Virus record (IMG/VR): IMGVR_UViG_3300031707_004129
Location: 1-31,430 of that record
Strand: one strand, 5' to 3'
DNA length: 31,430 nucleotides
DNA from: a virus
Position numbers and translations under genes: made by a program. The stretch's first letter is position 1. Each line of letters starts with the position of its first letter. The notes beneath the pieces were generated by a model. It did no database searches. It saw nothing but the letters and a program-made list of their open reading frames with translations, and was not told where the DNA came from. Below, one piece after another: positions 1 to 31,430 of this stretch.

Positions 1-2
1 AC

Positions 3-326
3 GATGGGCGCGTGATCCTCTGCGAGCGCGGGATCCGGACGTTCGAGACCGCCTACCGCAACGTCCTGGACGTCAACGCCATCGCCTACCTGCACGCGAC
101 CGCTCCCTTCCCCGTCATCGCCGACCCGAGCCACGCCACCGGGGCGGCCGGCCTCGTCCCGCCCGTGGCGCTCGCCGCGGTCGCCGCCGGCGCCGACGGC
201 CTCATCATCGAGGTCCACGACGACCCGAGCTCGGCGCTCTCGGACGGGGAGCAGAGCATCACGCCGGCCGGCCTGTGCGCCCTCCTGGACTCCTGTCGAC
301 GGGTCCGTGACCTATGGCAGGGATAA
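3..326 (+). CDS. aroF: 3-deoxy-7-phosphoheptulonate (DAHP) synthase, C-terminal part (5' end outside window)
   Basis: DAHP synthase condenses phosphoenolpyruvate with erythrose-4-phosphate in the first step of the shikimate pathway to chorismate and prephenate. The frame is open from base 3, so the gene begins upstream; the GTG at 12 is only an internal codon. About 107 C-terminal residues are visible. They carry family hallmarks in order: LCERGIRTFE, then DPSHATG with the metal-binding His, then IIEVH and ALSDGEQ, which supply the Glu and Asp metal ligands of the type I-beta (TIGR01361-like) enzymes. KDO8P synthase lacks this exact set. The stop overlaps the next gene by 13 bases, which suggests it belongs to the phage operon rather than to a flanking chromosome. 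Family assignment is strong. Whether the enzyme is complete and feedback-insensitive cannot be seen. Confidence 0.9.
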   Translation, partial: DGRVILCERGIRTFETAYRNVLDVNAIAYLHATAPFPVIADPSHATGAAGLVPPVALAAVAAGADGLIIEVHDDPSSALSDGEQSITPAGLCALLDSCRRVRDLWQG

Positions 327-517
327 TCCGCCGCGGCCGCGTCGTCCGAGCCGACCTCGGGGGCGGCGCCTTCGTCCTGTTCGTCGACCTCCCGGACCGC
401 CTCTCTCCGGAGACGCGGGGGGCCCTCAACAAGCTCGTCCTCACCGTCCGGGCGGCCATCACCGCCGAGAAGGAGGAGACCGATGCCGGCAAGTCTACCT
501 GTCCAACGAACCCTTGA
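314..517 (+). CDS. small protein of unknown function
   Basis: This 67-residue protein starts with ATG inside the last codons of the DAHP synthase gene and ends inside the next gene, so it is translationally packed between the two. The first half is basic and hydrophobic (IIRRGRVVRADL, AFVLFVDLP) and looks like a small beta-structured unit; the second half is a predicted helix. I recognise no family. The strong overlaps at both ends support it being real, but a shadow frame cannot be excluded. Confidence 0.55.
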   Translation: MAGIIRRGRVVRADLGGGAFVLFVDLPDRLSPETRGALNKLVLTVRAAITAEKEETDAGKSTCPTNP

Positions 518-995
518 GGCGCTCCGGAAGGAAGGCTGGACCGCCGACGTCGCGGAGAAGTGGATCGCCATCCCCGGCCCGAACCGCTGCAGTGCTTGTG
601 GACAAGCCCGACCTCGTCCCGGGATGCCGCCCGGGATCCACCGGGACCTTCACGGGTTCGTCGACGTCGACGCCTTCTGCCCGGGCAAGGGGAAACTCTA
701 CGTCCAGGCCTCCAGATCCGCCGACATCGCCGCGCACGTCGACAAGCTCCGGAGCCCCGAGATCTCCCCAAAGATCGTCGACGCCCTCCGCTCCGGCGTC
801 CGCGTCGAGATCCACGGCTGGAGCCAGAAGGGCCCGCGCGGCAAGCGCAAGCTCTGGACCCGCCGGCGGATCGTCTTCGGCTTCCGACACGTCATGGACC
901 ACGGATCCGTGGAGGCGGAAGCTCTGCTCGGCCCCCTCCCTCCAGCGACCGAGCGCTTCGAGCTTGTCTACATGGAGATAGAGGGAGAACCGTGA
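483..995 (+). CDS. putative restriction-fold nuclease-like phage protein
   Basis: The 170-residue protein begins at ATG 483 behind a good ribosome site (GGAGGA, about 471-476). The N-terminus is a helix (RTLEALRKEGW). A CSACGQ segment could bind metal together with a later Cys. The core resembles small mobile-element proteins whose pattern is D-L-x-G-F-x-D, then a strand giving the V-Q-A-S segment, then an RVEIHGW...KLWTRRR tail. That pattern recalls PD-(D/E)XK-type folds with degenerate catalytic residues, but I cannot confirm an active site. A nuclease or DNA-binding role is a guess from this similarity. Position between the DAHP synthase gene and the tRNA gives no further clue. Confidence 0.6.
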   Translation: MPASLPVQRTLEALRKEGWTADVAEKWIAIPGPNRCSACGQARPRPGMPPGIHRDLHGFVDVDAFCPGKGKLYVQASRSADIAAHVDKLRSPEISPKIVDALRSGVRVEIHGWSQKGPRGKRKLWTRRRIVFGFRHVMDHGSVEAEALLGPLPPATERFELVYMEIEGEP

Positions 996-1004
996 TCCCT
1001 CACG

Positions 1005-1083
1005 GACGGCGTAGCTCAACGGGAGAGCGCCCCGCTCAAGCCAATGGGCGGGGAGGTAGTCGGTTCGACTCCGGCCGCCGTCC
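1005..1083 (+). tRNA. tRNA-like gene with an expanded anticodon arm
   Basis: The cloverleaf is canonical except for one arm. Acceptor stem 1005-1011 pairs with 1076-1082 over 7 bp, followed by T8 and A9. The D stem is GCTC/GAGC (1014-1017 with 1025-1028) with loop AACGGGA. The variable loop is 5 nt, the T stem is 1059-1063 with 1071-1075, and the T loop is TTCGACT. The anticodon arm (1030-1053) is 24 nt instead of 17. It folds either as 8 bp (one G-T pair) with loop AAGCCAAT, or as CCCCG/CGGGG with a 14-nt loop containing CTCAAGC, which would read as a CAA anticodon plus 7 extra bases. No CCA is encoded, and G1004 could pair with C1083. The amino acid cannot be assigned. Confidence 0.75.
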
Positions 1084-1085
1084 TC

Positions 1086-1115
1086 TTGACAACCCGCTCC
1101 GACATAACGCATCAT
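1086..1115 (+). promoter_or_regulatory. candidate sigma70-type promoter ahead of the modification operon
   Basis: A perfect -35 TTGACA lies at 1086-1091. With an 18-base spacer it is followed by CATCAT at 1110-1115, a 4/6 match to TATAAT. It lies in the only gap between the tRNA gene and the ParB-like gene at 1167 and would drive the ParB, methyltransferase, AsnB and CmoA genes. The -10 is weak and overlaps a palindrome, which suggests regulation. Confidence 0.45.
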
Positions 1116-1119
1116 GCGT
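1107..1119. promoter_or_regulatory. 13-bp palindrome, candidate operator over the -10 region
   Basis: ACGCATCATGCGT is a perfect inverted repeat with 6-bp arms and a single central base. It covers the proposed -10 element, the classic place for a repressor site. The ParB-like protein encoded just downstream, or an unseen regulator, could bind it. An AT-rich stretch follows at 1126-1140. Confidence 0.4.
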
Positions 1120-1166
1120 CCCGGCGTTGAATTTTATTCTCCGGCGGTATCAAGGCGGGGGCGTAC

Positions 1167-1742
1167 ATGGCGAGGCGGAGTCCGGAACCGCTTGAGCGCT
1201 CGCCCGCTCTCCGCCCCGTAGCTCTGGACCTCTCCAGCATCCGCTTCCTCCCCTACAACCCGAACCGGATGACCTCGGTCCAACTGGACGGGCTCCAGGC
1301 GTCCATCGCCGCCTACAAGTTCCTCGAACCCGTCGTCGTGAACCGCCGCGCGGACGGCTGGCCGAAGGCGGAGCGCGGCCTCTACGTCGTCGGCGGAGAA
1401 CACCGGGTCCGGGCCCTGCGCCGGCTCAAGCAGCGGCGCGTCCCCGCGGTAGTCGTCAGCGTGAACCCGCGCGCCGAGAAGGAGATCCACCTCGCGCTCA
1501 ACAACCGCGGCGCGATGGATCCCGCGTTCCTCGGCCGCGTCCTGGACGACTTGCAGAAGGCCGAGGCCAACCTCGCCGCCACCGGCTACCAGAAGGCGGA
1601 GGTCGAGGCCCTCATCGCGAAGGCGCTCGCGGAGATCAAGGCGCCGGCGGACTTCCCGTCCGTCGACAACCTGGAGGCGACGCATCAGTGTCCCAAGTGC
1701 GGCTACGAGTGGAAGGGCGCCTGCCGGCCGCGGAAGTCCTGA
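1167..1742 (+). CDS. ParB/Srx-fold protein with C-terminal zinc-ribbon-like tail
   Basis: 191 residues. The N-terminal ParB/sulfiredoxin-type domain shows the usual order: IRFLPYNPNR, LDGLQASIAAY, PVVVNRR, then the box GGEHR (residues 76-80) followed by VRALRRL and VPAVVV. The tail has HQCPKCGYEWKGAC, a probable metal-binding knuckle. This fold includes CTP-using DNA-binding ParB proteins and nucleotide-using kinases. In phages, single ParB domains often sit beside DNA methyltransferases. It is the first gene of a packed cluster and overlaps the methyltransferase frame by up to 55 bases. It could guide or regulate the modification enzymes, or act as a nucleotide-dependent enzyme itself; the sequence does not decide. 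There is no clear ribosome site at ATG 1167 beyond a GGCGGGG run. Confidence 0.8.
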   Translation: MARRSPEPLERSPALRPVALDLSSIRFLPYNPNRMTSVQLDGLQASIAAYKFLEPVVVNRRADGWPKAERGLYVVGGEHRVRALRRLKQRRVPAVVVSVNPRAEKEIHLALNNRGAMDPAFLGRVLDDLQKAEANLAATGYQKAEVEALIAKALAEIKAPADFPSVDNLEATHQCPKCGYEWKGACRPRKS

Positions 1743-2917
1743 CCGCGAAGCCCCCGTTCCGGCTCCCGACGATGAAGGAGATCCGCGCCGTCCCCTGGAA
1801 CGGGTTCAACGTCGTCTCGCTGTTCTCAGGCGCCGGCGGCTCCTGCCTCGGGTTCCGGATGGCCGGCTTTCGTACCGTGTGGGCGAACGAGTTCATCCCC
1901 GCCGCCGCCGAGACCTACCGCGCGAACTTCCCGCCTCCCCTTCCCGTCCTCTGCACTCAGGACCTCCGCGCGGTCACGCCCGAGCAGGTCCTCCAGGAGG
2001 TTCGAGACGCGGCGGGGAAGGAGGCGGAGGTCGACGTCCTGGAGGGCTCGCCGCCCTGCGCCAGCTTCTCGACCGTGGGGAAGACGAGCAAGCACTGGGG
2101 ACAGGTCCGGCAATACTCCGAGACGAAGCAGCGCGTCGACGACCTTTTCGGGGAGTACGTCCGGATCGTCCGCGGCGTCCGGCCCCGGGCGTTCGTGGCG
2201 GAGAACGTCTCGGGCCTCGCCCGCGGCGTCTCGGTCGGGATGATGAAGGAGATCCTCCTCGCTCTCCAGGCGTGCGGCTACCGCGTCGGGGCTCGGCTCC
2301 TGGACGCTCAATGGCTCGGTGTCCCACAGGTCCGCGTCCGGGTCATACTCGTCGGCGTCCGCGATGACCTGGAGCGAGAGCCGGCGTTCCCGAAGCCCCT
2401 CCCGTACCGCTACTCGATACGAGACGCGCTCCCGCACGTGACCCGCGTCGTGCACGACACCTCGGGGAGCAGAGGAGCGGGAGACGTGACGGACCGCCCC
2501 TGCCCGACCGTGACCGTCTGCGTCGACTCGCTCGCCTCCTACCACTTCCGCGTCGAGTGTTGGGGAGACGCGTCCTTCGAGAAGAACGCCATCGCGAAGG
2601 AGTGGGAGCGACTCAAGCCCGGTCAACAGTCGGACCGCTACTTCTCCCTCGTCCGCCCGGATCCGGACCTGCCCTGCCCGACTGTTACTCAGACCGCAGG
2701 TATCCGGAGCGCAGCCGGCGTGACGCATCCCAACGAGCCGAGGAAGTTCTACCCGTGGGAGCTTCGCCGGATCTGCGGGTTCCCCGAGGACTTCGTCTTG
2801 ACCGGGGACTTCCGGCAACAGTGGGAGCGGCTCAGCCGCGCCGTCCCGCCCCCGATGATGTACCACGTCGCGCGCGTCCTCCGGGACGAAATCCTCGAGC
2901 CCTCATGTGCGGCATAG
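1688..2917 (+). CDS. cytosine-C5 DNA methyltransferase family, altered motif X (candidate DNA carboxymethyltransferase)
   Basis: 409 residues from GTG 1688, which has GGAGG 10 bases upstream but overlaps the ParB gene; ATG 1772 is a non-overlapping alternative that keeps every motif. Motif I is FSGAGG (46-51). The catalytic PC motif IV has Cys124 in GSPPCASFS. Motif VI is ENV (172-174), motif VIII is QVRVR (214-218), and motif IX reads ELRRICGFPEDF. The target-recognition region lies between VIII and IX. Motif X normally reads Q-I-G-N-A-V-P-P around the SAM pocket; here it is RLSRAVPP, so Gly becomes Ser383 and the conserved Asn becomes Arg384 (codon CGC at 2837). A basic residue at this place is what an engineered variant (M.MpeI N374K) uses to accept carboxy-SAM. 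The family is certain; the carboxymethyl role is inferred from this residue plus the CmoA-like neighbour. Confidence 0.93.
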   Translation: MSQVRLRVEGRLPAAEVLTAKPPFRLPTMKEIRAVPWNGFNVVSLFSGAGGSCLGFRMAGFRTVWANEFIPAAAETYRANFPPPLPVLCTQDLRAVTPEQVLQEVRDAAGKEAEVDVLEGSPPCASFSTVGKTSKHWGQVRQYSETKQRVDDLFGEYVRIVRGVRPRAFVAENVSGLARGVSVGMMKEILLALQACGYRVGARLLDAQWLGVPQVRVRVILVGVRDDLEREPAFPKPLPYRYSIRDALPHVTRVVHDTSGSRGAGDVTDRPCPTVTVCVDSLASYHFRVECWGDASFEKNAIAKEWERLKPGQQSDRYFSLVRPDPDLPCPTVTQTAGIRSAAGVTHPNEPRKFYPWELRRICGFPEDFVLTGDFRQQWERLSRAVPPPMMYHVARVLRDEILEPSCAA

Positions 2918-4296
2918 TCGGGACGAGCGGACGCGAGGAGCCGGCGGTCCGGAGGGCGCTCTCCTGCTCTCGCCACCGCGGGCCCGACTTCCAAGACGCC
3001 GTCCAGGCCGGCGGGTTCACGCTCGGTCACGCGCGGCTCTCCATCGTCGACCCGTCTCCCGCCTCGCATCAACCGTTCCGCGCCGGCGGGACGACCGTCT
3101 CCTACAACGGCGAACTCTGGAACTACAAGGCGCTCCGCTCGGAGCTTCGGAAGAAGGGCCGGAGGTTCTCGACGTCCGGGGACACGGAGGTCGTCACCGT
3201 CGCGCTGGACGAGTGGGGCGTGTACGCCCTGGAGCGCTTCGAGGGAATGTTCGCCGTGGCCTGGACGGACGGCGAGACGCTCTGGCTGGCGCGGGACCGC
3301 TTCGGAGAGGTCCCGCTCCACTTCTCCGCGGTCTCCGGGATCGCCTTCGCCTCCGAGGTCAAGGTCCTGGCAGCGCTCGGCGGGGAACACGTTCCGGCGG
3401 CCTGTTGGGTTCCTCCTGGCTGCTTCGTCCGCTGGAGCCCTGGCTCCGGCCTCTCCATCGGCTCGTACTATCGGCTCATCCCCGCTCCGGCTCCAGAGGA
3501 CCCCGCCGCGGTCATGTTGCAGCGCCTCCGGGCCTCGGTCCAGGAGCGGACGCTCTCGGACGTCCCGGTCTGCACCCTGCTCTCGGGAGGGGTGGACTCG
3601 TCCATCGTCGCCGCCCTGCTCAAGCCCCACTTCCCGAAGCTCGTCTGCTACACGGCCGTCATGGACCCGGACTCCCCGGACCTCGCGGCCGCGCGCTCCG
3701 TCGCCGCCTACCTGGACCTCGAACTCCGGGAGGTCCTCGTGCCGCCGCCCTCCCAAGACGGGCTCGCGGAGGTCGTCCGCTGCATCGAGCTTCCGCGGAA
3801 GGCGCAGGTCGAAATCGGGTGGGCCTGTCTCCACCTCGCCCGGGCGATGAAGCGGGACGGGTTCAAGGTCACGTTCTCCGGGGAGGGCGCGGACGAACTG
3901 TTCGCCTCGTACGGGTTCTCCTTCCACGGCGTCCGCTCCGCCGGCTGGACGGAGTACCGTCGGGAGCTTTTCCTCTCCCAACACCGGAGCAACTTCGCGC
4001 GCTGCAACAAGATCTTCATGGCGCACAGCGTGGAGTGCCGGCTCCCGTTCCTCAACACGGCTCTCGTCGAGGCGGTCCTCGGGTTCCCGAAGGAGGCCTG
4101 CTGGCAGAAGTCGCACCGCAAGGTCCCGCTCCAGGAGGCGGCCGAGTCCCTCCTTCCGCGCGGGATCTGCTGGAGGACGAAACTCGCTTTCCAAGACGGG
4201 CTCGGCTTGAAGTCCGAGGCGGAGCGTGTCACGCTCGGGGCGCAGCGATTCTACGCGGCCGCGTTCCGGCTGGCGTACGGCTCCGCGAGGATGTAG
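2905..4296 (+). CDS. asnB: asparagine-synthetase-B-like glutamine amidotransferase
   Basis: 463 residues from ATG 2905, a start that places the N-terminal nucleophile at Cys2 and overlaps the methyltransferase stop by 13 bases. The class II glutaminase domain shows MCGIVG, RHRGPD, SYNGELWNY and SGDTEV. The synthetase domain has the ATP-pyrophosphatase loop SGGVDS (227-232) and SGEGADELFASY, then MAHSVECRLPFLN near the C-terminus. Both active sites look intact; the protein is shorter than E. coli AsnB (about 554). Known family chemistry adenylates a carboxylate and attacks it with ammonia from glutamine. Here the acceptor may not be aspartate: sitting between a C5-methyltransferase and a CmoA homologue, it could amidate a carboxymethylated base. 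Simple asparagine supply for the infected cell is the plain alternative. Confidence 0.92.
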   Translation: MCGIVGTSGREEPAVRRALSCSRHRGPDFQDAVQAGGFTLGHARLSIVDPSPASHQPFRAGGTTVSYNGELWNYKALRSELRKKGRRFSTSGDTEVVTVALDEWGVYALERFEGMFAVAWTDGETLWLARDRFGEVPLHFSAVSGIAFASEVKVLAALGGEHVPAACWVPPGCFVRWSPGSGLSIGSYYRLIPAPAPEDPAAVMLQRLRASVQERTLSDVPVCTLLSGGVDSSIVAALLKPHFPKLVCYTAVMDPDSPDLAAARSVAAYLDLELREVLVPPPSQDGLAEVVRCIELPRKAQVEIGWACLHLARAMKRDGFKVTFSGEGADELFASYGFSFHGVRSAGWTEYRRELFLSQHRSNFARCNKIFMAHSVECRLPFLNTALVEAVLGFPKEACWQKSHRKVPLQEAAESLLPRGICWRTKLAFQDGLGLKSEAERVTLGAQRFYAAAFRLAYGSARM

Positions 4297-4307
4297 GAGG
4301 AGGACCG

Positions 4308-5126
4308 ATGGCGATGGCGCGCTTTAGACACCTGCTCGGGTTCTACACGCCGTTCGGGGAGACCTGCCCGGACGCGCGCTGCTCATGCCACAGGACGGCG
4401 GCGCCGCTGGATCAGGTCGCGATAGACCGCACCGTCCCCGCCGGGAAGTGGGAGTTCGACGCCGACGTCGCGGACGTCTTCGACGACATGCTCCGCCGCT
4501 CCATCCCGCAGTACGAGGTGATGCGGGACTCCGTCTTCCGCGTCGGCGCGGCCTTCATCAAGCCGGCCTCCGTCGTGGCGGACCTCGGCTGCTCCCGGGG
4601 AGAATCGCTCGCTCCGTTCGTCCGCGCGTTCGGCGCGCTCTGCCGCTTCGTGGCCGTAGACGCTTCGGAGCCGATGGTCCAGGCGGCGAAGGAGCGCTTC
4701 AAGGGTTATCCCGAGAACGTCGTGGACGTCCGGCTCCTGGACCTGCGCAAGGACTTCCCTCCGATCGACGGGGCGTCCGTCGTCCTCTCGGTCCTGACGC
4801 TCCAGTTCGTCCCCATCGAGTACCGCACCGCCATCCTCGGGAAGGCCTGCCGAGCGCTGGTCCCTGGAGGCGCGATGATAGTCGTCGAGAAGCTCGCCTC
4901 TCCGACGCCGTCCGTGGACGTCCTGCTCCGCGAGATCTACCTCCAACTCAAGCGCGACAACGCGTACTCGGAGGAGCAGATAGAGCGGAAGCGCCTCTCC
5001 CTGGAGGGAGTCCTCGTCCCGCTCACCGCGGAGGAGAACGAGGGCCGGCTCCGCGCGGCCGGGTTCCGGGAGGTCGAGTGCTTCTGGCGATGGATGAACT
5101 TCGGCGCGTTCGTCGCCGTGAAGTGA
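4308..5126 (+). CDS. cmoA: CmoA-like carboxy-S-adenosylmethionine synthase
   Basis: 272 residues from ATG 4308, with GGAGGAGG directly after the AsnB stop. Similarity to CmoA runs almost end to end: WEFDADVADVFDDM, RSIPQY (64-69), DLGCSRG (92-98), VDASEPM, LTLQFVP, LVPGGAMIVVEK, KRDNAYSEEQIERKR (215-229) and NFGAFVAVK at the C-terminus. CmoA converts SAM plus prephenate to carboxy-SAM and phenylpyruvate. An N-terminal extension of about 35 residues with CPDARCSCH is unusual (E. coli CmoA has 247 residues). CmoB, the usual user of carboxy-SAM on tRNA, is not in the window, while a C5-methyltransferase with a basic motif X is two genes upstream. Ordinary methyltransferase activity cannot be excluded by reading alone. 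Confidence 0.88.
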   Translation: MAMARFRHLLGFYTPFGETCPDARCSCHRTAAPLDQVAIDRTVPAGKWEFDADVADVFDDMLRRSIPQYEVMRDSVFRVGAAFIKPASVVADLGCSRGESLAPFVRAFGALCRFVAVDASEPMVQAAKERFKGYPENVVDVRLLDLRKDFPPIDGASVVLSVLTLQFVPIEYRTAILGKACRALVPGGAMIVVEKLASPTPSVDVLLREIYLQLKRDNAYSEEQIERKRLSLEGVLVPLTAEENEGRLRAAGFREVECFWRWMNFGAFVAVK

Positions 5127-5132
5127 GGACCC

Positions 5133-5597
5133 GTGCCGAAGAAGCGGGGCCCGTGGAACAAGGGGAAGCGCGACCCGCGGTCGGGAACCGCTGAGAGCCC
5201 GTGGAGGCGCAACGGTGGGAAGGACAGAGGACAAGGCCGGCCGCTCGGGAGCCCGAACGCGTCGACGCGTCAACTCGGGTTCCGCCTGGAGCAGTTCTCG
5301 GACAAGCTCCGCGCGGCGTACGACGTCGAGCCGATCTTCGCGCGCCTCTACCTCCAAGCGGTCCAGGGCAGCGTCCCGGCGGCCAACACGTTCCTCGCGT
5401 ACGCCATCGGGAAACCGCGCGAGACCATCGGCTTCGACGCCGGATCCGGCTTCTGGGACGGAGCCGTCGTTCGCTGCCGGTTCCCCGACAGTCCGGGAAT
5501 TGCTGTTGGAGGGCCCGCTCCTCTACCCGTACCAGAGGGAGTTGGCGGAAACGGACGACAAGGACCTCGTGATCCTGAGCGGGACGGGACTCGGTAA
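5133..5597 (+). CDS. DUF5681-like protein, probable terminase small-subunit equivalent
   Basis: 154 residues from GTG 5133, six bases after the CmoA stop. The first part is basic with GRPLGSPN, like the K/G/R/P/N-rich start of DUF5681 proteins, then a helical part (FRLEQFSDKL, VPAANTFLAYAIGKPRE). Such small proteins commonly stand directly before the large terminase and may play the DNA-recognition role. After about residue 110 (base 5470) the frame becomes Gly/Pro-rich and looks like a shadow of the terminase frame, which starts there. The true end may be earlier through a +1 shift into the terminase frame, or the genes simply overlap by roughly 100 bases. Confidence 0.65.
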   Translation: MPKKRGPWNKGKRDPRSGTAESPWRRNGGKDRGQGRPLGSPNASTRQLGFRLEQFSDKLRAAYDVEPIFARLYLQAVQGSVPAANTFLAYAIGKPRETIGFDAGSGFWDGAVVRCRFPDSPGIAVGGPAPLPVPEGVGGNGRQGPRDPERDGTR

Positions 5598-6822
5598 GTC
5601 GTACCTCGCGGCGGCGTGGAAGTGGAGGAGGAGGGCGCAGATGAGAGGATCGCTCGGGATAACGGCGGCGCCGACGGAGAAGCAAACCCTCCAGGTGTTC
5701 AACGCGATGAGGGAACTCTGCCGGCCGCTCCTCGTCCCGGGCCCCCGCGGCGTCAACGAGGCCCCGGGCAACCGCCGGCTCCGCTTCCTCAACGGGAGCG
5801 AGGAGCAGTTCCGCTCGTGGGACGTCCCCGACAACCTCCGAGGACCTCATGCTCACGACGTCCTGGCGGACGAGGGCGGGATGCTCTCGGAGAAGGCGGA
5901 CGGGATCCTCTCCTCCAGGAGGAGCGCCACGCTCGGGCCGATGTTCTACATCGGGAACCCCGGGCCGATCATGGGCCCGTTCTGGAAGCTCTGCGAGCGC
6001 GCGCAGGACCCCGCGAACGCCGGCCGCTACGTCTTCCGGAAGTGGACCTACCGGGACAAGCTGGCGATGCTGTTCGACGCGCGGTCTCCGTTCCACGACC
6101 CGGAGCGCGCGAAGGCGTACAAGCGCTTCATCGACAACGAGCGGGACAGCCGGGAGCCGTTCGAGTTCGAGATGCTGTACGAGGCCAACTTCGCGTCCCC
6201 GCCCGACGCGTACTTCGCCGGGTGGGTCGACAAGGTCTCGACCCTGGACGCGGACCCGAACCCGCACAAGGGACACCCGTACATCGTCGGGTGGGACTAC
6301 GGTGAGGACCGGGACTTCACCGTCGGCGCTCCGCTCTGCTTGACCTGCTTGACCGTGACGGACCTTTTCCGGACGACGCGCGAGCCGAGCACGACTCAGA
6401 AGCGGCACATCGCCGAGTACACGCGCCACTGGAACGAGGCCTATGCGGTGCTGGAGACGAACGGTCCGGGAGGGCCGGTCTACGACGAGGTCGAGGCGCT
6501 CTACCCGAAGACACAGAAGTGGTGGACTGACGAGACGAGCAAGCGCAACGCCATCTTCACGCTCTCCCGTCTCGGGAGGAACGGACAGATCCGGCTCGCG
6601 AAGATCCCGCCGCTCCAGCAGGAGTTGAAGATCTTCCGGTCCGTGCGCGCGCAGACCGGGCGCTGGTCCTTCTCGGCGCCGGACGGGATGCACGACGACT
6701 GCGTGATGGCGCTCCTCATCGCGGTGGCGTCCGCGTACTCCGGGGCGAGCGCGTACTTGAACCTGTTGCAGAAGCAAATCGACGAGCAGGACGAGCAGAG
6801 GCGCAAAGCTCTCGCGGGGTGA
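5500..6822 (+). CDS. terL: terminase large subunit
   Basis: This is the packaging motor ATPase and headful or site-specific nuclease. Motifs: LLYPYQREL (adenine Q motif), Walker A SGTGLGKSY, Walker B HDVLADEGG, then the RNase H-like nuclease acids in VGWDYGEDRDF, the LETNG...YDEVE segment and HDDCVMALLIA. The Q motif must be included, so the start lies upstream of about 5520. In this frame the only start codons are TTG 5500 and TTG 5506, neither with a visible ribosome site, or GTG 5215, whose translation up to about 5480 is plainly a Ser/Arg-rich shadow of the preceding gene. I give TTG 5500 (440 residues) with low trust in the start. A +1 frameshift from the preceding gene near TTCCCC (5481-5486) would also solve it. 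Confidence 0.9.
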   Translation: MLLEGPLLYPYQRELAETDDKDLVILSGTGLGKSYLAAAWKWRRRAQMRGSLGITAAPTEKQTLQVFNAMRELCRPLLVPGPRGVNEAPGNRRLRFLNGSEEQFRSWDVPDNLRGPHAHDVLADEGGMLSEKADGILSSRRSATLGPMFYIGNPGPIMGPFWKLCERAQDPANAGRYVFRKWTYRDKLAMLFDARSPFHDPERAKAYKRFIDNERDSREPFEFEMLYEANFASPPDAYFAGWVDKVSTLDADPNPHKGHPYIVGWDYGEDRDFTVGAPLCLTCLTVTDLFRTTREPSTTQKRHIAEYTRHWNEAYAVLETNGPGGPVYDEVEALYPKTQKWWTDETSKRNAIFTLSRLGRNGQIRLAKIPPLQQELKIFRSVRAQTGRWSFSAPDGMHDDCVMALLIAVASAYSGASAYLNLLQKQIDEQDEQRRKALAG

Positions 6823-6825
6823 ACC

Positions 6826-9117
6826 GTGGCAGAAGACATCCTAGTCGGCCGGACGCGGGTCGTTACCGCCGACGGCTCCGTCCCGATCCTTTACGACGCG
6901 CAGGGCCACGTGATCCGCGCCACGCCCGAACAGCAGGCGATCTTCAACGCGCGCGTCCCGGGCCCTGGGATCCCTCTCACGCCGGCGGAGGTCCGCGGGG
7001 AGGAGCCCCGCGCGTACTTCCCGACGGTCGGCTACAACCTCAACTACGTGCCGCGATCCGAGTTCCCGTGGATGACGCCGTTCGAGCAGCTTCGGAACCT
7101 CGCGGCCTCCTCCTGGATCGTCTCGACCGCCGTCGAGGACGTGAAGCAGCAGGTCCTCGGGATGGAGTGGGACATACACTCCGTCGACGCGAAGGCGGCG
7201 AAGCGCCTCCAGGAACCGATCGCGCGCGTCAAGAAGTTCTTCAAGAGCCCGGACCGGATCCACAGCTTCCGCTCGTGGTGCGCGCGCCTCCTGGACGACG
7301 CGCTGATCTGCGACGCCCTCACGATCTACCGGCAGCGAACCGTCCTCGGGGAGCCGTACGCGCTCAAGCCCATCAACGGCGCGACGATAAAGCCCATCGT
7401 CGACGCGTTCGGGACGCCGCCCGAGCCCCCGGAGACCGCCTATCAGCAGATCGGTTACGGCCGCGTCGAGACGGAGTTCCACCGTCCGTACTACTCCAGG
7501 GAGGAACTGGATGAGGCCATCCGCGCGAGCAGGACGGAGCCGGCGCGACGGCCGGTCGAGCTTGTCTACGCTCCGAGGACGACGAGGACCTACACGCCGT
7601 ACGGTCAAGGGCCCGTCGAGCGCGTGATAATCCTCCTCAACGTCGCCCTCCGCCGAGACGTCTTCTATCTCGCGTACTACACCGAGGGCAACATCCCGGA
7701 GGCGTTCTGGAAGTGTCCCGAGAACTTCACGCCGGCGCAGATCATCGACATGCAAGAGAAGTTCGAGAAGCTCCTCGCGGGAGAGGTCGGGGCGCGGCGC
7801 AAGCTCCGGTTCATGGCCGGAGGTCCGGGCGCCGGCCTGGAGAACCCGCGCGGACACGACACCTGGAGCAAGGACTTCGACGAGTACCTCGCCCGCGGCG
7901 TCTGCTACGCCTTCAACACGTCCCCGCTCCCGCTGGTCCAACTGATGAACCGCGCCACCGGGCAGATGGCGGACGCGGAGGAGAGCCACTCCGGCCTGCA
8001 CCCGATCCGGGAGTTCCTGCGCGAGATCTTCACGCGGGAGATCCACGAGTTCCTCGGGGAGGAGGAGCTTGAGTTCATCTGGACCGAGGACAAGGAGGCG
8101 GACGAACGCCTGGAGATGGAGCGCGCCGTCGCGTACGTCGACCGCGCGATCTACTCCATCGACGAGGTCCGCGCGAAGCGCGGGGAGGAGCCGACCGGGA
8201 TCCCGCGTTACTGGATGACGCCGAGCGGGCCCTTGTTCGTGGACGACGTCCTCGCGGACCGCAACCGCGTCCCCGTGAAACCGGCGAACCCTGGAGCCGC
8301 TCCCGCGCATCCGCTCGACGTTCCCCTTCCTCCGGCGGCCGGCGGTGGGTCGGCGCTCGGCCCCGCTGGAGGAGCCGGCGAGTCGTCTCCCGCCGCCGCC
8401 GCGGCGGAGGCCCTCGACGTCCCGCTCCCGCCTGCCGCGAAGCTCCGGCTCGTCGGCAAGGAGTTCGACCTGAGCCAAGCGCGCGACGAGTCGGGGATGT
8501 GGGAGGAGACCGGAGCCGGCGAGGAAGAAGCATCGGAGGGAGAGGAGGAGGGCGCTGAGGAAGAAGGCGGAGACGAGGACGAGGGAGAAGACGAGGCGGT
8601 CGAAGTCGAAGACGTTCAGTTCGACGACGAGGAGGTGGACCGGCTCGGACTGAAAGACAAGGACGTGATGAACGTCGGGGAGTGGATGGGAGGAGGGAGC
8701 GGCTTCGACAAGATGCGCAATCCCGCGACGACCGCCGGAGCGGCGATGCAGGAGACGCTCGACAAGCTGGAGCCGTACGAAGGCACCGCCTACCGCGGGA
8801 TGGTCGTTTACAAGGAGCAGGCGGACGAGCTAATGGCCTCGAAGGAGGTCACGTTGAACCGGAACTCCTCCGCGTCTCAGGACCTCGCCATCGCCCGCGG
8901 TTTCTCCGCGAGCGGCGTGAACCTCGGAGACAAGGTCCAGGTCCTGATCAAGGTCAACACGAAGTCCGCGGCCGACCTCACCGCCGTCGCCACCTACCTC
9001 GAAGAATCAGAGGTCGTGCTCCGCGCGGGGACGAAGTACGAGCAGCGCGTGGTAAAGTACGATGACAATAAAAAGCAGCTCTCCCTTGAGTGGACGGAGA
9101 AGGGGACCGATGAGTAA
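6826..9117 (+). CDS. portal protein with C-terminal ADP-ribosyltransferase-like domain
   Basis: 763 residues from GTG 6826, four bases after the terminase. Residues 1 to about 480 look like a portal: YNLNYVPRSEFPWMTPFEQLR, a long beta/alpha core, and FNTSPLPLVQLMNRATGQMADAEE, typical of portal C-cores. A Pro/Ala-rich linker holds two copies of LDVPLPPAA, followed by a very acidic stretch (about 563-605). The end, about 620-760, matches R-S-E mono-ADP-ribosyltransferases: YRGM with Arg657, NSSAS (680-684) as the S-T-S-like strand, and EESEVVL with Glu727-x-Glu729, plus VLIKVNTKSAADL. The portal forms the DNA gate of the head. The ART domain is presumably carried in the virion and may modify a host or phage protein on entry. 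A fusion of this kind is unusual on a portal. Confidence 0.85.
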   Translation: MAEDILVGRTRVVTADGSVPILYDAQGHVIRATPEQQAIFNARVPGPGIPLTPAEVRGEEPRAYFPTVGYNLNYVPRSEFPWMTPFEQLRNLAASSWIVSTAVEDVKQQVLGMEWDIHSVDAKAAKRLQEPIARVKKFFKSPDRIHSFRSWCARLLDDALICDALTIYRQRTVLGEPYALKPINGATIKPIVDAFGTPPEPPETAYQQIGYGRVETEFHRPYYSREELDEAIRASRTEPARRPVELVYAPRTTRTYTPYGQGPVERVIILLNVALRRDVFYLAYYTEGNIPEAFWKCPENFTPAQIIDMQEKFEKLLAGEVGARRKLRFMAGGPGAGLENPRGHDTWSKDFDEYLARGVCYAFNTSPLPLVQLMNRATGQMADAEESHSGLHPIREFLREIFTREIHEFLGEEELEFIWTEDKEADERLEMERAVAYVDRAIYSIDEVRAKRGEEPTGIPRYWMTPSGPLFVDDVLADRNRVPVKPANPGAAPAHPLDVPLPPAAGGGSALGPAGGAGESSPAAAAAEALDVPLPPAAKLRLVGKEFDLSQARDESGMWEETGAGEEEASEGEEEGAEEEGGDEDEGEDEAVEVEDVQFDDEEVDRLGLKDKDVMNVGEWMGGGSGFDKMRNPATTAGAAMQETLDKLEPYEGTAYRGMVVYKEQADELMASKEVTLNRNSSASQDLAIARGFSASGVNLGDKVQVLIKVNTKSAADLTAVATYLEESEVVLRAGTKYEQRVVKYDDNKKQLSLEWTEKGTDE

Positions 9118-10168
9118 AGCCGACGAGAAAGCCGGGTCGAAGAAGGTGAAGCCCGATCGGGCCCACAGGTTCGTCGACACGGACCTGGACGGCCTCACGC
9201 TCGGGAAGAAGAAGGCGCCGGAGAAGGAGAAGGCCGTCTCCGTCGACCTCCGGAAGTGGCGCAAGGTAGCTCTCAAGGCCGTCGCGTCCGGCCGGCCGCA
9301 GCGGGCCTTCAAGAGCAGCGTCATCCCTCCGGAGGTCCACGCGGCGCTCACGGAGTGGATGCCGACCGTCCTGTGCGCCGAGGACGTCGACTGGAGCTTC
9401 CGGGCCCTGGCGAAGGCGCGCCGTCCCGTGATCTCCGTCCGCCGCCGGCTCCGCCTGGAGCGCTCCTTCCGGGAGGTCCTCTCCTCCCACTTCGCGGAGC
9501 GGGCCCCGGACGCCGCGAAGGCCGCGGTCTCGGAGTTCAAGGCCCTGAGCAAGGCGGCCGAGGAGCCGGACGTCATCTCCGCCGCGCTCCGGTGGGACGT
9601 CCTCGTCGAGGACCTCACGCCCGAACTCGCGAAGGCCTTCCTCGAAGGGGAGGAGATCGCCGGGGACGCGCACGGCGTCTTCATCGACTTCGCTCTAACG
9701 GACGAGCAGGCGCAGGCGTACGCGAAGGAGCGCGCGGCGGAACTCGTCGGGAAACACGTCAACCCGGACGGGACCGTCGTCGAGGCGGTCGACAAGTCGT
9801 ACGCGATCTCGGAGACCGTCCGGGAGGACCTGCGCGCGACCATCACGAAGGCGCTGGAGCAAGGCTGGACGGAGGCGGAACTCCAGGAGGAGATCGAGGA
9901 CTCCGGCTTCTGGAACTGGCGCGCGGACCGGATAGCTCGGACTGAGGTCGCGGTAGCTCTCAACAAGGGGACCGCGGCGACGTACGGGGAGGCCGGCGTC
10001 TCCACCGTCACGATAATCGACGGGCACGGCTGCCTCGCGGACGGACACGACGACGCCGTCGCGGGCGTCGACGGGGAGATCTGGTCCCTGGAGAAGTTCA
10101 TCGAGTACCCGGTCGGGCACCCGAACTGCATCAGGGACGCCGTGGCGAACCTGCCGGAGGGCGCGTGA
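9110..10168 (+). CDS. MuF-like minor head protein (head morphogenesis)
   Basis: 352 residues from ATG 9110, which has GGAGAAGGGG just upstream and overlaps the portal stop by eight bases; upstream in-frame residues belong to the portal gene. The N-terminus is basic. The C-terminal part has the MuF pattern RADRIARTEVAVALNKGTAA, VSTVTIIDGHGC and ending YPVGHPNCIRDAV, as in Mu gpF and SPP1 gp7. These proteins bind the portal and can travel with DNA. The family also often carries toxin domains; here the enzyme-like domain sits on the portal instead. Family call is good. Confidence 0.82.
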   Translation: MSKADEKAGSKKVKPDRAHRFVDTDLDGLTLGKKKAPEKEKAVSVDLRKWRKVALKAVASGRPQRAFKSSVIPPEVHAALTEWMPTVLCAEDVDWSFRALAKARRPVISVRRRLRLERSFREVLSSHFAERAPDAAKAAVSEFKALSKAAEEPDVISAALRWDVLVEDLTPELAKAFLEGEEIAGDAHGVFIDFALTDEQAQAYAKERAAELVGKHVNPDGTVVEAVDKSYAISETVREDLRATITKALEQGWTEAELQEEIEDSGFWNWRADRIARTEVAVALNKGTAATYGEAGVSTVTIIDGHGCLADGHDDAVAGVDGEIWSLEKFIEYPVGHPNCIRDAVANLPEGA

Positions 10169-10416
10169 TCCTGGAGCCCGTGTTGACGCCGGAGCAGAAG
10201 AAGGAGCTTGAGGACCTCGCCTCCGAGGAGGAACTCCAGCGGGCCGTCGTCAACGTCATAGCGCTCCAGGTCAAGGCGCGCATCGCGAAGGGGAAGAAGT
10301 TCCAGGTCATCGGGGACTCGGTGAAGATGAGCGACCGGGAGTACGTCGTGCGGCCGGATGGAGCGCTCCAGAGGGCGGAGCCGACGCGCCGAGAGACGTT
10401 CACGAGGGAGAGGTAG
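10165..10416 (+). CDS. small charged protein of unknown function
   Basis: 83 residues, GTG start in a four-base overlap (GTGA) with the MuF-like gene, so translation is probably coupled. It contains a helical acidic first half (LTPEQKKELEDLASEEELQ) and a basic second half. No family recognised. Position suggests a head assembly accessory. Confidence 0.7.
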   Translation: MILEPVLTPEQKKELEDLASEEELQRAVVNVIALQVKARIAKGKKFQVIGDSVKMSDREYVVRPDGALQRAEPTRRETFTRER

Positions 10417-10427
10417 GAGGAGAGACG

Positions 10428-10853
10428 ATGGCAAGCTCGGTTCAAATCGACCTGCTGCCGCTCGCGGCGCAGACCGCGTCCGGCGCCGGCCCGACGACGG
10501 ACGTCTCCGGGATCAAGGAACTCGCCGTCTTCGCGCACGTCACGACGGGCTCGGGCTCCCTCTCGGGAGGACACTTCGCCCTGTGGATGGAGTCCTCCGA
10601 CGACGGCGGCGTGACGTGGTACGACATCGCTCCGGACTACCGGATCGTCGACAACGACACGTACACGGACCCGGTCCCGGTCCTCGGCGTCGTCCGGAAC
10701 ATCATCCCGGACACGACGACGATCATCACGGCGGACTCGAAGTGGACCGCCGTCTACACGCGCTTCGGGAACAAGGTCAGACCGCGGTGGATCCTGAGTG
10801 GTGGCTCCTCGCCCTCCGAGACGTTCTCGGTCAAGGGTGTCGGGAAAACTTAG
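10428..10853 (+). CDS. putative virion structural protein (decoration-like)
   Basis: 141 residues from ATG 10428 after GGTAGGAGGAGAGACG. The composition is beta-rich and polar, with a Gly/Ser segment (TTGSGSLSGGHFALWMESSDDGG) and SKWTAVYTRFGNKVRPRW, like small jelly-roll or Ig-like virion proteins. It sits between head genes. I do not recognise a named family. Confidence 0.65.
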   Translation: MASSVQIDLLPLAAQTASGAGPTTDVSGIKELAVFAHVTTGSGSLSGGHFALWMESSDDGGVTWYDIAPDYRIVDNDTYTDPVPVLGVVRNIIPDTTTIITADSKWTAVYTRFGNKVRPRWILSGGSSPSETFSVKGVGKT

Positions 10854-10865
10854 AGGGAGGATTCG

Positions 10866-12668
10866 ATGTCCAGGAGGTTCGAGAGGTTCGTCCAGGTCGC
10901 GAAGCTCGACGCGGAGCGCCACGAGGTTTGGGGTCACGCCACCGTCGAGGAGGTGGACAAGCAGGGCGAGGTCGTCAAGTTCGACGGCGCCGTCCGCGCT
11001 TTCGAGAAGCACGCGGAATACTTTCAGAAGATCACGGACGGGGAGTCCTTCGGGAACGTCCGCGCCATGCACCTGCCCATCGCCGCCGGGAAGCTCATCG
11101 CCTGGAGCGCCGACGCCAAGCTCAAGGCGATCCCGATCGGAGCGCACGTCTCCGACGACCGTGAGTGGAAGAAGTGCCTCGACAAGACGTACGTCGGCTT
11201 CAGCATCGGCGGGGACGTCACGAAGGAACACCGCGAGATGCGGGACGGCCGGGAGATCAACGTCATCGACGCCTTCGACCTCGTCGAGGTCTCCCTCGTC
11301 GACAACCCCGCCTGCCCGAGCGCGCGGATCGCGGTCGTGAAGATGGCGGACGGCAAGCCGGTTCCGGTGGACCCGGTCCCGGAGCCGGCCCCGGCCGCCG
11401 CTCTCAAGGTGGAGGGAACGCCGGCGCCGATCCCCGACGGCTCCCTCCTCCCGGTCCCGCCCGTCTCTCCCCTGGAGAAGGCGGACCCGACGACCGTGCA
11501 AACCCTCATCTTCGCGAAGAAGGAGTTCGAGAGCGCGGACGCCGCGAAGAAGTGGGCGTCCGAGCACGACTTCAAGAGCCCGAAAGTCGACGAGACGGAG
11601 GACTCCTTCCGCCTGCGCCAGAGGGATCCGGGCGACTTCAAGGAGGGATCGTTCAAGACCGTCGACCTCAAGGGCGGTGTGAAGGCGGTCATCGGGCACT
11701 TGAAGCTCGCCGACGGCCGTTTCGGGAAGGTCCTTGCGCTCGCGGGTAAGAACCTCCAGAAGCGGTCCGAGGGCGCGAGCATCTACCCGGCGATCTGCGC
11801 GCTCCGAGACCTACAGAACGCCATCGACTCCGAGGGGTTCGAGATGGCGATGACGGAGGATCCCGCGTACGCCGAGCAGGAGAAGGGAGACATCCGCCTT
11901 CTCTACTCCGCCGTCGAGGACGTCCTCGCGTTCCTCCAAGTGGAGTTTGCCTCAGAGGTCCAGGGCTACCTCGCCGATGAGGCCAGCCCCGCCGGCGCGC
12001 CGATGGCGATGCTCGATTGGGCGGAGACGGTTCGGAAGGGCCTCACGCCGATCCAACTGTCCAAGATCGCGGCCGACGAGGACATGAAGGAGAACCTCGA
12101 CGCCATCCACCGGATGGGACACGGGCTCGTCAAAGCGTCCTCCGCGATGGGAAGCTCCTGCCCTGACGGGGAGTGTCCGGAGGGAGAGGAGGAGCAGGAG
12201 GGCGAGGAGGAGGCCGGCGAGGAGAAGGAGCCCGTCGCCGGAGAGGGAGAGGCCGGCGGAGAGAAGGAGGGCGCCGGCGCCGAGGGAGAGGGCGGGCCGA
12301 TCCCGCCGCGGAAGAAGGACGAGCAGAAGGCCGCGCTGCCGAAAGGCCGCGCGACTTTGAAGGGCAACCCGCTGTCGAAGGGCCTGGAAAAGGTTCTGGA
12401 GCAGGTCGGAGCGGTCAAGGCCTCCGTCGACTCCATGGGCGAACGGCTCTCGAAGCTGGAAGGCCTGCCGGCGGCCGTCGGGAGGTCCCCGGCCGGCCCC
12501 GTCGACAAGATGATCCCGGGGACGGGAGGCGGATCGCCGATCCCGGATCCGCTCGCCCTCTTGCGGAAGCGGGTCGAGACGGAGACGGATCCCGCGAGGA
12601 AGCAAACCCTCGCGCTGGTCCTGACTGAGGAAACGATCAAGCTGGAGCAGGCCGGCATCCGCTTCTAG
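10866..12668 (+). CDS. prohead protease fused to scaffold-like region
   Basis: 600 residues from ATG 10866. Residues 1 to about 165 resemble XkdF-type prohead serine proteases: VWGHATVEEVDKQGEVV, AMHLP with His69, YVGFSIGGDV with Ser113, and EVSLVDNPACPSA. A second small domain (about 213-275) has the phage pattern LIFAKKEFESADAAKKWA...KVDETEDSFRLRQRDP. The remainder is helical, with a Glu/Gly-rich low-complexity stretch (12173-12300) and a closing coiled-coil segment, as expected for an internal scaffold cleaved and lost at maturation. Such protease-scaffold fusions remove the need for a separate scaffold gene, and none is seen before the capsid gene. Confidence 0.82.
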   Translation: MSRRFERFVQVAKLDAERHEVWGHATVEEVDKQGEVVKFDGAVRAFEKHAEYFQKITDGESFGNVRAMHLPIAAGKLIAWSADAKLKAIPIGAHVSDDREWKKCLDKTYVGFSIGGDVTKEHREMRDGREINVIDAFDLVEVSLVDNPACPSARIAVVKMADGKPVPVDPVPEPAPAAALKVEGTPAPIPDGSLLPVPPVSPLEKADPTTVQTLIFAKKEFESADAAKKWASEHDFKSPKVDETEDSFRLRQRDPGDFKEGSFKTVDLKGGVKAVIGHLKLADGRFGKVLALAGKNLQKRSEGASIYPAICALRDLQNAIDSEGFEMAMTEDPAYAEQEKGDIRLLYSAVEDVLAFLQVEFASEVQGYLADEASPAGAPMAMLDWAETVRKGLTPIQLSKIAADEDMKENLDAIHRMGHGLVKASSAMGSSCPDGECPEGEEEQEGEEEAGEEKEPVAGEGEAGGEKEGAGAEGEGGPIPPRKKDEQKAALPKGRATLKGNPLSKGLEKVLEQVGAVKASVDSMGERLSKLEGLPAAVGRSPAGPVDKMIPGTGGGSPIPDPLALLRKRVETETDPARKQTLALVLTEETIKLEQAGIRF

Positions 12669-12694
12669 CGGACCGCCGCTCCTCGGAGAGAAAA

Positions 12695-14212
12695 ATGGAT
12701 CTACAGGAACTCATCCAGGACACCCTCGCCAAGGTGGCCGCCGCCGTCAAGGCGACGAAAGAGGGCCCGGGGATGAGGAAGGCCATCGACATTGCGCAGG
12801 GCCTCTACGGCTACAGCCTCCAGAAGCCGGCGCAGCAGCTCGTCCCGCTCATGAGCCCCTTCTACAATTCGATTCCCCGCGTGGTCAAGCCGGGAGCGAA
12901 CTCCGACAACTGGAAGCAGATCACCGCCCTGTCTTCGCCGGAACTGTTCACGAGTGAACGGGCCGCCGGCAACCTCTTTACCACGACCGTGACGCCGAAG
13001 ACGGCGGCGTTCAAGGTCAGCGCGCTCCGCGGGGAAGTGACCCGCGAGGCGCAGGCCGCGTCCGTGACCTTCGACGACGCGCTCGCGAAGGAGACGGCGA
13101 ACACCCTGCTCATCTCCCTCAAGCTGATGGGACAGGCGTACCTCTACGCCAACGTCACGGACCTCGGGACTCCGAACACTCCCGTCGTGACGGAGGTCAA
13201 CGCGGTCGGGACCATCGGCGCCGCGGACTACTTCGTCGTCGTGGTCGGCCTCACCGGGATGGCGGCGAACCGCACGACCGTCGACCTGCCCGACGTGTGG
13301 GACGGGACGAACGCCTTCCTCGCGGGCCGAGCCGTACTCTCGGCCGACCTCAACCCGCTCCAGGTCACGACCGCGCTCTCCGGCGTTGGACTCAGCATCA
13401 TCAGCGCGCAGGGGACCGTCACGACCACCGGCGCCGACAACGGGCTCCGGATCAAGTGGACGGCGAAGCCCGGGTTCTGCGCGTACGCGATCTTCGTCGG
13501 CACCGTGACCGGCGCCGCCAACCTCCACTGCGAGGCCATCGTCTCTCAGACGGAAGTCACGCTGACCTCCCTCGCCGGGACGGGCGTCCTGGCGAACGAG
13601 AACACGGTCACGATCCCGACCGCCGACGAGACGGGGAACGCCAAGCACTTCGACGGCATCCTCCCGAACCTCCTGGCGGTCGGCTCCGGCGCCTACATCA
13701 AGGCCGTCAACGGCACCTTGACCGGAGCGCTCGCCGACGGAGAGGTCGTCCAGATCCAGCAGGCCTTCGCGGCTCTCTGGAGGACGGCCAAGATCGGGAA
13801 GTTCCGCGTCGTGATGTCCGGACAGGACGTGAAGAACCTCACGAAGAAGGGGATCATCTCGAACGCGATGCAGATCTTCGCCGGAATGGGAGCGGAGGGA
13901 CGCGTCAACCTGACCATCGGAGCGCACGTCGGGGAGATCCTCAACGCCACGACCGGAGACCGCTGCCCGGTCGAGGTCGAGCCGTGGGCCGTGCCCGGGA
14001 CGGTGTTCATCCTCCCGATGGAGATCCCGTACCCGATGGCGAACATCTCGACCCCGTTCCAGTGGGTCGGGAACTACGATTGGGAGCGGTGGGAGTACGC
14101 GTCGACGCCGACCACCGGCCCGATCTACCCGTTCGAGACGCGGTGCAACGGAGTCCTCGAACCTCTGTTCACCGGCGGCTGCGGGGTCCTCTACAACATC
14201 TACAACGGATGA
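12695..14212 (+). CDS. major capsid protein, HK97-fold type, with an inserted domain
   Basis: 505 residues from ATG 12695 after CGGAGAG. The N-terminal helix plus PFYNSIPRVVKPGANSDNWKQ, and the C-terminal part (HFDGILPNLLAVG, RVVMSGQDVKNLTKKG, PMEIPYPM), match capsid proteins of the HK97 fold in order and position. Roughly residues 160-310 (TNTPVVTEVN onward) form a Thr/Val/Gly-rich beta region that looks like an inserted Ig- or fibronectin-like surface domain. Placement after protease/scaffold and before connectors agrees. Confidence 0.85.
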   Translation: MDLQELIQDTLAKVAAAVKATKEGPGMRKAIDIAQGLYGYSLQKPAQQLVPLMSPFYNSIPRVVKPGANSDNWKQITALSSPELFTSERAAGNLFTTTVTPKTAAFKVSALRGEVTREAQAASVTFDDALAKETANTLLISLKLMGQAYLYANVTDLGTPNTPVVTEVNAVGTIGAADYFVVVVGLTGMAANRTTVDLPDVWDGTNAFLAGRAVLSADLNPLQVTTALSGVGLSIISAQGTVTTTGADNGLRIKWTAKPGFCAYAIFVGTVTGAANLHCEAIVSQTEVTLTSLAGTGVLANENTVTIPTADETGNAKHFDGILPNLLAVGSGAYIKAVNGTLTGALADGEVVQIQQAFAALWRTAKIGKFRVVMSGQDVKNLTKKGIISNAMQIFAGMGAEGRVNLTIGAHVGEILNATTGDRCPVEVEPWAVPGTVFILPMEIPYPMANISTPFQWVGNYDWERWEYASTPTTGPIYPFETRCNGVLEPLFTGGCGVLYNIYNG

Positions 14213-14218
14213 CGGAAC

Positions 14219-14253
14219 TCCCGGGCCGGGGTCGACGTGACCTCGGCCCGGGA
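14219..14253 (+). terminator. long perfect hairpin after the capsid gene
   Basis: The arms 14219-14233 and 14239-14253 form 15 pairs (one G-T) around loop GACGT. The stem is very GC-rich, starts seven bases after the capsid stop and has no U-run behind it. It may be a factor-dependent terminator, an mRNA 3' stabiliser or a processing site that sets high capsid expression apart from the connector genes. Confidence 0.55.
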
Positions 14254-14271
14254 CCTTGACGGAGGGAGAAC

Positions 14272-14487
14272 ATGGCGAAGGATCGAGGACCTGCGAGGAC
14301 GAAACCCGCGCAGGAGAAGGAGACCGTCCGGATGGAGGCGCCGAAGGGAACCGGCGCCATCGGCCTGCCGGTCGGGGACACGGTCGTTCAGTTCAAGGTG
14401 GACCGCGAGGGGTTCATCGAAGCACCGCCGGGACTCGTGACGGCGTTGCGCTCCCACGGGTTCACCGTCGTCCAGGAGGACGACTGA
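14272..14487 (+). CDS. small structural-region protein, unknown
   Basis: 71 residues from ATG 14272 behind GGAGGGAG. Basic, Lys/Pro-rich start, then VVQFKVDREGFIEAPPGLVTALRSHGFTVVQ, a compact beta/alpha pattern seen in small proteins between capsid and connector genes. No named family recognised. Confidence 0.7.
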   Translation: MAKDRGPARTKPAQEKETVRMEAPKGTGAIGLPVGDTVVQFKVDREGFIEAPPGLVTALRSHGFTVVQEDD

Positions 14488-14496
14488 GGAGGTCTA

Positions 14497-15135
14497 GTGG
14501 CGACGGACCTTGTCACGCTGGAAGAACTCAAGGCCTACCTCGGGCCCGAGGTCAAGAAAAGCTCTCAGCACGACGAGCAGTTGGCGGACCTCGTCTCCGT
14601 CGCCTCTCAGTGGGTTCGGGACGAGATCAACCGCGACTTCGACGAGAGGACTTACGCGGAGGTGCTCAACGGGAACGACCAGCCGGTTCTCCCTCTCATG
14701 CACGAGCCGGTCAAGACGACGGCCGCCTTCACGGTCACGGAGAACGGCGTCTCGCTCGTCGCCGCGTTCGGCTACTCCGCGACGGCGGACGTCATCGTCC
14801 AACCCGGGGCGGCCGCTCCTCGGGAGAGCGCGTACATCCACCGGCTCATCGGGCCGACGAGCGTCATCGCCGGCGCCTCCCTCTACTCGTCCGGAGTATG
14901 GACGGCCGGCGTGCAGAACATCGCCGTCGGCTACACGGCCGGCTACTCCGCCGCCAACATGCCGCGGTCCATCAAGGCGCTGGTGAAGTACCTCGCTGCG
15001 CGGGCGTGGAAGGAGTCGAACCGGAAGGAGATCGGGATCTCCAGGAGGAGCACGGGCGGACGGTCCGTGGACTTCCTCAAGGAACTCCCGGCCATCTACC
15101 TCAACACGATCCAGAACTGGAAGAAGTTCACCTAA
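14497..15135 (+). CDS. head-tail connector (HK97 gp6-like adaptor)
   Basis: 212 residues from GTG 14497 behind GAGGAGGT. Starts LVTLEELKAYLG with helical HDEQLADLVSVASQWVRDEINRDF, the hallmark of gp6-like adaptors that dock under the portal. Then a beta middle and a C-terminal helix (MPRSIKALVKYLAARAWKES). The order capsid, small protein, adaptor fits. The stop shares a base with the next start. Confidence 0.8.
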   Translation: MATDLVTLEELKAYLGPEVKKSSQHDEQLADLVSVASQWVRDEINRDFDERTYAEVLNGNDQPVLPLMHEPVKTTAAFTVTENGVSLVAAFGYSATADVIVQPGAAAPRESAYIHRLIGPTSVIAGASLYSSGVWTAGVQNIAVGYTAGYSAANMPRSIKALVKYLAARAWKESNRKEIGISRRSTGGRSVDFLKELPAIYLNTIQNWKKFT

Positions 15136-15719
15136 TGGCGCAGGCGGTCAGCGGTTTCCGGATTCGCATCGTCGGCTCCGAGGAAGCCCGGAGGCGAATG
15201 GACGAGGTCTCCGCCAAGCTGTACGAGGCGGCTCACGAGGTCTGCTCCATCTCCGCCGTCCGCCTGCGCGGTCGAATCATCCGGAACATCGAGTCGACGT
15301 TCGGGTTCACGAAGTCACGGGTCCCGCGCCCCAAGACGAATCGACTTTCCCGGGCCGTCCGGGCGTGGTCCGAGACGGGTCCCGGAGGCGCCCGAGTCGT
15401 CGCCGGCGTTGCAGCACTCGCCCCTTACGCCCGGATCCAGGAGTTCGGCGGGAGGACGGCAGCCCACTTCATCGCCGCCAAGAACAAGCTCTCCCTCCGG
15501 TGGATCGCTCCCGAGTTCGTCGGGCCCATCCAACTCACGAAGCGCGGGAAGCCGACGAGGACGGGGAACGCGGGCGCCTTCCGATTCGCGAAGTGGGTCC
15601 TGCACCCCGGATCCGAGATCCCGGCGCGCCCGTACTTCCGGCCGGCGGTAGAGGTCGAGAAGGACCGCTTCGCCGGCGACCTGCGCGCGCGGTTCTCCAC
15701 TATCTTGAGGAGCCCGTGA
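15135..15719 (+). CDS. head-tail joining protein (HK97 gp10-like)
   Basis: 194 residues from ATG 15135, sharing one base with the preceding stop. Basic, with helical GSEEARRRMDEVSAKL, ALAPYARIQEFGGRTAAH (the Y-A-x-x-x-E-F-G box of gp10-like proteins) and IPARPYFRPAVE near the end. The family bridges connector and tail terminator. Confidence 0.8.
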   Translation: MAQAVSGFRIRIVGSEEARRRMDEVSAKLYEAAHEVCSISAVRLRGRIIRNIESTFGFTKSRVPRPKTNRLSRAVRAWSETGPGGARVVAGVAALAPYARIQEFGGRTAAHFIAAKNKLSLRWIAPEFVGPIQLTKRGKPTRTGNAGAFRFAKWVLHPGSEIPARPYFRPAVEVEKDRFAGDLRARFSTILRSP

Positions 15720-15720
15720 G

Positions 15721-16224
15721 ATGCCGCCCTTGACTCCGCTCGCGAACCCCGGAACGGTGGAGAAGGCCATCCAAGCGGTCGCCACCGCGTACGAGATGCT
15801 CCGCGTCGAGAACGGCTACCGATACGACGTCGTCAAGGTCTACCGGCACACGATGTCCGAGGAGACGCTCGACGACCTGGAGTCGCCGGCGATCTTCGTC
15901 GTCCGGCCGGAGGCGCAGACCGGATCCATCGTGTGGCAGGACGAGCGCGCGTACCTGGAGACGCTCCGGCTCGACGTCGTCGGCTACCTGCGCGCGGAGG
16001 GAGAGAACCCGGAGGACGAGGGGCTCGCCACGAAGGCGGAGGCCTTCCTCTCCGACATGAAGAAGCTGGCGATGGTGGACTCGCAGTTCGGCCTCGGGCC
16101 CTCCGGGGAGATCAAGAACTCCCGGATCGTGGCGGACGGCAACGACGCGGCGTGGGACTCCGGCGGAGCGACCGTCGGGATGGGGATAGAGTTGACCGTG
16201 TTTTGGGACGGGACGAACCCGTAG
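15721..16224 (+). CDS. tail terminator-like protein
   Basis: 167 residues from ATG 15721, two bases after the preceding gene. Alpha/beta composition with a strand YRYDVVKVYRH, AIFVVRPEAQTG, ETLRLDVVGYLR and VGMGIELTVFWD. Size, fold pattern and place between gp10-like and tail tube genes indicate the tail terminator that caps tube growth. Identification rests mainly on synteny. Confidence 0.68.
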   Translation: MPPLTPLANPGTVEKAIQAVATAYEMLRVENGYRYDVVKVYRHTMSEETLDDLESPAIFVVRPEAQTGSIVWQDERAYLETLRLDVVGYLRAEGENPEDEGLATKAEAFLSDMKKLAMVDSQFGLGPSGEIKNSRIVADGNDAAWDSGGATVGMGIELTVFWDGTNP

Positions 16225-16234
16225 GAGGGAGAGC

Positions 16235-16504
16235 ATGGCGAAGAAGTGGAAGATCACGGCGACGGAAAAGATGCCGCCCGGGGCGACCTTGCAGATCGGG
16301 GTCGCGCGCTGCGGGAACTTCGGCAAGGTGAAGGATCCCCTCACGGGGAAGATGGTCGACGGCCTGGACCAAGCCGGCCTCGTGGAACTCGCCCCGGGAC
16401 AGAGCGTCGAGGTCGAGCACGTCGAGTACCCGGAGCGCTTCGACCACGCCGTGGCGGCCGGCTACGCCGTCGTCGAGAAGCTCGGGGCCGACAAGCCGAA
16501 GTAG
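16235..16504 (+). CDS. small tail-region protein, unknown
   Basis: 89 residues from ATG 16235 behind GGAGGGAG. Lys-rich, beta-rich sequence (ATLQIGVARCGNFGKV, LVELAPGQSVEVEHVEYP). I recognise no family. It lies between terminator and tube genes and may be a tube accessory or a decoration protein. Confidence 0.65.
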   Translation: MAKKWKITATEKMPPGATLQIGVARCGNFGKVKDPLTGKMVDGLDQAGLVELAPGQSVEVEHVEYPERFDHAVAAGYAVVEKLGADKPK

Positions 16505-16546
16505 GACCGGAACGGAACGGGCCGAAGGGCCGATAGGAGAAGGCAC

Positions 16547-17092
16547 ATGGCTGTTGCACTCGGGAGCGTGAAAGTCAAGGCGGCGGTCGTCAAGGTCGGC
16601 CCGTACGTCACCGCGAAGGGAGTCATCACTCCGCTGGACGTCGGACTCACGAAGGGCGGCGTGACGATCGGGCCGAAGGCGACCTACCATCCCATCGAGG
16701 GAGATCAGTACCTCGGGGAACTCTCCGGGATCCCGACGAAGCGGGAACTGGAGGTCAAGTTCACGATGACGGAGACGGACTACTCCAAGCTGATGCTCGC
16801 GTTCATGATGACTGACGACGTCGCGCACAAGGCCGGGACGACGCCGAACTGGATCATCAACGTGGACGCCGACTCCCCGGAGCAGTACCGGTGCCTCGTC
16901 CTCTCCATCGTGGGAGGCGGACTCGGGACCACCGGACTCCGGACGCTCACGTTCTGGCGGACGGTCTGCGTCGCCTGCGACCCGATCCCCTACAAGAAGG
17001 ACCAGGAGCAGATGTACGCCGTGACGATGCGTGTCTACCAGGAGATCACGGGGACGGCCGTCGACAACTTCTACAATCAGACCGACACCTAA
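16547..17092 (+). CDS. major tail tube protein
   Basis: 181 residues from ATG 16547 after TAGGAGAAGG. Beta-rich, with LGELSGIPTKRELEVKFTMTET, and mid-protein YRCLVLSIVGGGLGTTG, common in tube proteins, which present the target with N- and C-terminal strands. Placed directly before the chaperone and tape measure. Good positional evidence, moderate family evidence. Confidence 0.72.
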   Translation: MAVALGSVKVKAAVVKVGPYVTAKGVITPLDVGLTKGGVTIGPKATYHPIEGDQYLGELSGIPTKRELEVKFTMTETDYSKLMLAFMMTDDVAHKAGTTPNWIINVDADSPEQYRCLVLSIVGGGLGTTGLRTLTFWRTVCVACDPIPYKKDQEQMYAVTMRVYQEITGTAVDNFYNQTDT

Positions 17093-17126
17093 GCGGAGGC
17101 GCCGGTCCTGCCGAGGAGGACTCACG

Positions 17127-17759
17127 TTGGACGCTTACGATCTCATCGACGTACGACTCCCGGTGGAGGTGGGCGGCCGGAAGTTCCACGCCGTCCGCCT
17201 CCGCCTCCGGGACGTCCTGCGCATCCTCGTCCGGTTCGACGAGGACCTCCGTCGCTTCGTGGCGGCGGACGAGCCCGACGCCCTTGAGCTTTTCCACTCC
17301 CTCGACCTGGAGGCCACGGCGGACCTGTTCGCGTTCGCCCTGGACCCGTACGACCCGACCTTCCTCCGAGAACACCTGGACCTCCAGAAGGCCGGGGAGG
17401 TCGCGATCCTCATCGGAGTCGTGAACGACATAGACCGGATCTGGAGCGCCTTGAAGCTCGGCCGGCCTCCTGGAGCGCGGGAGGAGGAGTCGCCTCCGGA
17501 GCCGGTGCAGGCACGGCCGCCCCGCGCGTCTCCGCTCGTCCGCGTCATCGACCGGATGGCCGAACGCTACGGGATGGACCCGGTCAAGGTCCTGGACTGG
17601 CCCTTCGAGGCCTTCTTGACGCTGGTCGACGCGGCCGACGAGGACGTCGACGCCGTCGCGCGCGCGGCCATGAGCAACGCCGGAATCGACCCCGACCTCC
17701 TGGACGACTCCAACATCAAACCGGGCCCGATGCCCGACTTCAACAAGCTGGTGAACTGA
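17127..17759 (+). CDS. probable tail assembly chaperone
   Basis: 210 residues starting at TTG 17127, chosen because GAGGAGGA lies six bases upstream; the longer frame from 17031 runs through the tube gene and is a shadow. Starts with DAYDLIDVRLPVEVGGRKFHAVRLRLRDVLRI, then helices, a Pro-rich hinge (about 120-140) and VLDWPFEAFLTLVDAADED, typical of chaperones before tape measures. No overlapping frameshift partner is seen, so the usual two-product arrangement may be missing. Confidence 0.7.
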   Translation: MDAYDLIDVRLPVEVGGRKFHAVRLRLRDVLRILVRFDEDLRRFVAADEPDALELFHSLDLEATADLFAFALDPYDPTFLREHLDLQKAGEVAILIGVVNDIDRIWSALKLGRPPGAREEESPPEPVQARPPRASPLVRVIDRMAERYGMDPVKVLDWPFEAFLTLVDAADEDVDAVARAAMSNAGIDPDLLDDSNIKPGPMPDFNKLVN

Positions 17760-17760
17760 G

Positions 17761-19512
17761 ATGGCAGGCGAAGACCTGACGCTCCGAGCGGTCCTGGAGG
17801 CGGTCCTCGACGCGAAGGGGTTCGAGGACTTCAAGACGAGAGTGGAGGATGCCGCCGCGACCGCGAAGAAGTCCGGCGGAGGAGCGGAGGAGGCCGGCGG
17901 CCACTTCGACCGGCTCGGCAGAATCCTCCCGCGGCAGGCCTTCTCGATGCTCTCTCAGGAGATGCTGCGGAACGCCGGAGTCCAGCAGGGCCTCGGACCG
18001 CTGACCCGCGTCTCAACGATAGCGCTCGAATCCCTCGCCGCGGCAGGGCATCTCACGACCGGCGCGCTCGCCGGCGCCACGCTCGGGATCTCCCTCCTCC
18101 TCCCGCTCATCGCCGCCCTCGTCATCAAGTCGGACGAGACGGCCGACGCGAGCAAGCGCGTCCAGGTCGACACGGACACGCTCGTCGAGACGTACGAGAA
18201 GCTCCGGGCGAAGACGGGACACCTGTCGAAGTCGCAGGAGGAATACCTCAAGGTCCTCAAGGAGGTCCAGGCCGAGGAGCGCAAGCAGGCGGAGGAGGCC
18301 ATCGAGGCGCAGATCCGGGCGCAGGACAAGCTCATCGCGAGCACGATGTCCTTGTGGGGCGCCACGAAGCTCTACTTCAAAGAGACGCTCGACTTCTACC
18401 GCGGGAAGCGGGAGACGCTCTCTCTCGACCAGAGGATGCTCGAGATCACCGAGAAGGCGCGGAAGGAGCAGGAGCGCCTCGCCGCGGAACTGGAGAACCT
18501 CCGGAAGGCGCATCAACTCGGCTACAAGAGCGCGCAGGATCAAGCGGCCGCGGAACTGGACGCCGCCGAGAAGGCGAAGGTCGCGGCCGAGAAGGCGGCC
18601 GACGCGGCGAAGAAGCTCGCCGAGTACCGGCTCAACCTGTTCCAACGCACGGAGGCGGAACTCGCCCAACTCGCCATCGACCGGGCGGAGACGACGTTCG
18701 ACCGGGAGAAGGCCATCGCGCGGCAAGAAGCGCTCCTCCTACAGATCCAACTCAGCAGCGCCTTGAAGCTCGGAGCGACCGAGGACCAGATGAACAAGCT
18801 CCGGGAGGTCGGGCACCTGCGACTCTTGACCCGGATCCGAGCCGAGGAGAAGAAGTACGCGACGGAGCGGGCCAAGCAGATCGAGGACGGCATCCGGAAG
18901 AACCGGGAGGAGGCGGAGGCGGTCATCGCCAACCTGGAGAAGATCCGGGCGCTGGAGAAGGCCGCGCACGACGCCAAGATCGCGGAGCGGCAGGAGACGG
19001 CGGACGCGATGGCTCAGACGGCGAACATGGCCGTCTCCGTGTTCGGGAAGAACAAAGCGCTCGCCATAGCGGCCGCCATCGCGGACACGTACGCGGCGGC
19101 GAACAAGGCCTTGGCCTCGGGCGCTCCGCCCTGGAACTTCGTCATGATGGCGCTGACGATAGCGATGGGGATAAAGAACGTGCAGTCGATTCGCGCCGCC
19201 AGCCCCGAGGGCGGGTTCGACGACCCCGGGAACGACGCCATCGTGAACGAGGCCTTCCGGAACGTCGGCCGGCGGTGGGCGTCCGACATGGTCGGCCTCG
19301 CCAAGAGCGGTTTCACGGAGGGACTCTCCACCGCCGGCAGGTCCGGCGGCTCCGTCGTGAATCAAACCCGCATCGACCGCGGGACGCACATCGGGACGGC
19401 CAACTTCAACGGCCTGCTCGGGACGCCGAATCAAGCCATCCTCGACCTGGAGCGCCGGATGATCCGGACGCGCCGCGTGGAGAAGCGAACGCAGCGGAGG
19501 TCGAAGCTCTAA
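17761..19512 (+). CDS. tape measure protein
   Basis: 583 residues from ATG 17761, two bases after the chaperone. A hydrophobic segment near residues 100-120 (GALAGATLGISLLLPLIAAL) precedes about 300 residues of coiled coil (KSQEEYLKVLKEVQAEERK, QDQAAAELDAAEKAK and on). The end has the family signature KALAIAAAIADTYAAANKAL and MMALTIAMGIKNVQ. Such proteins set tail length; this one implies a rather short tube of under about 90 nm by the usual 1.5 angstrom per residue. The stop overlaps the next start. Confidence 0.88.
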   Translation: MAGEDLTLRAVLEAVLDAKGFEDFKTRVEDAAATAKKSGGGAEEAGGHFDRLGRILPRQAFSMLSQEMLRNAGVQQGLGPLTRVSTIALESLAAAGHLTTGALAGATLGISLLLPLIAALVIKSDETADASKRVQVDTDTLVETYEKLRAKTGHLSKSQEEYLKVLKEVQAEERKQAEEAIEAQIRAQDKLIASTMSLWGATKLYFKETLDFYRGKRETLSLDQRMLEITEKARKEQERLAAELENLRKAHQLGYKSAQDQAAAELDAAEKAKVAAEKAADAAKKLAEYRLNLFQRTEAELAQLAIDRAETTFDREKAIARQEALLLQIQLSSALKLGATEDQMNKLREVGHLRLLTRIRAEEKKYATERAKQIEDGIRKNREEAEAVIANLEKIRALEKAAHDAKIAERQETADAMAQTANMAVSVFGKNKALAIAAAIADTYAAANKALASGAPPWNFVMMALTIAMGIKNVQSIRAASPEGGFDDPGNDAIVNEAFRNVGRRWASDMVGLAKSGFTEGLSTAGRSGGSVVNQTRIDRGTHIGTANFNGLLGTPNQAILDLERRMIRTRRVEKRTQRRSKL

Positions 19513-22385
19513 TGCCGACGCGGTTCTACTTCGACGACACGGTCTACTGGAACGGCGGGACCTCCAACCCGGCCGACCCGGCGTACTCCGCGAGTTGGCA
19601 CGAGACGAACGTCTCGCTGCGCTTGAAGCTCTCAACGTCGAAGAACACGGTCAACTGGAGCGACAACACGATCCAGAAGAACGTCGCCGGCGCGCCGAAG
19701 TACGGCCTCATGCGGGTGTACGTCTCCGACCCGTTCCCGAAGGCCTTCACGCTCTCCGGCAAGGTGCGCGGTCAGTTCATGGCGAACGAGCAGGGAGCCG
19801 GGAACGACGCTTGCCGCGCGGTCATAATTCGAGTGGCGAGCGGGGACTGCAAGGCCTTCCGCCTGCCGGTCGTCCTCTCCCACCTGCCGGCCGCGGTGGT
19901 CAGCGAGTTCAGCGCCGTCGGCGCGCAGAACCGGAACTTCCCGCCCGAGACGCTCATCAACCCCGTCGCGGTCCAGGTCGGGGACCGCCTCGTCGTGGAG
20001 GTCGGCGCCGCGTACTTCACGACGTCCTCGGGCGTCGGGACGACGGTCCTCCTCCGGAGCGGCTGCAAGGTGGGGTCGGACGACCTCCCCGTCGATGAGA
20101 GCTACACGCTCCCGGAGGCCTCCCCGTGGATAGAGTTCGAGCAGGACTTCCCCGGCGTCGTGACGGTCTCCCCGAAGATGGTGACGCTCGGGACGAAGGT
20201 CGGGCCCCTCGTCGGCCTGGACTACTCCTTCGAACTCGTCTCCCCGGACGGGGACATCTACGACGTGACGGAGCGCGTCTCGATGGAGGGGCTCTCCAAG
20301 CTGACCCTGACCGTCGAGCGGAACCTCCACGAGTTCCGCGCCGGGGACCTGAGCTTGACCTTCGACGACGGGGACGGGTTCTTCTCCGCCTTGTGGGAGG
20401 CCATCGTCCCGGCGGACCTGTGGCGCCTCAACGCGAACCGGGAGGGCGTCCGCCACTTCTCCGGCGTCATCCCTGGCATCGACTCGATCCGCTTCGACCG
20501 GAAGCAGCAGACCGTCGAGGTCACGGTCCTGGACCTCTCGAAGCTCCTGGAGGACATCTCCTCCGAGACGGTCGGACGGAACCCCGACGCGTACGCCCTC
20601 ACCGTCGACGCGGCGGTCAGCGCCACCGTCCTCACCGTGAACGGGACCGCGGACCTCTACAACGGGGACACGCTCAACCTCTCGACGGAACTCACGACGG
20701 AGGACGTCACGATAGCGCGCGTCCTGACGACGACGACGATCCAGATCACGAACCCGCTCTCGAACGCCTTCGTCGCGCTCGACACGGTCGTGGTCCTGAC
20801 CTCCCCGTACTACCGCTCCAAGACGCCGGACTTCCTCATCAACGCGCTGCTCGACGCGGCAGGAGATCGGATCTCCGGCCGATCCATCCGGCTCCAGACC
20901 ACGAGCACGGTCCACGCCGTCCCGCTTTTCTCGGACATGAACGCCGGCCGGCTCCCCGAGACGAACGTGCCGAAGGCGTGGCTACAGAAGAACGCGAAGA
21001 ACTTCCTCTACTTCGGGACGGGCGGGACCTCCTGGGAGCAGGTGAACCCCGAGGACGACTGGACGTCCGTGTCGCCGGCGCGCAACTGGATAGACTGGAG
21101 CCCCTACCGGACTCAGGCCGAAGGGGAACCGGGAACATTCGCCACAGTGCCATCGGGCATCGATCCGGACAACATAGGGATCGATCTGACTCCGGGCGCC
21201 TTCGTGGCCTGGGGTGTAGAAAAGACCACCTTGGCCAAATTAAATAAATGGACCTCGGCTGATGGTCTGAGTTGGAGTTCGAAAACGTTGGTGGCGAATC
21301 TCGGAGATGGAGTCACGCACGACATCGACTTCATAGGCGCGGATTACGATCCCATTCGCAACAGAGTGTATTACTTCTGGTGGTCGACGGGTGCAGGAAC
21401 TCAGGAGTTCGGCTATTGGGATGTGAGCGCCGCGACGAAGGTCGTTCTCGATTCCGCCGATCAGCGATCCGGAACTATTCGCTATTCAAAGGAAGCCGAT
21501 GCTGTCCTGGTCTACAACGACACGCAGAACCGGGTCGAGATGTGGCGCGACGTCAGCGTCGTGAAGACGTACGCGGGGGCGTACGCGGGGGACTTCGGCC
21601 GGGGATTAAGGTGGTCGCGCTACCTGGACGGCGCGTGGTACTGCCTCGCCTATCCGCTCAACCTCCCGACGATCCTCTACTCCGCCGACGACCTGGACAC
21701 GGTCACGGCCATCGTCCTCGACAACGCCCCCGTGACCGGCGCGACGACGCGGCGGCTCACGATAGTCAACGGGACGATCCGGATCGCCTGCAACTGTATG
21801 CCGACGGGAGCGACGAGCCCTCAGTGCCGCTACTTCGTGGGGTCCTCCGGCGTCGGCAGCTTCGCCGGCGTCATCCCGTACGCGAACTTCGAGGGACAGT
21901 CCCTCATCAACTCCCTGGACGACCTCGCCATCCTGCTCAACGCCGTCTTCTACGTCGACACGCAGGCGGTCGCGCACTTCGTCCACCGGGAACTCGACTC
22001 GGGCGTCCCGCTCAAGCTCCTGGACGACCTCGTGCTGGAACGGGAGGAGGAGCCGATCTGGCTGGAGTTCTACGACTACTGCGAGTTCAAGCTGGAGGAC
22101 GGGACCGTCGGGAGCGCCGGACAGAAGACCTCCGCCTCTAGGAACCTCACCGTCGACATTCAACTGACGACCTCGTACTCCGTCGCGACGGCCGCGGCGA
22201 TTTACCTGCTTTCGTTCTACGGGAAGAAGCGGCGCCACAACAAGGTCGACGTCGAGGACGACGGGACGGTGTACGCTCTGCTCGACCCGATCCGACTCGA
22301 CGGCGTCGACTGGCTGGTCTACTCTGTGGAGCGCGACCTCGCGACGTGGGAGGTCACGCTCGAACTCCTGGAGAACGTCTCATGA
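19512..22385 (+). CDS. large tail tip/hub protein with a low-GC insert
   Basis: 957 residues from ATG 19512 (overlap TAATG with the tape measure). Residues about 1-210 form a beta domain. Residues 230-430 resemble hub or distal-tail proteins (VSMEGLSKLTLTVERNLHEFRAGDLSLTFDDGDG, VEVTVLDLSKLLEDI). Residues about 535-675 lie in a clearly less GC-rich stretch (21120-21530) with WTSADGLSWSSKTLVANLGDG, a blade-like repeat pattern. The C-terminal part (LDDLAILLNAVFYVDTQ, DPIRLDGVDWLVYSVERD) returns to the hub type. A four-residue-unit duplication YAGA-YAGD (21567-21590) closes the insert. Probably the central tip protein with an exchangeable host-binding module. Confidence 0.72.
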   Translation: MPTRFYFDDTVYWNGGTSNPADPAYSASWHETNVSLRLKLSTSKNTVNWSDNTIQKNVAGAPKYGLMRVYVSDPFPKAFTLSGKVRGQFMANEQGAGNDACRAVIIRVASGDCKAFRLPVVLSHLPAAVVSEFSAVGAQNRNFPPETLINPVAVQVGDRLVVEVGAAYFTTSSGVGTTVLLRSGCKVGSDDLPVDESYTLPEASPWIEFEQDFPGVVTVSPKMVTLGTKVGPLVGLDYSFELVSPDGDIYDVTERVSMEGLSKLTLTVERNLHEFRAGDLSLTFDDGDGFFSALWEAIVPADLWRLNANREGVRHFSGVIPGIDSIRFDRKQQTVEVTVLDLSKLLEDISSETVGRNPDAYALTVDAAVSATVLTVNGTADLYNGDTLNLSTELTTEDVTIARVLTTTTIQITNPLSNAFVALDTVVVLTSPYYRSKTPDFLINALLDAAGDRISGRSIRLQTTSTVHAVPLFSDMNAGRLPETNVPKAWLQKNAKNFLYFGTGGTSWEQVNPEDDWTSVSPARNWIDWSPYRTQAEGEPGTFATVPSGIDPDNIGIDLTPGAFVAWGVEKTTLAKLNKWTSADGLSWSSKTLVANLGDGVTHDIDFIGADYDPIRNRVYYFWWSTGAGTQEFGYWDVSAATKVVLDSADQRSGTIRYSKEADAVLVYNDTQNRVEMWRDVSVVKTYAGAYAGDFGRGLRWSRYLDGAWYCLAYPLNLPTILYSADDLDTVTAIVLDNAPVTGATTRRLTIVNGTIRIACNCMPTGATSPQCRYFVGSSGVGSFAGVIPYANFEGQSLINSLDDLAILLNAVFYVDTQAVAHFVHRELDSGVPLKLLDDLVLEREEEPIWLEFYDYCEFKLEDGTVGSAGQKTSASRNLTVDIQLTTSYSVATAAAIYLLSFYGKKRRHNKVDVEDDGTVYALLDPIRLDGVDWLVYSVERDLATWEVTLELLENVS
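21120..21530. other. lower-GC module inside the tail tip gene
   Basis: Codons in this stretch use A/T third positions (for example the run around 21233-21255 reading leu-asn-lys) much more than the gene on either side, while the reading frame stays open. This points to module replacement by recombination in a receptor-facing domain. Confidence 0.6.
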
Positions 22386-23278
22386 TCCGCTGGTATCCGA
22401 TGGCGCGCGCGAAGTCCCGGCTGGCCGGCTTCCCGGTCGTGTATGACCTGACGAAGATCTCCTACCTCGTCGGCGTGTTCCCGCGCTACGACCCCGTCGT
22501 CCGCCGCATCGAGACGATAACCCGGGAACTCCGGGAGAAGCGCTTCGCCGTGCGCGTGGCGGCGGAGCTCAACTTCGAGGTCCCGCACTCCAGGGCCCGC
22601 AACCTCGTCGCGCGCTGGACCGAGTTCACGGGGAACCTCATCCGGAACGCGAACGACCTCTCCTCTCCGGACTGGACGCTCGGCTTCGCCACCGTGGCGC
22701 GGAGCCCGGAGCGGGACCCGGTCGGCCTCCTGGACGCGTGGCGCGTGACGGACGCGGACGCCGCGCACGGCGGGACGATCATCCACAGCACCGTGGATGG
22801 CGGCTACGCGGGCCGGCTCTCGTACTTCTTCCGCGCGGACGCCTCCCACCCGACCGGCGCGACGCTGAACGGGCTCGACGCGAACTTCCAGGCCGACGCC
22901 TTCTGGCGACACGGCTCGGTGATCTACGACGCCGGGACGGGCCCCTATGCAAATTGGGCGGTCGTCTTGTCCGTCTTCTCGACGGCGGACGTCTTCTCGA
23001 CGGGGACGGTGGACCTGTACGCGCCGGACGTCCGGGCGATAGTCACGATGCCGGGGACGGACGAGGAGATCCTCGCGGACCTCAAGAACAAGCTGGCGTC
23101 GGACGATTGGGACGTCGAGGTCTCCCTCGACGGCGGCCTGACCTGGAGAACGGTGCTGCTGGACTCGCACGAGAAGCTCCGGATGGAGGACAAGTGGGTC
23201 GGCTACCGGGAGAACTTCGCCTTCACCTGCGCGAAGGTCATCCGGGACGTCCCGGCGACCCGAGACGGCGTGTGGTAG
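22382..23278 (+). CDS. tail tip-associated protein, unknown family
   Basis: 298 residues from ATG 22382 in an ATGA overlap with the tip gene, so expression is coupled. Basic N-terminal part (RWYPMARAKSRLAGFPVVYDL), then a beta-rich middle with a lectin- or jelly-roll-like look (LSYFFRADASHPTGATL, FWRHGSVIYDAG) and a C-terminal part resembling other tail fragments (DWDVEVSLDGGLTWRTV). Likely a distal tail component. Confidence 0.65.
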   Translation: MIRWYPMARAKSRLAGFPVVYDLTKISYLVGVFPRYDPVVRRIETITRELREKRFAVRVAAELNFEVPHSRARNLVARWTEFTGNLIRNANDLSSPDWTLGFATVARSPERDPVGLLDAWRVTDADAAHGGTIIHSTVDGGYAGRLSYFFRADASHPTGATLNGLDANFQADAFWRHGSVIYDAGTGPYANWAVVLSVFSTADVFSTGTVDLYAPDVRAIVTMPGTDEEILADLKNKLASDDWDVEVSLDGGLTWRTVLLDSHEKLRMEDKWVGYRENFAFTCAKVIRDVPATRDGVW

Positions 23279-23291
23279 GAGGAGGAGAGAG

Positions 23292-23471
23292 ATGGCGTTC
23301 TACAACGTGAGTGTGAAAAGGGTCCGGCAGTTCCTCATCCTCGTCGAGGCGGATGACGCCGTCTCGGCGGAACAGAAGGCCAAGCAGCGCGTGAAGAACT
23401 CGGAAGTCACGGAGTACCGCGAAGTGCTGACCTCCAAGAGCATCCTCGTCGACCCGGACGCGATAGTCTAG
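23292..23471 (+). CDS. short protein between tail genes, unknown
   Basis: 59 residues, ATG 23292 with GGAGGAGAGAG directly upstream and stop TAG 23469. Sequence begins MAFYNVSVKRVRQFLILVEADDAVSAEQKAKQ in pieces of beta-beta-alpha character, like small proteins that process an amino acid repeat by 'ubiquitin-like' folds. The ribosome site and compact spacing support it. Function unknown. Confidence 0.65.
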   Translation: MAFYNVSVKRVRQFLILVEADDAVSAEQKAKQRVKNSEVTEYREVLTSKSILVDPDAIV

Positions 23472-23479
23472 GAGCGGAA

Positions 23480-24100
23480 GTGCCCAACGTCTGCCCCGAT
23501 CCCGGCTTCGAGCAAGTCCCGTCGCTCTGGACGCTCGGGACAAACTGCGTCTGGAACACGGCCCAGATACAGACAGTCGAAGTGTATTCCGGGTCGCGCG
23601 CTCTGATGATTTCGTCCACTAAGATCGGCGTGACAACTCGCTGCGGCTACGCGGAGATCGTCGCGCCCACCGTTCCCGGTTGGTGGTATCGAATCTCGTG
23701 CATGCAGAAAAGCAGTTCGACGATTGGCCGGGGTCGGGCTCTCCTGGTCAATGGAATCACCCGACTTCAGTTTGCTCCTTCGACGGCCGCGTGGAAGTTC
23801 TGGCAGAGCGCGTGGTTTGTGATTCCCGGAGCGACGGCCGTTATACGATGCACCATGCCGACCGGGATCGCCCCGGTCGTCACGACCTACTGGGACGACA
23901 TCGTCCTCGATGCGGAAGAGCCGCTCGACCTCGTCGAGCCATCGTCCCTCTCCGGGCGCGCCGCGGCCGGGGATCCGGAGTCACGAATCGCCGCCCCGAC
24001 GACGCAGGAACGGATCGCGCTCGCCGTCGAGTCCCTCGGAGCGTCCGCGCTCGCGCAGCCCCTGGCCGTCGTGGCGAAACCGTCGAAGTGGAACCCGTAG
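23480..24100 (+). CDS. tail adhesin with carbohydrate-binding (CBM4/9-like) domain
   Basis: 206 residues from GTG 23480 behind GGAGCGGA. The pattern of NVCPDPGFEQ at the start, YSGSRALMI, CGYAEIVAPTVPGWWYRIS and TYWDDIVLDAEEP fits CBM4/9-type jelly rolls, followed by an Ala/Pro-rich tail. Between about 23550 and 23870 base use shifts towards A/T compared with neighbours. Probable binding to a host surface sugar. Confidence 0.68.
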   Translation: MPNVCPDPGFEQVPSLWTLGTNCVWNTAQIQTVEVYSGSRALMISSTKIGVTTRCGYAEIVAPTVPGWWYRISCMQKSSSTIGRGRALLVNGITRLQFAPSTAAWKFWQSAWFVIPGATAVIRCTMPTGIAPVVTTYWDDIVLDAEEPLDLVEPSSLSGRAAAGDPESRIAAPTTQERIALAVESLGASALAQPLAVVAKPSKWNP

Positions 24101-24109
24101 GAGTCGCAG

Positions 24110-24484
24110 ATGCTACTCGTCGACCCGCAGACCTACGACATGACGATCGAGGCCGGCGACCAGGAGAAGATCAAGTTCACGCTCACGGACTCCACCGGCG
24201 CCGCCTACAACGCGACGTCCTGCGCCTTCTCCTTCGTCGCGAAGGCCTCGCTCGACGACGCCATCGGGGCCGCGCTCATCAACGTCTCGACCGGAGCGAA
24301 CCCGACGCAGTGGGACCTCGCACTGGCCAGCACGGGGATCATCGTTCTGACATTCTTGCCGGCGAACACGAACCTGCTCGGAGGCCGTCGGCTCGTCTAC
24401 GGTCTCAAGATGACGGACGCGCTTTCGGCGCCGCACACCCCTCGCGTAGCTACAATGGTCGTCCGAAAGAATCCCGTCGTCTAG
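24110..24484 (+). CDS. baseplate/tail fibre accessory, BppU-N-like
   Basis: 124 residues from ATG 24110 behind GGAGTCG. Pattern YDMTIEAGDQEKIKFTLTDSTGAAYNAT, SFVAKASLDDAIGAALINVSTG and RLVYGLKMTDA is that of small beta-sandwich N-domains of baseplate proteins. In such phages it anchors or decorates tip proteins. Confidence 0.65.
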   Translation: MLLVDPQTYDMTIEAGDQEKIKFTLTDSTGAAYNATSCAFSFVAKASLDDAIGAALINVSTGANPTQWDLALASTGIIVLTFLPANTNLLGGRRLVYGLKMTDALSAPHTPRVATMVVRKNPVV

Positions 24485-24493
24485 GAGGACTCC

Positions 24494-24874
24494 TTGCCGC
24501 TCTCCGCCTTGCTCCTCGCGCTCTGTCTCGTCGGGACCGGAGACGGTCCATCCTGGACGTGGATGTGGGACCGCGTCTCGGACGACGACGTCGTCTCGTA
24601 CCGCGTGGAGATCGCCGCGCGCGTCCCGACGTACTACCCGTGCCTCGGGGAAGACGGAGAGCCGGCTGAGTGCGTGACGTACCCGGCGTGGAGTTCGTTG
24701 TCCTGGAGCGTGGCGGAGACGGTCGAGCAGGAGGCCGAGGTCCCGGACGGCTGGTCCCTCTGCTCGACGTGGGACCGCGACGGCGTCCACGGCGCGACGG
24801 TTCCAGAGGGCCGAGACGCGCTCCTCTACGTCAACGTGCGAGCGGTCGATGCCACCGGGAACGTCAGCAACTAA
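24494..24874 (+). CDS. Fn3-like tail or secreted protein
   Basis: 126 residues from TTG 24494, chosen because GGAGGA lies six bases upstream. A hydrophobic first segment (LSALLLALCLVGTG) looks like a signal peptide or membrane anchor. Then a fibronectin-like beta domain: WTWMWDRVSDDDVVSYRVEI, CSTWDRDG and VRAVDATGNVSN. Four Cys could form disulfides, favouring an exported protein. Role unknown. Confidence 0.6.
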   Translation: MPLSALLLALCLVGTGDGPSWTWMWDRVSDDDVVSYRVEIAARVPTYYPCLGEDGEPAECVTYPAWSSLSWSVAETVEQEAEVPDGWSLCSTWDRDGVHGATVPEGRDALLYVNVRAVDATGNVSN

Positions 24875-24893
24875 GCGGCCGGACGGTCCGGCG

Positions 24894-25025
24894 ATGAAGG
24901 CCTGGAGGAAGTGGGAACGCGCGCGAGAAGCGGAGAAGGACCACGAGGGACGGCTCCGGGCGGAGGCCGCGCGGGAGCAGGCGGAGGCGGAGATGGAGGA
25001 ACGACGGAGGAAGGAGCGGCGATGA
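24894..25025 (+). CDS. tiny charged coiled-coil protein
   Basis: 43 residues from ATG 24894, almost wholly helical with Arg/Glu/Lys/Ala repeats (KWERAREAEKDHEGR) and no membrane segment. It overlaps the endolysin start by four bases (ATGA), suggesting translational coupling. It lacks a ribosome site of textbook strength, so it may be only a leader. Confidence 0.5.
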   Translation: MKAWRKWERAREAEKDHEGRLRAEAAREQAEAEMEERRRKERR

Positions 25026-25504
25026 AGCCGATAGAGACGACCCCGTTCGACGTCGCGCAGAGGTTCATCGGGATCCGGGAACTGCCCGGGGACTTGAATC
25101 ACCCGCTCATCCAGTTCTGGCTGTCCCTCTGTTTCGACGGGAAGCTGGACCTCCCGGACTCCGTCGCGTGGTGCAGCGCCTTCATGCAGTTCCCCTTCTG
25201 GCTACTCGGGCAGCCGAGGTCCAAGAGCGCCCGGGCCCGCTCCTGGCTCAAGGTCGGGAGGGGCGTGGACTTCGACGCGGCCGAGCCCGGGTTCGACGTC
25301 GCGATCCTCTGCCGCGGAGAAGGCAAGCAACCGGGCCCCGAGGTCCTCGACGCTCCGGGTCACGTCGCCCTGTTCGCCGGTTGGGAGGCCGCGACCTCCC
25401 GAGTCCTCGTCGTCGGCGGGAATCAGAACGACGAGGTCAACGTCTCCGCGTTCGACGCCGACCGGGTCATCGGGATCCGGCGGTGCAGTCGGATCCTCTG
25501 GTAG
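25022..25504 (+). CDS. endolysin, NlpC/P60-CHAP-type (TIGR02594-like)
   Basis: 160 residues from ATG 25022, with AGGAAGGAG before the start inside the preceding small frame. Cys51 in SVAWCSAF, His114 in GHVALF and the GGNQND strand fit the cysteine peptidase/amidase family TIGR02594, and PGFDVAIL...G and VIGIRR are also in place. It lacks a separate cell-wall binding domain and signal peptide, so it needs a holin. Breaks peptide links of peptidoglycan at the end of infection. Confidence 0.82.
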   Translation: MKPIETTPFDVAQRFIGIRELPGDLNHPLIQFWLSLCFDGKLDLPDSVAWCSAFMQFPFWLLGQPRSKSARARSWLKVGRGVDFDAAEPGFDVAILCRGEGKQPGPEVLDAPGHVALFAGWEAATSRVLVVGGNQNDEVNVSAFDADRVIGIRRCSRILW

Positions 25505-25512
25505 GAGCGCTC

Positions 25513-25743
25513 GTGTTTCAGACCGTGGACGCCGGGACGATCTTCGCCTTGACCGTCGTCTTCCTCGCCGGCGCCTTCTGGGGCGTGGCGCTGTTCTACC
25601 GCAAGGTCACGAACGACCGGCTCAAGAAGGTGTCGGACGACCAGACCGTGATCCGAGAGACGCTCGTTGACATCCGCGAGCGGGTGGCTACGATAGAAGG
25701 GCACTGTGAACGCATGGACTGTCTCAAGGGAGGTCAACCGTGA
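25513..25743 (+). CDS. small membrane protein, candidate holin or hemolysin XhlA-like
   Basis: 76 residues from GTG 25513 behind TAGGAG. One membrane segment at residues 8-28 (TIFALTVVFLAGAFWGVALFY), then a charged helix (RLKKVSDDQTVIRETLVDIRERVATIEGH). A single N-terminal membrane span with cytoplasmic coil, next to the endolysin, fits a holin or an XhlA-like partner. Stop overlaps the next start. Confidence 0.65.
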   Translation: MFQTVDAGTIFALTVVFLAGAFWGVALFYRKVTNDRLKKVSDDQTVIRETLVDIRERVATIEGHCERMDCLKGGQP

Positions 25744-26213
25744 AGAAGCTCGTCGTCTTGTCCGCGCTCCTGCTCCTCGTCGCCTCGCTCGCGTCCGCGG
25801 AGACGCCGAAGAAGGGCAACGTCATCCTGAGCGCCGGCTGGTCCGTCTCGGCTCCGACGGAGGAGACGGACTCGCGCGTCTCGGCTCCGTTCGTCGGCGT
25901 GGAGGGGTTCGTCTCCGACAACTTCAGCTTGGGGATCTCCCTCTCGCAGGCGAACACGGAGGAGGCCGAGAAGATCTACGCCGTCACGATGGCGCCGCGG
26001 TGGGGGAACTTCTACTTCCCGATCGGGCTCGTCGGCGCGGAGGTCCCGGACCGGACGGCTCCCGTGTGGGGATACACCGGAGGGATCGGCGCCGACTTCT
26101 GGAACGGACCGCACCTCGGGCTCTCCGTGTCCGGTCACTACAACTACCTCCAGAGCACGCAGCTTGACGGGAACTTCTTCGAGGTCCGCGGCGCGCTCCG
26201 GTTCAAGTTCTGA
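25740..26213 (+). CDS. outer-membrane beta-barrel-like protein with signal peptide
   Basis: 157 residues from GTG 25740 (GTGA overlap). Residues 1-20 are a clear Sec signal (MKKLVVLSALLLLVASLASA then ETPKK). The mature part is alternating aromatic/polar beta strands (FVGVEGFVSDNFSLGISLS, FYFPIGLVGAEVP, LSVSGHYNYLQS) and ends with FEVRGALRFKF; a C-terminal Phe is the Bam-recognition mark of outer-membrane barrels. Size fits an eight-strand barrel such as OmpX or lambda Lom. It points to a diderm host and may change the host surface. Confidence 0.75.
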   Translation: MKKLVVLSALLLLVASLASAETPKKGNVILSAGWSVSAPTEETDSRVSAPFVGVEGFVSDNFSLGISLSQANTEEAEKIYAVTMAPRWGNFYFPIGLVGAEVPDRTAPVWGYTGGIGADFWNGPHLGLSVSGHYNYLQSTQLDGNFFEVRGALRFKF

Positions 26214-26243
26214 TCGGCGGAGTTCCCGCCGGAAGGAGATCCC

Positions 26244-26513
26244 GTGTTGAAGTTCCTGCTCGGAGTCCTGAGCTTGACGCCGCTCGCCGGCTACCGCCGC
26301 GGGATCGGAGTGGCGGCGCTCGCCGCCTCGGCGCTGATGCGGCACGTCGTCTGCGACCCGACGCTCGGCGCGTCCGTCCCGTTCCTGGCGACGACCTGCT
26401 CCGCGGTCCCCGCGTTCGTCTTGACGGTCCTCGACGTCCTCGGCGGCTGGTCCGGCATCGCCGGAGTCACCGCGGCCTCCGCCGCCAGGAAGAAGGCCCC
26501 GCCGGCGCCGTAG
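26244..26513 (+). CDS. small membrane protein, possible holin
   Basis: 89 residues from GTG 26244 behind GGAAGGAG. Two or three hydrophobic segments (FLLGVLSLTPLAGY, GVAALAASALM, FVLTVLDVLGGWSGIAGV) and a Lys-rich C-terminus (ARKKAPPAP) match the plan of small phage holins. It could act with or instead of the candidate at 25513. Confidence 0.6.
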   Translation: MLKFLLGVLSLTPLAGYRRGIGVAALAASALMRHVVCDPTLGASVPFLATTCSAVPAFVLTVLDVLGGWSGIAGVTAASAARKKAPPAP

Positions 26514-26570
26514 CTCCGGACCTCCTCCGCCCTCGGCCCCGGCGTCCTCGGTCCCGCCGGCGGTCGACCT

Positions 26571-26613
26571 GGACCGGCCGGCCCCGGGAGAGATCCCCGG
26601 CCGGCCCGGTTCC
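26571..26613 (+). terminator. GC-rich hairpin after the lysis/envelope block
   Basis: Arms beginning GGACCGGCCGG and ending CGGTTCC pair imperfectly through repeated CCGG units around AGAGAT, and an outer ACCTGGA (26567-26573)/TCCAGGT (26623-26629) pair extends the stem. No U-run follows, so a factor-dependent stop or stability element is more likely than a simple intrinsic terminator. Confidence 0.45.
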
Positions 26614-26715
26614 GGCCCCTCCTCCAGGTCCGGATCCGGCAAGGCCTACACCTTGACCGCCCCGAGATCGTCGTTCCCCGGCTGTCCTACCGTCGCCCCC
26701 CGCCGATACCGTGAC

Positions 26716-26734
26716 GGAGCCGTTTAACGGCTCC
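26716..26734. promoter_or_regulatory. 19-bp perfect palindrome
   Basis: GGAGCCGTTTAACGGCTCC is symmetrical with 9-bp arms around a central T. It lies in the non-coding control region and could be an operator for a dimeric repressor, or a short hairpin in RNA. Confidence 0.45.
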
Positions 26735-26900
26735 AGGACGGGCGATCACCGTCCCGAGCCCCTGACACCGGCCCGGGCCCCTTCTCTCGGCTCCGGCTCG
26801 CCGCTGCCCGGGGCGGGCCCTCCAGGGGTCCCCGTCATCTTTCCGCCGGGGCCCGAAAAGGGCCCTGCCGATTTTCCCTCCTGGACGCTGGCGCCCGGGG

Positions 26901-26916
26901 ATATACGGCCGTATAT
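26901..26916. promoter_or_regulatory. 16-bp palindrome, copy 1 (operator or 5'-leader element)
   Basis: ATATACGGCCGTATAT is a perfect palindrome in very GC-rich surroundings, ending 40 bases before ATG 26957. An identical copy lies at 27578-27593. TATATT at 26912-26917 could double as a -10, but no good -35 is seen. Confidence 0.6.
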
Positions 26917-26956
26917 TCCCTCCCGGTATGAGGTTACGCCAACGAGGAGGACCCCG

Positions 26957-27160
26957 ATGACCGCTCTCCGCTGCCCGTACCTGCACCCGTGGCTGGTCCC
27001 GCTCTCCGCGGACTTCCGGCACTCGCGCTGCCCGACCTGTGACCTGATGGACGTGGACGAGGCGCGGAAGCTCCTCGCCGAGCGCGTCGAGGACGGGCTC
27101 CACTTCTCCGCTGAGATGGGCGCGGCCGTCCCGGACCTGGAACTCCGGAAGGCCGCCTAA
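26957..27160 (+). CDS. small zinc-finger-like protein, unknown
   Basis: 67 residues from ATG 26957 behind GAGGAGGACC; the longer frame from 26711 runs through the non-coding palindromes and is unlikely. It has C6 (RCPYLHPWL), then HSRCPTCDL, so Cys/His ligands for a metal are available, then a helix (VDEARKLLAERVED). First gene of the early-type block, possibly a regulator. Confidence 0.65.
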   Translation: MTALRCPYLHPWLVPLSADFRHSRCPTCDLMDVDEARKLLAERVEDGLHFSAEMGAAVPDLELRKAA

Positions 27161-27196
27161 CGAACTGACGCCTCCGGCGCGGAAGGAGGACTGACC

Positions 27197-27547
27197 GTGG
27201 AGATCATCTACGTCGGGGTCCGGCGGACGCCTGGAGGCGAGCCGGCCGTCTTCGTCGAGAGCAGGGAAGGGCAGACCGTCTCCTCCGTGGTCCTGGACCC
27301 GGGCCCGAGCCGGCGCCTGTACGACCACTCGCCGGACGGGTTCGAGTGGGGTTACGGCGGGAGCGGGCCGGCGCAACTGGCGCTCGGCATCCTCCTGGAC
27401 GCGGGGCTCCGGAGCGGGGACCGCTTCACGCGGGCCGGAGAACGGGCCCTCCGGTTCCATCAGGAGTTCAAGCGCCTGTACGTCTCCAGCTTCGCCGCGG
27501 AGGGGTTCCGCCTCCGGCTCCAGGACGTCGTCCAGTTCCTTCATTGA
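27197..27547 (+). CDS. DUF6166-like protein
   Basis: 116 residues from GTG 27197 behind GGAAGGAGGA. The core segment YDHSPDGFEWGYGGSGPAQLALGILLDAG is a hallmark of DUF6166 proteins, found in phages and mobile elements; the C-terminal FHQEFKRLYVSSF helix is also usual. Function is unknown in the family. Confidence 0.78.
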   Translation: MEIIYVGVRRTPGGEPAVFVESREGQTVSSVVLDPGPSRRLYDHSPDGFEWGYGGSGPAQLALGILLDAGLRSGDRFTRAGERALRFHQEFKRLYVSSFAAEGFRLRLQDVVQFLH

Positions 27548-27577
27548 CCGATGGACACCGGGGCCCCGGCGGGCGTA

Positions 27578-27593
27578 ATATACGGCCGTATAT
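27578..27593. promoter_or_regulatory. 16-bp palindrome, copy 2 (operator or 5'-leader element)
   Basis: Identical to 26901-26916. It ends 35 bases before GTG 27629, nearly the same distance as copy 1 to its gene, so a common control by one DNA-binding protein or an RNA element is likely. Confidence 0.6.
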
Positions 27594-27628
27594 CCCGGCG
27601 CGGAGAGCCCGGAGAGGAGGTGGGGACC

Positions 27629-27841
27629 GTGAGGGCGAGCAGAGGTCCGAAGCGCAAACACCGGACGGCGGAGCAGGCGCTCGACGCCCTCCGTCAGTCC
27701 CGGAGGAGGTACGAGGAGACGGAGGCCGGGAAGAAGCGGAGGAAGGACTGGGTCCAGGTCAACCGAGAGAGGATCAACGCCTACAAGCGAGCGTGGAGGA
27801 AGGCCCGGGCGTCCGGGTCCGACGTCGCGCGCAGCGCGTAG
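27629..27841 (+). CDS. small basic protein, unknown
   Basis: 70 residues from GTG 27629, chosen over ATG 27551 because GGAGAGGAGG lies just upstream and the longer form would translate the palindrome. It is Lys/Arg-rich (RGPKRKHRTAEQ, KKRRKDWVQVNRERINAYKRAWRKAR), helical and probably nucleic-acid-binding. No named family. Confidence 0.65.
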   Translation: MRASRGPKRKHRTAEQALDALRQSRRRYEETEAGKKRRKDWVQVNRERINAYKRAWRKARASGSDVARSA

Positions 27842-27857
27842 CAGAAGGAGGACCGAG

Positions 27858-28940
27858 ATGAAAGAGGAGAAGAAGGAGGCGCCGCCGGCCGCCGTGGCTC
27901 CGGTTCCCGCGACGACGGCGCTCGCGCCGATCCCGCCTCACGTCGACGAGGAGGACCGGCTCGCGCGGTGGGCGGCCGAGGAGAACCTCGCGCGGATGGC
28001 GGTCGTCGACCCGGAGAAGGTCGAGCGGGCCCTCGTCGCGCTCGCCAAAGTGATGAAGACGATGAGGGAGATCGCGATCCAGGACACCGCGGGAATCGAC
28101 TGGACGCTCTACCGGGACGCGGACGGCCGCGAGGTCGCCGTCATGCGGGACAGCGGCGCGGTCAAGGCGCGCAAGTGGCTCGGGATCTCCATCACCGGCC
28201 ACCGGCCGCCCGACGGCTCCGGCGCGGAGGGCCCGCGCGTTTACCTGGAGACCGTGGACGAGGGCGGCGGGAAGTCCAAGAAGGTCCAGGTCGTCGACGG
28301 GATCGCCGACGGCTACTGCGCGCGGACCGGAGAGCGCATCGAGGCGCTCTACTTCGCCGTCCGGAACGAGCCGAAGGAGTTCACCGGACGGAAGCACCCC
28401 GTCACGAAGCTCTCGAACCTCACGGACCTGCTCTCGACCTGGAGGACCGGCATGGACGCGAAGGTCGTCCGGATCCTCGGCGGGATCCGGAAGGTCCCGA
28501 AGGAGGACCTCCGCGGCTACGGCGTGGACGTCTCCAAGTGTTACCTCGGCCACGGCTACGGCGCCGGCGCAGACCGCGCGGCCGCCGGCGCGGCGGTCGG
28601 GGAACTCGGGGACCGGATCCACGCCCTGCGCCAGTCCGTCATCCGGAGGACCGGCGGAGACCTGGACAAGGGGAAGAAGCTCGTCAAGCAGATCACGTCC
28701 TCCCCGCCCTCCAAGAAGAACCCGAAGGGGTTCCCCGGCTTCGAGTCCCTGGACCGCCTCACGCTCGGCTGGCAGGTGGACAACGCCTGGAGCAACCTCA
28801 AGGCGCACCCGCAGTACGGCAACCGCGCGCTCGGCTGGCCGGAGGACGTCGAGAACGCGCCCGAGAACGGGAAGAACATCGGGGACGAGAACGTCACGCC
28901 GCCCGAGAACGGGGCGCGCGAGCCGGGAGAGGAGCCCTGA
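27858..28940 (+). CDS. unassigned protein of the recombination block, possible single-strand annealing protein
   Basis: 360 residues from ATG 27858 behind AGAAGGAGGACC. An Ala/Pro-rich start, a central alpha/beta part (WTLYRDADGREVAVM, ARKWLGISITGHRPP, YFAVRNEPKEF) and LSNLTDLLSTWRTGMDAKVVRILGGIRKVPKEDL, then a disordered Asn/Glu-rich end. Its size and place before a Cas4-like exonuclease fit the annealing partner in phage recombination pairs, but I see no signature of RecT, Erf or Sak and name no family. Next gene starts in its stop (TGATG). Confidence 0.6.
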   Translation: MKEEKKEAPPAAVAPVPATTALAPIPPHVDEEDRLARWAAEENLARMAVVDPEKVERALVALAKVMKTMREIAIQDTAGIDWTLYRDADGREVAVMRDSGAVKARKWLGISITGHRPPDGSGAEGPRVYLETVDEGGGKSKKVQVVDGIADGYCARTGERIEALYFAVRNEPKEFTGRKHPVTKLSNLTDLLSTWRTGMDAKVVRILGGIRKVPKEDLRGYGVDVSKCYLGHGYGAGADRAAAGAAVGELGDRIHALRQSVIRRTGGDLDKGKKLVKQITSSPPSKKNPKGFPGFESLDRLTLGWQVDNAWSNLKAHPQYGNRALGWPEDVENAPENGKNIGDENVTPPENGAREPGEEP

Positions 28941-29281
28941 TGGCGAGGACCATCCGGACCTATTACGTCGAGGGAACCTCCGGCAAGGAGGCCCGCGCCA
29001 TGGTGGAACTGGACGACAAGGACCTCCGGACGCTCGACGTCCTGGAGCCGGGGTGGTCTCCTTCGGGCGCGTTCAAGAAGGATCCCGGGGAGGCCTTGAC
29101 GAAGCTCTGCGACCACAACCTCAAGGCGGCCGTCCGCGTGGTCCTGGAGGCCGGCCTCGTCGAGATCTGCCGCACCGCCCTGGACCGCGTCCAGGAGTGG
29201 AGCAAGGCGGCGCGGACCGTCCGGAAGGCGCCGCTCGGGATCTGGACGGCCGAGCCGGAGAAGGAGGAAGAAGCGGACTGA
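28940..29281 (+). CDS. small protein of the recombination block, unknown
   Basis: 113 residues from ATG 28940, sharing a base with the previous stop. A short beta start (RTIRTYYVEGTSG), then helices (DPGEALTKLCDHNLKAAVRVVLEAGLVEI) and an acidic end (PEKEEEAD). Translation coupling suggests a partner of the preceding protein. Confidence 0.65.
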   Translation: MARTIRTYYVEGTSGKEARAMVELDDKDLRTLDVLEPGWSPSGAFKKDPGEALTKLCDHNLKAAVRVVLEAGLVEICRTALDRVQEWSKAARTVRKAPLGIWTAEPEKEEEAD

Positions 29282-29287
29282 GGACCT

Positions 29288-29345
29288 CCCCGGCGGGAGG
29301 GCACGGGGAACGGGCCCGCCGGGGCCTCCTTGTCCCGTTCCCCGT
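29288..29345 (+). promoter_or_regulatory. interleaved inverted repeats, possible attenuator or pseudoknot
   Basis: Four segments in order A-B-A'-B': A 29288-29297 (CCCCGGCGGG) pairs perfectly with A' 29315-29324; B 29303-29314 pairs perfectly over 12 bp with B' 29334-29345, followed by TT. A/A' and B/B' interlock, so they give alternative hairpins or an H-type pseudoknot between two genes of the recombination block. Confidence 0.5.
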
Positions 29346-29363
29346 TTCAACGGAGGACCGAGA

Positions 29364-30359
29364 ATGGAACACGCGTTGACGAAAGAGTTCGACCGGAGAC
29401 GCGCGGAACACTTCCGGCGCGAGGTCGAGAAGCGAGAGAGCAGGGAGAGGAACCGCGCCACCGAACGGAACCCCATCGCGAGCAACATCAACCGGGCCTG
29501 CGTCCGGGAGATGGTCCTCGCCATGAAGCACCCGGTCGAAAAGATCGTCCGGGACCCCGACCGCCTGGAGCGGTTCGAGGACGCCGTCGAGGTCGCCAAG
29601 CGGACCCGGCGGGAACTGGAGGACCTCGGCTTCGAGGTCACGGACGTGGAGACCGCCATCCCTCCGGTCCGCGGCCGGACGGGACAGATCGTCCTCACCG
29701 GCATCGTCGACTTCGTCGTCCGCCTGGACGGGAAGCGCTACGCCGTGGAGGTCAAGTCCCCGCACCCGCTCGTCTTCGAGCGCGTCGAGACGCTCGAAGA
29801 TCTGGACCGCTGGTGGTGGACGCGGAAGTGGGTCGACCAGATCATCGCCTACCTCTACGCCAACAACCTAGAGGAAGGGTTCCTCCTCATCGTGGCGCTC
29901 GGCGCGAAGAAGTGGATCCACGTCGACCTCAACGACGCCGCGCTCCTGGAGCGGGCCGAGTCGGCGCTCCAACTCGTCGAGAAGGCCGCCGACGCCCACC
30001 GCAGCGGCTACCTCCCCGGCTTCGCGAAGGACCCGGACGACTGCCGTTCCTGCTGGGCGTTCGGAACGGTCTGTCAACCCCCGATCGAGGAGCAGGCCGC
30101 TGGCGTCCTGGACGACGAGGAGTTCTATGCGATCGCGCTGCGTGCCGAGGAGATCAAGCCCTACCATTCCGAGTACGAGGCGCTGTGGAAGAGGATCCGG
30201 GAAGTGGTCAAGGCGACCGGACTCCCGCGGGTGCTGTGCCGGGACGTGGCCTTCAGCGTGGCCGAGAAGCCCGTCAAGGAGTATACGGTCAAAGCGCGCG
30301 TCGATCGGATCGTGAAGATGTTCCGGGTCGGAAAGAAGGAAGAGGAGGGCGCGGCTTGA
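29364..30359 (+). CDS. Cas4/RecB-like PD-(D/E)XK nuclease with Fe-S cluster ligands
   Basis: 331 residues from ATG 29364 behind GGAGGACC. Active-site set: Asp116 in TGIVDFVV, Glu129-Val-Lys131 in YAVEVKSP, and Gln159-I-I-A-Tyr163. Cys46, Cys227, Cys230 and Cys237 have the spacing of Cas4- and AddB-type 4Fe-4S ligands, one before the nuclease core and three after. A phage Cas4-like protein usually acts as an exonuclease that makes single-stranded ends for recombination; no Cas genes or CRISPR are near. It overlaps the next start by four bases (TTGA). Confidence 0.85.
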   Translation: MEHALTKEFDRRRAEHFRREVEKRESRERNRATERNPIASNINRACVREMVLAMKHPVEKIVRDPDRLERFEDAVEVAKRTRRELEDLGFEVTDVETAIPPVRGRTGQIVLTGIVDFVVRLDGKRYAVEVKSPHPLVFERVETLEDLDRWWWTRKWVDQIIAYLYANNLEEGFLLIVALGAKKWIHVDLNDAALLERAESALQLVEKAADAHRSGYLPGFAKDPDDCRSCWAFGTVCQPPIEEQAAGVLDDEEFYAIALRAEEIKPYHSEYEALWKRIREVVKATGLPRVLCRDVAFSVAEKPVKEYTVKARVDRIVKMFRVGKKEEEGAA

Positions 30360-30655
30360 AACCTGGGGAAGCGATCACCGATCGACCCAGCAAGTCCGAC
30401 ACGGAGCAGATGGAGCGGGAGAGCCGCATCTCTCGCTCGATCTCTACCTGGTCTGCCAGCAGAACTTTCGTCGTTCCGGGCTTTGGCAACCACTCTTGCA
30501 CCTGGGCCCTTTGCCACTTCCTCAGGAACGACTACGGCAACGAAACTCTGGGCCCGGCCAAGCCGGTCATCGAGTGCCGGCACGGCCTGACGGTCCGAAT
30601 ATCGATCGATCGGGCGCAGCAACTGTATGAGCTTGCCACCAAGGAGGACCGATGA
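30356..30655 (+). CDS. unknown protein in lower-GC stretch
   Basis: 99 residues from TTG 30356 (TTGA overlap with the nuclease stop); ATG 30410 region gives a shorter alternative. Contains CTWALCHFLRND and CRHGLTV, so Cys/His are available for metal binding. Base use from here to the window end is less GC-rich than upstream, hinting at a different origin. No family recognised. Confidence 0.55.
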   Translation: MKPGEAITDRPSKSDTEQMERESRISRSISTWSASRTFVVPGFGNHSCTWALCHFLRNDYGNETLGPAKPVIECRHGLTVRISIDRAQQLYELATKEDR

Positions 30656-31430
30656 AGAGGAAGGAAACGCCCGCTCCCGAGATCACCGTCCTGCCTCCAA
30701 TGGAGCGCGTCGAGTTCCCGGTTCGCAGGGACTTGGCGATTCGGCTCCGGGAACTGGCGACGGGGCTCGTCGTCAACTCTCCGGTGACGCTCGCGGCAGG
30801 GAACGCCTTCGTGCTCCGCGTGAAGGCGAAATACCAGGAGTGCCACGGCGCCTACAAAAAGATCGTCGATCCCCTGGAGGAATCCAAGAAGAACACTAAA
30901 CTCCTCTTCGACCCGGTCCTCACGGCGCTGGCCGAATCGGAACGGATCGGGAAAGAGAAGGTCGGAACGTACTTGCTGGCCGAAAAGCACCGCATCGAGA
31001 AGGAGCAAGGGGAGGCGAAGGAGAAAGCCGACCGTGCCGCGAAAGAGGCCGAGGACAAGCGGCAGAAGGATGCCGACGCGGCGGCCGCGGAAGCCAAGAA
31101 AGAATCGACGAGGGAGGCGAAGGCGGCCGGGCTCACGAAGGAAGAGGTCAAGGAATACGCCGCCCTGGAAGCCGAAGGCGCCCGAGCGAAGGTCCTCGAA
31201 GCGCCGCTCCCCATCGTCCAGTCTGCGACCATCGCTCCGGTACGGAAGTCCTTCGCGACGGAAGATGGACGGATGAACGCGCAGTTCGAGTACGACTACG
31301 AGCTCCAGGACGTGGTGGCGCTCAACGCCGCCCGCCCGGACCTTGTGGAGAAGACGCCTCGGCGTCGCATGATCCTGGAAGTGCTGAAGGCCACGAACGG
31401 CGCGCCTATCCCCGGTCTGCGCGTCGTCGA
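30652..31430 (+). CDS. coiled-coil phage protein, 3' end outside window
   Basis: The frame is open from ATG 30652 to the window end (at least 259 residues), starting in an ATGA overlap behind AAGGAGGACC. A helical first part (KYQECHGAYKKIVDPLEESKK) leads to about 90 residues of Lys/Glu/Ala coiled coil, then a small beta/alpha domain with NAARPDLVEKTPRRRMILEVL and PIPGLRVV. This layout matches small phage proteins that stand beside recombination genes; their function is unknown. Confidence 0.75.
   Translation, partial: MKRKETPAPEITVLPPMERVEFPVRRDLAIRLRELATGLVVNSPVTLAAGNAFVLRVKAKYQECHGAYKKIVDPLEESKKNTKLLFDPVLTALAESERIGKEKVGTYLLAEKHRIEKEQGEAKEKADRAAKEAEDKRQKDADAAAAEAKKESTREAKAAGLTKEEVKEYAALEAEGARAKVLEAPLPIVQSATIAPVRKSFATEDGRMNAQFEYDYELQDVVALNAARPDLVEKTPRRRMILEVLKATNGAPIPGLRVV

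Follow-up and report, generated by a model that had tools for sequence, protein, structure and literature searches.

This locus raises the question of whether a phage homologue of DNA cytosine C5-methyltransferases adds a methyl group to DNA or a charged group in its place; namely, what it means that the protein has Arg at the position of motif X at which Asn is expected. The gene lies on a linear IMG/VR virus record of 31,430 bases (67% G+C), which is referred to here as the window. We conclude that it almost certainly encodes an enzyme that adds an acidic carboxymethyl group, not methyl, to cytosines of the phage DNA; the homology, the intact motifs, the synteny and the concordance of Arg with the carboxy-SAM synthase CmoA are directly observed. 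The plus strand of the left end carries, in order, the C terminus of a DAHP synthase, two small ORFs, a tRNA-like gene, a ParB-like gene, the C5-methyltransferase homologue, a glutaminase ligase and CmoA, and the terminase, portal and other structural genes come 3′ of CmoA. The features are as follows.

3–326, plus strand: class I (B. subtilis type) DAHP synthase, C-terminal third, truncated at the left contig end (PF00793, 2.7e-23)
314–517, plus strand: small ORF (ORF call) with a 13-base overlap with the DAHP synthase stop; no match in family searches
483–995, plus strand: ORF with one weak homologue (L025, 3205–3687; phmmer, 2.7e-10)
1005–1083, plus strand: tRNA-like gene (Rfam RF00005, 51 bits; gathering threshold 29)
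1167–1742, plus strand: ParB-like protein (PF02195, 3e-06; ParB-like PHROG, 5.2e-22)
1688–2917, plus strand: predicted CmoX-type DNA cytosine C5-carboxymethyltransferase, 409-aa ORF (PF00145, 9.8e-51; best PDB match 8YF3)
2837–2839, plus strand: motif X Arg codon, CGC (R384/R356), equivalent to SpCmoX R350 and HhaI N304
2905–4296, plus strand: predicted CmoY-type ATP-dependent amide ligase with an N-terminal glutaminase domain, 463 aa (PF00733, 2e-48; PF13522, 3.1e-32)
4308–5126, plus strand: predicted CmoA (carboxy-SAM synthase), 272 aa including an N-terminal extension (4GEK, 1.2e-36; TIGR00740, 7.1e-52; phrog_4752, 8.1e-70)

Several of the surrounding genes have features of their own. The ParB-like protein has a zinc-ribbon-like C-terminal end (CPKCGYEW), and a ParB-like gene beside CmoX recurs in relatives of the window CmoX; ParB neighbours were also pointed out in the original description of the family (PMC12783734). 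The anticodon arm of the tRNA-like gene has a 5-bp stem (CCCCG/CGGGG) around a 14-base loop, CTCAAGCCAATGGG, which is 7 bases over normal, and ARAGORN leaves the tRNA type undetermined and assigns it an anticodon of 4 bases. In a comparison with PHROGs, most of the right-hand ORFs were without an assigned function. The portal protein (6826–9114, plus strand) has 763 residues, of which the final ~150 (YRG ... SSAS ... ESEVVLRAG) resemble, as judged by eye, an ADP-ribosyltransferase-like domain.

Bases 2816–2854 translate to QQWERLSRAVPPP in the plus-strand frame of the 1688–2917 ORF, and the Arg codon within them specifies R384 of the full ORF, or R356 if counted from the ATG at 1772. The first-pass annotation had proposed that Arg384 replaces the motif X Asn, and both the codon and alignments to solved structures bear this out. 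Motif X has Asn in M.HaeIII, M.HhaI and DNMT1; in the phmmer alignment, ‘IGNAVP’ of M.HaeIII and ‘VGNAVPP’ of DNMT1 fall under ‘LSRAVPP’ of the window protein, and ‘GRMVPP’ of CmoX from Synechococcus phage S-B43 (SpCmoX) pairs R350 (8YF3) with the window Arg, which places it on the residue that contacts the cofactor carboxylate. Motifs I, IV, VI and VIII show no loss (FSGAGG begins at residue 18, GSPPC spans 92–96, ENV begins at 144 and QVRVR at 186), as had also been claimed, and decay of the gene is ruled out by the intact ORF and motifs. The Arg is not a chance occurrence, because R356 is invariant across a 26-sequence alignment and Arg occupies motif X in 121 of 140 subfamily members. A start at ATG 1772 would give 381 aa; the true start probably lies upstream, because the conserved ‘KPPYRVPTM’ of a relative occurs in the window as KPPFRLPTM. 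8YF3 is the top PDB sequence match (E = 1.1e-47; runner-up, 2e-21), and it ranks first with both Foldseek and VIA-align when an AlphaFold2 model of the window protein (mean pLDDT of 82.9) is compared (VIA-align Z = 37.2, 308 residues, r.m.s.d. of 2.4 Å; runner-up, Z = 33.0).

SpCmoX was described by Yang et al. (Nat Commun, 7 December 2025; PMC12783734) as an enzyme that moves carboxymethyl from carboxy-SAM (Cx-SAM) onto cytosine C5 to give 5-carboxymethylcytosine (5cxmC). It takes only Cx-SAM and refuses SAM; Arg350, at the position of HhaI Asn304, touches the Cx-SAM carboxylate in crystal 8YF3; and R350N is inactive with either cofactor (PMC12783734). In S-B43, Cx-SAM comes from CmoA, CmoY joins glycine to the carboxylate, and the SpCmoX product was shown to give resistance to HhaI (PMC12783734). 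The sequence targeted in S-B43 is GC. The crystal and mutagenesis of R350 support the earlier suggestion that the window Arg binds the Cx-SAM carboxylate in the manner of the engineered M.MpeI N374K, in which replacement of the motif X Asn by a positively charged residue enables a C5-methyltransferase to use Cx-SAM (PMC12783734).

The published family comprises 5,615 candidates picked by an SPPC motif and the motif X Arg (PMC12783734). Because the authors selected for Arg, their set allows no test of a link between Arg and CmoA, and the main text of their paper has none. We therefore gathered the subfamily with no rule on the motif X residue, seeded a second scan with Asn members and added loci collected by CmoA, which yielded 140 ORFs in which motif X could be read. 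CmoA is near 118 of the 121 Arg genes, leaving 3 without it, and near 0 of the 19 Asn genes, all 19 of which are without it (P = 1.1e-20, n = 140; Fisher test, relatedness ignored); the Asn count becomes 20 if the two pieces of the broken gene of L114 are tallied separately. Arg enzymes without a CmoA neighbour, which the first-pass annotation had held would speak against its reading if common, are the exception, and in two of the three (L065 and L129) the sequence stops ≤1.3 kb past the gene. The records of the Asn loci, some of which span 87.7, 46.3 and 30.7 kb, gave no match when searched in full with a CmoA profile; that search contained no positive record, and the same alignment detects CmoA in 190 loci. 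The records with Asn and no CmoA are L036, L052, L056, L066, L068, L075, L076, L098, L099, L102, L107, L108, L112, L113, L118, L125, L126, L130 and L136. A maximum-likelihood tree built with the motif X residue masked has five changes between Arg and Asn, all concordant with CmoA; well-supported branches force only one of them, so the Fisher P value overstates the independent evidence.

These results bear on whether the gene could instead encode an ordinary SAM-dependent C5-methyltransferase in which the Arg is a neutral substitution. Every methyltransferase motif is intact, as it would be in such an enzyme, and the Asn-bearing, CmoA-less members of the subfamily probably are ordinary methyltransferases that use SAM. 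For the window protein we consider this very improbable, given that it has Arg where the motif X Asn is expected, that Arg follows CmoA almost perfectly (118, 3, 0, 19) and that SpCmoX, with the same Arg, accepts Cx-SAM only (PMC12783734); we rule it out on the concordance and the SpCmoX biochemistry together. A residue-level rule, that a motif X Arg marks a Cx-SAM enzyme, is confirmed from raw sequence, with the concordance with CmoA as an additional, independent test, and it lets the phage ‘cytosine methyltransferases’ of databases be sorted by cofactor.

The best overall explanation, in which we have high confidence, is that the window encodes a phage CmoX that would use CmoA-made Cx-SAM to form 5cxmC, that CmoY probably converts this to an amide and that the modification probably protects against restriction. 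CmoA would combine SAM and prephenate into Cx-SAM. CmoX would flip the target cytosine out, the Cys of GSPPC would attack C6, and the motif X Arg would hold Cx-SAM as the carboxymethyl group goes to C5. The glutaminase-type CmoY would then probably adenylate the carboxylate and amidate it with glutamine-derived ammonia, giving 5-carbamoylmethylcytosine, and the modified DNA would probably be shielded from host restriction. What we infer for the window is that CmoX is active, what CmoY makes, which sequence is targeted and how the phage benefits.

The window CmoA lies 1.4 kb downstream of CmoX. In an alignment with E. coli CmoA (4GEK), two residues are conserved: Arg199 (R229 in the window), which forms a salt bridge with the Cx-SAM carboxylate (PMC3663124), and Tyr39 (Y69 in the window). 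The CmoA of S-B43, which is active, aligns a Glu in the Arg199 column, and this Arg is thus not strict in phages. With TIGR00740 the window CmoA scores 176.5 bits, below the NCBI equivalog cut-off of 193.3. CmoA also occurs in other settings: no PF00145 C5-methyltransferase accompanies it in 41 of the 48 CmoA-bearing records searched (L006, L153–L230). One of these is the complete genome of Alcaligenes phage Afa-NA1 (L006; PV550095), which has CmoA and neither PF00145 nor PF00733, and in which a D12-class N6-adenine methyltransferase is 2.5 kb from CmoA. Phages of this kind may have another user of Cx-SAM.

What becomes of the carboxylate depends on CmoY. For another CmoY cluster, the members of which have a glutaminase domain, the authors predict the use of glutamine-derived ammonia (PMC12783734), and the window CmoY fits this type (the A0A7T0Q3R0 cluster) by its N-terminal Cys, fused domains and CmoX and CmoA neighbours. 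Like E. coli AsnB (1CT9), it has glutaminase and synthetase domains and the glutaminase catalytic residues, and it keeps the entire AsnB glutaminase site (Cys2, R, N-G-E and D). An NCBI model would call it an asparagine synthase (297 bits; cut-off, 267). Unlike AsnB, which has ‘VTTIRASTP’ in the acceptor-site region, it has ‘KAQVEIGWA’ there, the K and E of which are common to the four phage CmoY proteins aligned. The most likely product is 5-carbamoylmethylcytosine, because the whole glutaminase site is kept while the AsnB segment is replaced; in the literature that we found, this base has no demonstration in nature. It is unlikely that CmoX acts as proposed and CmoY instead ligates glycine or another amine, or that the carboxylate stays free. 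SpCmoY does ligate glycine (PMC12783734), and the glycine-type and glutaminase-type proteins aligned all share K299 and E303 (numbering of the window CmoY). However, a complete glutaminase site would be superfluous to a glycine ligase, and ammonia is the source that the authors predict for the glutaminase type.

DAHP synthase is the first enzyme of the shikimate pathway, an intermediate of which, prephenate, is the co-substrate of CmoA. The neighbouring DAHP synthase fragment thus bears on the origin of the prephenate, which the discoverers of CmoX named as an open question (PMC12783734); a DAHP synthase near the CmoX cluster is absent from their account. The contig contains only the 107 C-terminal residues of the enzyme; this fragment exceeds the Pfam cut-off, scores 146 bits as DAHP synthase and 51 as KDO8P synthase with NCBIfam models, matches 1vs1 and 1rzm in the PDB and keeps the motifs DPSH, EVH and SDG. 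A scan of viral contigs for DAHP synthase returned about a dozen. One of them, L234, is a 48-kb record with 25% G+C and no relation to the window. It carries CmoA (7753–8478), a C5-methyltransferase (~8500–9536) and a DAHP synthase ending at 10303, in a run that adjoins a DNA polymerase; motif X of its methyltransferase reads NRCSGVPS, neither Arg nor Asn, and the methyltransferase and DAHP synthase genes are each split by one frameshift in the contig. Because it was the methyltransferase that led to the choice of the window, L234 alone counts as independent evidence. From the published counts (PMC12783734) and the size of the collection we estimate that far fewer than 1% of viral contigs carry CmoA, and one CmoA contig in about a dozen is therefore unexpected, not overwhelming. 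DAHP synthase is ruled out as a general partner of CmoX: 93 other records with CmoA or CmoX have no PF00793 match, and no DAHP synthase was found in the flanks of other CmoA loci. The chorismate mutase profile CM_2 found nothing in the window.

There is an even chance that the fragment belongs to a phage sugar cassette (KDO-like or nonulosonic acid) or to host flank, with no relation to Cx-SAM. Most other phage DAHP synthases (L087–L095, L232, L233 and L235) adjoin sugar-nucleotide and glycosyltransferase-like genes (KdsB-like CMP-sugar synthetase and sialyltransferase-like, by eye), which suggests a phage sugar pathway with a DAHP-type aldolase, and this and the 93 records agree with such an origin, as does the truncation at the contig end. 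Against it, the fragment scores as DAHP and not KDO8P synthase, and L234 has CmoA, methyltransferase and DAHP synthase in succession with no recognisable sugar genes in the 12.7 kb covered. In a tree of the DAHP synthase fragments, which are too short for either the window or L234 to be placed, neither joined the main sugar-cassette clade. Host flank is not favoured: a bacterial genome scan gave no close copy (best, 65%), the next ORF overlaps the DAHP stop, and the homologue of ORF 483–995 in L025 sits upstream of ParB–CmoX in another phage locus; the truncation at the contig end prevents proof. In bacteria, the loci that surround the nearest DAHP synthases have no CmoA, CmoX or CmoY. These data suggest that some phages raise the output of the shikimate pathway to provide CmoA with prephenate, a link that is plausible but thin, because most of the phage DAHP synthases found lie in sugar cassettes. 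We tentatively propose, at somewhat below an even chance, that some DNA-carboxymethylating phages encode a DAHP synthase that would keep prephenate available to CmoA during infection, with 5-carbamoylmethylcytosine as the product in the window.

The window CmoX belongs to a published enzyme family, the mechanism of which is already described (PMC12783734). M.MpeI N374K likewise has a positive charge in place of the motif X Asn; unlike the window enzyme, it is man-made, uses Lys, has CG specificity and has no CmoA or ligase partner. SpCmoX is closer, with a C5-methyltransferase fold, SPPC, a motif X Arg and CmoA and CmoY in its cluster (33% identity over the alignment), but S-B43 has a short glycine-ligating CmoY, no ParB-like gene annotated beside CmoX and, unlike the window with its fragment, no DAHP synthase (PF00793) in its genome. 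The order ParB–CmoX–CmoY (glutaminase)–CmoA is found in gp122–gp125 of Streptomyces phage TurkishDelight (NC_073473), the CmoX of which is 58% identical to that of the window; this phage differs in having no DAHP synthase across its whole 93.6-kb record, and its cluster genes are annotated merely as methyltransferases and an amidotransferase. Beyond the literature on these systems, the window and its relatives add the concordance of Arg or Asn with CmoA, the probable product of a glutaminase-type CmoY and the DAHP synthase neighbour.
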